Below are positions 1-64,000 of a stretch of 64,000 nucleotides of DNA, piece after piece; the first letter of the stretch is position 1; every line of letters starts with the position of its first letter. The notes under the pieces are model-generated. The model saw nothing but the letters and a program-made list of their open reading frames with translations, ran no database searches and was not told the DNA's origin. The position numbers were made by a program, and so were the translations under genes. The DNA comes from Gilvimarinus chinensis DSM 19667 (GTDB taxonomy: Bacteria; Pseudomonadota; Gammaproteobacteria; Pseudomonadales; Cellvibrionaceae). The stretch spans positions 310,001 through 374,000 of the forward strand of contig NZ_KB898706.1 in NCBI RefSeq assembly GCF_000377745.1, written 5' to 3'.

Positions 1-1
1 C

Positions 2-211
2 TGTGATGCCTCGTCCGATCCGGATGGTGACGGCTGGGGCTGGGAGAACAGTCAAAGCTGCGTCGTTACATCGCAAACCGGTGGTGGCAGCTCAGCGGGT
101 ACCTGTGATTGGTATGGCAGTATGTACCCGGTTTGTCAAAACACGCAATCCGGCTGGGGTTGGGAGAATAACCAAAGCTGTATTTCGCAAAGCACCTGTA
201 ATTCACAGTAA
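2..211 (+). CDS. C-terminal end of a secreted CBM10-bearing enzyme (5' partial)
   Basis: The reading frame is open from base 2 to a TAA at 209-211 and has no start in the window, so this is the last 69 residues of a longer protein. It encodes two Cys/Trp-rich modules. The first is partial (CDASSDPDGDGWGWEN, then SC) and the second is complete (CDWYGSMYPVC, GWGWENNQSC), joined by a short Gly/Ser linker. This pattern is that of CBM10-type cellulose- or protein-binding modules found at the ends of secreted plant-cell-wall or polysaccharide-degrading enzymes in Cellvibrionaceae. The catalytic domain lies outside the window, so the enzyme class cannot be named. The frame differs from a longer overlapping ORF beginning at base 3, which is a shadow. 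Confidence 0.8.
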   Translation, partial: CDASSDPDGDGWGWENSQSCVVTSQTGGGSSAGTCDWYGSMYPVCQNTQSGWGWENNQSCISQSTCNSQ

Positions 212-217
212 ACCTAT

Positions 218-248
218 CGCACCCCGGTTCGCGGGGTGCGCCTCTCTT
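218..248 (+). terminator. Probable rho-independent terminator after the CBM10 gene
   Basis: A perfect 9-bp stem, CGCACCCCG (218-226) with CGGGGTGCG (232-240), encloses a 5-nt loop and begins 6 bases after the TAA of the CBM10 gene. The following tract is pyrimidine-rich (CCTCTCTTTC) rather than pure T, so termination may be imperfect. Confidence 0.65.
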
Positions 249-364
249 TCATATTCTTCTCTCGCTCGTACGCTTTGCAGGGGCTTAATTTGTGCAGCGG
301 CGCAGGTGCTAAAGCGCTATTCTGTAACGGACTGCCAAACCTACTTATTTTCAAGGAGAGAATC

Positions 365-1258
365 ATGCGCTGGCAAAACCGCAGACGCAGCAGCAATATT
401 GAAGACCGACGTGGCCAGCGTGCATCTGGCAGCAATGCAGGGGCTGCGCCGCTGTTACGCTTGCTGCCTATGTTGCTGGGGAGTAAAGGCGGAAAATGGG
501 TTGTGTTGATTATTGGCGCCCTGTTTGTGGCCTCTTACCTGGGTGTCGATATTCCTTTTTTATCGGCCAGTGGCCCCAGTGGTCAGCAGAGCCCGGCTTA
601 CCAGCCCAGTGCGGCAGAGCAAGAACTGGCCGAGTTTACCGCTGTGGTTCTGGCCGATACCGAAGAAACCTGGGGGCGGATTTTTTCTGAGGGCGGCGGC
701 CAGTATCAAGAGCCCACCTTAGTGATGTTTAGCGGCGCGGTGAATTCGGCCTGCGGTCGCGCGCAATCGGCCATGGGGCCATTTTATTGCCCGGCGGATC
801 GCAAGGTGTATATTGATTTAAGCTTTTACCAAGATTTAAAAAATCGCCACAACGCCCCCGGTGATTTTGCTCAGGCTTACGTTATCGCCCACGAGGTGGG
901 TCACCATGTGCAAACGCTGTTAGGTATTTCCCCCAAGGTGCGCGAACAACAAGCCCGTGTGAGTAAAGCCGAGGCCAACGAGTTGTCTGTACGCCAGGAG
1001 TTGCAGGCCGATTGCTTTGCCGGCGTGTGGGGTTACAATGCCAATAAATTTCGCGATTTATTAGAGCCGGGCGACCTGCAAGAAGCGCTGGTGGCGGCCT
1101 CGGCCATTGGCGATGACCGTTTACAGCAAGAGGCGCGCGGTTACATTACCCCAGAGTCTTTTACCCACGGCACCTCACAGCAGCGAGTGGCTTGGTTTAA
1201 ACGCGGCTTTGAAACCGGCGATATGCGGCAGTGCGATACTTTCTCGGCGCCTATTTAA
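365..1258 (+). CDS. ypfJ: YpfJ-family neutral zinc metallopeptidase
   Basis: A 297-residue membrane-anchored putative zinc peptidase, close to the usual length of the family. The start at 365 is chosen because AAGGAGAG lies just upstream; longer in-frame starts would run into the preceding terminator. A basic N-terminus is followed by one hydrophobic segment (roughly residues 45-65, WVVLIIGALFVASYLGV), placing the catalytic domain in the periplasm. The metal motif HEVGHH begins at residue 176 (HExxH), and a downstream RQELQADCFAGVW segment supplies a likely third ligand. The physiological substrate of this family is not established. The gene is convergent with the next one and their 3' ends overlap by 8 bp. 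Confidence 0.88.
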   Translation: MRWQNRRRSSNIEDRRGQRASGSNAGAAPLLRLLPMLLGSKGGKWVVLIIGALFVASYLGVDIPFLSASGPSGQQSPAYQPSAAEQELAEFTAVVLADTEETWGRIFSEGGGQYQEPTLVMFSGAVNSACGRAQSAMGPFYCPADRKVYIDLSFYQDLKNRHNAPGDFAQAYVIAHEVGHHVQTLLGISPKVREQQARVSKAEANELSVRQELQADCFAGVWGYNANKFRDLLEPGDLQEALVAASAIGDDRLQQEARGYITPESFTHGTSQQRVAWFKRGFETGDMRQCDTFSAPI

Positions 1259-2702
1259 GTAACGACCCTAAAAGCCCTCGCACCAGTTTACGCCCCAGCC
1301 CACTGCCCAAGCTGCGGGCGATGCTTTTCATAAACGCTTCGCCAACACTTTGCCGCGATGAGCGCCGGGTTTTGCTTGTTTTGCCTTTACTCTTTTGTGT
1401 TTCTTTTTCTGCGCGTTCGGCCATTTGTGCCTGGCGTTTTTGCAGGATTTCGTGAGCCGACTCCGGATCTAAAGCGGTGGCGTATTTCGCTTGCAGTGAA
1501 TCATTGTTTATCAGCTGTTGGCGTTCGGTCTGCGTAATGGGGCCAATTTTAGAGCGGGGCGGGGCCATCAAGGTACGCTGTACCATGCCGGGTATGCCGC
1601 CCGGCTCAAGCGTTGATACCAAAGCCTCACCCACACCTAGCTCGGCGATAACTTGCTCGGTGTTTAGGGCGGGGTTGGGCCTGAACGACTGCGCCGCTAC
1701 ACGCACGGCTTTGCGCTCTTTGGGTGTGTAAGCGCGCAGTGCGTGCTGAACCCGATTACCCAGTTGGCCGAGAATATTATCGGGAATGTCGCCGGGGCTT
1801 TGGCTGATAAAATAAATACCCACGCCTTTGGAACGGATCAGTCGCACAACCTGTTCGATTTTTTCTACAAACACCTTGGGGGTGTTTTTAAAAAGCAGGT
1901 GCGCTTCATCGAAAAACAGAACCATGACAGGCTTCTCTGGGTCGCCTACCTCGGGTAAATGTTCGTATAACTCAGACATTAACCACAGCAAAAAGACCGC
2001 GTAGGTTCTAGGGCTCTGCATCAAGGTACTGGCATCCAGAATATTGATAACGCCAGCGCCATTTTGCTGGGCTATTAAATCGCCGAAGTCCAGCGCCGGC
2101 TCGCCGAAAAAGTCGCCCAGGTTTTCCTGCTGCAAAAGTAATAAACGCCTTTTTATAGCGGCCACCGAGGCTGCCGAGACCCGGCCGTATTCCGCCTGCA
2201 GCTCTTTGACATTTTGCTGCACAAAGTTAAGGCTGGTGGTCAGATCGTTTAAATCCAGCAGCAGTAAACCCTGATCGTCGGCATAGTCAAAATTAATGCT
2301 CAGAATAGATTCCTGAGTGGTGTTCAAATCCAGCAGACGCGCCAATAGTTGCGGGCCCAAATCGGAAATGGACAGACGTACCGGAATGCCCTCGGCGCCG
2401 GTTAAATCCCATAATCGCACCGGGTTTCCGGCAAAGGTAAAGTCCGGTATTTGCATCGCAGCGAGGCGTGCGTCTATGTTTTTGTGCGCTTTTCCCGCCC
2501 GGCTTATGCCCGATAGATCACCTTTTATGTCGGGTAAAAATACCGGCACCCCAAGGCGCGAAAATGACTCGGCTAATACCTGCATGCTCACTGTTTTGCC
2601 GGTCCCGGTGGCACCGGCAATCAAACCGTGGCGGTTGGCCAGCGATGGTTCAAGGGTAATATTGGCACCTTCGGCGCCGCCGAGAATAATGGGAGCGGGC
2701 AT
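1251..2702 (-). CDS. HerA-like AAA ATPase, DUF853/YjgR family
   Basis: A 483-residue P-loop ATPase. The Walker A motif GATGTGKT sits near residue 30, right after the typical opening PAPIILGGAEGANITL, and the Walker B segment VMVLFFDEAHLLF is mid-protein. The C-terminus carries a Lys/Arg/Ser-rich stretch before a final hydrophobic helix. This matches the DUF853 (E. coli YjgR-like) branch of HerA/FtsK-type motor ATPases, whose cellular role is not settled. The start at 2702 is preferred over one 36 bp upstream because AGAGGA precedes it at good spacing. Its stop overlaps the end of the convergent metallopeptidase gene. Confidence 0.85.
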   Translation of the reverse strand: MPAPIILGGAEGANITLEPSLANRHGLIAGATGTGKTVSMQVLAESFSRLGVPVFLPDIKGDLSGISRAGKAHKNIDARLAAMQIPDFTFAGNPVRLWDLTGAEGIPVRLSISDLGPQLLARLLDLNTTQESILSINFDYADDQGLLLLDLNDLTTSLNFVQQNVKELQAEYGRVSAASVAAIKRRLLLLQQENLGDFFGEPALDFGDLIAQQNGAGVINILDASTLMQSPRTYAVFLLWLMSELYEHLPEVGDPEKPVMVLFFDEAHLLFKNTPKVFVEKIEQVVRLIRSKGVGIYFISQSPGDIPDNILGQLGNRVQHALRAYTPKERKAVRVAAQSFRPNPALNTEQVIAELGVGEALVSTLEPGGIPGMVQRTLMAPPRSKIGPITQTERQQLINNDSLQAKYATALDPESAHEILQKRQAQMAERAEKETQKSKGKTSKTRRSSRQSVGEAFMKSIARSLGSGLGRKLVRGLLGSLLK

Positions 2703-2779
2703 AAGCTTTCCTCTGCTGCAATGTCCTAAACCGTACATTTTTATGCAATCGTTTAGCGGGCAATAAACTATAGCCTATA

Positions 2780-3250
2780 TCATGGGGTGGCAATATTGCA
2801 GAAGCGGGCGCGAGTTAAGGCCGCTAAATCCTGCGCGGTTAGCTCGATCTCCAGGCCGCGCTTACCCGCGCTGATGTATATAGTGGAGAAATTTTGCGCG
2901 GCCGTATCGATAAATGTGCGCAAGGTTTTCTTTTGTCCCAGGGGGCTGACGCCGCCCAGCACGAAACCTGTAGTGCGCTCAACTTTTGCCGCCGCTGCCA
3001 TGCTCGCTTTCTTCGCGCCAGCGGCTTTTGCAAGGGCTTTGAGTTGCACACTTGAGTCAACGCTTACCAAGGCCACAACCAATTCGCCGTCGGCCAACTC
3101 CGCCACCAGAGTTTTGAAAATGCGCGCCGCCGCGACGTTCAGTGCCTGGGCCGCTTCTTCGCCATAGGCGGTGCAGTTTGCGGCGTGAGTATATTCGTGT
3201 AAACGGTACTTGGTGTTGCTCTTATCAAGCAGAATAATTGCTGGGGTCAT
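2780..3250 (-). CDS. ybaK: Cys-tRNA(Pro)/Cys-tRNA(Cys) deacylase YbaK
   Basis: A 156-residue single-domain protein of the YbaK/EbsC editing family, matching the usual length. These cytosolic trans-editing factors hydrolyse Cys mischarged on tRNA(Pro) after ProRS. Recognisable features are the N-terminal YRLHEYTH segment, the VDSSVQLKALAKAAGAKKA region with conserved lysines, and the glycine-rich TGFVLGGVSPLG loop typical of YbaK. Its start lies inside the end of the upstream GNAT gene (26-bp overlap), so the two are co-transcribed and probably translationally coupled. Confidence 0.9.
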   Translation of the reverse strand: MTPAIILLDKSNTKYRLHEYTHAANCTAYGEEAAQALNVAAARIFKTLVAELADGELVVALVSVDSSVQLKALAKAAGAKKASMAAAAKVERTTGFVLGGVSPLGQKKTLRTFIDTAAQNFSTIYISAGKRGLEIELTAQDLAALTRARFCNIATP

Positions 3251-3797
3251 AATCGTTTTTCTCGAACTGCGAAACCGTTAATGCATAGCGGATGTGATTA
3301 ACCTCTTCGCCGTATAAATCTTCTGCCGCCATGATTTTTCGGGTATTGCTAAAACCCAGTCGCTCGGCAATTGCACGGCTTTTTTCGTTGTGTTCGGCGG
3401 CGCAGAGTATCAATGTATGCAGTTTGAGTACCGCAAAGCCGAACTGGCACAGGCTGTTCACACTGCGGCTCATTATGCCCTGGCCGCAAAAATCTTCCGC
3501 CAGCCAGTAGCCAATACGCGCTTGCCCGGGGGATTTATTGATTGCATTGAGCGAGCAAACTCCTATTTTGCGGGCGGCGTGAACCACGCAAAAAGTGGCA
3601 TCGCAGCCTTGCTTGTTGTCTTGCGAGGCATCGGCAAGAAACTTTTGCATATCCGCTAATGTGGTGGTCGCGTCTACCCAGGGCAACCACTGGCGCAGGT
3701 GCAGACGATTGCTGTCCACCAGGGCAAATATTTCCGGGGCGTCGGCCACCATAACCGGTTGCAGGCTGACCTGCGCGTCAACGGTAATCGGCTGCAT
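3225..3797 (-). CDS. GNAT-family N-acetyltransferase (RimJ/RimL-like)
   Basis: A 190-residue acetyl-CoA-dependent acyltransferase of the RimL type. An early RLHLRQWLPWVD segment, the IGYWLAEDFCGQGIMSRSV acetyl-CoA-binding region and the C-terminal HNEKSRAIAERLGF motif are all characteristic. The RimL group acetylates protein N-termini or small amines; the substrate here is not known. The start at 3797 has a strong GGAGGA ribosome-binding site, better than a start 18 bp upstream. It overlaps the downstream ybaK by 26 bp, forming a two-gene operon. Confidence 0.85.
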   Translation of the reverse strand: MQPITVDAQVSLQPVMVADAPEIFALVDSNRLHLRQWLPWVDATTTLADMQKFLADASQDNKQGCDATFCVVHAARKIGVCSLNAINKSPGQARIGYWLAEDFCGQGIMSRSVNSLCQFGFAVLKLHTLILCAAEHNEKSRAIAERLGFSNTRKIMAAEDLYGEEVNHIRYALTVSQFEKNDYDPSNYSA

Positions 3798-3912
3798 GAT
3801 TTTTCCTCCTGCCATATTTAATCACAATTGATCAGCGCTTTGCCCCTTTCGGCCCCGGCGCTTCCTTAATGCTTTGTTTTACTGCACTCATCGATACTAA
3901 CGGAGAAGTGCA

Positions 3913-5955
3913 ATGGGCAAACACATAGGACTATGGCTGCTGCTGTTGGTCTGCTGCAGTGCGGCGGCAGAGCAGGGCGAATCAACCGGGCAACTGCTGC
4001 TGGATGGGCAACGGCAGGCGCTGCACCTGTCCAGCCATTACCAGTTGAGTATTCAGGGGTTAGAGGCTCGGGTAGAGCTGACTCAGACGTTTAAAAACAC
4101 CGCAGAGCAATGGGTGAATGCCACCTATGTGTTTCCGCTGCCGGAAGACAGTGCGGTAAGCCGCTTGACGATGAAAGTGGGCGAGCGAATTATCGAAGGT
4201 GAAATTCAGGAAAAGCAGCAGGCCAAACAAACCTTTGCGGCCGCTAAAGCTGCAGGTAAAAAGGCCAGCTTAATTGAGCAGCAGCGCCCTAATTTATTTC
4301 GCCAACAACTGGCGAACGTGGGCCCCGGTGAAACCGTTGAGATCACCCTCGGTTACAGCCAGCAGGTCATTTACGACGCTGGCGAATTCCGCCTGCGTAT
4401 CCCAACGACATTAACACCGCGCTATATACCGGGTGTTAGCCGCGCCGAATTACTGCCCGAGGCAAGCATCACTACCGGTGTTACGGGCTGGGCACTGCCC
4501 ACCGATCAGGTGGCGGATGCACACTTAATTACGCCTGCCCAAGTTAAAGCTGATTCGGCGCAGCCGCTCAACCCGATGACGATAGAGGTAGAGCTTCATG
4601 CTGGGGTACCACTGCAGTCCGTGACGAGTGATACCCATAAGGTGCGCGTTGATGCAATAGGCGGCTCGGACGGTGAACGCCGTATTCTGCTGCAAAACCA
4701 GGTTGCCGAAATGGACCGGGATTTTGAGTTGCGCTGGCGCGCCAGGGCCGACGCATCGCCGGTGGCCGCACAGTTTGTGAGCCGTTGGCGCGGTGATCGC
4801 TACGCGCAAATTTTGCTCATGCCGCCCCAGCAAGTGAACGCCGGGCAAGTGTTGCCGCGCGAGCTGATTTTGGTGGTGGACACCTCGGGCTCCATGGCCG
4901 GGCAGTCGATAGAGCAGGCGCGAAAAAGTGCGCTGATGGCGTTGGAGCAACTGAACACTGAAGACCGTTTTAATGTGGTGTTTTTTGCAAGCCATACGCG
5001 GGCTGTCTTCTCCCAGGCAGTGATCGCCAGTGAGCACAACAAGCAAGAGGCAAGGCGTGAAATTCTCGCCATGCGCGCCGATGGCGGTACTGAAATGCAC
5101 TCGGCGTTGTCCCGTGCGTTTGACCACACCGCGCAAGAGTCGCATGTGCAGCAAATAGTGTTTGTCACCGACGGCAGCGTTGGTAATGAGGCGCAACTGT
5201 TAACGCTTATTCATCGTCGTTTGGGGGATGCGCGCCTATTTACCGTTGCCATTGGCAGCGCCCCCAACCGCTTTTTTATGCGCCGCGCCGCCGAATTTGG
5301 GCGCGGCAGCTTCACTGAAATTGCTAACGCCAGCCAGGTGCAAGAGCGTATGCAACAGTTACTGAGTAAGTTGCAAAAGCCTGTGGTCACCAACGTCAGT
5401 ATCGATTGGCCGCAACCGGTCGAGTCCTTTCCACGGCAGGTGCCCGACTTGTATTGGGGGGAGCCGGTGCAGGTGATTGCCAAATTACCGCCTTGGCCTT
5501 CACGTTCGGATGCGCGGGTGGTCGTGCGCGGTGAATCTGCGGGCCAGACCTGGGTGCGTGAGTTGGTGCTGAGCAATCCCGCCGAGAATGACGAGAACAC
5601 CGTGCCGGTACTGGCGCAGCGATTTGGGCGCGAAAAAATTGCCTTTTTAGAAGATGAGGCTTATCGCTTGGGCGAGCGCGATAGTGCGGCAGCCAAAATA
5701 CTGCCGGTGGCGCTCAAGTATCAGCTTATGTCACGTTTCACCAGTTTAGTGGCGGTGGATAAAACACCGAGCAAGCCCGAGTCGATTACTGCGCAAGACC
5801 ATGAGATAGCCAGTGCGATACCAGCGGGCTCCGCCATGCGGGCGGTAGGTTACCCGCAAACCGCAGCTGGTGTGGTGTGGCACTGGCTGCTGGGCGCGGT
5901 GGCGCTGTTGATGTTGCTGGCTATGCAATACAAAGGGGTGCGCTATGGACGCTAA
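3913..5955 (+). CDS. Marine-proteobacterial sortase target: VIT + vWA surface protein
   Basis: A 680-residue exported protein. An N-terminal signal peptide (MGKHIGLWLLLLVCCSAAAE) is followed by a VIT domain (about residues 25-165), then a von Willebrand A domain near 310-480 with an intact MIDAS core DTSGSMAGQS and a later TDGS. The C-terminus has the tripartite sorting layout: YPQTA, a hydrophobic segment (HWLLGAVALLMLLAM) and a basic tail (KGVRYGR). This is the family known as marine proteobacterial sortase targets, each encoded beside a dedicated sortase. The sorting motif has Y where L is usual. The gene overlaps the sortase gene by 11 bp. The ligand or role of these proteins is not established. 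Confidence 0.88.
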   Translation: MGKHIGLWLLLLVCCSAAAEQGESTGQLLLDGQRQALHLSSHYQLSIQGLEARVELTQTFKNTAEQWVNATYVFPLPEDSAVSRLTMKVGERIIEGEIQEKQQAKQTFAAAKAAGKKASLIEQQRPNLFRQQLANVGPGETVEITLGYSQQVIYDAGEFRLRIPTTLTPRYIPGVSRAELLPEASITTGVTGWALPTDQVADAHLITPAQVKADSAQPLNPMTIEVELHAGVPLQSVTSDTHKVRVDAIGGSDGERRILLQNQVAEMDRDFELRWRARADASPVAAQFVSRWRGDRYAQILLMPPQQVNAGQVLPRELILVVDTSGSMAGQSIEQARKSALMALEQLNTEDRFNVVFFASHTRAVFSQAVIASEHNKQEARREILAMRADGGTEMHSALSRAFDHTAQESHVQQIVFVTDGSVGNEAQLLTLIHRRLGDARLFTVAIGSAPNRFFMRRAAEFGRGSFTEIANASQVQERMQQLLSKLQKPVVTNVSIDWPQPVESFPRQVPDLYWGEPVQVIAKLPPWPSRSDARVVVRGESAGQTWVRELVLSNPAENDENTVPVLAQRFGREKIAFLEDEAYRLGERDSAAAKILPVALKYQLMSRFTSLVAVDKTPSKPESITAQDHEIASAIPAGSAMRAVGYPQTAAGVVWHWLLGAVALLMLLAMQYKGVRYGR

Positions 5956-6589
5956 GATAAAAACGTTTGTGGTGCAAAACCGCAGCCGCTTGTTGGTCAG
6001 CGCCGTGTTGCTGGTGGTGCTGTGTTACCAGTGGGGAAGCGCTTTAGGTATTGAGGTAAAAGCCAGTGTGGCGCAGCTGCTAATTGAGCGCGCCTGGCAG
6101 CAAAAGCTTGCCGCGCCTGAGCTGCGTGTTGCGCCTTGGCCCTGGGCGGACACACAGCCCGTAGCGCGTTTGCAGTGGGTGAACGGCTCGGGTCAGGTGC
6201 AGCAGGATTTGTTTGTTCTGGCCGGAGGCCACGGTGAAGCCCTCGCGTTTGGGCCTGGATTGCTGGACGGCTCGGTAGACTCCGGCGCACGGGTGATTGG
6301 CGGCCATCGCGATACGCACTTTGGTTTTTTGCGTGACCTCAAGCGCGGCGATACGCTGCGCTGGCAGGGCGAGGATGGTGTCTGGCGCAGCTATACCATT
6401 AGCCAATACTCTATCGCCGATGCCAGCCGTGAGCAGTTGTGGATAGAACCCGCTGCCGATACTTTATGGCTGGTCACTTGCTATCCCTTTGATGCCGCTG
6501 TGCCCAGGGGCGCGCTGCGCTATGTAGTGCGTGCCGATCGCGCTTGGCAAGCGCAGCCGGCGCTGGGCAGGTATCAGGCGCGGTTGTAA
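5945..6589 (+). CDS. Class GN (Gram-negative) sortase
   Basis: A 214-residue transpeptidase-fold protein with one N-terminal membrane anchor (about residues 14-32) and a periplasmic catalytic domain. The likely catalytic His is H121 in GGHRDTHF, the nucleophile Cys is C179 in WLVTCYPF, and an Arg lies shortly after in PRGALRYVVR. The sequence and context match the class GN sortases, which occur singly in Gram-negative genomes next to one VIT/vWA target. The ATG lies inside the last codons of the target gene, so both proteins are produced from one transcript. No other sortase substrate is visible in the window. Confidence 0.9.
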   Translation: MDAKIKTFVVQNRSRLLVSAVLLVVLCYQWGSALGIEVKASVAQLLIERAWQQKLAAPELRVAPWPWADTQPVARLQWVNGSGQVQQDLFVLAGGHGEALAFGPGLLDGSVDSGARVIGGHRDTHFGFLRDLKRGDTLRWQGEDGVWRSYTISQYSIADASREQLWIEPAADTLWLVTCYPFDAAVPRGALRYVVRADRAWQAQPALGRYQARL

Positions 6590-6630
6590 GCCAAGGCTGA
6601 AGCGAATGATTAAGGGGACTGGGTAAGTTG

Positions 6631-7557
6631 TTAGGGGTGTTTGGCGAGCAAGGGCTGTTGCAAGTTGGGCGCTAGCCCCGGGTGGGGATGTTCCAGCACC
6701 AGAAGGCTGGCGTTTGGGCTGCGGATGGCCTCCAGAGCGTCGCCGAAATGTTTTTCTAACAGGCCATCAAGCGTGCCGTTGTGGGTGATCTGGGACAATC
6801 CCTGGCGGATGCGCTCGGCGAGTATCGGTTGTTTGCCGCTGACGTAAAATACCATCGCGTGTGGGTAGTAGATAATCAGCTCGGGCAAAATGCTCAGCTC
6901 ATTGGCAGCGCGACTGCTCTGCAGTTCGTGGTGCGCCTCCGCCAAACCTAAAAGCACCGCGTCAAAGCGTTTATAGGCGAGCATGTCCAGCAGGTTTTCA
7001 TAGCGGCCGCTGTCCTCTACGGTAAAACGGTTGAAGCGTAAAATGTCGGTATCGGCCCAGCCTTGGCCCTGGCCAATAACTAAGTTGCGCAGTTGGTACT
7101 GGGCGGTAGCGCTTTGTATCTGCGCTTGTTCCGCCTTGCGCACAATGGCCGCCCGGTAGCCCAGCAGGCCGTTCATGGTGGGTAGCTCTATGGCGATCAG
7201 CTGGCCGGTTTGGGTGTAATGATCTTCGCGTAACCCCGAAACATAGACATTAACCAGCTCGCCTTCCGCGACAGCCAGACGGCCTCGCTGCGCGCCCAGC
7301 AGGTCGTTGTTGACTGTGTATTGATAAGAGGGAAACTGCTCGGCAGTGGCATCGAGGATGGTCTGTAACAGCTCTGCCTCGTAGGCGGTTCGCCCGCTTT
7401 TGCCGCCCCATAAGGTGACGTGCATCTGGGAGTTTGAGGCTGCAGAGGGCACGCTGGCTGGCTCTGCCTCTGCACAGAAGCCGTAGCTTGCGCAGAACAT
7501 CAGGCTGATAAACGTCGTAAACGCGAGAACGCGCTTAATTCTTCTGGTGCATTGCAT
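6631..7557 (-). CDS. Periplasmic substrate-binding-like protein (type II PBP fold)
   Basis: A 308-residue exported protein with a signal peptide (about residues 1-28, ending FCASYGFCA). The body resembles the amino-acid-type solute-binding proteins (SBP_bac_3-like), with the lobe pattern ending in RIRQGLSQITHNGTLDGLLEKHFGD, typical of the family's C-terminal helix. No permease or ATPase adjoins it, so it may act as an orphan sensor or binding protein instead of an ABC subunit. The start at 7557 is preferred over 7578 because GGGCGGA lies immediately upstream. It is divergent from the SulP gene. Confidence 0.65.
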   Translation of the reverse strand: MQCTRRIKRVLAFTTFISLMFCASYGFCAEAEPASVPSAASNSQMHVTLWGGKSGRTAYEAELLQTILDATAEQFPSYQYTVNNDLLGAQRGRLAVAEGELVNVYVSGLREDHYTQTGQLIAIELPTMNGLLGYRAAIVRKAEQAQIQSATAQYQLRNLVIGQGQGWADTDILRFNRFTVEDSGRYENLLDMLAYKRFDAVLLGLAEAHHELQSSRAANELSILPELIIYYPHAMVFYVSGKQPILAERIRQGLSQITHNGTLDGLLEKHFGDALEAIRSPNASLLVLEHPHPGLAPNLQQPLLAKHP

Positions 7558-7600
7558 ACATCCGCCCAGTGCGCTCACGGAATGCCCGTGGCGTATATTA

Positions 7601-7616
7601 TGTCATTATTGTGACA
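7601..7616. promoter_or_regulatory. Dyad TGTCA-N6-TGACA between divergent genes
   Basis: A perfect inverted repeat, TGTCA (7601-7605) and TGACA (7612-7616), lies in the 145-bp divergent gap between the binding-protein gene and the SulP gene, 44 bp upstream of the former's start. It has the form of a dimeric regulator site. No regulator can be assigned. Confidence 0.3.
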
Positions 7617-7702
7617 GGTGTTATATCGCTTTGCCGAGCCTTTGGCAAGAGGGCGAGTGTATACTTTATTGTCATAACCCAAGGAGCTAAAACGGATCAG
7701 CT

Positions 7703-9448
7703 ATGTCGGCACGACGCAATTTACAGGGGTTAAAAGTCGCCAGCGCTTTGCGCGAAAGCTGCTTTGAGGAAGGGTATAACTTCACCAAGCTGCGCGGCGA
7801 TTTACTGGCGGGCATCACCGTGGGTATTTCGGCCATTCCTCTGTCCATGGCCTTGGCAATTGCGATAGGCGTGCCCCCCGAGCACGGTCTGTATACGTCG
7901 CTAGTAGCCGGGTTGCTGATGGCGGTATTGGGTGGTTCTCGGTTTTCGGTGTCGGGCCCAACGGCCGCCTTTGTGGTGATACTGCAGCCGGTGGTACAGC
8001 AATACGGTTTGTCCGGTTTGTTGCTTACGACGCTCATGTCCGGCGTGTTTATGATGCTGATGGCCGTCGCCCGGTTTGGCAGGGTGGTCACCTACATTCC
8101 CAATACCGTTACCTTTGGGTTTACTTTGGGCATTGCCCTGATTCTGGCAACCATCCAAATACCGGATTTACTCGGCCTGGTATTAACCGAGCCTATGCCC
8201 GACTTTTATTTCGCCAAGTTGTGGATGATTCTTCGCCACCTGGCCACGGTACACTGGCCCACGTTGTTGGTAAGTGTTGCCTCTTTTGCGGTGATGTACG
8301 CCTGGCCATTACTGCGCATTCCCATTCCGGCCCATCTGCTGACGATTGTTGTTGGGACATTGCTGGCATTTTTACTGGCCCACTGGGGCTACCCGGTAGC
8401 CACCATTGCTACCAGCTTCGAGTATCAGGCCCCGGCCGGACATACCGTGGCGGGCATACCCAACTTTTTGCCGGAGTTTGTTCCCCCCTGGCGGCAGGGG
8501 CAGGGTGAGCCCTGGTCTCTGACTATGATGAGTTCGCTGTTACCCCAGGCGTTAACCATCGCGCTGTTGGGTGCTATTGAGGCACTGCTGTGTGCGGTAA
8601 TGCTTGAGCGTATGACAGCCAAGCGCTATCACGCTAACGCCGAGGTTTTCGGTTTGGGTGTGGGCAATACGGTAGCTGCGTTTTTTGGGGGCTTTAGTGC
8701 TGCCCCAGAGCTGGCACGCTCTACCACGAACTTGCGCGCCGGGGCCGCCACGCCTTTAGCGTCCATCGTGCACGCGCTGGTCATTGCGGTCAGTTTGCTC
8801 TGGATTGCGCCGTATCTAAAACATTTGCCCATGGCGTGTATGGCCACACTGGTGATTATTGTGGCCTGGCGCATGTGTTACGGCCGACAAATCATTGCCA
8901 CCATTCGCACGGCGCCACCGGCGGATGTGTTGGTGTTCAGCGTATGCTTATTGCTGACGCTGATGGTGGATATGGTGGTGGCCATTGGCAGCGCAGTGGT
9001 GATTGCCGCTCTTTTATTTATGCGCGATATCGCCGCCATGACCAAGGTCAGTGACATTACCAAAAAGCTCAAGCATGTTCCCAAGCCTTTGCCTGAAGGC
9101 TGGCGGGTGGTGAAAATATCCGGCCCGCTGTTTTTTGCCGCGGCCGATAAAATTTTTGCCGAGCTGGATCGGTTGGCAAAAGATCAGCGCGGTTTAGTCG
9201 TCCACATGGACGGTGTGCCACTGTTGGATGCTGGTGGGCTTGATGGTTTTGCGAGTTTTTTAAAACGCTGTAAAAAGCGTAAAGTAGAGCTGATATTGTC
9301 CGACATCCAGTTTCAGCCTTTAAAAGCCATGGTAAAGGCGCAGATAAAACCTGAGAACGGCAACTTTTTTGTCTATCCTACTTTAGCGGAAGCGCTGGAG
9401 GCCGTGATTGATAGTGACCCGGTAGCAGCGCCGGCTGTGGCAGAATAA
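7703..9448 (+). CDS. SulP-family inorganic anion transporter with STAS domain
   Basis: A 581-residue inner-membrane secondary transporter. The N-terminal LRGDLLAGITVGISAIPLSMA and the GGSRFSVSGPTAAF motif mark the SulP/SLC26 family, about 12-14 membrane spans follow, and a cytoplasmic STAS domain occupies roughly residues 450-560 (VHMDGVPLLDAGGLDGF). Bacterial members move sulfate, bicarbonate, dicarboxylates or chloride; the anion cannot be read from the sequence. The AAGGAG upstream is 16 nt from the ATG, wider than normal, but an in-frame stop prevents an earlier start. Confidence 0.9.
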   Translation: MSARRNLQGLKVASALRESCFEEGYNFTKLRGDLLAGITVGISAIPLSMALAIAIGVPPEHGLYTSLVAGLLMAVLGGSRFSVSGPTAAFVVILQPVVQQYGLSGLLLTTLMSGVFMMLMAVARFGRVVTYIPNTVTFGFTLGIALILATIQIPDLLGLVLTEPMPDFYFAKLWMILRHLATVHWPTLLVSVASFAVMYAWPLLRIPIPAHLLTIVVGTLLAFLLAHWGYPVATIATSFEYQAPAGHTVAGIPNFLPEFVPPWRQGQGEPWSLTMMSSLLPQALTIALLGAIEALLCAVMLERMTAKRYHANAEVFGLGVGNTVAAFFGGFSAAPELARSTTNLRAGAATPLASIVHALVIAVSLLWIAPYLKHLPMACMATLVIIVAWRMCYGRQIIATIRTAPPADVLVFSVCLLLTLMVDMVVAIGSAVVIAALLFMRDIAAMTKVSDITKKLKHVPKPLPEGWRVVKISGPLFFAAADKIFAELDRLAKDQRGLVVHMDGVPLLDAGGLDGFASFLKRCKKRKVELILSDIQFQPLKAMVKAQIKPENGNFFVYPTLAEALEAVIDSDPVAAPAVAE

Positions 9449-9506
9449 TGAACTGCACCAAGCTATTGACCGAATATTGACTTCGTTTTTACGCTAAGGA
9501 CACCCA

Positions 9507-10001
9507 ATGACCACGAACAGCCTGCGGCACTCGGCCATTTCTTTAATGGGGTGGTTGCTTTTGAGCTTTGCCGCCGCGAGTGTGGGCGGTATTGCAGCCA
9601 TTGAAGCGCAGGATTTTTACAAGTTGTTGCAGCAGCCCGCCTGGGCGCCGCCGGGAAAAGCATTTGGCCCGGTTTGGACGCTTTTGTATGCCATGATTGC
9701 GGTGGCGGCTTGGCTTGTTTGGCTTAAACGAGAGCACCCCTACGCGAAAAAGGGGCTTGTATTTTTCCTGTTGCAGCTCATAGCTAATGCATTGTGGTGT
9801 TGGCTTTTCTTTGCCTGGAAAATGGGGGGGCTAGCGTTTTTAGATGTAGTGGTGTTGTGGGGGTTATTGTCGGTAACGGTTTACTATTTTGTATTCGTTA
9901 ATCGTTGGGCCGCGGTGTTGATGTTGCCTTGCTGGGGGTGGGTGACGTTCGCCGTTGCTTTAAACTTAGCCGTTTGGCAGCTTAACCCGCAAAGTTTGTA
10001 A
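9507..10001 (+). CDS. tspO: TspO/MBR family tryptophan-rich sensory protein
   Basis: A 164-residue protein with five predicted membrane helices. Family landmarks are QQPAWAPPGKAFGPVWTLLY, the NALWCWLFFAWK segment and WVTFAVALNLAVWQLN near the end. TspO proteins bind porphyrins and related tetrapyrroles and influence stress and pigment regulation. The start has AAGGA 6-7 nt upstream. It lies 58 bp after the SulP gene in the same direction, though a functional link is not apparent. Confidence 0.92.
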   Translation: MTTNSLRHSAISLMGWLLLSFAAASVGGIAAIEAQDFYKLLQQPAWAPPGKAFGPVWTLLYAMIAVAAWLVWLKREHPYAKKGLVFFLLQLIANALWCWLFFAWKMGGLAFLDVVVLWGLLSVTVYYFVFVNRWAAVLMLPCWGWVTFAVALNLAVWQLNPQSL

Positions 10002-10136
10002 TCCACAGTCAGGTTTCCCTACTCCCTCGTGCTTATCTTATAAGACTATACTGTGGCCTTCTGGTGAGCCTCTTTCTTGGGGGGCGTAAACTTCATCGTG
10101 ATTTATTTTATTTAAATGTGCAAAAGGATATTGGTT

Positions 10137-11144
10137 ATGAATGCTTCCGTTATTGCTCGTCTAGCGCATCTTACCTTTTCGTTATTTATCGCTACTATCT
10201 CTTATCAGGCCGTAGCGGAGGAACCTCTACCATCGTGGAATAATACCGCGGCTAAAAAGACCATTTTAGACTATGTTGAAAAAGTGACCACACCGGGTAC
10301 GGACAGTTTTGTGCCTGCGGAGGAGCGCATTGTAACCACTGATAACGATGGTACTTTGTGGGCCGAGCAGCCGGTGTATTTCCAGCTTTTATTTGCACTG
10401 GATAGAATTAAAACACTCGCCGCAGATCATCCACAATGGCAAGACACTGAGCCATACAAAAGTGTGTTGGCTGGAGACCTTAAGCAGTTGGCCGCAGGTG
10501 GTATGGAGGGAGTGGCAAAAATTATTGCTGAGACCCATACGGGGATGAGTCAGGAGGAGTTTGCCGCTATTGTGAGTGAGTGGCTGGCGACGGCAAAACA
10601 CCCTGCGACGGGCAAAGCGTACACGGCAATGGTTTACCAGCCTATGCTGGAGCTAATGGACTATTTTCGCGCAAATGATTTCAAGGTGTTTATCGTCTCT
10701 GGTGGCGGCATAGACTTTTTACGTGTGTTTGCCGAAGAACTCTACGGTGTTCCTCCAGAGCAGGTGGTCGGTTCGACCTTGGAAGCAAAATTTGAAATGC
10801 AAAATGGAGTTCCAACTGTTATCAAGCAGCCAGAAATCAGTTTAGTGGATGATAAAGCGGGTAAGCCGGTTGGTATTTCGCGGCACATTGGCCGTCGCCC
10901 GCTGGTGGCAATGGGTAATTCAGATGGCGATTTACAAATGCTGCAATACACCACTATTGCCCGTAATAAAGAAGATACCCTGCCTCGACTTGGGATTATC
11001 ATTCATCATACCGATGCCAAGCGCGAGTACGCCTATGACCGAAATTCGCACATTGGTCAGTTGGATAAGGCCTTGGATGAAGCACCTCAGCGTGGTTGGT
11101 TGGTCATCGATATGAAAGACGACTGGCAGCAGATTTACCCGTAA
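10137..11144 (+). CDS. HAD-superfamily phosphatase, exported
   Basis: A 335-residue protein with an N-terminal signal peptide (roughly residues 1-28, ending SYQAVAEE). Haloacid dehalogenase motifs are intact: motif I TTDNDGTLW, motif II VFIVSGGG, and the motif IV region MGNSDGDLQMLQY. It therefore probably removes phosphate from a small periplasmic metabolite. The start at 10137 has AAAAGGA at good spacing; the ATG at 10116 would spoil the signal peptide. It heads a co-directional cluster with a BCCT transporter, a porin and a binding protein, so its product may be a solute imported by that transporter; that link is inference. Confidence 0.78.
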   Translation: MNASVIARLAHLTFSLFIATISYQAVAEEPLPSWNNTAAKKTILDYVEKVTTPGTDSFVPAEERIVTTDNDGTLWAEQPVYFQLLFALDRIKTLAADHPQWQDTEPYKSVLAGDLKQLAAGGMEGVAKIIAETHTGMSQEEFAAIVSEWLATAKHPATGKAYTAMVYQPMLELMDYFRANDFKVFIVSGGGIDFLRVFAEELYGVPPEQVVGSTLEAKFEMQNGVPTVIKQPEISLVDDKAGKPVGISRHIGRRPLVAMGNSDGDLQMLQYTTIARNKEDTLPRLGIIIHHTDAKREYAYDRNSHIGQLDKALDEAPQRGWLVIDMKDDWQQIYP

Positions 11145-11225
11145 TTGTGAAAGTCGGCGGTGTGCAAACACGCCGCCGAACTGTTAGGCTAAATAAAGAA
11201 GTCTAACCGCCCTCAGGATGGATCT

Positions 11226-13331
11226 ATGAGTGAACAATCGAGTAAACCCGCTTCAACGGTTCTGGTTCCGGTATTCATTCCCGCCGTTGTTGTTATTTTC
11301 TTATTAGTCGTGGGTACGATCAGTAACCCCGATTTAGCCGCCAATGTTTTTGATTCAACACTGTCTTATATAACCAGCACATTTGGTTGGTTTTATATGC
11401 TGTCGGTGGCATTTTTTCTGGTGTTTATCGTCGGTATAGCGATGACCAAGTGGGGCAATATTAAGCTTGGCCCCGACCACGCCGATCCGCAATACAGTTT
11501 CCCCGCCTGGTTCGCCATGCTGTTTTCAGCGGGCTATGGTATTGCCCTTTTGTTTTTTGGGGTCGCGGAGCCAGTATTGCATTATGCATCACCACCCGAA
11601 GGGGCTGCCGAAACCGTTGGTTCTGCGAAACAAGCAATGCAAATTGCATTTTTCCATTGGGGTTTTCATATCTGGGCTATTTATGGCTTGGTTGGCTTGG
11701 TGTTGGCGTACTTCGCCTTTCGTCACGGCTTGCCGTTATCCATTCGCTCGGCGCTGTATCCACTGGTAGGAGACAAAATTTACGGTCCTATTGGCCACGC
11801 GGTAGATGTCTTTGCCATTCTTGGCACTATGTTTGGTATTGCTACCACCCTGGGGCTGTCGGTTACACAAATTAATGCGGGTATCAATTATCTTTGGCCC
11901 GACATTCCCGTCAGTAACACGGTGCAAATTATCACCATCGCCTGCATTACCGGTTTGGCCATTTTCTCGGTAGTTGCCGGTATGGACAAAGGCGTTAAGC
12001 GGCTGTCCATTTTGAATATGGTGCTGGCTATTTCGCTGATGGTGTTTGTCTTTATCGTCGGCCCCTCGGTTCATATTCTGGAAACCTTCCTACAAAATAC
12101 CGGCAGTTATTTAAATTTCATCGTCGAGCGTACCTTCAATTTAGAGGCGTATTCCCGCAGTGACTGGATTGGTAACTGGACATTATTTATTTTCGGCTGG
12201 ACTATTGCCTGGGCACCGTTTGTGGGCTTGTTTATCGCCAAAATCAGCCGCGGCCGTACCATTCGTGAATTTGTGGTGGGGGTGATGCTGGTACCATCAC
12301 TGTTTACTTTTTTATGGTTCTCGGTATTTGGCGATACCGCGCTTAATGAGATTATGAATGAGGGCTATACCGCACTTATTGGCGATGTGCAAAATAATCA
12401 GGCGATTGCGCTGTTTAAACTCTATGAAGTATTACCGCTGACCTCAATAGTCTCTTTTATTACGGTACTGCTTATTATTACCTTCTTCGTTACTTCATCT
12501 GACTCTGGGTCTTTGGTGATTGACTCCTTGGCTTCTGGCGGTGCATTGCACACCCCGGTTTGGCAGAGAGTATTCTGGGCTACAGCCGAAGGGGTTGTGG
12601 CGGCTACCTTATTGTTAGCCGGCGGCTTGAGTGCGCTGCAGACGATGACCATTGCCAGTGCTTTGCCGTTCAGCTTAATTATGATTGTTTCGGCGGTTGG
12701 GATGTGGCGCGCTCTGGTGATTGAAGGGCACCATCAAAGCAGTTTGAAAACCGATATTCACACGCGGTTTACTGGAACCAATGGGCGCGGCTTATGGCGG
12801 CAGCGGTTGCATGGCTTGGTAACATTCCCCACTTGCGACGAAGTGCGTGAGTTCATGGATACCACAGTCAGTAAAGCCATGCACCGCGTAGAGCGTGAAC
12901 TGGTGAAAGAGGGTTGGCAGGCCCAAGTGCATACGGATGAAGAAAATCAGCGTATTTATCTTGAGGTTATCAAAGAAGAGCATGTTGATTTCATTTACGA
13001 AATTCGAATGTTGGATCATGCACTTCCAGATTATGCTTATCCGGAAATGCCACGTGAAGATGAAGAGCAGAAGCTTTATTATCGCGCTGAAGTGTTTTTA
13101 CGCAGAGGTGGGCAGTCGTATGATGTTTACGGTTTTGATCAGCAAGATATCATTACCGACATTTTAGATCAGTTTGAAAAGCACCTGCACTTTCTGCATA
13201 TTTCCACGGCGAGTTTGCCTTGGCGTATGGAAGAGCATGACGATATGCTGGCAACGCCACCTGAACCACCTGAAGACGAAGCTGGCGTAAATAATAATTC
13301 GGAAGATCCCCGCACGCCATCAGCAAGCTAG
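11226..13331 (+). CDS. BCCT-family betaine/choline/carnitine transporter, BetT-like
   Basis: A 701-residue inner-membrane symporter with about 12 spans (residues 12-500) and a long cytoplasmic C-terminal domain of about 180 residues, as in BetT. The BCCT signature region FGWTIAWAPFVGLFIAKISR is present, along with GMDKGVKRLSILNM. Such carriers import quaternary amines (choline, glycine betaine, carnitine or DMSP) using H+ or Na+. The long C-terminal domain resembles the osmoregulatory tail of BetT. It sits between an exported phosphatase and a porin in one transcription unit. Confidence 0.9.
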   Translation: MSEQSSKPASTVLVPVFIPAVVVIFLLVVGTISNPDLAANVFDSTLSYITSTFGWFYMLSVAFFLVFIVGIAMTKWGNIKLGPDHADPQYSFPAWFAMLFSAGYGIALLFFGVAEPVLHYASPPEGAAETVGSAKQAMQIAFFHWGFHIWAIYGLVGLVLAYFAFRHGLPLSIRSALYPLVGDKIYGPIGHAVDVFAILGTMFGIATTLGLSVTQINAGINYLWPDIPVSNTVQIITIACITGLAIFSVVAGMDKGVKRLSILNMVLAISLMVFVFIVGPSVHILETFLQNTGSYLNFIVERTFNLEAYSRSDWIGNWTLFIFGWTIAWAPFVGLFIAKISRGRTIREFVVGVMLVPSLFTFLWFSVFGDTALNEIMNEGYTALIGDVQNNQAIALFKLYEVLPLTSIVSFITVLLIITFFVTSSDSGSLVIDSLASGGALHTPVWQRVFWATAEGVVAATLLLAGGLSALQTMTIASALPFSLIMIVSAVGMWRALVIEGHHQSSLKTDIHTRFTGTNGRGLWRQRLHGLVTFPTCDEVREFMDTTVSKAMHRVERELVKEGWQAQVHTDEENQRIYLEVIKEEHVDFIYEIRMLDHALPDYAYPEMPREDEEQKLYYRAEVFLRRGGQSYDVYGFDQQDIITDILDQFEKHLHFLHISTASLPWRMEEHDDMLATPPEPPEDEAGVNNNSEDPRTPSAS

Positions 13332-13341
13332 GAGGCCGGCT

Positions 13342-14601
13342 GTGAACGCAATCCGTTATTTGGTTCTGACATCTTTCTCTACGCTGGTGATGACAGCATC
13401 AGCGGATGAGGCTGAAAAAGATTTACAGGCGCAGATTGAAGCTCTGAAACAGAGAATCGAGGTGCTGGAAAGCCAGCAGTCTAAGGTTGTTGAGCAAAAT
13501 CTTGAGCTGGCTGAGCTTCCGGCAGAGCGAAAAGAAGCCGCTGTGATTAACAAAGTCGAAGAGCCTGCTATCGATATTGGTGGGGCGCTTCGCTTTAATT
13601 TGATTTATCGCGATGACGTGGATGCGTCAGTGGGGAAGAAAGGCGAGAGTGGCCTGGACGTTTTTCGCTTTAATGTCGATGGCAAAATTGATGATTTTTT
13701 GATTTCTGCTGAATATCGTTTTTACGCTTACATGAATGTCATTCATCACGGTTGGGTGGGGTACGAATTTGAAGATCAAAGCCAGCTGCAGCTGGGCATC
13801 AGTCAAGTGCCCTTTGGTTTATTGCCCTACGCATCGCATAACGCCTGGTACGGTGTACCTTACTATGTGGGCTTGGCAGATGATTATGACATGGGCATCA
13901 AGTATGTACGCAACGATGGTCCATGGAGTTCACAGCTGGCATTTTATAAAAACGAAGAGCTGAATGACGCTACGAACTTAGATCGCTATGGTTTTGATTT
14001 GGTTCGTGTCGACGAGCAGCAAAACGAAGAGACCAACACGGTTAATGGCCGTCTGGCTTACACTTTTGGTTTGGACTCGGGGTGTGAAACTGAGCTGGGG
14101 GCATCAATAGAAGCGGGGCAGATATACAATACCACCACCGACAGCAGCGGCGACAGATACGCAGGTGCGGCACACCTTGACAGCCGTTGTGGTCGTTGGA
14201 ACTTCCAGCTTCAGGGGACTACCTACGAATACGATGCCAAAGATCCTTCTGGAGTAGATCCATCTACAGTCAGAGTAGGGGCTTTTGCCGGTAGTTACGA
14301 TATCGACAGCGACGCCGATGTAATGGTGGCCAATGTCGCTTACAACGTGCCATCACCCTGGCGTCTTATCGATAGCCTGACCTGTTACAACGATTATTCC
14401 CGTCTCAGCAAATCCATTGCCGGTGCGGTGGATTCTGAAATTAATACGACCGGCTGCGCCATCGGTAGCGGCCCTATATTTACCTACGTCGATTATATCC
14501 TGGCGAAAAATATGCCTTACTTTGGCGCGGGTTCATTGGCTGCTGGCGGTGAAGACGATTGGCAGGGGCGCTTCAATATTAACATCGGGTATTACTGGTA
14601 A
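13342..14601 (+). CDS. Outer-membrane porin-like beta-barrel with N-terminal coiled coil
   Basis: A 419-residue exported protein. The GTG start at 13342 directly follows AGGAGG, which overlaps the stop of the transporter gene. A signal peptide (ending TASADE) is followed by a heptad-rich coiled coil (about residues 22-62, LQAQIEALKQRIEVLESQQ) as in trimeric porins, then a barrel of alternating aromatic and polar strands ending in the aromatic C-terminal NIGYYW expected for BAM-dependent insertion. It probably provides outer-membrane entry for the solute handled by the flanking transporter and binding protein. The exact porin family is not identified. Confidence 0.75.
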   Translation: MNAIRYLVLTSFSTLVMTASADEAEKDLQAQIEALKQRIEVLESQQSKVVEQNLELAELPAERKEAAVINKVEEPAIDIGGALRFNLIYRDDVDASVGKKGESGLDVFRFNVDGKIDDFLISAEYRFYAYMNVIHHGWVGYEFEDQSQLQLGISQVPFGLLPYASHNAWYGVPYYVGLADDYDMGIKYVRNDGPWSSQLAFYKNEELNDATNLDRYGFDLVRVDEQQNEETNTVNGRLAYTFGLDSGCETELGASIEAGQIYNTTTDSSGDRYAGAAHLDSRCGRWNFQLQGTTYEYDAKDPSGVDPSTVRVGAFAGSYDIDSDADVMVANVAYNVPSPWRLIDSLTCYNDYSRLSKSIAGAVDSEINTTGCAIGSGPIFTYVDYILAKNMPYFGAGSLAAGGEDDWQGRFNINIGYYW

Positions 14602-14606
14602 TTGTT

Positions 14607-15689
14607 ATGCGTATGCGAAGTTTATTGGCCGGATTTCTGGCCAGTGTTTTCAGTACCGCCATCTCGGCAGAGACTCTGAATGTTGTCTCTTGGGACGGCG
14701 CTTATGTAAAAAGCCAAATTTTGGGTTATATACGGCCGTTCGAACAGCACACAGGGCACCGTGTGAATGTGTTGCAGTACACAGGCGGTATTGATGAAAT
14801 TCGCAGTCAGGTTCGCTCTTGGAATGTTTCTTGGGAGGTTATTGACCTGGAGCTTTACGACGCCATTCGCGCCTGTAAAGAAGGGTTGTTGGAAACTATC
14901 AGCCTAGAGGATATGCCCGCAGCGCCAGATGGAACATCTGCGACAGAAGATTTTGTAAATGGTCAGGTAACACCCTGTGGTATCCCTAATATTGCCAGTG
15001 CAACGGTAATCAGCTTTGATCCAAGCCGTTTTCAAGCTCCGCCAAGCAGCGTGAAAGATTTTTTTGATCTGAACAAATATCCCGGTAAGCGTGCGTTACG
15101 TAAAACTCCGCAAGGTAACCTTGAGTGGGCATTAGTTGCCGACGGAGTACCCGCTGACAAAGTCTATGATGTTTTATCCACTGAAGATGGCTTGAGCCGA
15201 GCGTTTGCGGTGCTCGATCGTTTGAAACCGAATTTGCTGTGGTGGGAAACCGGGCAAGAGGCTATTCGGTTATTGGAAACGGATCAGGTGGTGATGTCTT
15301 CGGCGTACAATGGTCGTGTTGGTGCGGCCATCGATCGCGGCGAATCTTTGGACATTTTATGGGATAACCATATCTGGTATTACGATGTGTGGGCGATTGT
15401 AAAAAATGGTCGCAACCCTGGTTTGGCGTTGGACTTTATTCGCTTTGCCAGCAAAACCGAAAGCCTGGCCGAGCAGGCCAACTATATAACCTACGGCCCG
15501 ATGCGCCATTCGGCAGTTGCTATGCTGGATGAATCGGTGCGTAATCGATTGCCAACCTCTGAGGCACATCTACAAAATGCGATTGAACTGGACTCTAACT
15601 GGTGGTCTGAAAATTTAGGCCGAATCGAGCGTCGGTTTGATCGTTGGGTAGAGCGGTCGGTGATGGTGCCCAAAGCTTTGCCGAGATAA
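14607..15689 (+). CDS. PotD/PotF-like extracellular solute-binding protein
   Basis: A 360-residue periplasmic protein with a signal peptide (residues 1-21, ending STAISAE). The opening TLNVVSWDGAY, then GIPNIASATVISFDP and a Trp/Tyr-rich ligand region (ILWDNHIWYYDVWAI) match type-II binding proteins of the spermidine/putrescine class. No ABC ATPase or permease genes adjoin it, although the gene starts 5 bp after the porin stop and so shares its operon. It may deliver ligand to a distant ABC system, or work with the BCCT carrier. ATG codons at 14607 and 14613 are both possible starts. Confidence 0.8.
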   Translation: MRMRSLLAGFLASVFSTAISAETLNVVSWDGAYVKSQILGYIRPFEQHTGHRVNVLQYTGGIDEIRSQVRSWNVSWEVIDLELYDAIRACKEGLLETISLEDMPAAPDGTSATEDFVNGQVTPCGIPNIASATVISFDPSRFQAPPSSVKDFFDLNKYPGKRALRKTPQGNLEWALVADGVPADKVYDVLSTEDGLSRAFAVLDRLKPNLLWWETGQEAIRLLETDQVVMSSAYNGRVGAAIDRGESLDILWDNHIWYYDVWAIVKNGRNPGLALDFIRFASKTESLAEQANYITYGPMRHSAVAMLDESVRNRLPTSEAHLQNAIELDSNWWSENLGRIERRFDRWVERSVMVPKALPR

Positions 15690-15732
15690 TACGATGGTGT
15701 GAAGCGCTCTTTCTCCGACGTGTTAAGTTCTT

Positions 15733-16686
15733 CTAATTGCCCAGGGACGGGCGAAAATTAAAGCCAATGTTAATGTAGCCACTGCTGCTCATGGCAAAGT
15801 CGGGTGCTTCCCAGTCGCCGCTATTCACATCGACGCTTAGCCCCTTTAACCCACCTACACCGGCTTCTAGTTCTAACCAAAAATGGCGGTGTACGCGTTT
15901 TTCTACCGACAAACCCAGGTCCCAATTATCCATCACATAATTGAACTGATCGCCATCCGTATTCAATTGCCACGAGTTTCCTGCAGGAGCAAGGCCAAAA
16001 CGAAACAACCAGTCATCGCTTGGGGCGTACATGACAGCAGGCCAGGGCATGATCGCACTCAGTGTCCAGCGTTCGTTAAACTGATAAGAGGCGCCTAGGT
16101 AAGGCAACACCAAGCTTGAATGATCGCTGACATCGAAATACAAACCATAAGCCCACCACAGCTTGTCGGTTTGGGTATAGCGAGCAAAACCTCCGCCCAT
16201 TAACTCCCAGCTCCATTGTGCATCGTTGCTGTCGGCTTTGTGACCCAAAGGCATTAAAAAACCGCCGGTTTGCCAATCTTTGCTGCGTTGATGAAGCCAG
16301 CCCACGGGCAAACCAACAGACAGCACTTGCAAGTCATTGTAGTGCTCGGATTCGGGAGAAAGTTTCGACCAACTAATCCATTCACCCAGCAGTAACGCGT
16401 CGCGGTTACTCATTAAAAACGGTACTACAGCCCCTTGGCTGATGGCCTGTTGCGAAAAGCTTAAGGTGCGACCATCGTCTAAAGTGACGTCGCTGTCTTG
16501 ATAGTGGCGGGCGCTGGCGAAGGCTAATGGTAAGAAAGGAACGTTTGAATCGGAGCGACTGAATACAATATCACTGGCGGCAAATTTTTCTGCCCATTCG
16601 GTCATAATGCCTGCGTGGGTGTTAGCCGATACAGCACCGGTAAGAAGGAGGGTTAAACGTAAAGTGAGTGGTGTCGTTCGTGACAT
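15733..16686 (-). CDS. Predicted outer-membrane beta-barrel protein of unknown function
   Basis: A 317-residue exported protein. The start at 16686 gives a clean signal peptide (LTLRLTLLLTGAVSANTHA); a longer start at 16725 would bury it. The rest alternates polar and aromatic residues in strand-like blocks (WSWELMGGGFARYT, LWWAYGLYFDVSDHSSLVLP, YINIGFNF) and fits a small outer-membrane barrel, possibly the DUF6268 group, which I hold tentatively. No ribosome-binding site is obvious. It is convergent with the binding-protein gene. Confidence 0.6.
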   Translation of the reverse strand: MSRTTPLTLRLTLLLTGAVSANTHAGIMTEWAEKFAASDIVFSRSDSNVPFLPLAFASARHYQDSDVTLDDGRTLSFSQQAISQGAVVPFLMSNRDALLLGEWISWSKLSPESEHYNDLQVLSVGLPVGWLHQRSKDWQTGGFLMPLGHKADSNDAQWSWELMGGGFARYTQTDKLWWAYGLYFDVSDHSSLVLPYLGASYQFNERWTLSAIMPWPAVMYAPSDDWLFRFGLAPAGNSWQLNTDGDQFNYVMDNWDLGLSVEKRVHRHFWLELEAGVGGLKGLSVDVNSGDWEAPDFAMSSSGYINIGFNFRPSLGN

Positions 16687-16742
16687 AGCAGTGCCATAAA
16701 AACTGAGTAGTCGTGCATTGTGCACGACTACCCGTTAGGCAT

Positions 16743-17753
16743 CTACTGTGCGGTGTTGCTCAGTACAATCCGATAGTGCGCCTTGCCATCGCGCAAGGCG
16801 GCAATCGCCTCGTTAATTTGGCTCATGGGGTAGGTTTGCGTCGTCGGTTCAATCTTGTGAAGCGCGGCGAAATCCAGCATTTTTTTAATGGTCGCAGGGC
16901 TGCCCACTGGTGAGCCGGAAACCGAGCGCTGTGCTCCGATTAAGCCAAATACGCCTAACTCTATGGGCTCTAAGGTTGCACCCACGAAATGCAGACGCCC
17001 CTTTGGGCTGAGGGTGTTTACATAGGCGTTCCAGTCCAGCTTAACGTTGACGGTGGACAGAATTAAATCGAAATAACCCGCGGCATTTTCCAGGGCTTCA
17101 CTGCTTTTTGAATCCAGCGTTTTGTGGGCACCCATCTCTAAGGCTTCGGCTTTTTTGTGCTCACTGCTGGTAAACGCGGTAACCTCACAGCCCCAGGCAT
17201 TAAGGAATTTAACCGCCATGTGACCCAGGCCACCAATACCGATAATGCCCACTTTGGCGGTAGGGGGTAAATCAAACTGCACCAGGGGGTTGAACACGGT
17301 AATGCCGCCGCAAAACAGCGGGCCTGCGGTGTCTGGGTTGACGCCATCTGGAAGGGCAACCACGGCTTTTGCCTGGGCGCGCACTTTATCGGCAAAGCCA
17401 CCGTGGTGACCAGCGATGGTGGGCTGGGCGCTGGCACACAGGTTGTGGTCGCCCGAGTTGCAGGTGTGGCATTCGTTGCAGTAGCCACTGTGCCAACCCA
17501 GGCCCACTTTTTGGCCGACCTTTAGTGTGCTGACATTACTGCCTACAGCGTTAACCGTGCCTATAACTTCATGCCCAGGCACAAAGGGGTATTGAGTAAA
17601 GCCCCACTCGTTATCCAGCATGCTCAGATCACTGTGGCACAGGCCGCAGGATTCAACATTAATTTCTACTTCATCGGCGGCCAGGGGGCCTGGATCATAC
17701 TCGAAAGGTGTAAGTTCTTGCCCGGCTTCTTGGGCGGCGTAGGCCTTAATCAT
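16743..17753 (-). CDS. Zinc-dependent NAD(P) alcohol dehydrogenase (YahK/CAD-like)
   Basis: A 336-residue medium-chain dehydrogenase/reductase. The catalytic-zinc region CGLCHSDLSMLDNEWG with VPGHEVIG, the structural-zinc Cys cluster GYCNECHTCNSGDHNLC, and the Rossmann motif GIGGLGHMAVKF are all present. This cinnamyl-alcohol-dehydrogenase-like branch (YahK) reduces a broad range of aldehydes, generally with NADPH. The start at 17753 follows a strong AGGAGGA; a start 30 bp upstream is unlikely. It is divergent from a LysR regulator that is its likely controller. Confidence 0.92.
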   Translation of the reverse strand: MIKAYAAQEAGQELTPFEYDPGPLAADEVEINVESCGLCHSDLSMLDNEWGFTQYPFVPGHEVIGTVNAVGSNVSTLKVGQKVGLGWHSGYCNECHTCNSGDHNLCASAQPTIAGHHGGFADKVRAQAKAVVALPDGVNPDTAGPLFCGGITVFNPLVQFDLPPTAKVGIIGIGGLGHMAVKFLNAWGCEVTAFTSSEHKKAEALEMGAHKTLDSKSSEALENAAGYFDLILSTVNVKLDWNAYVNTLSPKGRLHFVGATLEPIELGVFGLIGAQRSVSGSPVGSPATIKKMLDFAALHKIEPTTQTYPMSQINEAIAALRDGKAHYRIVLSNTAQ

Positions 17754-17778
17754 GCTTCCTCCTGAATTGGCTGTGGTG

Positions 17779-17804
17779 GTCACCGAGATAAAAAATACGG
17801 TGAC
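17779..17804. promoter_or_regulatory. Inverted repeat GTCACCG-N12-CGGTGAC in the adh/lysR gap
   Basis: A perfect 7-bp dyad, GTCACCG (17779-17785) and CGGTGAC (17798-17804), separated by an AT-rich 12-bp spacer, lies 26 bp upstream of the dehydrogenase start and 72 bp upstream of the LysR start. The layout suits a binding site for the divergent LysR protein. Half-site spacing is wider than the classic T-N11-A, so the assignment is uncertain. Confidence 0.4.
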
Positions 17805-17875
17805 AAGGGGGTGATCGAATTAATTATGGTATCTTGAAGTGGCTGAAACAATGCGTTATTTAGAAACCCACTGTT

Positions 17876-18790
17876 ATGAATTTGGAAACAATAGATTTTA
17901 AGTTACTTCGTATTTTTGTCGCCACGGCACAGCAGCTGAGCTTTACCCGTGCGTCGGAAGAACTGGCTGTGCCGAAATCCGCTGTCAGCAAAGCGATTCA
18001 GCGCCTTGAGACTGAGCTGGGCGTATCACTGTTTGAACGCTCATCGCGGGTGGTGCGCTTGACCGAGCCTGGCGTGATTTTACTCAGCCGGGCGCGCTCG
18101 CTGCTCGAAGAGGCCTCGCTGATGTTCACGGATGTGCAGAGCAGTCATCGACGCGTCAGTGGGCAACTACGCTTGGCGGCACCACCGGCCTTGGGCCGCT
18201 ATATCGCTCGGGACTTATTGCCGCAGTTTCTCGATGCTTGGCCTGAGGTGAATGTCACGCTTAAGCTCTCTTATGATTACGAAGACTTGTTTCGTGAAGG
18301 ATTGGATTTGGCCTTTCGGATGGGGGGGCCGAGGGATGAAAACTTAATTGAGAAAAAGCTTGGCTACGCCAACCGTGTACTGGTGGCATCTCCTGATTAC
18401 ATTCGCCGCTATGGCGCAATCTCGGAGCCTCAGCAACTGCCCGCGCATCGGTGCCTGCAGGTTTTTGATCGCCCCTTTGTGGACTGGACGTTAACTCGTG
18501 GAGCTGCTGCCCATACGGTGACTGTGCCGCGGGTATTCCAATGCAGCGATATGGAAGCGCTGAAAAGCATGCTGTTGGCGGGTACAGGGGTTGCTCAGCT
18601 GCCTTGGTTAGTCGTGCGTGAAGAGGTACAGCGAGGGGCGTTAGTTGAGCTTTTGCCCGGTTGGGTCAGCAGTGGTATGAGTATTTCGGCCGTGTACCGC
18701 CTGGGGGTGAATAAGCCTGCAAAGCTCGCGGAGTTTCTGTCTCTGTTGGATCAGAATCTAACATTGTTTAATTTGCAGCGGGACATGTGA
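17876..18790 (+). CDS. LysR-family transcriptional regulator
   Basis: A 304-residue regulator of standard length. The N-terminal winged HTH (about residues 5-65) shows LLRIFVATAQQLSFTRASEE and the recognition-helix region VPKSAVSKAIQRLETELG. The C-terminal effector-binding domain begins near residue 90 (GQLRLAAPPALGRY). The gene is divergent from the alcohol dehydrogenase, the usual arrangement for LysR control of a catabolic or detoxifying enzyme; the inducer is probably an aldehyde or alcohol, which is inference. No good ribosome-binding site precedes the ATG. Confidence 0.92.
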   Translation: MNLETIDFKLLRIFVATAQQLSFTRASEELAVPKSAVSKAIQRLETELGVSLFERSSRVVRLTEPGVILLSRARSLLEEASLMFTDVQSSHRRVSGQLRLAAPPALGRYIARDLLPQFLDAWPEVNVTLKLSYDYEDLFREGLDLAFRMGGPRDENLIEKKLGYANRVLVASPDYIRRYGAISEPQQLPAHRCLQVFDRPFVDWTLTRGAAAHTVTVPRVFQCSDMEALKSMLLAGTGVAQLPWLVVREEVQRGALVELLPGWVSSGMSISAVYRLGVNKPAKLAEFLSLLDQNLTLFNLQRDM

Positions 18791-18808
18791 TAACCGGGCG
18801 CTATAAAC

Positions 18809-18840
18809 AAAAAAGCCCCGCACATGGCGGGGCTTTTTTT
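18809..18840. terminator. Bidirectional rho-independent terminator
   Basis: A-run, stem GCCCCGC / GCGGGGC with an ACATG loop, then T7. The A tract on one side and T tract on the other let it serve both the LysR gene (plus) and the convergent EF-G gene (minus). Confidence 0.92.
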
Positions 18841-18854
18841 AAGCGGGTTGCGGC

Positions 18855-20945
18855 TTACTTCTTCTCAGCTGCTTCGCGCTCTTTTACCTTGGCAATCACT
18901 TCTTCGGTGACGTTCTGTGGGCATGGAGCGTACTTAGAGAACTCCATAGAGAACTGACCGCGACCAGAAGTCATGGTACGCAGGTGACCAATGTAGCCGA
19001 ACATCTCTGACAGAGGTACTTCTGCCTTGATACGCACGCCAGTGGCGTTTGGCTCTTGGCCGCTGATCATACCGCGACGACGGTTCAAATCACCGATCAC
19101 ATCACCTACATGATCTTCCGGGGTGAACACGTCCACTTTCATCAGAGGCTCCAGCAGCTGCGGGCCAGCTTTGGGCATAGACTGACGGAAAGCGCCTTTC
19201 GCGGCGATTTCGAAGGCTACCGCCGAGGAGTCAACCGCGTGGTAAGCACCGTCGAACAGCTCGATGTCTACGTCCAGCACAGGGAAGCCAGCCAGTGGGC
19301 CTTTTTCCATCATGCTCTTAAAGCCTTTCTCAATGGCCGGGAAGAATTCTTTCGGCACGTTACCGCCCACAACGGAAGAGCTGAAGGTGAAATCAGAGTT
19401 CGGCTCGCCGGGCTTAATGCGGTAGTCGATTTTACCAAACTGACCCGAACCACCAGATTGCTTCTTGTGGGTGTAGGAGTCTTCGATTTCCTGAGTAATG
19501 GTTTCGCGGTAAGCCACCTGAGGCTGACCCACTTCCATTTCCACGCCGTAGGTGCGCTTCAGGATGTCTACTTTAATGTCCAGGTGCAGCTCGCCCATAC
19601 CTTTCAGAATGGTTTCGCCAGAGTCCTGGTCGGTCTCAACCTGGAAGGATGGATCTTCAGCAACCATTTTACCAATGGCGATACCCATTTTTTCGGTAGA
19701 GCCTTTGTCTTTTGGCGCAACCGCGATAGAGATAACGGGATCCGGGAACACCATGGCTTCCAGAGTACAAGGGTGCTTAGGATCACACAGGGTGTGACCG
19801 GTTTGTACGTTCTTCATACCCACGATGGCGATAATGTCACCGGCTTGCGCGTGGCTCAGCTCGTTACGTTCGTCGGCCTGCATTTCCACCATGCGGCCCA
19901 CACGCTCGGTTTTACCGGTGAACGAGTTGAGGATGGTGTCGCCTTTGTTCAATTTACCGGAGTAAATACGAACGAAGGTCAGGGCGCCGAAACGGTCGTC
20001 CATAATTTTAAACGCCAGGGCGCGGAAGGGCTCGTCGGCGCTTACAATGGCTTTCTCGCCAGTTGGGTTACCTTCTTCGTCAGTCAGATCTTGTGGATCT
20101 ACTTCGGTCGGAGCGGGCAGGTAGTCAACTACGGCGTCCAGAACCAACTGCATACCTTTGTTCTTAAAGGCAGAACCACAGAAGGTGGGGAAGAAGGTCA
20201 GATCGCGGGTGCCTTCACGGATACAGCGCTTCAGGTCTTCCTCAGAGGGCATTTCGCCTTCCATGTAAGCCATCAGCAGGTCGTCGTCGGCTTCCAACGC
20301 GGTTTCGATCAGCTCTTCGCGGTAGGCTGCAACGTCGTCTTTCATATCTTCAGGGATATCTTCAACGCTGTAGTTTTCTGGCTGACCTGAGTCGTCCCAT
20401 ACGTAGGCCTTCTGGCTCAGCAGGTCAACCACACCTTTAAAGGTGTCTTCGCGGCCGATAGGCAGAGTCATAACCAGTGGCTTGGCGCCCAGAACGTTGC
20501 GGATTTGATCAACCACGTTGAGGAAGTCAGCACCGATACGGTCCAGCTTGTTGACGAAGATAATACGGGCTACCTCGGATTCGTTGGCGTAGCGCCAGTT
20601 GGTTTCTGACTGGGGCTCAACACCACCAGAACCACAGAATACGCCGATACCGCCGTCCAGTACTTTCAAAGAGCGGTACACTTCAACGGTAAAGTCAACG
20701 TGCCCAGGGGTGTCGATCACGTTAAAGCGGTGACCTTTCCACTCACAGGTAACGGCAGCGGACTGAATGGTAATGCCGCGCTCGGCTTCCTGCTCCATGA
20801 AGTCGGTGGTGGATTCACCCTCGTGCACTTCACCCAGCTTATGGATTTTACCGGTGAGCTTAAGGATACGCTCGGTGGTGGTGGTTTTACCCGCGTCTAC
20901 GTGGGCAAAGATACCGATGTTTCTATATAAACTAAGGTCTGTCAT
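18855..20945 (-). CDS. fusA: Translation elongation factor G (probable second copy, EF-G2 type)
   Basis: A 696-residue translational GTPase catalysing ribosomal translocation. The five-domain layout is complete, starting [20 protein letters not shown] (G1), with GITIQSAA (G2), DTPGHVDF (G3) and NKLDRIG (G4), and ending in the EF-G domain V region ([20 protein letters not shown]). The start at 20945 gives the standard N-terminus; a longer ORF from 20984 adds unrelated residues. The gene stands alone, without rpsL, rpsG or tuf, so it is probably the EF-G2 paralogue known in many gammaproteobacteria, with the canonical copy elsewhere. That paralogy is inferred from context. Confidence 0.92.
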
Positions 20946-21311
20946 GTCGATACTCGTTGATCTAGGCCAAAAATTGGACGGCATTGTACAGCGAGCGAGG
21001 CACCAATTGCCAATGGCAATTGGTCTTGAAAGTCCAGCTTTTTACTATTTTGTTCAAATTCGTCCCTCCTTCCTTGAGTTTCAATAGTTCTAGTGTATGG
21101 AGTTTGAGGTTTCGATAGTGGTTGTGGTGGCTTGGCTCTCTTTTGGTGCGTAAGGCTCGCTGCAATAAACACGTTACTCCAACTTGGTGCGAAGCCGAAC
21201 ATTATCAGCGCTTGCGTCTCAGCTGTTAGGTGGCAGGGAGTTGGTACGATTCCTGCTGACACCGTTGTCATTTACGTGTAAAGGGTCCGTCCCGGTGAAT
21301 GCTGTATTGAT
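20946..21311. other. 366-bp intergenic region upstream of EF-G and the EAL gene
   Basis: A divergent gap with no supportable gene. It must hold the promoters of both the EF-G gene (minus) and the EAL gene (plus). Its one clear structure is the perfect inverted repeat at 21002-21024, listed separately. ORFs that extend into it are weak N-terminal extensions of the EF-G frame or short shadows. Confidence 0.6.
21002..21024. repeat. Perfect 10-bp inverted repeat in the EF-G leader
   Basis: ACCAATTGCC (21002-21011), AAT spacer, GGCAATTGGT (21015-21024). It lies 57 bp upstream of the EF-G start codon. With no T-run it is not a terminator; a dimeric-repressor operator or a leader hairpin in the EF-G mRNA are the two options. 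Confidence 0.75.
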
Positions 21312-22553
21312 ATGAGAGAAGAGACAGCCTTGAAGTCACAGAGAGAGTTTCCCCCGGGTACGCAGCTGCAGCAGTACTTCCCCTGTTATCAGCCGATTAT
21401 TGAGTTGGAAACTGGTCGTGTGGCAGGAAGCGAAGCTCTGGCGAGGTCTCAAAATGATGCAGGCGGAGTGGTGTCGGCTGCCGGTATTTTTTTTGATGAG
21501 AGTCACAGTCAGGACTGGGTGCTCAGTGTTGATAGATCAATCCGCTATCAGGCGTTAAAAAAGTTTGCCTTGCGGCCTGATTCGGGTTTTTTAGCGTTAA
21601 ATATTTCTCCTGTATGGGTTGATCGCCTACCGGATACCCATGTTATTCCTACGCTACAAATGATTGATGAGCTGCAGGTTGATCCAAAACGTGTGGTGTT
21701 GGAGGTGACCGAACGCAGTGGGAATTTGGATAACCTGAGACGTTTAACCCGTGAGTATCAGCGTCATGGAATACGGGTTGCTGTGGACGACTTTGGATCT
21801 GGTGCGTCACAGGTGGATCGCATTATTGCGCTGGAACCTGATTTGATAAAGCTGGACATGAGCCTGTTTAAGGCTGCGACAAGCGGCGGTGCGGCTGCCG
21901 ACATTGCTTTGGCTACCACCGCCATGGCGATGAGAGCTGGCTGTCAGATCGTCTGCGAAGGGGTTGAAACGGCCGATGAGTTTGACTTTGCCGTGGAGTG
22001 CGGTGCCGATATGGTGCAGGGGTGGCTGTTTGATGCTGCTTTGCGCGAAGTGGCCTGTGGTTCGGCTTACGTGGAGCAAATGCAAGAGTTGAAATCGCAT
22101 TATTTGCAGCGTAAAGCGGCCAGTCACAGGCGGGCTTATCGTCATCAACTGGCTGTCGAGCAGGAGGCTCGCAAACTTAAGACCTGGTTAAACTCATCTG
22201 ATAAAACAGGCGATATACACCAGGCTCTGTCAGCCAATGCGCTGCATAATTTAGGCGTTTTGAGATTGTATTGGTGTAATTATGAGGGCACTCAAACTTC
22301 GCCTAACTTTGAGTTGGGTTATGAAGGTTTTATTCCTGAGCAGGTCTATTTAGGGCGGAACTGGAGTCACCGACCGTATTTTCCCAAGTTAATAGGTATT
22401 CGCGGAATGGCTCAGGAACAAATTGTGGTATCCGATATTTATCGTGATATTCGCAGTGGCGATATGTGTAAAACGTATGCGCTTGCGCTGTCGGATACCC
22501 ACATATTGTTATTGGATGTGCTGGTGAATGACCAGGTACTGTTTGTTCGTTAA
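21312..22553 (+). CDS. EAL-domain c-di-GMP phosphodiesterase with C-terminal sensor-like domain
   Basis: A 413-residue protein. The EAL domain occupies about residues 15-255 and retains the catalytic set: GSEALAR, LNISP, EVTER, VDDFGSG, LIKLD, CEGVET and VQGWLF. Active hydrolysis of c-di-GMP to pGpG is therefore expected. After a helical linker, residues about 285-413 form a Cache/PAS-like domain (GRNWSHRPYFP, SDIYRDIRSGDMCKTYALAL), as in the YkuI type of EAL protein, where the C-terminal domain is thought to sense a ligand. No transmembrane segment is seen, so it acts in the cytosol. Its stop overlaps that of the convergent deacetylase gene. Confidence 0.85.
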   Translation: MREETALKSQREFPPGTQLQQYFPCYQPIIELETGRVAGSEALARSQNDAGGVVSAAGIFFDESHSQDWVLSVDRSIRYQALKKFALRPDSGFLALNISPVWVDRLPDTHVIPTLQMIDELQVDPKRVVLEVTERSGNLDNLRRLTREYQRHGIRVAVDDFGSGASQVDRIIALEPDLIKLDMSLFKAATSGGAAADIALATTAMAMRAGCQIVCEGVETADEFDFAVECGADMVQGWLFDAALREVACGSAYVEQMQELKSHYLQRKAASHRRAYRHQLAVEQEARKLKTWLNSSDKTGDIHQALSANALHNLGVLRLYWCNYEGTQTSPNFELGYEGFIPEQVYLGRNWSHRPYFPKLIGIRGMAQEQIVVSDIYRDIRSGDMCKTYALALSDTHILLLDVLVNDQVLFVR

Positions 22554-23329
22554 GGCAAGCTTTGGGCAATGTCCAGCATAGGGGCAATCCACAGTTGGTC
22601 TTGCTGTTGCCTTAGGTAGTCCAGCAGCTGGTTATGGGTTTCTGTGTCCACATTCATCGAGTGTTCACCGCCCACGCCGTGAAACAAAAACACCAGTAAG
22701 CCTTTTTCGCCAATGGCGGTATTTACCAGCGCTTTCAACGCTTCGATACTCTGGCCGTTGACCACATGCGACGCGATATCGTAGCGGTCTGTTTGCGCGG
22801 CTGGTGGAAAGCCTGGCACAACGCCGCGTGCTCCGACAAAGAGAGGCTTTATGGCGTCTACATACGATTCACCGCCCGCTGTCATGTCCCCACAGGGGTA
22901 AGCGTAAGTGCGTTTGGTTTTGCCGTCGACCGCCTGTAGCGCGGTATTGGCGACCTCTAAATGACGCACCATGCGGTCTACGCTCCACGTGGATAAATCC
23001 TGCTCTGATGACACCCAGCTTCGACCGGCTCCTTGTCCATTACACGGGTGAAACAAGGTGTGATTGCCCAGCTCATGGCCATTAGCGGCGGCGCTGCGCC
23101 ATTCGTCAATTCGCTGAGAAAAACCTTGAGAGGCCAGGGTGATATAAAACGTACCTTTGAGGTTGCGTTGGTCCAGCGCGGGGATGACCGTATCGAGGTG
23201 AACATTTAAAGAGTCATCATAAGTAAGAACTACAGCGGCGCTTTTGCCGTTCCACTGTGATTCTGCCTGGCCCAGACTTGCGCAAAGTGAGAGCGATAAA
23301 CCAGTAACCCAGGAGATGAAGATGCGCAC
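22550..23329 (-). CDS. Secreted polysaccharide deacetylase (NodB family)
   Basis: A 259-residue carbohydrate esterase-4 type protein. A signal peptide (about residues 1-22, ending LGQAE) precedes the NodB domain with VLTYDDS (the metal-binding Asp pair) and NHTLFHP (the H-x3-H metal motif); a late LFHGVGGEH segment fits the final catalytic His region. It probably removes N- or O-acetyl groups from an extracellular or periplasmic glycan. A GTG start at 23329 has AGAGGA upstream. The 3' end overlaps the convergent EAL gene by 4 bp. Confidence 0.87.
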   Translation of the reverse strand: MRIFISWVTGLSLSLCASLGQAESQWNGKSAAVVLTYDDSLNVHLDTVIPALDQRNLKGTFYITLASQGFSQRIDEWRSAAANGHELGNHTLFHPCNGQGAGRSWVSSEQDLSTWSVDRMVRHLEVANTALQAVDGKTKRTYAYPCGDMTAGGESYVDAIKPLFVGARGVVPGFPPAAQTDRYDIASHVVNGQSIEALKALVNTAIGEKGLLVFLFHGVGGEHSMNVDTETHNQLLDYLRQQQDQLWIAPMLDIAQSLP

Positions 23330-23435
23330 TTTGAATTCCTCTGTTTTGTTATTGAGTTGTTATTGGGGCAGCAGAATAATTGAGCACAAACGGTGCGCCA
23401 AGTGCGCAAATGTTAATGATTGAAAAGGAGGCGGC

Positions 23436-24158
23436 GTGAAGCCTGTTGCCATTTTAAATACCGATACCATACCCGATGAGCTTGCCAGTGTGCACGGACA
23501 GTATCCGGATATGTTTATCCACAGCCTTTGCGCTATAGAGCCTGCACGGGAATTTGTTCGCTTTGACGTGAATAAAGGTGAGTTTCCTGAGGCGCTAGAA
23601 ACGTTTTCAGGCGTTCTGATTACCGGAAGCCAAAGCGCCGCTTACGATACGGACAAGTGGATTCATCGTCTGCAAAGCACCATTCGTGACCTCGTAAGGC
23701 TGCAAATTCCTTTAGTGGGCATTTGTTTCGGGCATCAAGTTATTCATCAGGCGCTGGGCGGTGTGGTGCAAAAAGCGCAAGGCGGCTGGTGCGTAGGTAT
23801 TCATAAAAATCAGCTAACGGCGTCGGTAACTGGCGTTGGCGATAAGGGCCGCGAGCTTAAGCTGCTATCCAGTCATCAGGACCAAGTAATTGCTCCAGCG
23901 CCTGATGCAGAAGTGTTGGCCAGCACGGCTTTTTGCCCCGTGGCAATCACTCGCATAGGCGAGTGTGTATTAACGCTGCAAGGGCATCCGGAGTTCACCC
24001 GTGAGTATGCATTGGCGCTGATGAACAAGCGCAAACAGGACATTGGTGAGAAAGTGTATCAACGGGCACTGGCATCGCTATCAGCGCCTTTGGATGATGA
24101 ACTTGCCCTGAGCTGGATGCTGCGGGTTCTGTCCGGCGCCGAGTCAGAAGCGCGATAA
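23436..24158 (+). CDS. Type 1 glutamine amidotransferase-like protein
   Basis: A 240-residue class-I GATase domain protein of the GMP-synthase-like (GuaA-type, YfeJ/YfeW-like) stand-alone group. The nucleophile is in VGICFGHQVIHQ and the His/Glu pair is in LQGHPEFTREY, so the triad is complete. Stand-alone members are thought to hydrolyse glutamine or gamma-glutamyl compounds; the actual substrate is unknown. A GTG start follows a strong AAAAGGAGG. The 3' end is 2 bp from that of the convergent DNA-repair gene. Confidence 0.85.
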   Translation: MKPVAILNTDTIPDELASVHGQYPDMFIHSLCAIEPAREFVRFDVNKGEFPEALETFSGVLITGSQSAAYDTDKWIHRLQSTIRDLVRLQIPLVGICFGHQVIHQALGGVVQKAQGGWCVGIHKNQLTASVTGVGDKGRELKLLSSHQDQVIAPAPDAEVLASTAFCPVAITRIGECVLTLQGHPEFTREYALALMNKRKQDIGEKVYQRALASLSAPLDDELALSWMLRVLSGAESEAR

Positions 24159-24160
24159 GA

Positions 24161-24916
24161 TTATTGATGGCGCGATGAGATTTCTGCCAGCAGAGTTTTT
24201 CGATTTGGCATTTTTTCTACGGCGCAGCCTAAGGTCGCGCGTGGCATAAAGGGGCCTTGGCGACGAAGGTAGTTCTCGGTGAGTTCGCCGTGGTGCTGGC
24301 CTGTCACTTTCAGCAGCCAGCCGATACTTTTTTGTACATGTTCATGCGGATCGTATAACAGCGTATTGCAGTTAGAAAAAATCAAATCGGTGTTTAGCCG
24401 GTAGTGATCTTTGCCTATTTGTCTATCGACAAACTTGACCCAAGCCACATTGCTTGCTCTGCGACACCAGGGGCTGGGTGACAACGCCCAGGGTTGAATG
24501 GTGTTAATCAGGTGTGGCCTGGCGAGAAAAAAGGAATAAATGGTTTTCAGACACAGATCGTCAACCAAAGACCAGTTGTCCGCATAATGTTCGAGCCAGA
24601 ACCTAAAAGTTTTTAGCAGGTTGTCGTCATAGCTCTTTTTTACCCATCGGTTTATCAAACCGAAAGCTAACAGCTTCTCTTCATTGTAGTTTGCATGCTG
24701 CAGCACGTGCTCTGTGATCTGCAGCACATCCTCGCTGTTTAATTCAGCGTGACTGGAGTAAAAATCGTTAATGACCTGTCGTATTTGCGGTGCGGTAACG
24801 CCTAGCAGAGCAACGTTGTGTGAGAAATACCGCTGTAAAGAAGACTTTTGAGCGGCACTTTGGTGGCGCCTGAGCAATTTGGTGAGTGAGTTCGCGTATG
24901 TTAGGGTCACATTCAT
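24161..24916 (-). CDS. AlkD-like DNA alkylation repair protein
   Basis: A 251-residue all-helical HEAT-repeat-like protein. The pattern of paired helices with VTAPQIRQVINDFY, WSLVDDLCLKTI, WCRRASNVAWVKFV and HVQKSIGWLLK matches the DNA alkylation repair (AlkC/AlkD) family, which excises N3- and N7-alkylpurines without base flipping. The W-x2-D and RR-x-S-x-V regions correspond to the conserved DNA-facing residues of AlkD. It is probably cytosolic and monocistronic. Confidence 0.85.
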   Translation of the reverse strand: MNVTLTYANSLTKLLRRHQSAAQKSSLQRYFSHNVALLGVTAPQIRQVINDFYSSHAELNSEDVLQITEHVLQHANYNEEKLLAFGLINRWVKKSYDDNLLKTFRFWLEHYADNWSLVDDLCLKTIYSFFLARPHLINTIQPWALSPSPWCRRASNVAWVKFVDRQIGKDHYRLNTDLIFSNCNTLLYDPHEHVQKSIGWLLKVTGQHHGELTENYLRRQGPFMPRATLGCAVEKMPNRKTLLAEISSRHQ

Positions 24917-25144
24917 CGTCTAGCGCCTGAGTTTTTTGTAGATTTTATGAAAGCGTTGGTGAAAGTTACAGATTGTTTTAATTTTTTTGGTTCAGAGTCA
25001 AACTTTTTCAAACAAATCAATCGCTTGTAAAGTCGGCATGGTTGCTGCGTTTACATAGCTGACATTGTCAGCTTGAGTGCTGCTAAAAATTCTAGGCATA
25101 AAGTTTTAGACATTTAAGATCATTCTGGAAAACTGGAGTTAACT

Positions 25145-25594
25145 ATGAAACTTTTAAAATCATCAAAGCTTGTAAAGTCATCGCTGATGAGTCTGGCGCT
25201 GGTGTCAGGGCTTGCGGCGGGTAATGTTTACGCTCAGGAGCAAAAACCTCAAGCGCCCGCGACGCCAGCTATGCCACAACAGGCGGCTCCCACCTTGGAG
25301 GTGAGTGATGCGCAAATTGATGAGTTTGCCGATGCTTACGTTGCCGTGCAGGGGTTGAGTCAAGAGTATCGCGCCAAGTTACAGGGTGCCGCGGAAGACC
25401 CAGAGCAAACCCAGCAGCTGCAACAGGAAGCGCAGGGGAAAATGAAATCGGCGATTACGGATTCCGGCTTGGAGTTGGTTGAGTATCGTCAGATTGCACA
25501 GGCTGCCAATCAGAGCGAAGAGCTGCGTAACCGCATCGCCGCGGCTATCTCCGAAATTACTGGCCAAGGTCAAGAGACCGAAGCCGAAAGCTAA
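25145..25594 (+). CDS. DUF4168 exported protein
   Basis: A 149-residue periplasmic protein: signal peptide (about residues 1-30, ending GNVYAQE), a Pro/Ala/Gln-rich linker (about 31-52), and a helical DUF4168 domain (VSDAQIDEFADAYVAVQGLS, ELVEYRQIAQAANQSEELRNRI). The domain is widespread in proteobacteria and cyanobacteria without an assigned function. A GGAG sequence precedes the ATG. It appears monocistronic, followed by a hairpin. Confidence 0.85.
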   Translation: MKLLKSSKLVKSSLMSLALVSGLAAGNVYAQEQKPQAPATPAMPQQAAPTLEVSDAQIDEFADAYVAVQGLSQEYRAKLQGAAEDPEQTQQLQQEAQGKMKSAITDSGLELVEYRQIAQAANQSEELRNRIAAAISEITGQGQETEAES

Positions 25595-25616
25595 TCTTCT
25601 GTCTATTAACCTGCCA

Positions 25617-25643
25617 TTAAGAGACTCGTCCTGAGTCTCTTAA
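25617..25643 (+). terminator. Hairpin after the DUF4168 gene
   Basis: A perfect 11-bp stem, TTAAGAGACTC / GAGTCTCTTAA, encloses GTCCT, 23 bases after the stop. Only a short TT follows, so it is a likely but weak terminator, symmetric for both strands. Confidence 0.65.
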
Positions 25644-25649
25644 TTGTCG

Positions 25650-25686
25650 CCCTGTAAAATCTGCGAAATCCCTTTATTTTACAGGG
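25650..25686. repeat. Second inverted repeat, CCCTGTAAAAT / ATTTTACAGGG
   Basis: A perfect 11-bp inverted repeat with a 15-nt loop starts 7 bases after the preceding hairpin. It has no T-run. It could be an operator, an mRNA-end structure or part of a dispersed element; no gene overlaps it. Confidence 0.6.
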
Positions 25687-25838
25687 CTCGCGCTCGCCTT
25701 CGGCAGCGTCGGCGCCTCCAGCGGTTTTCCTTATTTCTCCCTTGCTAGCAAAGAATCCGCTATAGTGAAGCGCGTGCACAGGAATAGTGTGCGTTTTAAA
25801 AAAACGATAATTAAAGCTAAAGAATCGAGAAATTTACC

Positions 25839-26546
25839 ATGCGCATGCTGTTTCTTATTGTGCCCTTGTGTTTCAGTGTGGGGGCTGTTGCGAGTCCAGC
25901 GCCTCTTTCAAATGAAAGCTCCCCAGAGTCCTCTAAGGTGGCCACCGTGATGCCCGCCACCGAAGTAGAACATTTTGCATTATGGGGCGATTCTAACTTC
26001 AGTACTTTTTTCTATGACACGCGCGTGGATTTCTCGCGTTACGATAAAGCGATTTTCTTTCCCATGACATTTGATCGAATGGCGCTTTCGAATCATTCGG
26101 ATGAAGAGTTTAGAGCGTCATGGAATAAATCGTCGTTCGATGAGATGGATAAGATTTGTCAGTTTTTTGATGACTATATTGAGAAAAAATTTTCTCGCTC
26201 AAAGGTTCTTGAGTCAACCCGTACCGGTGGCCCTAATGTATTGGCGATTGAGTTTCGCATGAAAGATTTTATGCCGACGTCTATGCGCCGTGAGGATGCG
26301 CTGGGTACAGTCGGTCAGTCAAATAACAATATGGGCGTTGGTGTGCTGACCTTTCAGGCGGTGTTGGTTGAGTCGCAAAGCGGTAATTTGGTTGCCGTTA
26401 TTGAAGATGGTATGGAAATTAAGTCCAGCTCTTACTCGGTGGATGATCGGGTAGGGCGTAACCTGGCCTGGAAGCGCTCGTTTCAGAGGGTGGTGACGGA
26501 TCTGCATAAAGACATTGAAGAAATGCAGAGCCAGAGTGCACAATAA
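25839..26546 (+). CDS. Exported protein, DUF3313-like
   Basis: A 235-residue protein with a signal peptide (about residues 1-19, ending GAVAS). The body, with VDFSRYDKAIFFPMTFDRM, an EFRMKDFMPTS segment and a GNLVAVIEDGMEIKSSSY strand pair, resembles the DUF3313 group of periplasmic or lipid-anchored proteins, but the match is by pattern and tentative. No lipobox Cys is visible. No function can be given. A weak GAGAA precedes the ATG. Confidence 0.6.
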   Translation: MRMLFLIVPLCFSVGAVASPAPLSNESSPESSKVATVMPATEVEHFALWGDSNFSTFFYDTRVDFSRYDKAIFFPMTFDRMALSNHSDEEFRASWNKSSFDEMDKICQFFDDYIEKKFSRSKVLESTRTGGPNVLAIEFRMKDFMPTSMRREDALGTVGQSNNNMGVGVLTFQAVLVESQSGNLVAVIEDGMEIKSSSYSVDDRVGRNLAWKRSFQRVVTDLHKDIEEMQSQSAQ

Positions 26547-26719
26547 AGACGCTCTCTGGTGTGTAATAAAGTACTTTCACATGACATGGGCTTCGGTACC
26601 TGCATAGGGCTTTTTTGAGTGGGCGGAGACGAAGCGGATGCACAGAGAGCCGGTACTGGTGACGAGAGTGGTTTTGGGGTTACTCCTTATTAAGTTTTCA
26701 TTGGTTAAGGTATATGACA

Positions 26720-27265
26720 ATGCTTACTTCCAATAAAAGCAAAAGTTTCAGCGCAGACATTCTTCGCCCCGCGCAATCGCCAGAGGGTGGCTGGGGGTTT
26801 GTGTTGCTACCTGACTCAGCCAGCGAGATCTTGCCTAGGCGGGGGCGGATTTCCGTCAGTGTTCGTGTAAATTCTAAGGAGTTTGTCGCGATGCTGGAGC
26901 CGGATGGCCAAAAAGGTCATTGGCTTAAATTGAATAAGCAAATACTGGACGCGGCCGACCTGAGTTTCGGCCACACAGCGGGTTTTACGATCACATTGTT
27001 GTCGCATGAGCCAGAACCAGAGCTGCCCGAAGACTTTCGCGAAGCGCTCGTCGCCGCGCCTGCTGCAAAGGAAACCTGGAGTAAAACGACGCCTGTCGCA
27101 CAGGTTGACTGGATTCATTGGATTGAATCGGCCAAGCAGGCAAAAACTCGCAATAAGCGTATCAGTGACGCCTGCGATATGCTGGCCGAGGGAAAAACCC
27201 GGGTCTGCTGTTTCGACTCATCTGGCTTTTACAGCAAAGCATTTCGTGCTCCAGAGTCCTTGTAA
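26720..27265 (+). CDS. DUF1905 / YdeI-like protein
   Basis: A 181-residue cytosolic protein. The N-terminal part (about residues 8-95) shows the DUF1905 pattern GGWGFVLLPDSASEILPRRG with later FVAMLEPDGQKGHWLKL; the C-terminal part has the YdeI/OmpD-associated helical pattern (VDWIHWIESAKQAKTRNKRI, DMLAEGKTRVCCFD). Family members have been linked to resistance against antimicrobial peptides, but the biochemical role is unclear. AAGG lies 9 nt before the ATG at 26720, favouring it over 26714. Confidence 0.75.
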   Translation: MLTSNKSKSFSADILRPAQSPEGGWGFVLLPDSASEILPRRGRISVSVRVNSKEFVAMLEPDGQKGHWLKLNKQILDAADLSFGHTAGFTITLLSHEPEPELPEDFREALVAAPAAKETWSKTTPVAQVDWIHWIESAKQAKTRNKRISDACDMLAEGKTRVCCFDSSGFYSKAFRAPESL

Positions 27266-27394
27266 GGCCGCCATTGTTAACTGAATGAAATAATTGCCCG
27301 GTAGGCTTCATTTTATTTGGTTGACGAGGTAACGGATGAGCATGTCGCTGCTTTACAAAATCTGTCGTCATGCAATGGGTGAAAAGCCAAGGCG

Positions 27395-27685
27395 ATGAGG
27401 CGTCTCCGAGATTGGCTGATTACCTTGATAGCGCTGGTGGGGCTGTTGCTTGGCGTCGTACTGTTGTTGTCCCCAATCCCTGTCGGTTTATTGGTGCTCA
27501 CTATCAGTCTGGTGGCGTTACTGTACGCGAACAAACGCTCGCGTCACTTGCTGCAGCAGGCAAGGTCACGTTGGCATAAAATTAATCATACTGTGTATAA
27601 GGTAGAAAAATTATTAGAGCGCCGGTTTCGCAGGCTGTGGTCTGTGATTTCCAGTACCCGGCCGCACGAAGATCGCAACGATTAA
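27395..27685 (+). CDS. Small inner-membrane protein, PGPGW-like
   Basis: A 96-residue protein with two close hydrophobic segments (LITLIALVGLLLGVVLLLS and VGLLVLTISLVALLY) separated by a Pro-rich turn, followed by a basic, Arg-rich cytosolic tail. The architecture suits the small PGPGW-type putative membrane proteins, but the turn motif reads SPIP, so this is tentative. AAGGCG precedes the ATG at short spacing. Function unknown. Confidence 0.5.
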   Translation: MRRLRDWLITLIALVGLLLGVVLLLSPIPVGLLVLTISLVALLYANKRSRHLLQQARSRWHKINHTVYKVEKLLERRFRRLWSVISSTRPHEDRND

Positions 27686-27884
27686 TCGTGGTTATATCTG
27701 CAAGCTTTTAGAGTTTTCTTTTTTTATTAGTTGCTGTCGACCTGTGATAGCTGGTTTGACTCTTTACAGATTTTATAAAATATCGGGTGATGTTTAATGT
27801 TTGTGAAAGCGCCCGTGCGGTTCAGCCGTCTATGATTTACTAACAATCACTGAGCACAAACATCTTCGATACCGCTGCACAGTT

Positions 27885-27909
27885 AAAAGCGCCGTTAAAC
27901 GACGCTTTT
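27885..27909 (-). terminator. Probable terminator of uvrA
   Basis: Read on the minus strand, AAAAGCG and CGCTTTT pair around a short insert that can extend the stem, ending in TTTT, about 20 bases beyond the uvrA stop. This is the expected position and form of a rho-independent terminator. Confidence 0.6.
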
Positions 27910-27928
27910 CAGTTGGGGAATTATCCGC

Positions 27929-30754
<2,826 letters not shown>

Positions 30755-30878
30755 AAGCTCACCTGTGATTTGTTCAAAAACCGCCCATTATACGGTAAAT
30801 GGAAGACAGAGGCCGCTCCGGTGTAGGGCAATCTCTGGTAGAATTCCGCTCTTTTCGACCACTGGTTTAGGTTTATCT

Positions 30879-32240
30879 GTGACACCCGGCACCTCTCAGT
30901 TTGAACGCCGCGCTGTGATGGCGTTGTCTTCGCTCTATGCGTTTCGCATGTTAGGGCTTTTTATGGTGTTGCCGGTATTGAGTGTGTACGGCGCACAGTA
31001 CACTGGGGCCAGTGCGGCGCTGCTGGGGTTGGCGCTGGGTGCTTATGGGGCGTCTCAGGCGCTGCTGCAAATTCCCTTCGGCGTGCTCTCGGATAAAATT
31101 GGTCGCAAGCCCGTGATTATTACCGGGCTGCTTATTTTTATTCTCGGCTCGATTATCGCCGCCGTTGCCGATTCCATCTGGGGGCTGATACTGGGGCGCT
31201 TACTGCAGGGCGGTGGGGCTATCGCCAGTGCGGTAATGTCGCTGGTAACCGATTTAACCTCGGATGAAAATCGCACCAAGGCCATGGCCAGCATCGGCGC
31301 CTCCATCGGCGTATCCTTCGCTCTGGCGTTGGTGGTGGGCCCCGCTTTGGCAGGCCTTGGCGGCTTAAGCCTGATTTTTTGGGTAACCGCGGCGCTGGGT
31401 GTGCAGGGCATCATAATCACGTTGTACGTGGTACCGAAGGTGGCCCAGAGCCGTAACCGGCGGCGCGAATCCGGGGCTGTGCCCCAGCTGCTGTGGCAAA
31501 CACTGAAAAACAAAGAGTTGCTGCGCCTGGATGCCGGTATTTTTGCGTTGCATTTTGTGCTGATGGCGAGCTTTGTGGTGGTGCCCTTAATGCTCAGCGG
31601 ACCATTGGGGGTGGCGCGTACACAGCAGTGGCTGATTTATTTGCCGGTGTTGGCAGGCTCTTTTATTGCCATGTTGCCGCTGATCATCGTGGCCGAAAAA
31701 CGTCGCAAAATGAAACCGGTGTTTTTGTTGGCGGTGGGGCTGCTAGCCTTGTCGTTACTCTGGTTGGCGCTAGTGCCGAAGGCATTAGTCTGGTGGTTGG
31801 TGGGGTTATTTGCCTTTTTTATGGCTTTTAACCTGCTTGAGGCTACCTTGCCATCGCTGGTCAGCAAATTGGCTCCGGCAGGCTCCAAGGGCACAGCTAC
31901 AGGTATCTACTCGACGGCCCAGTTTTTTGGGGCCTTTTGTGGCGGGGCTGTGGGCGGCATCTTGTATCAGCAGGGTGATGCAGCTTTAGTGCTGGGAGCC
32001 TGCGCTTTAGTGGTTGGCCTGTGGTGGCTATTGGCACGGGGGATGGCGCCACCACGCTATTTGGCGAGTATGCTGTTTCCGTTAAATGGCCGCCGCCCAG
32101 ATGTTATTGAGCCTTTGCTGGCGGCGCAAGAAGGGGTTGCCGAGGTGCTGATCGTACCGGACGAAGATATGGTGTACTTAAAGGTGGATTCGCGCCGGGT
32201 GGATCGGGCGGCAATCGCAAAGCTATTGGAATCTGCATAA
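30879..32240 (+). CDS. MFS transporter with C-terminal soluble extension
   Basis: A 453-residue major facilitator with 12 predicted spans. The A-motif GVLSDKIGRKPVI lies between helices 2 and 3, and FRMLGLFMVLPVLSVYG opens helix 1. After the last span, about 50 residues form a soluble tail (EVLIVPDEDMVYLKVDSRRV) with beta-alpha-beta character. The GTG start at 30879 is preferred because the upstream frame runs back into uvrA and gives no transmembrane signal. The uvrA / MFS / ssb order is conserved in Pseudomonas, but the substrate is unknown. Confidence 0.82.
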   Translation: MTPGTSQFERRAVMALSSLYAFRMLGLFMVLPVLSVYGAQYTGASAALLGLALGAYGASQALLQIPFGVLSDKIGRKPVIITGLLIFILGSIIAAVADSIWGLILGRLLQGGGAIASAVMSLVTDLTSDENRTKAMASIGASIGVSFALALVVGPALAGLGGLSLIFWVTAALGVQGIIITLYVVPKVAQSRNRRRESGAVPQLLWQTLKNKELLRLDAGIFALHFVLMASFVVVPLMLSGPLGVARTQQWLIYLPVLAGSFIAMLPLIIVAEKRRKMKPVFLLAVGLLALSLLWLALVPKALVWWLVGLFAFFMAFNLLEATLPSLVSKLAPAGSKGTATGIYSTAQFFGAFCGGAVGGILYQQGDAALVLGACALVVGLWWLLARGMAPPRYLASMLFPLNGRRPDVIEPLLAAQEGVAEVLIVPDEDMVYLKVDSRRVDRAAIAKLLESA

Positions 32241-32301
32241 TTCGGCCACTGTGATAAAGTGGCCCGCTAATGAATGACGACGAAATTCTCAGGAGAAAAC
32301 T

Positions 32302-32892
32302 ATGGCATCGCGTGGCGTAAATAAAGTCATCTTGGTGGGAAATCTGGGGCAGGACCCGGAAACCAAATTCATGCCCTCTGGCGGCGCCGTAACCAATGTC
32401 AGTGTGGCGACCTCTGACCAGTGGAAAGATAAAAATACCGGCCAGCCGCAAGAGCGTACCGAGTGGCATCGCGTGGTATTTTTTAATCGGTTGGCAGAAA
32501 TTGCGGGCGAGTATTTGCGCAAAGGCTCAAAAGTTTATATTGAAGGCTCCCTGCGTACCCGCAAGTGGCAGGGGCAAGACGGTCAAGACCGCTACACCAC
32601 GGAAATTGTTGCCAGCGAAATGCAAATGCTGGATTCACGCGGTGGCGACGGCGGTGGTAACTATGGCCAGGATAATTACGGCGGCGGCCAGAACTTTGGT
32701 GGTGGCCAGCAAAATTACGGTGGCGGTCAGCAAAACTACGGCGCTCCGGCTGCGGCAGCTGGAGCCGCGGCGGGCGGTTTTAACCAGCCTCAGGGCCAGC
32801 CCAATCAACAACAAGCCCCTCAGCAGCCACCGGCACAACCTCAGCCTCCGGCTGGTGGTTTTGACAGCTTTGATGATGATATTCCGTTCTAG
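32302..32892 (+). CDS. ssb: Single-stranded DNA-binding protein
   Basis: A 196-residue SSB. The OB fold (about residues 1-112) shows [16 protein letters not shown] and [22 protein letters not shown] long Gly/Asn/Gln/Tyr-rich linker with repeated NYGGGQQ units and a Pro/Gln stretch precedes the acidic tip FDDDIPF, which recruits repair and replication partners. AGGAGA precedes the ATG. It lies 61 bp after the MFS gene in the same direction. Confidence 0.96.
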
Positions 32893-32909
32893 CGATTCCC
32901 AGAGTGTAC

Positions 32910-32942
32910 AGAAAGCCCCGTTAACCGGGGCTTTCTTGGTTT
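32910..32942 (+). terminator. Rho-independent terminator of ssb
   Basis: Perfect stem AGAAAGCCCCG (32910-32920) / CGGGGCTTTCT (32926-32936) with TTAAC loop, followed by TGGTTT. It lies 18 bases after the stop. Confidence 0.88.
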
Positions 32943-33173
32943 AATGGGGTCGTAAATTACTGATCTGATTTCAAGAAGTTTTCAACGCCCATGTAAATTG
33001 CAAACTTTTGGGAGCTTTGAGGTGAGGTGGTGTTTTTCTTAGAGGTAATTTGTGTCTTATAGGGGGCCATATTAGCTTCAGGGCCTCGCGTTTGCTGGCT
33101 AATATGACTGCATTGAAAGATGAAAAAGATTGCCAGTAAATAAACTGTTGGTCTTGTGGCGACGCCGTGAATG

Positions 33174-34271
33174 CTATATTTCCCAGCCAATCCCAACACT
33201 TAAGCGGTAGTCATTTTTTTCTGGAATATTGCCTTCCTTATCTGGCTGCGGTTCGGATGTTCTGTCCCAGTAGGCGTTAATGTCTAGGTCGATGGTGTCG
33301 GTGAGGTCGAAGCTAAAGCCCATCAATAGGTGGTGGTTCTCTTTGCCGGATTCGGTAGAGGAGAAAATAACCTGATAAGTAAGCTTTATATCAATGTCGT
33401 CGGTTACTTCGTGAGAGTATTGAGTGGCGGTAAAAAATGCGGCTGAACCCAAGGGGTTGGTGGCGGCAGTGTTAACGTATTTTACTCTTTGATAGGCAGG
33501 CCCTGCGGCTACAGCCCAGTTAAGAGAGTAGCGCTCATAGATGAAATAGCCTATCCCGCCGCCAGCCGTCCACTGGTAGTCAACATTTTGAAAAGGATCG
33601 CTATAAAACTCGACGAAAAAAGGGCGCCAAAACCAATCTTTATTCCAGCGTTTATCCCATATTAAATTCACTCTGTCTTCGTTTGTACTGGTAACATCGT
33701 CAGTAGATGAGTAGTGCCCCTGGTAGGTGAACTGAACTCTGTTTAAAGCAGTCTGCCCCACTAAGTTGACATTCATGCTTAAGTCTTCCTGATTTACGTT
33801 TCCTTCGCGTAGATTGAGCCCTATACTTAAGTCGCCAGACCATAAGTCCTGACGTTTTTTTTCGCCCGATGCAATATTCAAAACATCATCAAACGAAAAC
33901 TCGGCATCCACTTCTTCAACGTACAACCTGCCATTTTTAGTTTGAATTCTACCAACCACTGTTGTGAAATCGGAAAGAAGTACCGCCATAACCCGATTGG
34001 TATAAATCGATTCTATGTTGTCCCATTTAATGGTCAGAGCATCCAGCTTGCTGCTATCGAAATAGAGCTTGAAGTTGTCCATTCTATCGATGTCGCCTTT
34101 TAACCATTCTCCTGATGTCAGCTGTATCCAATCCCAAGGCGCGGCCAAATCGACCGAGACAGGTTCGTAGTTAGATTGAGTTGTACTCTCAGCGTTAGAA
34201 GCCGTCGATACAGTGACAGCGAGTAAAAAGATAAAAATATACTTAAATACCGCAGGAATCAGACTATCCAT
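33174..34271 (-). CDS. DUF481 (YdiY-like) exported beta-rich protein
   Basis: A 365-residue protein with an N-terminal signal-like segment (about residues 8-27). The first third has the motif LTSGEWLKGDIDRMDNFKLY seen before DUF481 domains; from about residue 140 the DUF481 barrel follows (WSGDLSIGLNLREGN, GGGIGYFIYERYSLN, LMGFSFDLTDTIDLDINAYW), ending in VGIGWEI. DUF481 proteins are outer-membrane or periplasmic and poorly characterised; some are acid- or salt-inducible. It is the distal gene of the minus-strand sulfatase cluster, 39 bp after the PLD gene. Confidence 0.82.
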   Translation of the reverse strand: MDSLIPAVFKYIFIFLLAVTVSTASNAESTTQSNYEPVSVDLAAPWDWIQLTSGEWLKGDIDRMDNFKLYFDSSKLDALTIKWDNIESIYTNRVMAVLLSDFTTVVGRIQTKNGRLYVEEVDAEFSFDDVLNIASGEKKRQDLWSGDLSIGLNLREGNVNQEDLSMNVNLVGQTALNRVQFTYQGHYSSTDDVTSTNEDRVNLIWDKRWNKDWFWRPFFVEFYSDPFQNVDYQWTAGGGIGYFIYERYSLNWAVAAGPAYQRVKYVNTAATNPLGSAAFFTATQYSHEVTDDIDIKLTYQVIFSSTESGKENHHLLMGFSFDLTDTIDLDINAYWDRTSEPQPDKEGNIPEKNDYRLSVGIGWEI

Positions 34272-34310
34272 GAGTCAATACCACTGAAGGTCGAGTGTCC
34301 ATGTTGTCAG

Positions 34311-35885
34311 TTAGAGTTCGGATTCTGGCACGATAATCGAAAGGAAGTTAACCCAAAAATTATCCCATGAAGATACTTCGGGCGCGGAGTCGAACGTCAC
34401 ACGCTCTCCGTTTACAAGTGTCTCCCACGTCTCATCGCCGTTATCATCCAGGTATACTCGATAGCCCCACCCATCCGTAAGTTCATTAAAACCATCTGAC
34501 AGAAGTTTATAGTAAGAAGGGGTTTCAAATACTATTCCTAGTTCTGTATTCAAAAAAGCAGACCTAGGGTCTAAATTAAATGAACCGACAAAGAAGTAGT
34601 TGGCGTCAATTCCCAAATATTTTCCGTGCAAGCTTGAACTGGATGATCCGCTCCACTCTCCGCCGCCTTTGCTTTTGTCTCTTTTGGATGTTGGCATCAA
34701 CTCGTATACCTCGACGCCGCCCTTGATTAACTCCTCCCTGTAGTTGATATATCCGGCGTAAACTATCGGCACATCGTTACTTGCTAGCGAGTTAGTAAGA
34801 ACCTTAACAGTAAGGCCTTGCTGAGCTTTGTTCACTAAAAGATCGGTCAGTTTATCTCCGGGAACAAAGTATGGAGAAACTATTAATATTTCCCGCTGTG
34901 CGGACTGTAAGAGTTCTATTATTTTCGGTGCCAGGTAGCTATCCCTGTCGGGGTGCGTGTGCTCTACTGTGGATGGTTTGTCATGCCAGAATTGCCAACC
35001 GCTCCAGACCACACCTTTTCCTCCAAGGTCGTCCTCTATCTTTGATTGGCTCAGTTCAATTGAATTTCTTAGTTCAGACTCAAGACTCTTGTGTAAGTAG
35101 ATTTCAAGCGTTTGTCGGTAATTAGCGTAGTCTTCGTCAGTTACTTCTATGTCAGTTGCTATCTGGCCAAGCGGGTATGCCCATTGGCTGCTCCAGAATT
35201 CGTCAAAAGAAGCGTTGACCTCCTTAGCAGCGCTTCCAGAAACTAAAACGTCTAAGTCGCTAAACCCTATTCTATCTCCAGTTTCAAAATATTCATCGCC
35301 GATGTTTCTACCGCCAATAATGCTGACAATCCTGTCTGCGGTGAGAGATTTATTGTGCATTCGATGGTCAAGCCTGGTGGAGTCGGTAAGGAAGTTCCAC
35401 CACCGAACATTGCGGTTTATAAAAGGATTGAATAGTCGAATATCAATGTTTTGATTTGCCTGCAAAAGCGATAGAAGACGATCTTTTCCCGGCGTGTCTA
35501 TGTCATCCAGTAATAATCTAACTTTTACTCCACGGTCAGCTGCGTTGAGTAAACTGTTAAACAGCAATCTTCCTGAAAGATCGTCGTGCCAAATATAATA
35601 TTGAAGGTCCAGGCTGACCTCGGCTTGGTCGATCAGGGCGAGACGAGCCGCCAGGGCATCAACGCCACTTTCTAATGCATAGAATCCCGATTTACCTGAG
35701 TGCTTAGCACTTGCTTGCTTGACTTGCTGATGCAGCTTGCTGCTTTCTAACTCGGCGTGACTTGGGGGGGGAAACTGGTTAGGGGTGGCAAGTCGATCGG
35801 GGAGCGAAGAGCAGGCAGCGACGAGCGCTGCCAAATATATTATTAAAATTCTGGTGGCACTCAGCACTATACGAGATAAATTCAT
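34311..35885 (-). CDS. Phospholipase D-family lipoprotein (ClsC-like)
   Basis: A 524-residue protein with two intact HKD motifs, HNKSLTAD and HGKYLGID, each followed by the expected GGRNIGDEYF and GSFNLDPRS segments, so a transphosphatidylation or phosphodiesterase active site is complete. The N-terminus ends in a lipobox (LAALVAACSS), predicting a lipoprotein. The closest well-known relatives are ClsC/YmdC cardiolipin synthases, which are cytosol-facing; the lipobox argues for a periplasmic role. It lies in the sulfatase cluster 63 bp after the SphA-like gene. Confidence 0.85.
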   Translation of the reverse strand: MNLSRIVLSATRILIIYLAALVAACSSLPDRLATPNQFPPPSHAELESSKLHQQVKQASAKHSGKSGFYALESGVDALAARLALIDQAEVSLDLQYYIWHDDLSGRLLFNSLLNAADRGVKVRLLLDDIDTPGKDRLLSLLQANQNIDIRLFNPFINRNVRWWNFLTDSTRLDHRMHNKSLTADRIVSIIGGRNIGDEYFETGDRIGFSDLDVLVSGSAAKEVNASFDEFWSSQWAYPLGQIATDIEVTDEDYANYRQTLEIYLHKSLESELRNSIELSQSKIEDDLGGKGVVWSGWQFWHDKPSTVEHTHPDRDSYLAPKIIELLQSAQREILIVSPYFVPGDKLTDLLVNKAQQGLTVKVLTNSLASNDVPIVYAGYINYREELIKGGVEVYELMPTSKRDKSKGGGEWSGSSSSSLHGKYLGIDANYFFVGSFNLDPRSAFLNTELGIVFETPSYYKLLSDGFNELTDGWGYRVYLDDNGDETWETLVNGERVTFDSAPEVSSWDNFWVNFLSIIVPESEL

Positions 35886-35948
35886 ATTAATGTGTCTATT
35901 CTTGTATAAAAATACGTACTCATACTGGCTTGCTTGCCAATCACACCT

Positions 35949-36917
35949 TTACAAAGGTGCAGACAACGTTAACCAGGTGTTCCAGCCTTCGGGCCGTTTA
36001 TCGGCGTCAAACTCATAGTACCCTTTCAGATTTAAGTACCATTTCCCGTCGCCCATTAGCCAGCCAAATTCCGGCCCTACTGATGCAACACTGGACTTAA
36101 AGTCACCTAGCTTGGCTCCCTTACCGCTATCGCCTGTGACTTGCTGGTAGACATACCCAACTAACCCCAAGTGAAAGCTTTCCGATAAGAACTGGGAGGC
36201 GGCCCAATCAAAATGCATGCTGACCCCATTTTGATAGTCGGTGTCCGGGTTTTCGAAATTATAATTTACCCCTAAAACACCGGAGAACTCTCGGCCGTTG
36301 TCGTTGTTCAGGTAGGTGTAGCCTCCGCCGATATCCAGCGCCCAATGGTTGGTGCCGATATTTGCGAGAGCATCTTTACTGTATTCGCCAACCGGTACTC
36401 CGGCCATGGCGTAGGTCATATAGTTATGAACACCGCTATTCCAACGAACCGTAGCGGCCGGATATAAATCGCCAATTCCAGAAGAGGAATCGCTTAGATG
36501 ACGTGTTGCAGTGGTTGAGTCCACTCGGGTTAACGTAGAGTCAACCGCAACATCCACCTGCCCAGCCACCCCGGTAATAGAAAGACTAAGCTGGCCGCCA
36601 TTCCAGATGGGATCGCTAAATGCATAGCTGGGTGCTAAAAACAGTAGGTCCGCCCTTGTGTCCAGACCGGCGACAATATTACCGCCCAAGGGAAATTCTC
36701 GACTGGACTCCGCATCCGCCGATAAGTGATAGTAAACGGCGCCTAACGACCAACCTTCACTTACCGGCGCTGCTGAAAAGCTACCAAACTGGCCTGGGAG
36801 CCAAAAGCTCACTCCCCCTTCGTCCGCGAGCGCGGACGAGGGGGAGTTCAAGGCCAGAATGGAGATGCCTAACAGTGGGAACATCACTTTTTTCTTTAAA
36901 CTGTTATAAGTTTCCAT
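35949..36917 (-). CDS. SphA-like / phenol-degradation-type outer-membrane channel
   Basis: A 322-residue exported protein. A signal peptide (about residues 1-32, ending SSALADE) is followed by GGVSFWLPGQFGSFSAAP, the opening typical of the SphA / phenol meta-pathway (COG4313) family, then a strand-rich barrel ending WNTWLTLSAPL. Members accompany aromatic-degradation genes and are thought to pass hydrophobic compounds through the outer membrane. AAGGAGT precedes the ATG. It lies 37 bp downstream of the arylsulfatase gene, which suggests uptake of a sulfated hydrophobic substrate. Confidence 0.82.
   Translation of the reverse strand: METYNSLKKKVMFPLLGISILALNSPSSALADEGGVSFWLPGQFGSFSAAPVSEGWSLGAVYYHLSADAESSREFPLGGNIVAGLDTRADLLFLAPSYAFSDPIWNGGQLSLSITGVAGQVDVAVDSTLTRVDSTTATRHLSDSSSGIGDLYPAATVRWNSGVHNYMTYAMAGVPVGEYSKDALANIGTNHWALDIGGGYTYLNNDNGREFSGVLGVNYNFENPDTDYQNGVSMHFDWAASQFLSESFHLGLVGYVYQQVTGDSGKGAKLGDFKSSVASVGPEFGWLMGDGKWYLNLKGYYEFDADKRPEGWNTWLTLSAPL
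36811..36847. repeat. Strong hairpin inside the SphA-like signal-peptide region
   Basis: A 16-bp stem with one bulged base (ACTCCCCCT... against ...AGGGGGAGT), 4-nt loop GAGC, lies within codons for the signal-peptide end (about residues 24-36). It is exceptional for a coding region and could slow translation near the start. Confidence 0.7.
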
Positions 36918-36954
36918 TCTGTTTGATACTCCTTACTTTTCGATAACAAACCCG

Positions 36955-39303
36955 TTACTTGGTATAAACAATATTGAAAGTATCGATTTTACCGTTGTAG
37001 GTGAACGGAGCTTTGTCAAAGTAAGCGAGTGAAACCGGCGAGTAGCTGTCAGTACCCACGTCGAAGGCGTCATTAGCCGTGAAAGCAAGGGCCGCTGTAC
37101 GAGGTGCGGTTCCGGACGCGACTTGCTTGCCGTTGACGCTTATGGATATGTCAGCTTTGCCTCGGGGCTTGGCGATTTTTGTCTCGACAACAATGGTAAC
37201 TTCACCTTTCGGCAATTTCTCTTCACTGGTAATACGCGTTCTTTCGATTTCGAAAAGGTTGTATTCGTAATGAAGCTTGCCGTCTTCTACCCAAAGTGCA
37301 ATACCCCCAGAGAAAGCCCCTAGAGCGTAAAGAACGCCTTGAGTGTCCGAGGTAATGTCGGTTTTGAGGGTAACTTTGTTGCTGCGAGCACCAATTTTAG
37401 GCCCTGCAAACTCGGGGACACCGACCACATCCTGGGTGTAGTTAAACTCAGTTGCGGGGTTCTGAGGTGCCGATTGGGGGCTCCATACAATCGACCATAA
37501 GCCACCGCCGATGGGAAAGACCTGATTATCTTTTGCTACATCTCTAAACAACGACTTCATTTTCTTTAGCTGTTTAGGATGAGAGTCGGCAAGGTCGTTA
37601 GCTTGAGAGAAGTCTTCACTCAGATCATACAGCTGCCATTTATCGTCTTTGGGTGTCCAGGTTCCTATGCTTTTCGGTAATCCCGGAACCCAAGGAATGC
37701 GTGGCCCCCAGGCGGAAGCGAACCAACCATCATGGTATATACCCCGATCGCCCATAACCTCAAAGTATTGAACCTGTTTGCGGCTCTCAGCTTTAGGGTT
37801 ATCGAAGGTGTAGACCATACTGACACCATCCATGGGTTGTTGCGTTACGCCATCCACTTCTTTAGGAGCTTCAATACCGATAACATCGTAGATGGTAGGT
37901 ACAATGTCGTTAACATGGTGAAACTGGTTGCGCGGAGTATCGTCTGGCTTAATATGCTTGGGCCAGGAAATAGCCAGCGGTGTGCGAGTGCCACCAAAAT
38001 GCGATGCGTTCAGCTTGGTTCCCTGGAACGGGGTAGAGCCAGCCCAGGCCCAGCCAGCGTGGTACATGTTATCCGTTTTATTGCTGCCTAGAACATCAAG
38101 ACCCCCCAATTCGTTGAGAGCGCGAATGTGGTCTTTCGTCTCGGTGGCAATACCGTTCTGCGCAAGCAGCTCACTGATGGTCCCACGCTGACCTTCAGAG
38201 CTTGAGCCGTTGTCGCCCCATACATAGAAGACGAGGGTATTTTCTTTCAGCCCCAAGTGATCCAGCTCGTCGAGGATTCGACCTGCCTGGGTATCGGCGT
38301 GCTCGGTATAGCCGGCAAAAACTTCCATCAGGCGGGATTGAAACTCACGCTCGTCTTTAGGGATGCTTTCCCAAGACTCCATGGTTTCCGGACGATCGGT
38401 GAGCTTGGTGTTTTCCGGAATCCAGCCCAGGGCCTTTTGCTGAGCAAAGATGGACTTGCGAAGTTCATCCCAACCCTCATCGAACTTGCCTTCGTATTTG
38501 TCAGCCCACTCTTTGAAAATATGATGGGGCCCGTGAGAGGCACCTGGAGCCCAGTACATAAAGAAAGGGTCTTCGGGGCGCAAAGCAACATGGTTGCGCA
38601 TCCAGCTGACCGCTTGTTCTGTCATATCTTCAGTAAAGTGATAGCCTTCTTCGTGATGAGGTGGGGTCAGCCTGACGGTGTTTTCCACAACAGCGGGTTC
38701 CCATTGAGAGGACTCGCCTGCCAGAAAGCCGTAGAAATAGTCAAAGCCTACCAATCGGCCAGTAGGCCAGCGCTCGTAGGGGCCGGCGCTGGTGGTGTGT
38801 TCCGCAGGGGTGTTATGCCACTTACCAAAGGCGCCGGTATTGTAACCGTAGTAGCTTAATACTTTTGCCACAGAGGCGGTGGTTGCAGGCCAGTGACCAG
38901 TGTATCCGTCCCAATCGTTGGCCAATTCAGCGATTTGGCCAAAACCCGAACGGTGATGGTTTCTACCGGTTAACAGTGCAGCTCGTGTGGGTGAGCACAT
39001 GGCCGCATTGTGAAAGGTGTTGAAGGTAATACCTGAGTTGGCAACTTCGCTCAAGGTGGGGGTTTTAATCGGTCCGCCAAAAGTGCCAGGCAGCGCGGGT
39101 CCTACGTCATCCAGCATGATAATAACAACATTTGGTGCATTATCCGGAAGGTGCGACTTTGCAGGTGACGGTGAATACTTTGACTCGGCAATGGTTTCTC
39201 CCGCTTTACTGCCCGATGGATCTGGCGGAAAGGGGAGCGACTCCTGAGCATAAGTAACGGTTGCGCTGAGCATAGCTGTCAGCGCTAATATCCCTCTAAA
39301 CAT
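36955..39303 (-). CDS. Cys-type arylsulfatase, secreted
   Basis: A 782-residue sulfatase of the S1 family. A signal peptide (about residues 1-19, ending TVTYAQ) precedes the alkaline-phosphatase-like fold with VVIIMLDDVG (metal Asp pair) and the active-site signature C103-S-P-T-R with LLTGRNHH. Cys103 must be oxidised to formylglycine by FGE or a radical-SAM maturase, and neither is encoded here. Later metal/His regions are GKWH and WGDNGSSSEGQRGT. The last about 150 residues form a beta-sandwich-like domain (TFNIVYTK end). Length resembles the large mycobacterial AtsA type. GAGGA precedes the ATG. Confidence 0.9.
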   Translation of the reverse strand: MFRGILALTAMLSATVTYAQESLPFPPDPSGSKAGETIAESKYSPSPAKSHLPDNAPNVVIIMLDDVGPALPGTFGGPIKTPTLSEVANSGITFNTFHNAAMCSPTRAALLTGRNHHRSGFGQIAELANDWDGYTGHWPATTASVAKVLSYYGYNTGAFGKWHNTPAEHTTSAGPYERWPTGRLVGFDYFYGFLAGESSQWEPAVVENTVRLTPPHHEEGYHFTEDMTEQAVSWMRNHVALRPEDPFFMYWAPGASHGPHHIFKEWADKYEGKFDEGWDELRKSIFAQQKALGWIPENTKLTDRPETMESWESIPKDEREFQSRLMEVFAGYTEHADTQAGRILDELDHLGLKENTLVFYVWGDNGSSSEGQRGTISELLAQNGIATETKDHIRALNELGGLDVLGSNKTDNMYHAGWAWAGSTPFQGTKLNASHFGGTRTPLAISWPKHIKPDDTPRNQFHHVNDIVPTIYDVIGIEAPKEVDGVTQQPMDGVSMVYTFDNPKAESRKQVQYFEVMGDRGIYHDGWFASAWGPRIPWVPGLPKSIGTWTPKDDKWQLYDLSEDFSQANDLADSHPKQLKKMKSLFRDVAKDNQVFPIGGGLWSIVWSPQSAPQNPATEFNYTQDVVGVPEFAGPKIGARSNKVTLKTDITSDTQGVLYALGAFSGGIALWVEDGKLHYEYNLFEIERTRITSEEKLPKGEVTIVVETKIAKPRGKADISISVNGKQVASGTAPRTAALAFTANDAFDVGTDSYSPVSLAYFDKAPFTYNGKIDTFNIVYTK

Positions 39304-39336
39304 TGAAGTGTCCTCGTATAATAGTTAGTACGGTTG

Positions 39337-40059
39337 TTACCACGAAAACCTCAGCCCCAGAGCAGGACCTGAAACGGTGAGTTCATCTACTAAGGTATCT
39401 TTCAGATCCCATTCCAGATACTGGTACCCTAAAACGACAACCAGTTTGCTAAATTGGTATCCGAGAGATGCGGTTGCTTGCCAGGTAAAATCGGAATCGC
39501 CAGTGCCGATATCGGCGTAGTAGCTGATATACCATTTTTCCGACAAGTTGTTTCTACCCTGGATGCCGATTACGCCATCCCAGATATCTTCATCGGCATG
39601 GTTACTGGCTTCGCCAATGGAGCTCAGGGCGAAATCGATATCTGAATTTAAGTCTAACCACCTAACACCTAAAACCCCGTTAATTTCAGCGGACGTTGAC
39701 TCATAAAACTCCCACCCTGCTGCCGCCGTTAGTACTAATGTTGAAATCTCGGCCTTAATCGAGGCGGAAATGTTTGGGTTTTCTTTTGATTTGGTGTTTT
39801 CGACATCCACATACAGAAGGTTTCCAATAACACCAAACTTGTCGCCTTTGGCTGAAAACGAGCCAAAAAAGCCCATCTCCAGGTTATCCAATATGTCTCC
39901 AAACTCCGCTGTTTCGGAGAAGCCTTCACCGGAAATATCCACATCCGCACCTAATGCGTACAGCTCTGCGGTGTATTGCACTTCAGCAGAATACGCAGGT
40001 GATGCGAATGCAGCGGCTATTGATCCGGAAGCGAAAGCAAGCGATCTTAGGTAGTTCAT
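39337..40059 (-). CDS. Small outer-membrane beta-barrel protein
   Basis: A 240-residue exported protein. A signal peptide (about residues 1-24, ending SPAYSAE) is followed by alternating strands and a terminal GLRFSW, the aromatic-ending signature of outer-membrane barrels of about 8-10 strands. It opens the way to the sulfatase gene 33 bp downstream. The family is not identified; a role in substrate or product passage is inferred from location only. Confidence 0.7.
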   Translation of the reverse strand: MNYLRSLAFASGSIAAAFASPAYSAEVQYTAELYALGADVDISGEGFSETAEFGDILDNLEMGFFGSFSAKGDKFGVIGNLLYVDVENTKSKENPNISASIKAEISTLVLTAAAGWEFYESTSAEINGVLGVRWLDLNSDIDFALSSIGEASNHADEDIWDGVIGIQGRNNLSEKWYISYYADIGTGDSDFTWQATASLGYQFSKLVVVLGYQYLEWDLKDTLVDELTVSGPALGLRFSW

Positions 40060-40102
40060 AATATGTTCATCCCTAATCTAATTTTCGGTAATACTGCGAT
40101 TG

Positions 40103-40366
40103 TTAACGTGACTGTGTATCTTTTACTCGACAGACGCTGACTATGGGGAGTTGGAGGTCATATAACGATTGCAAAATACCGTTTAGTTCAGCCTGATCTT
40201 TAACGGCGCCTTGTAAGGTTGTTCTTTGTTGGTGTGCGCTTAAAGAGCTGATGGTGGTGCATCGCATTTCTCCCATCCGGTCTAGCCAAGATTCTGGAAT
40301 TGCGCCTGAGACGACAATTTTGTAGTTATGTACTGTGTTTTCATGATCACTGGTGACGTGAGTCAT
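40103..40366 (-). CDS. Small conserved protein (87 aa), ACT-like pattern
   Basis: An 87-residue cytosolic protein. The pattern YKIVVSGAIPESWLDRMG followed by TLQGAVKDQAELNGILQSL and DLQLPIVSVCRV matches a small uncharacterised family common in actinobacteria (motif T-x-L-x-G-x2-x-DQAxLxGxL with a closing LxSVxRV), resembling a one-domain alpha/beta fold. GGGAGG precedes the ATG. It is the first gene of the minus-strand sulfatase cluster and so closest to the promoter. Its function is unknown. Confidence 0.7.
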   Translation of the reverse strand: MTHVTSDHENTVHNYKIVVSGAIPESWLDRMGEMRCTTISSLSAHQQRTTLQGAVKDQAELNGILQSLYDLQLPIVSVCRVKDTQSR

Positions 40367-40736
40367 TCCCTGGCCTCCCAGCTATCCATAGATAGAGTAA
40401 AATAAGCCCAACTACATAAAACAAGCGGTAAAGGGGTGTTTCGTGAGAGGTTAGAGCATAGAGATTTGATAACGCCGCGAACCACCAGCCCTGAACCAAT
40501 GAAAGAGTAAGGCAAATTGGGTTAGCCGTATGGGTAGTAAATGGGTAGTTTTATACTGAAAACCCCATGGATTGGCGCATTCATCATTATTAATAAGTTG
40601 AGGCCGATAACTATCTGAAAACCACCTGATAGTAAATTTATCTTAGGGCTTAAAACTTGAAGGGGTTTCTGTTGTTAGGTGCCAGGGGCTCTTCTCGGGA
40701 CGAGAGTGAGAAAATGACTTACATAAGGTAGAGACA
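40367..40736. other. 370-bp divergent intergenic region of the sulfatase cluster
   Basis: No gene is supportable here. It separates the sulfatase cluster from the divergent membrane-protein and LAL-regulator genes and must carry both promoters. It holds the 11-bp-spaced direct repeat at 40530-40549 (listed separately) and two copies of CTGAAAACC (40556-40564 and 40615-40623), 59 bp apart in the same orientation. Confidence 0.6.
40530..40549. promoter_or_regulatory. Direct repeat ATGGGTAGT, 11-bp period
   Basis: Two exact copies of ATGGGTAGT at 40530-40538 and 40541-40549. A spacing of one helical turn is typical of tandem binding by MalT/LuxR-type activators. The LAL regulator encoded nearby is the obvious candidate. 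Confidence 0.45.
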
Positions 40737-41153
40737 ATGGAAGAGTATGAGTTTGTCTACATTTCTAGTGAATACATCAACAGAAGCTGGGATATTCTGC
40801 AGTTTTGGGTCGGCATTACCTTTGGTCTTCTGGCAATATCGCAACTTGCAGTGCGGCGGCTCAATGCTTGGCTTTTGCTGCTCATCACTTTGCTTTATAT
40901 CGACTTTTCGATATTGACGGCGCGACTTCTTAAGTACAACAGAGAAATTGTCTCCAGTTATATGGCCGATTTAAACCACTTGCCAGAGCTTTCAGCCGGG
41001 ACCCGTCAGTTTTTGATGGAGGCACCGAGACCGTTAGAGTTAAGCCTTACCTTATCGGTAGCTTATTATGCTCTATTTATAGGAACGGTAATATTTTGCT
41101 GGTACAGCTATTTACGGCTACGAGTAGCCAAGAAACCGGATTCTGCTGCTTAA
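40737..41153 (+). CDS. Small inner-membrane protein of unknown function
   Basis: A 138-residue protein with three predicted membrane segments (ILQFWVGITFGLLAISQLAV, LLLLITLLYIDFSILTARLL and LSVAYYALFIGTVIFCWYSY) and short loops. I do not recognise a family. AAGGTAG precedes the ATG. It lies 69 bp upstream of the LAL regulator in the same direction, so it may be co-transcribed and could be a membrane partner for sensing. That is inference. Confidence 0.65.
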   Translation: MEEYEFVYISSEYINRSWDILQFWVGITFGLLAISQLAVRRLNAWLLLLITLLYIDFSILTARLLKYNREIVSSYMADLNHLPELSAGTRQFLMEAPRPLELSLTLSVAYYALFIGTVIFCWYSYLRLRVAKKPDSAA

Positions 41154-41222
41154 ATGACGCCGGAAAAATAGAAAAATTATACCAATTAATAAGAACCATT
41201 TTTAATGGAGTGGTGGCAAGGT

Positions 41223-43916
41223 ATGGAAGAATATGGGCAAATTTTTAAGTCAAAGATCGTTTGTCCTAAGCTGCGGGAAGGGTTAATAGAACGTAAAGGG
41301 CTCTACGAAAGGCTTGATCAATCAAGTTATAAAAAACTGAGCTTGGTCTCTGCTCCTCCGGGGTATGGAAAAACTACCATTGTCTCTGCGTGGTGTAAAA
41401 CACTTAACTCTCCTGTGGTTTGGCTTAGATTGAATAAAGAAGAAGGCAGCCTCAGCAAATTTCTTTGTTACTTAATAGCTTCTTTTCAGGTTTCGTTTCC
41501 GGGGTCCATGCGACAAACAAAATCGGCGATGAAATCATTGGACTCTTACTCCCTGGCTAGCCTGGCGCAGAATATTTTGCTTGATGTTGAGGCATTGGGA
41601 AGCGATGTCTATCTGGTGATGGATGATTATCATGAGATAGCCACCACTTCTAAGGTTAACGAGTTGGTAGGCACGGTCATAGATTATGCGTTAGACGATC
41701 TTCACGTTGTAATTGTCACTAGAAGGGACCCGTCATTTCCTTTGAGAAGAATGAGGGCAACGGGCGCCATTGAAGAAATAAGAATCTCTCAGTTAAGGTT
41801 TAATAATGGTGAAACTAAGGTGTATTTAGAAAACAGCTTAGATTTTTCATTGGCCGCAAAATCTTTAAATAATGTGCAGCGTGTTCTGGAGGGGTGGCCT
41901 AATGGTCTGCAAATGTTATCCATCATTGGGCAGACCAAAAAAATTGATAATGATTATTTGGCGTGTCTTTCTGGCGGAATAGGCCAAGCTCAAGAGTGCC
42001 TGTTTAATGAGGTGATAAATGAACTTGACCCCGCTATCTCTAAGTTGTTGATGTATGCGTCCATACCGTCGACATTTACGGTGGAGCAAGTCGATAAGAT
42101 TGTCGCCGCCTCGAGGGAGGAGTGCCTGCCTTCAGGTCATGAGTTTGTAAATCTGGCTGAGCGGTGCAACTTGTTCGTGAGCCGGCTCGAGTTAAAAGAG
42201 CACTATTTTCGGTTTCATAGCCTTTTTCGATCTCTTCTAATTGATAGGCTACATAAGCGCGTCGACCAAAAAAAGATTGAAAACATTGTTGTCTCAGTGT
42301 GTGAGTGGTACTCAAAAGAAGGGTTTGTCGAAGAGGCGATAAAGTTATATCTAGAAAACGGTATGGAGGCTCGGGGGGTGGAGCTGGTTGGTTGTTATCG
42401 GCGTCATTATATGGACGCCGATAAATGGCTTGCTATCGAGTCGTGGATGAATCTTTTTTCGCGAAAAACCTTGCAGGAAAACCCTGTCTTACTGCTCACA
42501 AGGTTGTCTTTAGAGAAATTTAAACTGGATGTAGTTTCAATGGAGGAAACTATCGCTCAGATAACCTCAAAAGGGGGCGAAGGCCATCTTACCAATGGCC
42601 AGCTTTATGAGCTGTATCTCTATAAGGCCATTCCCAAGTTTTGGATGGGGGATGTGGGCGGGGCCAGTGTTCTTTTAGAAAAGGCGGTTTCGTGTGGTAT
42701 AGATGACCCTTTTGTCTTGGGAGAAGCGTACATCTACTACACCATGGTTAAAACCATGGGAGGTGACCTCAAGGAAGCCCTTCTGGATTTGGAAGAAGTG
42801 AACCGTTTGAATGCTTATGGTCACAATTTTTTAGCGACACGAATATTAGCTGCTTATAGTTATGTGTTGTATGTGTCTTTAGACGCTATCGGTTCTCTGC
42901 GAAAAGCTGACCGATTAATAGTTGTAGCAACAGAAAGTGTAAAAAGTGATCATGCTAAAGGCTGGGGCTGGTACATGAGAATGTTGTGTCTTTTTTCCAG
43001 CGGACGCATTGAAAGCGCCAGACGTGCAGCAGATGAAGTAATAGCAGTAGGTAATAATGTAGAAAAACGGCTTCAGATTGAAGCGTTCCTTGTGATGGGT
43101 TTGTGCAGTCTATATTTATCTGATGAGGAGGAGATTAACCGATCTATAAGTTGCTTGCGTAATATACTTAGTGAGGCTCCAGTAGAGTCGAGTACGTACG
43201 AGCTTGCCTATTCCTCTCTTGCCCGCCTGTATGTGCAGAACAATGTCCTAGTCGCTTTTGATATGGCAGGGGAAATAAGTCAACACCCTTCCGCAGGAAC
43301 CTTTGTCTTCTGGTTAGAGGAGCCTTGTCTGACAAGAATAAAGGCAACCCTTGCCATGGCCGGAAGGGAGGCCGCGAGTTCTCTGCTTCCGGGGTTAACG
43401 AAGCTCTATGATCAGGTTTGCTCGCAGCACCTTAATAATTACAAAGTTGAGATTTTGTTGTTGCTGTCAATCGCTTATGCGCTATCTGAAAATATATACC
43501 AAGCACAAACCTCCCTTCAAAAAGCGGTAGATGAGGCGGTCGAACAGTACTGGGTCGCTCCGTTTATGGAGATGGCAAGGTTCATACCCCTTGACGTTGT
43601 TGAGTCTCTTAAAGGTGAGGAACAGATAGGTTTTATTTCTCGAGTTTTAAATGTCACTGGGGAGTCAAAGTTAAAAGAAAGTGATTCAGATGCTGAAGAG
43701 AATAAACTTTTGGCGCAGCTTACCAGCAGGGAGGTGGACATTCTGGAGCATTTAGTATCCCGACGTAGGAATAAAGAAATTGCTGAGTCCCTGTTCATTT
43801 CTACTAATACGGTTAGTTACCATCTGAAAAATATCTATCAAAAACTAGAAGTCTCCAGCAGAAGAGAAGCTGTTATTAGGGTTGAGCAACTGCGCTTGTT
43901 AAAAAGAGAGGGGTAA
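41223..43916 (+). CDS. MalT/LuxR-type (LAL) transcriptional activator
   Basis: A large 897-residue regulator. The STAND-type NTPase module has Walker A APPGYGKTT (residues 44-52) and Walker B VYLVMDDYHE; a helical TPR-like effector region spans roughly 340-800; the LuxR HTH occupies about 830-890 (LTSREVDILEHLVSR, TNTVSYHLKNIYQKLEV). Such proteins are signal- and ATP-dependent activators that bind direct repeats. The start at 41223 is chosen for GGTGG 6 nt upstream; 41205 is the alternative. The divergent sulfatase cluster is its likely target; the inducer is unknown. Confidence 0.88.
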   Translation: MEEYGQIFKSKIVCPKLREGLIERKGLYERLDQSSYKKLSLVSAPPGYGKTTIVSAWCKTLNSPVVWLRLNKEEGSLSKFLCYLIASFQVSFPGSMRQTKSAMKSLDSYSLASLAQNILLDVEALGSDVYLVMDDYHEIATTSKVNELVGTVIDYALDDLHVVIVTRRDPSFPLRRMRATGAIEEIRISQLRFNNGETKVYLENSLDFSLAAKSLNNVQRVLEGWPNGLQMLSIIGQTKKIDNDYLACLSGGIGQAQECLFNEVINELDPAISKLLMYASIPSTFTVEQVDKIVAASREECLPSGHEFVNLAERCNLFVSRLELKEHYFRFHSLFRSLLIDRLHKRVDQKKIENIVVSVCEWYSKEGFVEEAIKLYLENGMEARGVELVGCYRRHYMDADKWLAIESWMNLFSRKTLQENPVLLLTRLSLEKFKLDVVSMEETIAQITSKGGEGHLTNGQLYELYLYKAIPKFWMGDVGGASVLLEKAVSCGIDDPFVLGEAYIYYTMVKTMGGDLKEALLDLEEVNRLNAYGHNFLATRILAAYSYVLYVSLDAIGSLRKADRLIVVATESVKSDHAKGWGWYMRMLCLFSSGRIESARRAADEVIAVGNNVEKRLQIEAFLVMGLCSLYLSDEEEINRSISCLRNILSEAPVESSTYELAYSSLARLYVQNNVLVAFDMAGEISQHPSAGTFVFWLEEPCLTRIKATLAMAGREAASSLLPGLTKLYDQVCSQHLNNYKVEILLLLSIAYALSENIYQAQTSLQKAVDEAVEQYWVAPFMEMARFIPLDVVESLKGEEQIGFISRVLNVTGESKLKESDSDAEENKLLAQLTSREVDILEHLVSRRRNKEIAESLFISTNTVSYHLKNIYQKLEVSSRREAVIRVEQLRLLKREG

Positions 43917-44046
43917 AACATTCTCGAAAAAGTGACCGGTTATACGTGTCTGCCACACTGGCAAATAGGCTATCGCCGCACCTTACTGGCGAATGGTTTA
44001 ACCTGTCGATCACCTTAAGTCGTTCTACCCTGAATGTGGTGTAGTA

Positions 44047-45360
44047 TTAAATCAGAGTATCTATTAGTAGCACGCTGATTAGCCCCATCACGCCCACGAT
44101 TGACTCCATTACCGTCCACGATTTCAAGGTGTCTTTCAAGCTTAAGTTAAAGTACTCCTTAAACATCCAAAAACCCGAGTCGTTGACGTGGGAGCACATT
44201 AAGCTGCCCGCGCCTACCGCTAGAATCATCAGGTTGGGGTCGGCGCCGGTAACCGCGACCACCGGTGCCATAATGCCGGCAGCGGTAAGCCCCGCCACGG
44301 TGGCAGAACCCAGGCAAATTCTAATAACGGTGGCGATAAGCCAACCGAGTAGCAGCGGGTTGAGCGCTACATCCTGCAGGACAGCGGCAATTTGATCGCT
44401 GACGCCACTGTCGATAAACACCTGCTTTAACGCCCCGGCCCCGGCGACAATCAGCATAATGACGGAAATATCGCGGATGGCCTCGGCGTAGTGCTCCATT
44501 AACTTTGTCATGCTATGGCCCTGAGCGAGGCCCAGCGTCCAGGTGGCGATGCCGAGCGTTACCAGCATTACCACGGAGGGGTTGCTGATTAGCTCGAACA
44601 GCCCGCGCAGGGTGGTGTCCTCAGCGGCCAGGCTGGGCAAAAACGATGAGCCGGCAATAAATGCCACGGGCAAAAGCGCGGTGATAAACGCATTGGTTTT
44701 GCCCGGCAGTTGTGCGTCGGGTATGTCTTTGGGGGTGAAGCTTTTTAACGGTTGCGAGGGAATGCGCTTTAAATAGTTGGCAAACAATGGCCCCGCGACA
44801 ATCATCGTCGGTATGGCGACGATCAAGCCGTAGATTAACGTGGTGCTGATGCTGGCATTAAACATGGGCACCATCGCCGTCGGCGAGGGGTGCGGGGGCA
44901 AAAAGCCGTGGGTGACAGATAACGCCGCCAGCAGGGGAATACCCAAATACACCGCTGGCAGTTTGGATTGATACATCACCGAGAACACCAGCGGCACTAA
45001 CAGCACGAAACCCACGTTATAAAACAGCGGAATGCCGACAATAAAACCGGTCAGCATCAGTGCCCAGGTAATTCGTTTGCGGCCAAAGGCTTTCATCAGT
45101 ACATCGGCGATACGTTGCGCGGCACCGGTTTCGGCGACCAGTTTACCGAACATGGCGCCCACGCAAATGATGATGACCAGGCCACTTAACGTATTGCCTA
45201 TACCGGTTTCGATAGAGCCTGGAATTTGTGCCAGTGGAATGCCCAGCAACATCCCGCCTACCAACGATGTAATTAAAAAGGCTAAAAACGGATGCAACTT
45301 GCCCAGGGTAATGAGCCCCACTAGCAGGGCAATAACGAGTAATACGGCGAAAATATCCAT
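44047..45360 (-). CDS. GntP-family gluconate/sugar-acid:H+ symporter
   Basis: A 437-residue inner-membrane carrier with 12-14 spans. GKLHPFLAFLITSLVGGMLLG, the MLTGFIVGIPLFYNVGFVLL segment and HGFLPPHPSPTAMV identify the GntP family, which imports gluconate or related aldonic acids. No kinase or dehydrase gene adjoins it. A LacI-type operator lies 26 bp upstream, so expression is probably repressed until a sugar acid is present; the repressor is not in the window. Confidence 0.9.
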   Translation of the reverse strand: MDIFAVLLVIALLVGLITLGKLHPFLAFLITSLVGGMLLGIPLAQIPGSIETGIGNTLSGLVIIICVGAMFGKLVAETGAAQRIADVLMKAFGRKRITWALMLTGFIVGIPLFYNVGFVLLVPLVFSVMYQSKLPAVYLGIPLLAALSVTHGFLPPHPSPTAMVPMFNASISTTLIYGLIVAIPTMIVAGPLFANYLKRIPSQPLKSFTPKDIPDAQLPGKTNAFITALLPVAFIAGSSFLPSLAAEDTTLRGLFELISNPSVVMLVTLGIATWTLGLAQGHSMTKLMEHYAEAIRDISVIMLIVAGAGALKQVFIDSGVSDQIAAVLQDVALNPLLLGWLIATVIRICLGSATVAGLTAAGIMAPVVAVTGADPNLMILAVGAGSLMCSHVNDSGFWMFKEYFNLSLKDTLKSWTVMESIVGVMGLISVLLIDTLI

Positions 45361-45386
45361 AGGTGGTCTCTCGGGTTATTTTTATT

Positions 45387-45400
45387 TGGTAGCGCTACCA
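45387..45400. promoter_or_regulatory. Perfect 14-bp palindrome upstream of the GntP gene (LacI-type operator)
   Basis: TGGTAGCGCTACCA is a perfect palindrome with a central CG, the form recognised by LacI/GntR-type sugar repressors that insert a Leu at the central step. It lies 26 bp upstream of the permease start, where a bound repressor would block the promoter or early transcript. Confidence 0.8.
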
Positions 45401-45547
45401 TTATTCTCGCATACTTGTGATTGCAAATGCGAGGGGTGGAGTGGATTGCCAGGTGTAGTCGTTAATGCGACGCGTGAGCGTTGTAGTCGTTGCTCGTGCT
45501 TATGCCAGTGTTAACATGGGCTATGTCGTGATGTGAAAGGGAATTAT

Positions 45548-47566
45548 ATGAGTTTACAAAAGCTGTTAAGCGATTGTATGGCTGCTTACCACAGCGGGGA
45601 CTTTGCTCGCGCGGAGGCTCTGGCAAAAAAAATTGTGAAAAAGCAGCCCGGCCACCCGGGCGTTAATCAAATACTGGCGTTGTCTCTGTATTCGCAGGGG
45701 CGGTACCTTGTTGCAGCGCCTTGGTTTGATAAGGCAGTAGCTTTATCTAAGGGCCACGCCTCCGCGCTTCTGTCTCGTTCCGCCAATGCATTAGCGCTTG
45801 AGGCCTGGCCGCAAGTTGAGCGTGATGCCAAAGCTGTTTTGTCGCAAAACCCACAGCATTTTGGCGCGTGGATGAATCTTGGTATTGCCTATCGTGAGCA
45901 ACAGCTATGGCAGGCAGCTTACGAGGCTTTTGTTAAAGCGACTGACTTGAACCCAGGCGATGTGAAGTCGCAGCTGGAATTGGCAATATCTGAACGGCAG
46001 CTTGGCTTTGCTGAAAACTCTCGTTCTTTGCCATTACCGCGGGAGGACGCAGAGCTTAGCCTTTGGCCCCGCTGGCTGGTGTTGGTTCGGCTCGAAGCCG
46101 AAAGATCCACAGAAGCCGCCGAGTCTCTTGCAGGAATGCTTGCGGGGCACGGTGAAATAACTGACGCCTTGCTATTGCAGTTGGCGAAGTGCGTAAGACA
46201 GCTAGGGGCGTTAAAACTGGCTATTGAGTTGGCCGAAAAAATCCCCCCGGATTCTGTTGAAGAGTATAAAGAGGCTTTATTGTTATTAGCCTCTGTACAC
46301 CAGGGCCGCGGACAGCCTGAACGCGCAGGTGAGTATTACCGTCAAATACTTTCTGTGGCCCCTGAGTATTGGCAGGCGCACAGCAATTATCTGATTACCC
46401 TCCAGCATGACCCTGCTGTTAGCGCCGAGAACATCGCTCGTGAACACGCAACATGGGTGGATTTACATTTGGCTTCAATTAAGTCAGCCCAGCTAAAGCC
46501 ACGAGCTGTTGCCGATACATTGAACATAGCATGGGTGAGCCCCAGGTTGGCGAGCGGCCCCACTGAAACCTTCTTTGCTGAGGTGCTGGAACGGTTTCCC
46601 CGCAACGGGGTAAAGCACTACCTTTATAAAACTCATGAATACTCCGATCGCAGTACCGAGCGTTTTATCAAAGCGGCAGACGAATATGTGGATGCCAGTA
46701 AGCTCTCTGCAACGCAACTGCAAAAGCGTGCGCGAAAAGACCGAATTGATATCGCTATTGAGCTGTCAGGGCATGGCCCGCACCACAATTTACACGCATT
46801 TGCGCACCGCATTGCACCGCTGCAATTGAGTTGGTTGGATTATTTTCATCCCACAGGGCTGCCGCAAATAGATTGTTTTGTGAGCGATAAGATTTTAGGG
46901 GGGCAAGAGCTGACGCAGTGTATGTACCTCCCTAAGGGGCGTTTGTGTTATTCACCGCCTGCCGACGCCCCCGCTGTGCAGCCGAAGCGCTCAGAGCGAA
47001 CCCGGTTTGGTTGCTTTAATCGAGTGTCTAAACTCAACGACACGGTGTTGCGTGCATGGGCAGACATTATCCGTCGCTGCGAGGGTGCAAGCTTGGATTT
47101 GATCTCTTGGCCGTTTGACTTTCAAGAACAGCGAACCGACTTTTTACGGCGAGCCGAAAACGCGGGTATTGATGTAGGAGCAATCACGTTGTCGGGGACC
47201 AAAAGCCACTCCGACCTATTGTCCGCTTACAATGCCATTGATGTTGTGCTTGACCCCTTTCCTTTTTCTGGGTGTGCAACCAGTTGCGATGCCTTGTGGA
47301 TGGGTACGCCAGTCATCACGCTTTCGGGGGATTCAATGGTTTCAAGGCAAACTCATAGTGTCTTAGAGTACGCGGGGTTGTCCCAGTGGGTTACCCACAG
47401 TACAGGCGACTACATTGAGCTTGCGCTGGAAACTGCCTCTCAGGTTAAGTCCGATGATGAACTGAAAATACGGGTGCACCAATCTTTTGCTGACAGCGTA
47501 TGTCAGCCGGAAGCGTTCGCAAAAGACTTCGAATTACGTGTAAAAGCGCTGCAAAACGGCGAATGA
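45548..47566 (+). CDS. TPR protein with O-GlcNAc-transferase (SPINDLY-like) domain
   Basis: A 672-residue cytosolic protein. TPR repeats run from about residue 1 to 290 (GDFARAEALAKKIVKKQPGH; HFGAWMNLGIAYREQQLWQAA; GRGQPERAGEYYRQILSVAP). From about 325 a GT41-type domain follows, with NIAWVSPRLASGPTETFF, IAIELSGHGPHHNLHAFAHR, LSWLDYFHPTGLPQIDCFVSD, RFGCFNRVSKLND and LDPFPFSGCATSCDALWMGT. It should transfer a sugar from a nucleotide donor to protein Ser/Thr. The target is not evident; no flagellin is nearby. The start at 45548 follows AAAGGGA; an upstream in-frame GTG lacks support. Confidence 0.85.
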   Translation: MSLQKLLSDCMAAYHSGDFARAEALAKKIVKKQPGHPGVNQILALSLYSQGRYLVAAPWFDKAVALSKGHASALLSRSANALALEAWPQVERDAKAVLSQNPQHFGAWMNLGIAYREQQLWQAAYEAFVKATDLNPGDVKSQLELAISERQLGFAENSRSLPLPREDAELSLWPRWLVLVRLEAERSTEAAESLAGMLAGHGEITDALLLQLAKCVRQLGALKLAIELAEKIPPDSVEEYKEALLLLASVHQGRGQPERAGEYYRQILSVAPEYWQAHSNYLITLQHDPAVSAENIAREHATWVDLHLASIKSAQLKPRAVADTLNIAWVSPRLASGPTETFFAEVLERFPRNGVKHYLYKTHEYSDRSTERFIKAADEYVDASKLSATQLQKRARKDRIDIAIELSGHGPHHNLHAFAHRIAPLQLSWLDYFHPTGLPQIDCFVSDKILGGQELTQCMYLPKGRLCYSPPADAPAVQPKRSERTRFGCFNRVSKLNDTVLRAWADIIRRCEGASLDLISWPFDFQEQRTDFLRRAENAGIDVGAITLSGTKSHSDLLSAYNAIDVVLDPFPFSGCATSCDALWMGTPVITLSGDSMVSRQTHSVLEYAGLSQWVTHSTGDYIELALETASQVKSDDELKIRVHQSFADSVCQPEAFAKDFELRVKALQNGE

Positions 47567-47599
47567 TTTGATGGTGGGCTTGTGACGTTTGTTGTGCAT

Positions 47600-48973
47600 T
47601 TATTGTGCGCCTAAACGGTAAACTCCATGAGCCCACTCTTGAACACCAGAACTTTTAAGCTCGCTGACCGAAAATACATACCGATTTGGAGCAAGGTTCG
47701 TCAGCGCCGCTTTTTTTGCTGTTAGGGTGGCACCGGCGAGGTCCAACTCGCTATTGCCCGCCACAATAGCGCGCTCGGCGTTGATGCTGAGGTTGGTAGC
47801 GGTAAGGCTGCTGTGCTCTACTTGAAGGCCAGTGCCTGGGCTTGTGACGCTGACATTCAGCATGTCTACTTGGCTTTGATGAATAAAAATGGACTGAGCC
47901 TGAACCTGCTTTAGCTGAATGTTTTTGCAGCCCACAATGCGCATGGCGGTGTAGACACCGCTGACGGTTTGATTGTTTTGGTTGTTGCAGTGGTACTCAC
48001 CTTTAGAGGCTGGGGTATCTGCTACATGCTGAGACCGCGTGTCTGGGTTTTTCAGAAAGTCTCTTATGAGCGGATAAATTCGTTCAGGGTAGTTGACCGG
48101 CATGTGACCCATCTCAGGAAAAACCTCTAAACGTGAGTTGGGCAGTTGTCCGTTGAGCAGATGGCCTGTACGCAGAGGTGTCACTGGGTCGTCTTTTCCC
48201 CAGATGATAAAACTGGGTACTTGAAGTGATGAAAGGTCGCCAGAATAATTTTCTTGTGTGAGGGCCAGGGCCGCATTGATGGTTGGCTGGCCAGCTAATG
48301 CTCTCGCCCAGGTGTGTTCATCGCTACCTAACAAATCCTCAGGTGTGGGGAGGGCCTCCCAGCGCAATAGCTCCCCACTCACATCACGGATTAATTGGCT
48401 GATATCCACTTGCAGAGATTCGGGCAGCTCCTGCAGTGCCGGTACCATGCCCGACTCTATCGGCAGCGCCGCAGAATGCTGAGCAAAGGTGCTGCGTTCT
48501 AAAACACCGGCGGCACTGATCAGTACAAGGTGTTTTAAATATTCAGGATAGCGAGTGGCGAAACGCAAGGCGACATTGCCACCCATTGAGTGGCCGATAA
48601 GGTCGAAGTGGCTAAGCCCTGCATTGTCTGCCAGTGCTTTGATCATGTTGGCATAGTTCTCAGGGGAGTATTTTCCGGCAGGGGAGTCTGAGCGGCCAAA
48701 GCCGGGCAGGTCGATGGCCAACACCCGGTGCTCTTGGGCAAGTAGTGGGATTAACTGCTGCCAATCGCGCCAGCCTTTTTGCCCTAATCCGTGAATCAGT
48801 AAAATGGTGTTGTCGTTTTCTTTGCCTGCTTCAACCCAAAACACCTTGCTGTCGAACACGGGCTCTGTAGCAAACCCCGAGTGCCAGTCGGGGGGCAGTT
48901 CAGGAGGAGCAGCCTTGGCTTGCATTAGCGGCAATAAAAGTAAAAACGTGGCGAACAATAAAACGTTTAACAA
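47600..48973 (-). CDS. Exported alpha/beta hydrolase with C-terminal beta-helix-like extension
   Basis: A 457-residue protein. A signal-like N-terminus (LLFATFLLLLPLMQAKAA) precedes an alpha/beta-hydrolase domain (about residues 30-310) with oxyanion-hole HGLG, nucleophile in LIGHSMGG, Asp in IWGKDDPVTP and His in EMGHMPV, so the triad is complete. Residues about 325-457 are a separate beta-rich region with helix-like repeats (MLNVSVTSPGTGLQVEHSSL; ERAIVAGNSELDLAGATL) and a few Cys. The TTG start has no clear ribosome-binding site, so the true start is uncertain. Substrate unknown; it could be an esterase or lipase-like enzyme. Confidence 0.78.
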   Translation of the reverse strand: MLNVLLFATFLLLLPLMQAKAAPPELPPDWHSGFATEPVFDSKVFWVEAGKENDNTILLIHGLGQKGWRDWQQLIPLLAQEHRVLAIDLPGFGRSDSPAGKYSPENYANMIKALADNAGLSHFDLIGHSMGGNVALRFATRYPEYLKHLVLISAAGVLERSTFAQHSAALPIESGMVPALQELPESLQVDISQLIRDVSGELLRWEALPTPEDLLGSDEHTWARALAGQPTINAALALTQENYSGDLSSLQVPSFIIWGKDDPVTPLRTGHLLNGQLPNSRLEVFPEMGHMPVNYPERIYPLIRDFLKNPDTRSQHVADTPASKGEYHCNNQNNQTVSGVYTAMRIVGCKNIQLKQVQAQSIFIHQSQVDMLNVSVTSPGTGLQVEHSSLTATNLSINAERAIVAGNSELDLAGATLTAKKAALTNLAPNRYVFSVSELKSSGVQEWAHGVYRLGAQ

Positions 48974-49146
48974 GAGAGGCGTACCGTTGGTTTCAGGGCT
49001 TCTATTGTGGCAGAAAATTGATAATTCAGGCTAGGCTTTGCTGAGGGGTTGAGTGGGCCGTAAACCAGACTTTGTTATTGATTACGGTAGCCTTGGGCTA
49101 AAGTGATTGCGATAATGCAAGCCAAACTCAACCGAGAGAGTGTATT

Positions 49147-50013
49147 TTGAAACTGTTGTTAGCTGATTCACACCATTCACTTGGAGTAGCGCTGGAGCAT
49201 GAGCTTGAGCGTGAGCCCTTTAATGTATTACAGCCTCCCAGCAATGAGTTGAATTGGACGGACCGTGCCGCGGTGATGGAATATATGTCTCACCAGAGAC
49301 CCAATGTGGTGCTCAACAATCTTGGTTGGGGGGACAGTCCGCTTTCAGCCAATACAGCTCTGCTGCCGGTAGCGGCTGAAAATATTGCCAGGGTGTGTGC
49401 CCAACAAAAAATCCCGCTGTTACAGATGTCCAGTTACCGTGTTTTCGGTGATGACAACAAAAGTAAGCACTCTGAAAAAGACGAGCCACAACCCAATAGT
49501 GAGTTGGGAAAAGCCTTCTATCTTGCAGAGCAGAAAGCCTTGGCCGCCGATACCCGGGTGCTGGTGTTGCGTACTAGCTGGGTCATCAGTAGCTACGGGG
49601 ATAACCTGCTCACGCGGCTATTAGATGCTTTGCAGGGCGAGCAGCCCTGGCGGTTAAACCGTCGCTTGCGGGGGGCACCCACAGCCTTGTCTGACTTGGC
49701 GCGTGTCACGGTAGGCATTCTTAAGCAGATTGACAGTGGTGCTGATTGCTGGGGTGTGTACCATTACTGCTCGGGCGACGCTTGTAATGAAGTGGAGTTT
49801 GCTGAACAGCTTTGGGAGGTTCTGTGCCAGCAGGACTACCAAGGTCCAGAGCCGAAGTGGGACCAGGTGGATGAGGCTGCGCTGGAGGTGCCGATCAGCG
49901 CCGTATTGAATAGTTTGCGGGTACGTAACGACTTCGGGGTGCAAACACGGACTTGGCGTACTTACTTATTGCCAATGGTACGCCAGTGGCTGCACGCACA
50001 GCACAACAAATAA
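49147..50013 (+). CDS. RmlD-like NAD(P)-fold protein with degenerate catalytic motifs
   Basis: A 288-residue SDR-fold protein resembling dTDP-4-dehydrorhamnose reductase (RmlD): LQMSSYRVFGDD, RTSWVIS and GVYHYCSGDACNEVEFAEQL are recognisable. The usual glycine-rich TGANGQLG is replaced by LADSHHSLG, and the YxxxK region reads SELGKAFYLAE, lacking Tyr and Lys in register. It may bind a nucleotide or cofactor without catalysing reduction. No other rhamnose genes occur. The TTG start at 49147 is supported by the conserved hydrophobic first strand. It is divergent from the hydrolase and convergent with fabB. Confidence 0.72.
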   Translation: MKLLLADSHHSLGVALEHELEREPFNVLQPPSNELNWTDRAAVMEYMSHQRPNVVLNNLGWGDSPLSANTALLPVAAENIARVCAQQKIPLLQMSSYRVFGDDNKSKHSEKDEPQPNSELGKAFYLAEQKALAADTRVLVLRTSWVISSYGDNLLTRLLDALQGEQPWRLNRRLRGAPTALSDLARVTVGILKQIDSGADCWGVYHYCSGDACNEVEFAEQLWEVLCQQDYQGPEPKWDQVDEAALEVPISAVLNSLRVRNDFGVQTRTWRTYLLPMVRQWLHAQHNK

Positions 50014-50090
50014 ACGCAAGGCTTAGGGTGTAAAGTGGGCTCTCGAATGGTGGCGGCCATCCCTGGCCGCAATAGCGAGCAATCTTTTGC

Positions 50091-51308
50091 TTATTGTTCG
50101 CTGTAACGCTGGAATACCAAACAGGCGTTGGTGCCACCAAAGCCAAAGCTGTTGGACAAAATACGATTAAGCTGCACATTGTCCTGACGTTCACGCACAA
50201 TATTCATTCCATCGGCTTCTGCATCCAACTCATCAACATTCGCCGAGGCGCAGATAAAGTTATTCTCCATCATCAGCAACGAATAAATGGCTTCTTGCAC
50301 GCCTGTGGCACCCAGAGAGTGACCGGTCAAAGACTTGGTTGAGCTGATGGCGGGCACTTTATCGAAAGTGGCGCGAATGGCTTTTAATTCGGCCAGATCG
50401 CCAACCGGAGTACTGGTGCCATGGGAATTAATGTAGTCGATCTCACCGTCTACGGTGGCCATCGCTTGGCGCATGCAGCGCTGTGCGCCTTCGCCAGAGG
50501 GGGCAACCATATCGTAGCCGTCAGAGGTGGCACCATAGCCCACCAATTCACCGTAAATCTTGGCGCCGCGAGCTTTGGCGTGTTCTAACTCTTCGAGTAC
50601 CAGACAGCCGCCACCGCCGGCAATCACAAAGCCGTCTCGGGCCGCATCGTAAGCGCGTGAAGCTTTATCCGGCGAGTCGTTGTACTTGGTGGACAGGGCG
50701 CCCATGGCGTCGAATAAGCAGGATAAAGACCAGTGCTCTTCCTCGCCGCCACCGGCAAACACTACGTCCTGTTTGCCCAGTTGAATCAGCTCCATAGCGT
50801 TTCCGATGCAATGGGCACTGGTGGCACAGGCCGAGGAAATGGTGTAGTTGACGCCCTTAATTTTGAAAGGCGTTGCCAGGCAAGCAGACGTGGTGCTGCC
50901 CATGGTTTGGGTAACGCGGTAGGGGCCAACGCGCTTGAGGCCGCGTTCACGTAAAATGTCGGCCGCTTCTACTAAGTTTTGAGAAGAGGCACCGCCAGAA
51001 CCCATGATAATGCCGGTCCGCTCGTTGGAGACCTGCTCTTCGCTCAGGCCTGCATCGCGAATGGCTTGGTCCATTGAGATATAGGCGTAACCTGCCGCAT
51101 CGCCCATAAAGCGCAATACTTTGCGGTCGATGTGATCTTTCAGGTTGATGTCGACTGAGCCCGACACTTTTGAGCGGAACCCCATCTCTTCATAGCTGGA
51201 ATTGTATGAAATGCCGGATTTGCCCTCGCGCAAGGCGTCGAGAACAGTGGCTTTATCATTACCAAGGCAGGAGACAATGCCCATACCGGTAACTACAACG
51301 CGTTTCAT
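50091..51308 (-). CDS. fabB: Beta-ketoacyl-ACP synthase I
   Basis: A 405-residue condensing enzyme. The catalytic triad is visible: Cys161 in SACATSAH, and His residues in [11 protein letters not shown] and [12 protein letters not shown]. FabB elongates unsaturated acyl-ACP in the anaerobic pathway of unsaturated fatty acid synthesis in the cytosol. It lies 144 bp downstream of fabA in the same direction, the usual gammaproteobacterial pairing. AGAGGTAG precedes the ATG. Confidence 0.96.
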
Positions 51309-51452
51309 AGGCTACCTCTTTGAATTGCTCAGCCCGCACAGGCGGCATTTAACTCTGCCATTATGACATACCCTGCCATATTTCTGTGGCAGGGGTGTTT
51401 CGACCCGCGGGGGAAAGCATAGTGCCCTAAAAGGGCAGTATTGCCGTTATTA

Positions 51453-51977
51453 TTAAAAGGAGTCGGTGTTGGAAAACAGGCCTACCCGCAAATCTTTGGC
51501 AAAGTAGATATCTTTACCGTCTACGGATACTCGGCCATCGGCGATACCCATAATCAGTTTGCGCTCGATCACTCGCTTTAAATTAATGTGATAGCTCACC
51601 TTTTTCGCGGTGGGTAGAATTTGGCCCGTGAACTTCACTTCGCCACAACCGAGGGCGCGCCCGCGGCCCGGGTTGCCTTTCCAGGCTAAAAAGAAGCCCA
51701 CCAGTTGCCACATGGCGTCCAGGCCCAAGCAACCGGGCATTACCGGGTCGCCAGGGAAATGGCAGTCGAAAAACCACAGGTCGGGGCTGATATCCAGTTC
51801 GGCGACAATTTCGCCCTTGTTATACTCGCCGCCAGTTTCACTGATATGCGCTATGCGGTTAAGCATCAGCATATTGGGAACTGGCAACTGGGCATTGCCC
51901 GGGCCAAACATACGGCCGTGGCCACACTCGAGCAACTCTTCCAAATTGTACGAGCTCTTTTGGACGAATGAAGTCAT
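51453..51977 (-). CDS. fabA: Bifunctional 3-hydroxydecanoyl-ACP dehydratase/isomerase
   Basis: A 174-residue enzyme that introduces the double bond into C10 acyl-ACP. His73 in DCHFPGDP and Asp87 in CLGLDAMWQ match the catalytic pair of E. coli FabA (His70, Asp84). The start at 51977 gives the normal family length; an upstream ATG at 52046 adds a non-conserved extension. It precedes fabB on the same strand, forming the fabAB unit for unsaturated fatty acids. Confidence 0.96.
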
Positions 51978-52135
51978 AGTTTTAACTCTGGATAAAAATT
52001 CATAGGCGGCAATACCCGACAAACGGTGCAACCCGCAAAGGGGCACATTCTACCGTTTGCCCGGCGCTTGTCCAGTGGTCATAGGCTTGCAGCACTGGCT
52101 TGTGGCGGGTGGCGCTGGCATGAACCAATCAGTGG

Positions 52136-53098
52136 TTAGTGGTTACGGCCCAGAGAAAAGTCGGCGATATCCGCCATGGCTTGGCGATAAGGCGTTGCCG
52201 CTAGTGGCTCTAGTGCTGCGTGGGCTTGTTGTACGGCTTTTTCTGCGGCTTTCAAGGTGTAGTCCATGGCACCTGTGGACTCCACAATAGCCACCACCTC
52301 TTCAAGTTTACTGGCATCACCATTGCTGATGGCATTACGGATGGTGTCACGCTCGGCTGCAGGTGCTCGGCTCATGGCGTAAATGAGTGGCAGGGTGGGT
52401 TTACCCTCGGCCAAATCATCGCCCACGTTTTTGCCCAGAGTCTCGGCGTCGCCCTTGTAGTCCAACGCGTCGTCCACCAGTTGAAACGCAATACCCACTT
52501 GCAAACCGTATTCTTTCAGCGCCTGGCGGGTGGCCTGATCGGCACCGGCAATCACGGCTCCGACCTCACAGGCAGCGGCAAAAAGCACGGCGGTTTTTTT
52601 GTGGATAACGTCAATATAGCCGGCTTCGGATAAATCCGGGTCTTTAGCGTTAATTAACTGCTGCACTTCGCCTTCGGCAATCACGTTGGTGGTGTCCGAC
52701 AAAATAGTCATCACATCCATATTGCCAATGGCCACCATCATTTGAAAAGAACGCGAATATAAAAAATCCCCGACCAGTACGCTTGGGGCATTCCCCCATT
52801 GTGCGTTAGCGGTAGGGCGGCCGCGGCGCAGTGTGGAGGTGTCGACAACATCGTCGTGCAGCAAGGTGGCCGAGTGAATAAACTCGATAATTGCGGCTAA
52901 ATCTAAATGTTGTTTGCCAGAGTAATTCAGCGCGCGCGCGGCCAGTAACACCATCAGCGGGCGCAGTCGTTTGCCGCCGGCCTCAATCAAGTAATGGCCG
53001 ATATTTTCCACCAGCCCTACATCCGAGTGCAGTTGGCGAATAATCAGTTCGTTAACTTGTTCGAAGTCATCGGCGACGACGTTGTGGAAGGGCAGCAT
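52136..53098 (-). CDS. ispB: Octaprenyl diphosphate synthase
   Basis: A 320-residue all-helical trans-prenyltransferase that makes the octaprenyl side chain of ubiquinone. Both aspartate-rich motifs are intact: HDDVVDTSTLRRGRPTAN and QLVDDALDYKG. The start at 53098 has AGGA at proper spacing; the 53155 start is unlikely. In many gammaproteobacteria ispB lies beside rplU-rpmA, but those genes are not adjacent here. A further 37 bases upstream of the window of the gene the ndh gene ends on the same strand. Confidence 0.93.
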   Translation of the reverse strand: MLPFHNVVADDFEQVNELIIRQLHSDVGLVENIGHYLIEAGGKRLRPLMVLLAARALNYSGKQHLDLAAIIEFIHSATLLHDDVVDTSTLRRGRPTANAQWGNAPSVLVGDFLYSRSFQMMVAIGNMDVMTILSDTTNVIAEGEVQQLINAKDPDLSEAGYIDVIHKKTAVLFAAACEVGAVIAGADQATRQALKEYGLQVGIAFQLVDDALDYKGDAETLGKNVGDDLAEGKPTLPLIYAMSRAPAAERDTIRNAISNGDASKLEEVVAIVESTGAMDYTLKAAEKAVQQAHAALEPLAATPYRQAMADIADFSLGRNH

Positions 53099-53200
53099 GT
53101 AGATGTCCTGTAAATTCGGCAGAGCGCATCCTAGCAGAGGGGGGTAGGCTGTCAAGCCGGGCTTGGGTATGCCCGAGCGGTTGGGGCGGCAGGTTACCGG

Positions 53201-53236
53201 ATAAGCCCCTTTTTACGGTTGGCAAAAGGGGCTTAT
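53201..53236. repeat. Perfect 13-bp inverted repeat between ndh and ispB
   Basis: ATAAGCCCCTTTT (53201-53213) pairs perfectly with AAAAGGGGCTTAT (53224-53236) around a 10-nt loop, 50 bases beyond the ndh stop. It has no T-run on either strand, so it is a terminator-like or mRNA-protecting structure for ndh instead of a standard terminator. Confidence 0.8.
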
Positions 53237-53285
53237 GAAAACACTCATAGAAGGTGGAAAGAATCCATGAGTGTCTGTGGGCGAG

Positions 53286-54578
53286 TTAGTGCAGTTTCAG
53301 CTTGGGCTTTAACCAGCGATTAATACTGCCCGATAACATCAGCAGGCCTGTTTTGATGTAGCCGTGTACCGCCAGTTGGTGCATACGGTACAAAGAGATG
53401 TACACGATGCGCGCCAGACGCCCTTCAATAAACAAAGTACCGCGGCTCAGGTTGCCCATTAAGCTGCCCACCGTGGAGTAGTTGGCCAGGGATACCAGTG
53501 AGCCATGGTCTTTGTACTGAAAGACTTTTTTCTTGCCGCCGTCGAGCTGCGCGCGAATGTTGTGATAACAAATGTCCGCCATTTGGTGAGCGGCTTGCGC
53601 TCGGGGTGGGACGCGGCTACCGTCGGTTTGTACGAATTCTGCACAGTCGCCAATAGCGAAAATGTTGGCTTCGCCCTTTACCTGCAAATAGGCGTTTACC
53701 GGCAGCTGGTTAATGCGGTTGGTTTCAATGCCGCCAATGTTCTTTAATACATCCGGCACCTTAACGCCTGCTGCCCAGACCATTAAATCAGCCTCAATTT
53801 TGTTTCCGTCACCGGTTTCTAAGCCGTCTGGCTGAGCGGCGGTAATGCGGGTGTTCAATTTAATGTTGACCCCCAGCTTCGCCAGTTCGCGGCTGGCCGA
53901 GGCAGAAATACGCTCGGGCAAGGCGGGCAGTATGCGTTCACCCGCTTCAATTAATGTGACGTTTAGGTGTTCGTTGTCGACGGCATCAAAGCCGTAGGTG
54001 TGAAACTTGTGTACCGCGTGATGCAGCTCGGCCGACAGCTCCACACCGGTAGCGCCGGCTCCGACAATAGCGATGTTCACCGAGTCGCGCACCCCAGGCA
54101 CCCGCTGAATGCGTAAAAATTTGCCCAGCAGTTTGTTGCGAAAGCGGTGCGCCTGGCCCGGGCCGTCGAGAAAAATACAGTGGTCTTTAACGCCTGGAGT
54201 ATTGAAGTCGTTGGACGATGAGCCCATAGCGAGCACCAGCATGTCGTAGTCGATGCGTGTTTCGGGCAGTAGCTCCTGGCCGTCCTCATCAAACATGGGG
54301 GCCAATATGACCTGATGATTTTCCCGGTCAATATCGGTCATGGTGCCGATGCGAAAATGGAAGTGGTTGGCGAAAGCATGGGCGCGATAACTCACGGCAT
54401 CGACCCCTTCGTCCATGGTGCCTACGGCAATTTCGTGCAGCAGCGGCTTCCATACATGGGTGGTGTTTTTATCAATCAGGGTAATGTGTGCTTTTTCTTT
54501 GCGGCCCAGCTTATTACCGAGCTTGGTAACAAGCTCTAACCCACCGGCCCCGCCGCCAACGACAACAATCTTTTTCAC
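53286..54578 (-). CDS. ndh: Type II NADH dehydrogenase
   Basis: A 430-residue single-subunit NADH:quinone oxidoreductase. The FAD motif [18 protein letters not shown] starts the protein and the NADH motif [17 protein letters not shown] lies mid-protein; [19 protein letters not shown] completes the FAD site. It associates with the inner-membrane surface through its C-terminal region ([18 protein letters not shown]) and transfers electrons to quinone without pumping protons. GTG start at 54578, with AAGGAGA upstream. Confidence 0.94.
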
Positions 54579-54664
54579 GTGTGACTTTCTCCTTTTTTGC
54601 AAGGGATTGCCTTGCAGTGGCTATGGGCTTTTGGCCCGTATTGTTTTGGTAGTTGTGTTCAGCT

Positions 54665-55648
54665 TTACACCTTAAGCCAGGTGCCTGCTTGCGCGCTGGC
54701 AATAATTTTGTCCAGCACTTTCATATTATTGACCCCATCACTCAACGGGGTGGGCACCGCTTTGTTGTGCAGTATGGCATCGCAAAAGTGATCGGCCATA
54801 GCGCGGTATTGGTTGGCGGGCGCGAGGGTGATGGTCTCGCTGTTGCCGCCGCGGCGCACAATAATCTCAGCTTCGCTATCGGCTGTTGGGTTAAATGGCA
54901 GTGGGATGTAAATATAGCCCGCTTCGCCACACAATTTAGCCCATTGGCCGGGCTCGGTTTTGGTCGAGCAGCTAAAACTGGCGGTACCCGCCTCAAACTC
55001 CATAATGGCTGAGGTAATGGCGTCCACCTCGTAGTCCATAAAGTTCATGTGGCCGCATACGCGGTTTGGCTCGGCGTTGTAAATAAAACGCGCCAGAGAG
55101 ATCCCGTAGCAGCCAATGTCCATCAGCGCGCCCCCGCCCATATCGGCGCTGTTGCGAATGTTGCTGGCGTCGCGATTGTTGTAGGAAAACTCACATTGAA
55201 TGTTGCGCACCGGACCAATGGTGTTTTGGCACAACTCGCGAATTTGCTGCCACTGGGGGTGAAAGCGGTACATAAACGCTTCCATCACTTTCAAGTCTGC
55301 AAACTTGGTGCTCGCCTCTAGCAGTGTCTGGGCGTCAGCGGCATCCAGCCCCATGGGTTTTTCCACCAGCACATGTTTGCCTGCTTCCATGGCTTTAATA
55401 GACCAGGGCACGTGCAAATGATTGGGTAAAGGGTTGTAGATGGCATCAATGTTCGGGTCGGCCAGCAGCGCCTCATAACTGCCGTGGGCGCGTTCTATAT
55501 CCAGCTCGGCAGCAACGCGTTGTGCCTGATCTTCACTGCGTGAGCAAATGGCAACAACCTCGCCTAGGGACGAGCTCTGAATGGCGGGAATGACGTGATT
55601 GCGGGCGATTTTGGCGGTGCTGAGCACGCCCCAGCGAATTTTGGCCAT
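54665..55648 (-). CDS. Gfo/Idh/MocA-family oxidoreductase
   Basis: A 327-residue NAD(P)-dependent sugar-type dehydrogenase. A Rossmann fold opens with IRWGVLSTAKIARNHVIPAI, then the conserved EKP motif in GKHVLVEKPMGLDAADA and a C-terminal beta-sheet domain follow. Family members oxidise or reduce sugars, inositols or related polyols; the substrate is not readable. The start at 55648 has GAGGAGA upstream. It lies 86 bp from ndh but there is no functional link evident. Confidence 0.88.
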   Translation of the reverse strand: MAKIRWGVLSTAKIARNHVIPAIQSSSLGEVVAICSRSEDQAQRVAAELDIERAHGSYEALLADPNIDAIYNPLPNHLHVPWSIKAMEAGKHVLVEKPMGLDAADAQTLLEASTKFADLKVMEAFMYRFHPQWQQIRELCQNTIGPVRNIQCEFSYNNRDASNIRNSADMGGGALMDIGCYGISLARFIYNAEPNRVCGHMNFMDYEVDAITSAIMEFEAGTASFSCSTKTEPGQWAKLCGEAGYIYIPLPFNPTADSEAEIIVRRGGNSETITLAPANQYRAMADHFCDAILHNKAVPTPLSDGVNNMKVLDKIIASAQAGTWLKV

Positions 55649-55792
55649 AGTCTCCTCAATGGTGGTGGAGTGGGAATGGCCACAGTATACGCCCTTGAGT
55701 GAGCCCAAACTATGTGGATAACTTTGTGCTTGTGTTAAAGAATGGTCAAGACTGATGTGGGGCAGCCCGTGAGATAAAGGCGGGCGTGTGAA

Positions 55793-56806
55793 TTAAATGG
55801 GTAAGCAAAGGGCGCTGGGCAGTACTCCCGTCCAGCGCTTGAAGGCTCGGCGTAAGTTGCGGCTGTCGTGAAAATGCAGCCGTGCCGCAATTTCTTCAAT
55901 ATCCAGCTGTTGTCGTGTCAGCCACTCAATCGCCAGCTCTTTGCGCACCGTGTCATAGCGCTGTTGAAAATGGGTGTGGTGTTTTTGCAGTTTACGTTTA
56001 AAGGTGGCCGTACTCATGTTGAGCGAATCCGCCACCGATTCTAAGCTGATGTGCCCAGGAATGCTGGCACGGATCAAGCCATCGATATGGGCCACAAAGC
56101 CTGTGCTGGGAATGGCCTGGTACTGTGTTTGGCACTGGCGTTTAGCAATAATCGCCGCACTGGCGCTGTTGCTGATACTGGGGGCGGTAGCGATGTCTCG
56201 AGGAAGGCGCATAGCGCTAATGTGCTGCTGAGGGCGCACTCGGCTACCCCAGTTCACGCTGTACTGCTCGTGGTTGCGAATGTCGCCGTGTAAAAAATAG
56301 TCCCACGGCAGGGGGCGCTGATGCAGCAGCCGGCCCACGGAAGTGACCGCGGTCATCATCATATCGGTTAGAAAGCTATTGCCATCACTGACATCGCAGC
56401 AGTCGTGCCAGTATAGGTAGACAAATTCGCTGTCCACCGAGAGGCGGGGGTGCAGCAAGGGGCTCAAGCACCTGTGGTAGGTCTCAAGAGTTTGTAGGGC
56501 TTCAAGTAAGTTAGGGGCAAGAGTCAGCGCGGTACTGGCCGGGCCAAAGTTGCCCGGGTAGAGTCTGTGGCCCGCAAGAAAAGGGGTGTCGGCCCCCGGC
56601 AACTGCTGGCGCAGGTTGCGTATCAGTGCGTAGCATTGACTGGGCTTGATGTTCAGGCAGCCGGAGAGAAAGTCTTCCATAAAGATTCCCGTGCCGCGCA
56701 ACAGTTTGTCTGGTTCCAAACCACGGCTGCAGCCTAAATCAATTAAAGCGGCAGGAAATTCATGAGCGGCAATGATCGGGCTGTCATTTTCATACCAAAG
56801 TGTCAT
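55793..56806 (-). CDS. AraC-family transcriptional regulator
   Basis: A 337-residue regulator. The N-terminal about 220 residues form a ligand/dimerisation-like domain (the arabinose-binding-like group of OruR/ArgR-type regulators); the C-terminal AraC HTH pair is at about 240-330 (HISLESVADSLNMSTATFKR; LDIEEIAARLHFHDSRNLRRAFKRWTGVLP). The ATG directly follows the TAA of the upstream GGDEF gene (TAAATG), so translation is coupled and the two are likely one functional unit. The effector is unknown. Confidence 0.9.
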   Translation of the reverse strand: MTLWYENDSPIIAAHEFPAALIDLGCSRGLEPDKLLRGTGIFMEDFLSGCLNIKPSQCYALIRNLRQQLPGADTPFLAGHRLYPGNFGPASTALTLAPNLLEALQTLETYHRCLSPLLHPRLSVDSEFVYLYWHDCCDVSDGNSFLTDMMMTAVTSVGRLLHQRPLPWDYFLHGDIRNHEQYSVNWGSRVRPQQHISAMRLPRDIATAPSISNSASAAIIAKRQCQTQYQAIPSTGFVAHIDGLIRASIPGHISLESVADSLNMSTATFKRKLQKHHTHFQQRYDTVRKELAIEWLTRQQLDIEEIAARLHFHDSRNLRRAFKRWTGVLPSALCLPI

Positions 56807-57712
56807 TTATGCCGCCCTCGGTGCGCGGCTGTCTTTGGCCGTTAACAGTCTTTGCGTTGCCAGGTCAATCAATGACTCGGGGGTGTGGCCTGTATCGGTG
56901 GCAACCCCTACGCTGGCGCTGTGGTACACGCTTTCACCCTGAGTGGTTTTGTAAGCGAAGTGGCTTACGGCATCTTGCAATTGCGAAGATAGCTGAGTGG
57001 CCAGTTGTTCACCGGCCCCCGGTAGCAGCACCGCAAAGCGATCACCGGCATAGCGGCATAACAGGTCGCAGCGGCGCAGGTTCAGCAGTAAAAGCTCCGT
57101 CAGCTCTTTCAGCAAACGGTCGCCTTCGGCGTGGCCGAAGCGACGGTTGATGGTGTCAAACTGATCCAAGTCCAGCAGTACTAATGTCAAAGGTTGTTGC
57201 TGTTGGCGGCAGTGCTCCAGTTGTTGCTCCAGCTGCTGCTGTAAAAAGCGTGCATCGCCAAGCCCGGTTAATTGATCCTGCAGGCGGTACTCGCGCAGGT
57301 TTTGTTCTTTGCGACGGCGTTCCTGACTGAATAGCAATTGCTCTTTATGCCAGTGGTACAGTGCCAGGGTGAGCACAATCAGGCCCACGGGCATAAGGGT
57401 AGACTCGATGCTGCCGCGCCAAATGGAGGTTTCAGGAATGGCGATAACCTCGTCCATCAAGTCTTGAAAGGAGCCGATAAAAATCAAACCCAGGCCGAGG
57501 GCTAATAGTGTGGTAACCGAGCCTTTGGGGCGGCTGTTCAGGGTAAAGGCCAGCCACAGAATTGTAAGAAGGCACACACCGGACTCCCCGACAATATCCA
57601 GCCAATCAATCTCTTGCCAGAGTTTTATATCACCTACAGCAAGGCTGAGCAGGATAGTGAGGTTGGTGGCCAGCGCTATGGCTAATAGCTTCCATTTGTG
57701 CAGAAAAATCAT
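56807..57712 (-). CDS. Membrane GGDEF protein with degenerate active site
   Basis: A 301-residue protein with four or five N-terminal membrane spans (about residues 8-120), then a coiled linker and a GGDEF domain (about 140-295). The substrate region DLDQFDTINRRFGHAEGD is intact, but the signature reads AGDRF in place of GGDEF, which changes the catalytic Glu to Arg. The inhibitory I-site RRCD (RxxD) is preserved five residues before. It may bind c-di-GMP without making it. The start at 57712 is chosen because upstream residues add no membrane segment; there is no clear ribosome-binding site. It is coupled to the AraC gene. Confidence 0.8.
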   Translation of the reverse strand: MIFLHKWKLLAIALATNLTILLSLAVGDIKLWQEIDWLDIVGESGVCLLTILWLAFTLNSRPKGSVTTLLALGLGLIFIGSFQDLMDEVIAIPETSIWRGSIESTLMPVGLIVLTLALYHWHKEQLLFSQERRRKEQNLREYRLQDQLTGLGDARFLQQQLEQQLEHCRQQQQPLTLVLLDLDQFDTINRRFGHAEGDRLLKELTELLLLNLRRCDLLCRYAGDRFAVLLPGAGEQLATQLSSQLQDAVSHFAYKTTQGESVYHSASVGVATDTGHTPESLIDLATQRLLTAKDSRAPRAA

Positions 57713-57759
57713 GGTGCAGTCGCAAAGTAGTATGAACGCATTGTAACTATCAGCCTTTT

Positions 57760-57777
57760 GTAACAGTTGTATGACAA
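57760..57777 (-). promoter_or_regulatory. Possible second Pho box facing the GGDEF/AraC unit
   Basis: On the minus strand TTGTCAT-ACAA-CTGTTAC matches the two 7-mers of a Pho box (CTGTCAT-N4-CTGTCAT) at 11 of 14 positions. A TACAAT-like hexamer lies 14 bp further, wider than the usual 10 bp, so support is moderate to weak. Confidence 0.4.
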
Positions 57778-57928
57778 AGGTCGGGGGCAAATTGGCTCAG
57801 GGAGTTTTTGGCGAGCCGGTGTTTTTACCGCAATTATGCGCTGCAATGCCGGTCGCCCGTTATTTTGCGGGGGCTGATTAGCTCAATTCTCTGGCTGACG
57901 CACCTCAAATGGTATGACGGGGCAATCG

Positions 57929-57962
57929 CTGTCACAGAACTGTCACGCAGGCTTTTTATTGT
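57929..57962 (+). promoter_or_regulatory. Pho box and -10 element upstream of the phytate-locus receptor
   Basis: CTGTCAC (57929-57935), AGAA, CTGTCAC (57940-57946) match the PhoB box consensus CTGTCAT-N4-CTGTCAT at 12 of 14 positions. A TATTGT hexamer follows at 57957-57962, exactly 10 bp after the box, as in E. coli Pho promoters where the box replaces the -35 element. This predicts PhoB-activated transcription under phosphate starvation. Confidence 0.85.
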
Positions 57963-58026
57963 CTGCCCCACTTTTACTGACCAGCAAGCCGCTGGTATCG
58001 ATGTAGGACTCTTTGGGGGAGATACC

Positions 58027-60801
58027 GTGAAAAAAATTGCCAATCGCCGTGCACCGCAAGTGCGCCGTCAAATGCTCGCCGCCACTATCGCCATGCTGGG
58101 TGCTGCTAGCGCTATTGCTGATGGTCAAATCAGCGGCCAACTGACTACCGAAGTTAGTGGCCTGCCGTTGCAGGGTAGCCGGGTTAAGCTCGAAGAGTTA
58201 AACGTGAGCACCGTCACCGGTCGTGATGGTCGCTACAACTTAAGCGGTATCGAGCCGGGCACTTACACGCTGAGCGTGAGCTACCTGGGTGTGCAAACCA
58301 TGCAGCGCACCATTGAGGTGGTTGATAACGAAACCTTAGTCAGTAACTTCCAAATTCAACCTAATAACACGCGCGAAGAATTCGTGATTGTTATGGGCCA
58401 GGCGGGTAGCTTGAACAAAGCGTTAAACGTTCAACGCTCATCTGACAATTTGGTGAGCGCCGTGGCCGCCGATGCCATCGGCCAGTTTCCCGATACCAAC
58501 GTTTCCGAAGCGTTGCAGCGCTTGCCCGGTTTGTCCATTGAGCGTGACCAAGGTGAAGGCCGTTACGTTCGTATTCGCGGGTTGGGCCCAGACTATAACT
58601 CGGTAACCGTTAACGGCGTGAACTTACCGTCTCCTGACTCTGGCCGTCGCGCCGTGGCTTTGGATGTTATCCCTTCCGATTTACTTGAAGGACTGGTTGT
58701 CAGCAAAACGTTAACGGCTGATATGGATGCGAACTCGCTCGGTGGTAGCATTGATATTCAAAGTTTGTCAGCGTTTGACCGTGACGATATGTTCTACTCG
58801 TTTACCGCCGAGGGAAGTTATAACGAGTTAACCGACAGCACCAGCCCCAAGCTGGCTTTGACCGCATCGGATCAGTTCAGCATTGGCAGCGGTACGAATA
58901 ACCTTGGCATCGCGGGTGGTATCAGCTGGTACGACCGCGACTTTGGCTCCGATAACGTAGAGACCGGCGGCGCTTGGGATTTTGACGATGACGGCACCCT
59001 GCTCGAAGAAGTAGAACAACGCGATTATTTAATCTCTCGTGAGCGCTCTGGTGCAACGCTAAACTTTGATTACAAGCTCAGTGAAAACACCGAGCTTTAC
59101 TGGCGTAACCTGTACAGTGAATACACCGATTCAGAGATTCGTCTGGCTAACATATTTGAATTTGAAGACGGTGTTCTTCCAGGTGCTTCTGGTGTTGCTG
59201 AGGTTGCACGCGAATTAAAAGACCGCGAAGAAACCCAAGAGATTCTGTCGACTGCGTTAGGTGGTACCACGCGAGTTAACAGTTGGACCATTGACTACCG
59301 TGCCGCCGTTTCTGAGTCCAGTGAAGACGAGCCACAGCATGTGAGCGGTGCAGTGTTTGCCGCTAGCGATGCGTTTGAAAATGTATCCTTTACCGATACC
59401 CGTGAACCTTACCTAATGGTACCCGATGCTTTCTTTGCCGCCGACAGCTATGAAATGGACGAAGTGGAAAAAGCTTCATCGGGCACTAACGATACCCAGC
59501 AGTCTTTCCAGCTGGATTTTACCCGCGACTTCTTTGTTGCGAATCACTCAGCACAATTAAAATTTGGTGGTAAGTACCGCAACCGTGAGAAAGACAACGA
59601 CGTTGAAATCTGGGTGTTTGAAGACCTGGATGAACACGGCTTCAGCGATGAGCAACTGCTGATGAGCGGGTATGCCGCTGGCGCACCTGATTTCACCCTA
59701 GGTGATTTTGGTCCGGGTATTAACAGCGATGCGGTTGCCGCGTCGCTCACGGGGCTGGACGAAAGTGAGTTTTACTCGGAGGAAGACTCAACCATCGAAG
59801 ACTTTGATGTCGAAGAAACCGTATCGGCAGCATACGTCATGGGCCGTATTGATTTGCACGATCTGCGGTTGATTGCCGGTGTACGTTACGAAGATACCGA
59901 GTTTGCCTCCCAAGGCACACTGTTTGATGGTGATGAGTTCTCACCTTTAGAGGTTGATAATCAGTACGATAACTTTTTCCCATCCGTGCTCGCCCGTTAC
60001 ACCATTGGCGAAAACTCGCAAATTCGCGGCTCCTGGACTAACTCGCTGGTGCGCCCTAACTTTGAGCAACTGGCACCAAACTTTGTTATTGACGATGGCG
60101 AGGCAGAGTTTGGTAACCCGCTGCTTAAGCCTATGGAGTCGGAAAACTTTGACTTCGGCTTTGAGCACTACATGGGGCTGGCCGGTGTAGTCTCTGCGTA
60201 CGTGTACTACAAGGATATTGAAAACTTTATCTACCAGACAGATTTGGCCGCTACCGATCAGTACGGTGACTATGACGAAGCGATAACCTTCGCCAATGGC
60301 GATTCGGCCGAAGTGTCTGGTATTGAACTGGCATTCTCTAAGCAAATGGACTTTTTGCCCGGTGCCTTGAGCGGGTTGTTGCTGTCGGCTAACGCTACGT
60401 TCTCGGATTCTGAAGCGAGCCTGAGCTACTACGATGAAGACGAAGGTGGTTGGTTAAGCCGTGATAGCAAGCTGCCAAGTCAGTCTGACACGACCGGTAA
60501 CGTAAGCATTGGTTACGAAGCCGCCAGCTTTAATGTTCGCTTAGCGGCCAACTATAAGTCTGAGTACCTGCTTGAAGTTCAAGATGTGACCGATGCGTCT
60601 GAAGACGTCTATGTGGATGAACAAACTCAACTGGACTTTTCGGCTCGCTATTACTTGAGTGAAGGTGTGCAGCTGTATTTCGAAGCGCTGAACCTAACCG
60701 ATGAGCCTTATTACGCCTACGTAAATGATTCATCCTACAATGCGCAGTTTGAAACCTACGGCTTGACTTTCAAGCTGGGGCTCACGGTTACCAACTTCTA
60801 A
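58027..60801 (+). CDS. TonB-dependent outer-membrane receptor (phytate locus)
   Basis: A 924-residue outer-membrane receptor. The GTG start at 58027 follows GGGGGAG and gives a signal peptide (ATIAMLGAASAIADG); the longer frame upstream is discarded because it would run through the Pho promoter. An N-terminal carboxypeptidase-like regulatory domain (about residues 35-110) precedes the plug (NVSEALQRLPGLSIERDQGE, VNGVNLPSPD) and the barrel, ending FKLGLTVTNF. The architecture is that of the TonB-Xanth-Caul group used for complex organic substrates. With downstream phytase and PhoX it probably imports phosphorylated compounds or degradation products. Confidence 0.92.
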   Translation: MKKIANRRAPQVRRQMLAATIAMLGAASAIADGQISGQLTTEVSGLPLQGSRVKLEELNVSTVTGRDGRYNLSGIEPGTYTLSVSYLGVQTMQRTIEVVDNETLVSNFQIQPNNTREEFVIVMGQAGSLNKALNVQRSSDNLVSAVAADAIGQFPDTNVSEALQRLPGLSIERDQGEGRYVRIRGLGPDYNSVTVNGVNLPSPDSGRRAVALDVIPSDLLEGLVVSKTLTADMDANSLGGSIDIQSLSAFDRDDMFYSFTAEGSYNELTDSTSPKLALTASDQFSIGSGTNNLGIAGGISWYDRDFGSDNVETGGAWDFDDDGTLLEEVEQRDYLISRERSGATLNFDYKLSENTELYWRNLYSEYTDSEIRLANIFEFEDGVLPGASGVAEVARELKDREETQEILSTALGGTTRVNSWTIDYRAAVSESSEDEPQHVSGAVFAASDAFENVSFTDTREPYLMVPDAFFAADSYEMDEVEKASSGTNDTQQSFQLDFTRDFFVANHSAQLKFGGKYRNREKDNDVEIWVFEDLDEHGFSDEQLLMSGYAAGAPDFTLGDFGPGINSDAVAASLTGLDESEFYSEEDSTIEDFDVEETVSAAYVMGRIDLHDLRLIAGVRYEDTEFASQGTLFDGDEFSPLEVDNQYDNFFPSVLARYTIGENSQIRGSWTNSLVRPNFEQLAPNFVIDDGEAEFGNPLLKPMESENFDFGFEHYMGLAGVVSAYVYYKDIENFIYQTDLAATDQYGDYDEAITFANGDSAEVSGIELAFSKQMDFLPGALSGLLLSANATFSDSEASLSYYDEDEGGWLSRDSKLPSQSDTTGNVSIGYEAASFNVRLAANYKSEYLLEVQDVTDASEDVYVDEQTQLDFSARYYLSEGVQLYFEALNLTDEPYYAYVNDSSYNAQFETYGLTFKLGLTVTNF

Positions 60802-60823
60802 GCATTGAATAACAAGAACTCAC

Positions 60824-60846
60824 AGCGGCGCCCGTCGCCGCTTTTT
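60824..60846 (+). terminator. Intra-operon rho-independent terminator/attenuator
   Basis: Stem AGCGGCG (60824-60830) / CGCCGCT (60836-60842), loop CCCGT, then T5. It begins 22 bases after the receptor stop and ends 13 bases before the phytase ATG, so only part of the transcript would read through. Confidence 0.85.
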
Positions 60847-60859
60847 GGGATTACGTAAT

Positions 60860-62746
60860 ATGACTTTAAAGCATTTATCCGCGTCTATTGCCTTATGTTT
60901 AAGTTTGGGTGCCTGTGCTGCGCCGGTAGATAAACCTACGGACGCCTCCGTGGACTATATTCCCGCCTTACAGCAAGGCGAAGCGGTTTTTTGGTTGGCA
61001 CTTGATGACAGTGGTCAGTTGCGCGTTGAGAATGGCAAAGCCATTGCCCGTGACGTAAGCGCTGTGAATATCGTGCAAGTAAGCGATGGCTATTTGGTCG
61101 CCACCATTGCCGGAGTAGAGGCGACGCCGACATTGTACTTGCTTCGCGATAATGCAAAACGTGTTGAGCGTTTAGCGACGTTGGCATCGCCCAACTTTTT
61201 AGTGGAAGGTTTGTGCCTGGCCCCCGAAGCCGATGGCAGTGTGTCCTTGTTTATGCTGGACGAGCGCGGCAGTGCCGAGCAATGGGTTGTGTACAGCGAT
61301 AAGCAGTCGTTAACACCGGCGCAACTGCGCACCTTACCCATTGCCCCCAACGCCACAGCGTGCGCAGCGGATGGCAACGGAGGGTTGTTTATTGCCGAAG
61401 AGGAAATGGGCGTGTGGCGCTACTCTTCCAACGCTGAAAAGCCGGTAAGCCGGGAAGTGGTCGGTTTGGCAAGCCCTTACGGTGAACTGGGCGAGGGTAC
61501 AGAAGCCATTGCTTATCTGGGTAATAATTTGGTCACCGTAACCGTAGATACTGCCGAGGTACATGTGCATCAACCCAGTGATAACGGCTGGAGTTCGACG
61601 ACCTTGGGGCAGTGGCAGGGCATTGAAGAGCCAGAGCAATTGCGCGCCTGGTATAACGCCAAAGACGGTCAGCTGCACTTGCAAGCTCGTGACGATGCCA
61701 GCGGCGAATTTGCGCGTAAAAGTTTTGCGGTTGCTGGCGGTCAGCTGGATTTTTCCGCCCCAGCGGCTAGCGAACAAAGCGTTAAACTGGTACAGCCCAG
61801 TGTACAAACCGACCCGGTAGCGCGTTTTGGCGATGCGGCCGACGACCCGGCTATCTGGGTACACCCGCAAACCCCTGAAAAAAGTTTGATTCTCGGTACC
61901 GATAAAAAGCACGGTTTACTGGTGTACACCTTAGATGGCAAACAAAAGCAGCTGTTGCCAACCGGTCGTTTAAACAACGTGGATTTGCGCTACGGTTTTG
62001 ATTTTGGCAATGGTATCGATGATATCGCCGTCGCAACCCAGCGCGATGACAATTCATTGTCGATTTATCGCGTTGACGCTGAAAATGGTCACATTCAGCA
62101 TGTAGCGGAACTGCCCACCGGGCTCGAAGAAATTTACGGCTTCTGCATGTACCAAAACGGTGGCAACACCTACGCGATTGCCAATGGTAAAAGCGGTACC
62201 TTTGAGCAGTATTTGCTGCAGGCAGACAATGGCAAGATCAGCGCATCTTTAGCGCGTACCTTCGCGGTTGAAACCCAGCCCGAAGGTTGCGTAGCCGACG
62301 ACGCTACCGGCCAGTTATTTGTGGGTGAAGAGGGGGTTGGCGTTTACACCTTGTCAGCAAACCCCGAAGCTGGTGATGCACCTGTGCTGATCAGAGGCGT
62401 CGACGAGATAATGGTGGCCGATGTGGAAGGTATGGCTTTGTACCCGGCCGAAAACAGCCGCTACCTGATCGTCTCCAGCCAGGGTGATGACAGTTACGTA
62501 GTGCTGCAGTCCAGCGCGCCTTACAAGGTGCTGGGTAAGTTTCGTGTCGGGGCAAACTACGGCGCGGGCATCGATGCGATTTCTGAAACCGATGGTTTAG
62601 AGGTCACACACCGCTCGCTGGGTAAAGGCTACGAGCAAGGGGCCTTTATCGCACAGGATGGGCATAATGTTATGCCCGAACGTCCGCAAAACTTTAAACT
62701 GGTGCCTTGGTCAGATATCGCCCAGGAGTTGAATTTGAATGACTGA
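60860..62746 (+). CDS. Beta-propeller phytase (3-phytase-like), predicted lipoprotein
   Basis: A 628-residue extracytoplasmic enzyme that releases phosphate from phytate. A lipobox-like signal (LCLSLGAC) suggests a lipid-anchored protein. The C-terminal half (about residues 315-628) is a canonical propeller with GDAADDPAIWVHPQ, ILGTDKKHGLLVYTLDGK and NNVDLRYGF; the N-terminal half is a less conserved, partial propeller, giving a two-domain layout known for some marine phytases. The ATG at 60860 is preferred over an upstream TTG. Its TGA overlaps the start of phoX by 8 bases, indicating coupled translation. Confidence 0.9.
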   Translation: MTLKHLSASIALCLSLGACAAPVDKPTDASVDYIPALQQGEAVFWLALDDSGQLRVENGKAIARDVSAVNIVQVSDGYLVATIAGVEATPTLYLLRDNAKRVERLATLASPNFLVEGLCLAPEADGSVSLFMLDERGSAEQWVVYSDKQSLTPAQLRTLPIAPNATACAADGNGGLFIAEEEMGVWRYSSNAEKPVSREVVGLASPYGELGEGTEAIAYLGNNLVTVTVDTAEVHVHQPSDNGWSSTTLGQWQGIEEPEQLRAWYNAKDGQLHLQARDDASGEFARKSFAVAGGQLDFSAPAASEQSVKLVQPSVQTDPVARFGDAADDPAIWVHPQTPEKSLILGTDKKHGLLVYTLDGKQKQLLPTGRLNNVDLRYGFDFGNGIDDIAVATQRDDNSLSIYRVDAENGHIQHVAELPTGLEEIYGFCMYQNGGNTYAIANGKSGTFEQYLLQADNGKISASLARTFAVETQPEGCVADDATGQLFVGEEGVGVYTLSANPEAGDAPVLIRGVDEIMVADVEGMALYPAENSRYLIVSSQGDDSYVVLQSSAPYKVLGKFRVGANYGAGIDAISETDGLEVTHRSLGKGYEQGAFIAQDGHNVMPERPQNFKLVPWSDIAQELNLND

Positions 62747-64000
62747 GAAAAAAATACAGGGGCGCGATTTCGATATTGACGATATCGCGGTTAACCCCAC
62801 CCAAAGAACTTCCCTCGGGGAGCTCGCCTGTTCACGACGTCGTTTCGTGACAGGTTCCATGGCTGCTTGCCTGGCGCCCGGCGCCGGGCCTTTTTTATTA
62901 TTGGCCTGCAGCTCACAGCCCGCAGGCATGTTTACCGATGCGCTGCGCCCGGAGATAGGCTTTGCGCCCGTGCCGGTGGCTCTGGGCGACAAAGTCGATG
63001 AGGTAACCGTGCCCCAGGGCTACACCGCTCGGCCTTTTTTCTCCTGGGGCGATAAGGTGGTTAACGGGGCGGTCGACTGGCGTAGTGATGCCAGTAACTC
63101 CGCCGCCGAGCAGGAGCTGCAAGCCGGGCAGAATAACGACGGCATGCACTTTTTCCCCTTTCCCGATGCGCCCAACGAGCACGGCTTGTTGGTGGTAAAT
63201 CACGAATACATCAACGACACTTTGCACACCAACGGCCCCACCATTAGCGAAAATGAGCAAGGGCACAAGCAGCGCCCCATGGAAGAAGTGCTCAAAGAGC
63301 AAGCCGCCCACGGCGTGAGTGTGATTGAAATTAAAAAAGATGACGCCGGGCAGTGGCAAAAGGTTTACCCCTCGCGCTTCAACCGCCGCTTGACGGCCAA
63401 TACGGTAATGGATATCAGCGGCCCGGCAGCGGGCACAACGGCGATGAAAACCCTGCAGGATGATACCGGACGCCGCGTGCTGGGGACGTTAAATAATTGC
63501 GCTATGGGTGTAACCCCGTGGGGTACGTATTTAATTTGCGAAGAAAACTGGAAGAATTATTTCGTTAACCGCGACCAGCAGGATTGGCAAAATCGCCCGG
63601 CTCACAAGCGCTATGGCATAGCGTCAGGTGCCAGCAGCCATTACAACTATTGGGAGTCGGTGGACGAACGTTTTGATGCCACACCCAAAGCGGAGCAAAA
63701 ACACAGCGGTTATGTGAACGAGCCCAATCGTTTCGGTTGGGTGGTGGAGTTTGACCCTTTCGACCCCGAATCTCGCCCCGTTAAGCGCACTGCCCTTGGC
63801 CGATTGGTGCGCGAGGGCTGCACTTGTGTATTGGCCGACGATGGCACCATGGCGTTTTATTCCGGCGACGATACTCGCGGCGAGTACGTGTATAAATTTG
63901 TTCCCGAGGGTAAGTTTCGCGCCGATGCCCCCGCTGCCAATCGAGACTTGCTGGACAAAGGCACCGCCTATGTGGCTGTTTATCACGCCGATGGTACCGG
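62739..64000 (+). CDS. phoX: PhoX-family alkaline phosphatase, Tat-exported (3' partial)
   Basis: The first 420 residues of a PhoX-type phosphatase; the gene runs off the window end and the family is usually longer. The Tat signal has SRRRFV followed by a hydrophobic stretch ending in LLLACSS, a lipobox-like site. The body shows PhoX-type segments: NNDGMHFFPFP, GLLVVNHEYIND, NNCAMGVTPWGTYLICEENW and FGWVVEFDPFDP, regions that build the calcium/iron site of PhoX. It cleaves phosphate from esters outside the cytoplasm. CAGGAG lies upstream of the ATG, which overlaps the phytase stop. Confidence 0.92.
   Translation, partial: MTEKKIQGRDFDIDDIAVNPTQRTSLGELACSRRRFVTGSMAACLAPGAGPFLLLACSSQPAGMFTDALRPEIGFAPVPVALGDKVDEVTVPQGYTARPFFSWGDKVVNGAVDWRSDASNSAAEQELQAGQNNDGMHFFPFPDAPNEHGLLVVNHEYINDTLHTNGPTISENEQGHKQRPMEEVLKEQAAHGVSVIEIKKDDAGQWQKVYPSRFNRRLTANTVMDISGPAAGTTAMKTLQDDTGRRVLGTLNNCAMGVTPWGTYLICEENWKNYFVNRDQQDWQNRPAHKRYGIASGASSHYNYWESVDERFDATPKAEQKHSGYVNEPNRFGWVVEFDPFDPESRPVKRTALGRLVREGCTCVLADDGTMAFYSGDDTRGEYVYKFVPEGKFRADAPAANRDLLDKGTAYVAVYHADGT

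Follow-up and report, generated by a model that had tools for sequence, protein, structure and literature searches.

Introduction

Phytate is the phosphate store of plants and a large store of organic phosphorus. In Flavobacterium johnsoniae, phosphate depletion induces the adjacent pair Fjoh_1367-Fjoh_1368, which encodes a phytase and a TonB-dependent transporter (PMC8115612). The locus of Gilvimarinus chinensis described here is alike in the adjacency of phytase and transporter, whereas F. johnsoniae belongs to the Bacteroidetes, and the parts of that report drawn on here mention neither an AraC/GGDEF pair nor operators (PMC8115612). The PhoB regulon of Caulobacter crescentus contains several TonB-dependent receptors and a phytase, and shares with the present locus the link of PhoB to both, adjacency and a second regulator being unstated in the sections considered (PMC11208175). 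In Citromicrobium bathyomarinum JL354, a TonB-dependent transporter beside a phytase was read as serving phytic acid uptake; the adjacency is again shared, and regulation is not described in the portion of the report used (PMC3400609). The pairing of receptor and phytase, and the control of such genes by low phosphate or PhoB, are already published to this extent (PMC3400609, PMC8115612, PMC11208175).

In pseudomonads the published picture is a puzzle, since they grow on phytate, yet evidence that PhoBR controls their phytase is lacking from the consulted part of the work (PMC5082522). This statement comes from the proteomes of Pseudomonas SBW25 and DSM4166, for which the authors proposed that phytase is expressed only when phytate is present, no regulator being named in that part (PMC5082522). 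Close relatives of these strains, not the strains themselves, have the same locus as Gilvimarinus with a Pho box of 12–13/14 (for instance L099, L101, L104 and L060–L069). A connection between phosphate starvation and c-di-GMP is known from Pseudomonas fluorescens Pf0-1, where a Pho box lies before the c-di-GMP gene of RapA, as set out in the part of that work considered (PMC3032545). RapA degrades c-di-GMP, whereas the Gilvimarinus protein is a motif-degenerate GGDEF protein tied to a phytase (PMC3032545). For an AraC/GGDEF pair beside a phytase, or for the operators described below, no publication was recognised in a partial literature search.

On balance, we favour reading the Gilvimarinus locus as a divergent phytate-scavenging regulon with two inputs, in which PhoB and an AraC-family protein would form an AND gate at the receptor promoter.

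Locus Organization

The window, that is, the whole stretch of 64,000 nucleotides that was analysed, corresponds to positions 310001–374000 of contig 1 in a genome of 4.07 Mb. The features of the locus are the following, in window coordinates.

55793–56806, minus strand: gene for an AraC-family regulator of 337 aa (PF12625, PF12833 and PF00165 above cut-off)
56807–57709, minus strand: gene for a four-helix membrane GGDEF-like protein of 300 aa (PF00990 over residues 144–294; AGDRF motif, I-site RxxD)
57760–57777, minus strand: second Pho-box-like site towards the GGDEF gene, TTGTCATACAACTGTTAC (12/14 with C/T allowed)
57782–57799, plus strand: operator 1, CGGGGGCAAATTGGCTCA, candidate AraC site (direct repeat; matrix and pattern scans)
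57868–57885, plus strand: operator 2, CGGGGGCTGATTAGCTCA, candidate AraC site (direct repeat; matrix and pattern scans)
57929–57946, plus strand: Pho box towards the receptor gene, CTGTCACAGAACTGTCAC (consensus scan and conservation)
57957–57962, plus strand: −10 hexamer TATTGT, exactly 10 bp past the Pho box
58027–60801, plus strand: TonB-dependent receptor gene, 924 aa, GTG start (PF07715, PF00593, PF13715; TIGR01782)
60824–60846, plus strand: hairpin followed by a T run in the gap between receptor and phytase genes (hairpin scan)
60860–62746, plus strand: beta-propeller phytase gene, 628 aa (PF02333; alignment to solved phytases)
62739–64000, plus strand: phoX gene, 658 aa, of which the window holds the 5' part (PF05787; full gene to G000:C1:374715)

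Pho Boxes and Promoter Elements

The sequence-only reading had placed a 12-of-14 Pho box with a −10 hexamer at exactly 10 bp before the receptor gene, and both were found as described: the box at 57929–57946 has 2 mismatches to CTGTCATN4CTGTCAT, and TATTGT follows at this distance. The box consists of a 7-bp direct repeat whose two copies are 11 bp apart and both agree with CTGTCAY. When C or T is accepted at the seventh positions, it scores 14/14 and is the sole exact CTGTCAYNNNNCTGTCAY in the 4.07-Mb genome. With as many as 3 mismatches allowed, the window contains 10 Pho-box sites compared with 3.51 expected, and none of 100 shuffles reached 10. In the whole genome at up to 2 mismatches, 85 sites were obtained versus 62 for the reversed pattern, indicating that the weaker matches are mostly noise and that the case rests on position, spacing and relatives. 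A scan for sigma-70 promoters gave 9 sites versus 8.5 expected, and thus no excess.

Conservation was evaluated in 78 homologous regions, namely the window and 77 of 80 loci; L093 and L110 were omitted for an out-of-range gap, and L100 for a contig with no receptor gene. The best receptor-facing box scored at least 11/14 in 76/78 of these regions, which belong to related loci and are to be counted as non-independent events. This is the preferred count, taken from longer regions, while another anchoring gave 58/78 at the same threshold. The scores were distributed as 9 (one region), 10 (one), 11 (nine), 12 (25), 13 (33) and 14 (nine), and among 2,340 dinucleotide-type shuffles serving as baseline, 5.7% reach 11/14 and 0.5% reach 12/14. 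TANNNT occurs exactly 10 bp past the box in 74 of the 76 regions with at least 11/14, the exceptions being L055 and L090, and no other spacing from 6 to 15 bp was observed.

Other genes of the organism were looked at as a check. The phoB gene is present at C1:85474–86148 (365.8 bits, cut-off 296.2), with a weaker box of 11/14 upstream. A Pho box lies 64 bp upstream of pstS, with TAGAGT at 10 bp, and another (G000:C1:229943–229960, L129) 46 bp upstream of the gene for a PhoD-like phosphatase (PF09423, twin-arginine-like start), with GATACT at 10 bp. Of the 15 genome Pho boxes checked, several fall inside long open frames. Taken together, the box and −10 at fixed spacing in 74/78 regions, the presence of phoB and the boxes before pstS and phoD make PhoB control of the receptor–phytase–PhoX unit, as first proposed from the sequence, well supported by comparison.

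Two further observations were made in the same genome scan. At G000:C2:337943–337971, three TGTCAY repeats 11 bp apart give two overlapping Pho-box matches. A box of 13/14, CTGTCATCTGAATGTCAT, is located at G000:C6:55874–55891 (L139), 65 bp upstream of an EAL-CBS-GGDEF gene and with GATAAT at 10 bp; its product may be a RapA-like c-di-GMP phosphodiesterase under PhoB control.

The second Pho-box-like site, towards the GGDEF gene, scores at least 12/14 in 37 of the 78 regions and at least 10/14 in 71, the latter score being attained by one third of shuffles. It sits steadily at about 45–75 bp from the GGDEF start, and it is credited because of this steady place. No conserved −10 was found behind it, with TANNNT at 10 bp in only 5/71 regions, and the assignment of a promoter on the GGDEF side is the less certain one.

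The Adjacent Regulator Pair

The AraC-family protein combines a C-terminal AraC-type helix-turn-helix (PF12833) with an N-terminal sensor domain (PF12625), both above cut-off. Its predicted structure has a pLDDT of 92.5, and the best fold match is CdpR (5chh, E 1.5e-11). Besides CdpR and VirS, Foldseek returned weak matches of the model, among them an oxygen-binding H-NOX domain (1u4h, E 0.0068).

The AraC and GGDEF genes are divergent from the phytase genes in 71/80 loci, which are all those whose contigs reach that far. In the remaining nine (L048, L064, L065, L072, L077, L082, L093, L099 and L100), the contig stops short, either at most ~1.2 kb upstream of the receptor gene or inside the phytase gene. 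Pair-carrying loci were found in Gilvimarinus, Marinimicrobium, Cellvibrio, Pseudomonas, Stutzerimonas, Azomonas, Alcanivorax, Methylophaga, Herminiimonas, Janthinobacterium, Massilia, Pseudoduganella and one Pantoea sp., among others.

Both proteins were then searched in 244 genomes drawn from the order, 57 with a phytase and 187 with none, scoring per genome the best ≤9 candidates for the GGDEF protein and the best ≤8 for the AraC protein. Within these best ≤9 candidates, the GGDEF protein gave 30 matches of at least 129 bits, and 30/30 span the membrane part and lie on the same contig as the phytase, within 5 kb. The next of the scored candidates, at 98 bits, covers the GGDEF domain only. 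Further matches in G213 (79 bits, residues 3–226) and G233 are also beside a phytase. Altogether, the GGDEF protein is present in at least 32/57 phytase genomes, about 25 having no such match among the best ≤9 candidates, and in the 187 phytase-free genomes no match of at least 100 bits occurred among the best ≤9 candidates of each. The 24 best matches of the AraC protein (at least 103.5 bits, best ≤8 candidates per genome) all adjoin the GGDEF gene, while below 103.5 bits paralogues located elsewhere are mixed in. The idea that the pair is simply a common neighbour was rejected, as the membrane-spanning matches, among those listed, are found only beside a phytase.

Direct-Repeat Operators and Their Spacing

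Two direct-repeat operators lie between the two Pho boxes of the window, 86 bp from one another, and operator 2 is 61 bp from the receptor-side Pho box, start to start. An operator matrix, trained on the homologous regions and then scored on them with the same matrix, gave 139 sites of at least 9 bits in their 43,223 bases, compared with a background of 35 such sites in 3,096,496 bases elsewhere in the loci. On the opposite strand of the homologous regions, 0 sites reached 9 bits. The genome-wide pattern, which was derived from the two window sites, matches nothing in the genome exactly but these two sites; with as many as 2 mismatches allowed, it finds 31 sites versus 19 for the reversed pattern in its own genome, and inexact sites elsewhere are not claimed.

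The distance between operator and Pho box follows discrete values. On the receptor side it is 61 bp in 9 loci, 71 in 12, 72 in 47, 93 in one and 44 in one, and on the GGDEF side 21–23 bp in 43, 29 in one, 33–35 in 20 and 54–55 in three. Steps of about 10–11 and 21 bp correspond to helical turns. All four elements, two boxes and two operators, occur together in 62/78 regions. The operator-to-operator distance ranges from 66 to 920 bp. The spacers themselves have diverged, clustering at 50% identity into 7 groups for the 61-bp spacing, 5 for 71 bp and 15 for 72 bp. Phased distances kept despite diverged spacers are to be expected where one bound protein has to face another. From its co-occurrence with the operators, the AraC protein is the candidate for recognising both.

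These features were examined outside the initial set, in 20 further phytase loci, 5 with the AraC–GGDEF pair and 15 without it. In all 5 pair loci, TANNNT lies 10 bp past a box that faces the receptor or phytase gene and scores 13/14 in L158, L162, L164 and L165 and 11/14 in L163. An operator precedes the box by 71 bp in L158, L162 and L165, 72 bp in L164 and 81 bp in L163, scoring 9.0 (L158), 9.1 (L162), 25.6 (L164), 23.7 (L165) and 3.6 bits (L163). L158 and L162 are near copies, by score a single operator is present in L164 and in L165, and the operators of L163, at 5.6 and 3.6 bits, are on a par with the best control (4.4). In 15/15 loci without the pair, no operator above 4.4 bits was found in the scanned stretch; one of these controls, L152, starts 120 bases before the receptor gene, and the absence of the pair there rests on the search of the 244 genomes for the GGDEF protein. 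In L158, L162 and L163, a receptor gene is lacking at this position: the pair diverges directly from the phytase gene, and box and operators lie upstream of the phytase. In this arrangement the switch region has been kept and the gene behind it has changed. Among the loci without the pair, 6/15 have a box of 10–12/14 with TANNNT at 10 bp, for which reason PhoB can probably do without AraC in some lineages.

This last group bears on one alternative, a plain Pho operon in which PhoB alone would switch the receptor–phytase–PhoX unit, leaving the neighbouring AraC and GGDEF genes with separate duties. The near-ideal Pho box with its −10 agrees with it, as do the phytase loci without an AraC pair and, in the parts of the reports considered, the low-phosphate induction of the Flavobacterium phytase and transporter (PMC8115612) and the place of the Caulobacter phytase in the PhoB regulon (PMC11208175). 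Nevertheless, this reading is rather unlikely: the operators are conserved, phased to the Pho box and restricted to pair-carrying loci, and the pair was not seen away from a phytase among the matches listed. Furthermore, PhoB alone would predict the wrong result in Pseudomonas, since the proteomes, in the part of that work used here, are without evidence of PhoBR control (PMC5082522). PhoB, the one regulator considered in the sequence-only reading, is therefore probably not the sole switch, and the locus is better read as a divergent regulon that encodes an AraC-type regulator and a GGDEF-like protein of its own. The comparisons partly support the earlier interpretation, which is correct as far as it goes but gives half of the picture, the divergent half having been missed. 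The two-input regulon remains the preferred reading in what follows.

The GGDEF-like Protein

The predicted structure of the membrane protein (pLDDT 83.9, pTM 0.51) has four N-terminal helices, the last of them continuing into the GGDEF domain, whose fold is closest to SiaD and PleD. The signature GG[D/E]EF of active diguanylate cyclases is absent, AGDR[F/Y] standing in its place in 72/72 sequences (F in 70, Y in 2). The I-site RxxD is intact, with R212 and D215 invariant in 72/72, so that the protein shows the combination of degenerate motif and intact RxxD that characterises degenerate-GGDEF receptors. D180 and D197 are invariant, N188 is nearly so, and the third motif position keeps D. In the helical part, D38, E42, D83, D86, E87 and E102 are invariant in 39 aligned sequences. 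Simple decay of the GGDEF motif was considered and rejected, as the change is invariant in 72/72 and not scattered.

Most likely, the AGDRF protein is a membrane receptor, for c-di-GMP via the I-site or for another ligand, and not a cyclase. If it were instead an active diguanylate cyclase, it would make c-di-GMP during starvation or phytate use and alter attachment, with the AraC protein as a downstream regulator or an unrelated switch. The invariant D180 and D197, the nearly invariant N188, the D kept at the third motif position and the similarity of the predicted fold to SiaD and PleD are compatible with such an activity, but AGDR[F/Y] replaces GG[D/E]EF throughout, and the charge reversal at the fourth motif position is expected to abolish cyclase activity, which makes a cyclase decidedly unlikely.

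Uptake and Hydrolysis Genes

The three genes placed downstream of the Pho box from the sequence alone, for a TonB-dependent receptor, a beta-propeller phytase and PhoX, were borne out by matches to TIGR01782, PF02333 and PF05787. The receptor scores 602 bits against TIGR01782 (cut-off 310), a broad family, and both the plug (PF07715) and the beta-barrel (PF00593) were found. The phytase scores 305 bits against PF02333 (cut-off 21) over residues 299–625, the catalytic domain, with no Pfam match before residue 299. Residues 311–625 align to solved Bacillus phytases (3amr, E 3.2e-72), the N-terminus reads by eye as a lipobox-like LGAC, and the best named relative in the homology search is that of Gilvimarinus xylanilyticus (73% identity). 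PhoX scores 328 bits against PF05787 for the portion inside the window, and its residues 73–657 align to the solved PhoX 4amf (E 5.3e-153), a full-length match; an RRRF motif and a lipobox-like LLAC were read by eye. Elsewhere in the genome (G000:C1:1133750–1134877, L145), a further PhoX-like protein is encoded, which has collagen-like repeats close to the N-terminus.

The span originally drawn ended at 62746, which is the end of the phytase gene, while phoX runs on to G000:C1:374715, 715 bases beyond the window end. Phytase and phoX overlap by 8 bp, and given this overlap they are likely co-transcribed. A hairpin followed by T's lies between the receptor and phytase genes, however, and the one regulated unit of three genes stays a proposal. 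A stem-loop is also present in this gap in L036, L037, L038, L044 and L060, with diverged sequence and without the T run. Its assignment as a firm terminator was dropped, several of 10 relatives having a stem without a T run in the gap.

In relatives, exbB-, exbD- and tonB-type genes are found downstream of the phytase, as checked by Pfam for ten proteins from six loci. All three are present only in L060, and one or two in L043, L090, L094, L101 and L105. Since these genes follow the phytase, energised uptake is supported. In L060, L090, L094 and L105, phoX comes after them, and in Gilvimarinus it comes directly after the phytase. Import by the receptor of metal–phytate complexes for their metal, or of another phosphate ester, in a locus not mainly concerned with phytate phosphorus, would fit the breadth of TIGR01782 and a receptor substrate that is unreadable from the sequence here, but it is highly improbable in view of the starvation box, phytase and PhoX, whose order is the same across Gilvimarinus, Marinimicrobium and Cellvibrio, and of the dedicated exbB/exbD/tonB genes beside the phytase in relatives.

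Discussion

In the preferred two-input regulon, scarce phosphate would bring PhoB to both back-to-back Pho boxes, as their sequence and conservation suggest. PhoB would prime the receptor–phytase–PhoX promoter and probably raise the regulator pair. The AraC-family protein would bind the two direct-repeat operators and, with its own signal, join PhoB to fire the receptor promoter, giving an AND gate of phosphate hunger and a second signal. Phytate or a breakdown product may be this signal, or it may be relayed by the AGDRF membrane protein. Judging by their families and neighbours, the receptor would take phytate or inositol phosphates across the outer membrane, the phytase would strip phosphates and PhoX would cleave the smaller esters. 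The step proposed with least assurance is that the AGDRF protein may pass its state to the AraC protein.

Tentatively, this scheme could be taken further, and it is possible, if doubtful, that the AGDRF and AraC proteins form a dedicated signalling pair that occurs only with phytase, in which reading of c-di-GMP at the I-site would license AraC, and the promoter would respond to PhoB and a lifestyle or substrate signal. The AGDRF protein would perhaps also read an outside cue via D38, E42, D83, D86, E87 and E102. Since another Pho box of this genome precedes the EAL-CBS-GGDEF gene, c-di-GMP could fall as a result of starvation itself, which would contribute to the second input.

For the biology of the family, these searches describe a degenerate GGDEF family that, among the matches listed, occurs only beside phytase. 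With a gate that needs both PhoB and AraC, the absence of evidence for PhoBR control in SBW25 and DSM4166, in the part of that work considered, would be expected in medium without phytate (PMC5082522). The apparent second switch and the regulator pair may account for the finding that such phytase genes were not observed to respond to starvation alone, and the locus would offer a concrete answer in the form of a Pho box, a phased second operator and a partner regulator encoded next door.
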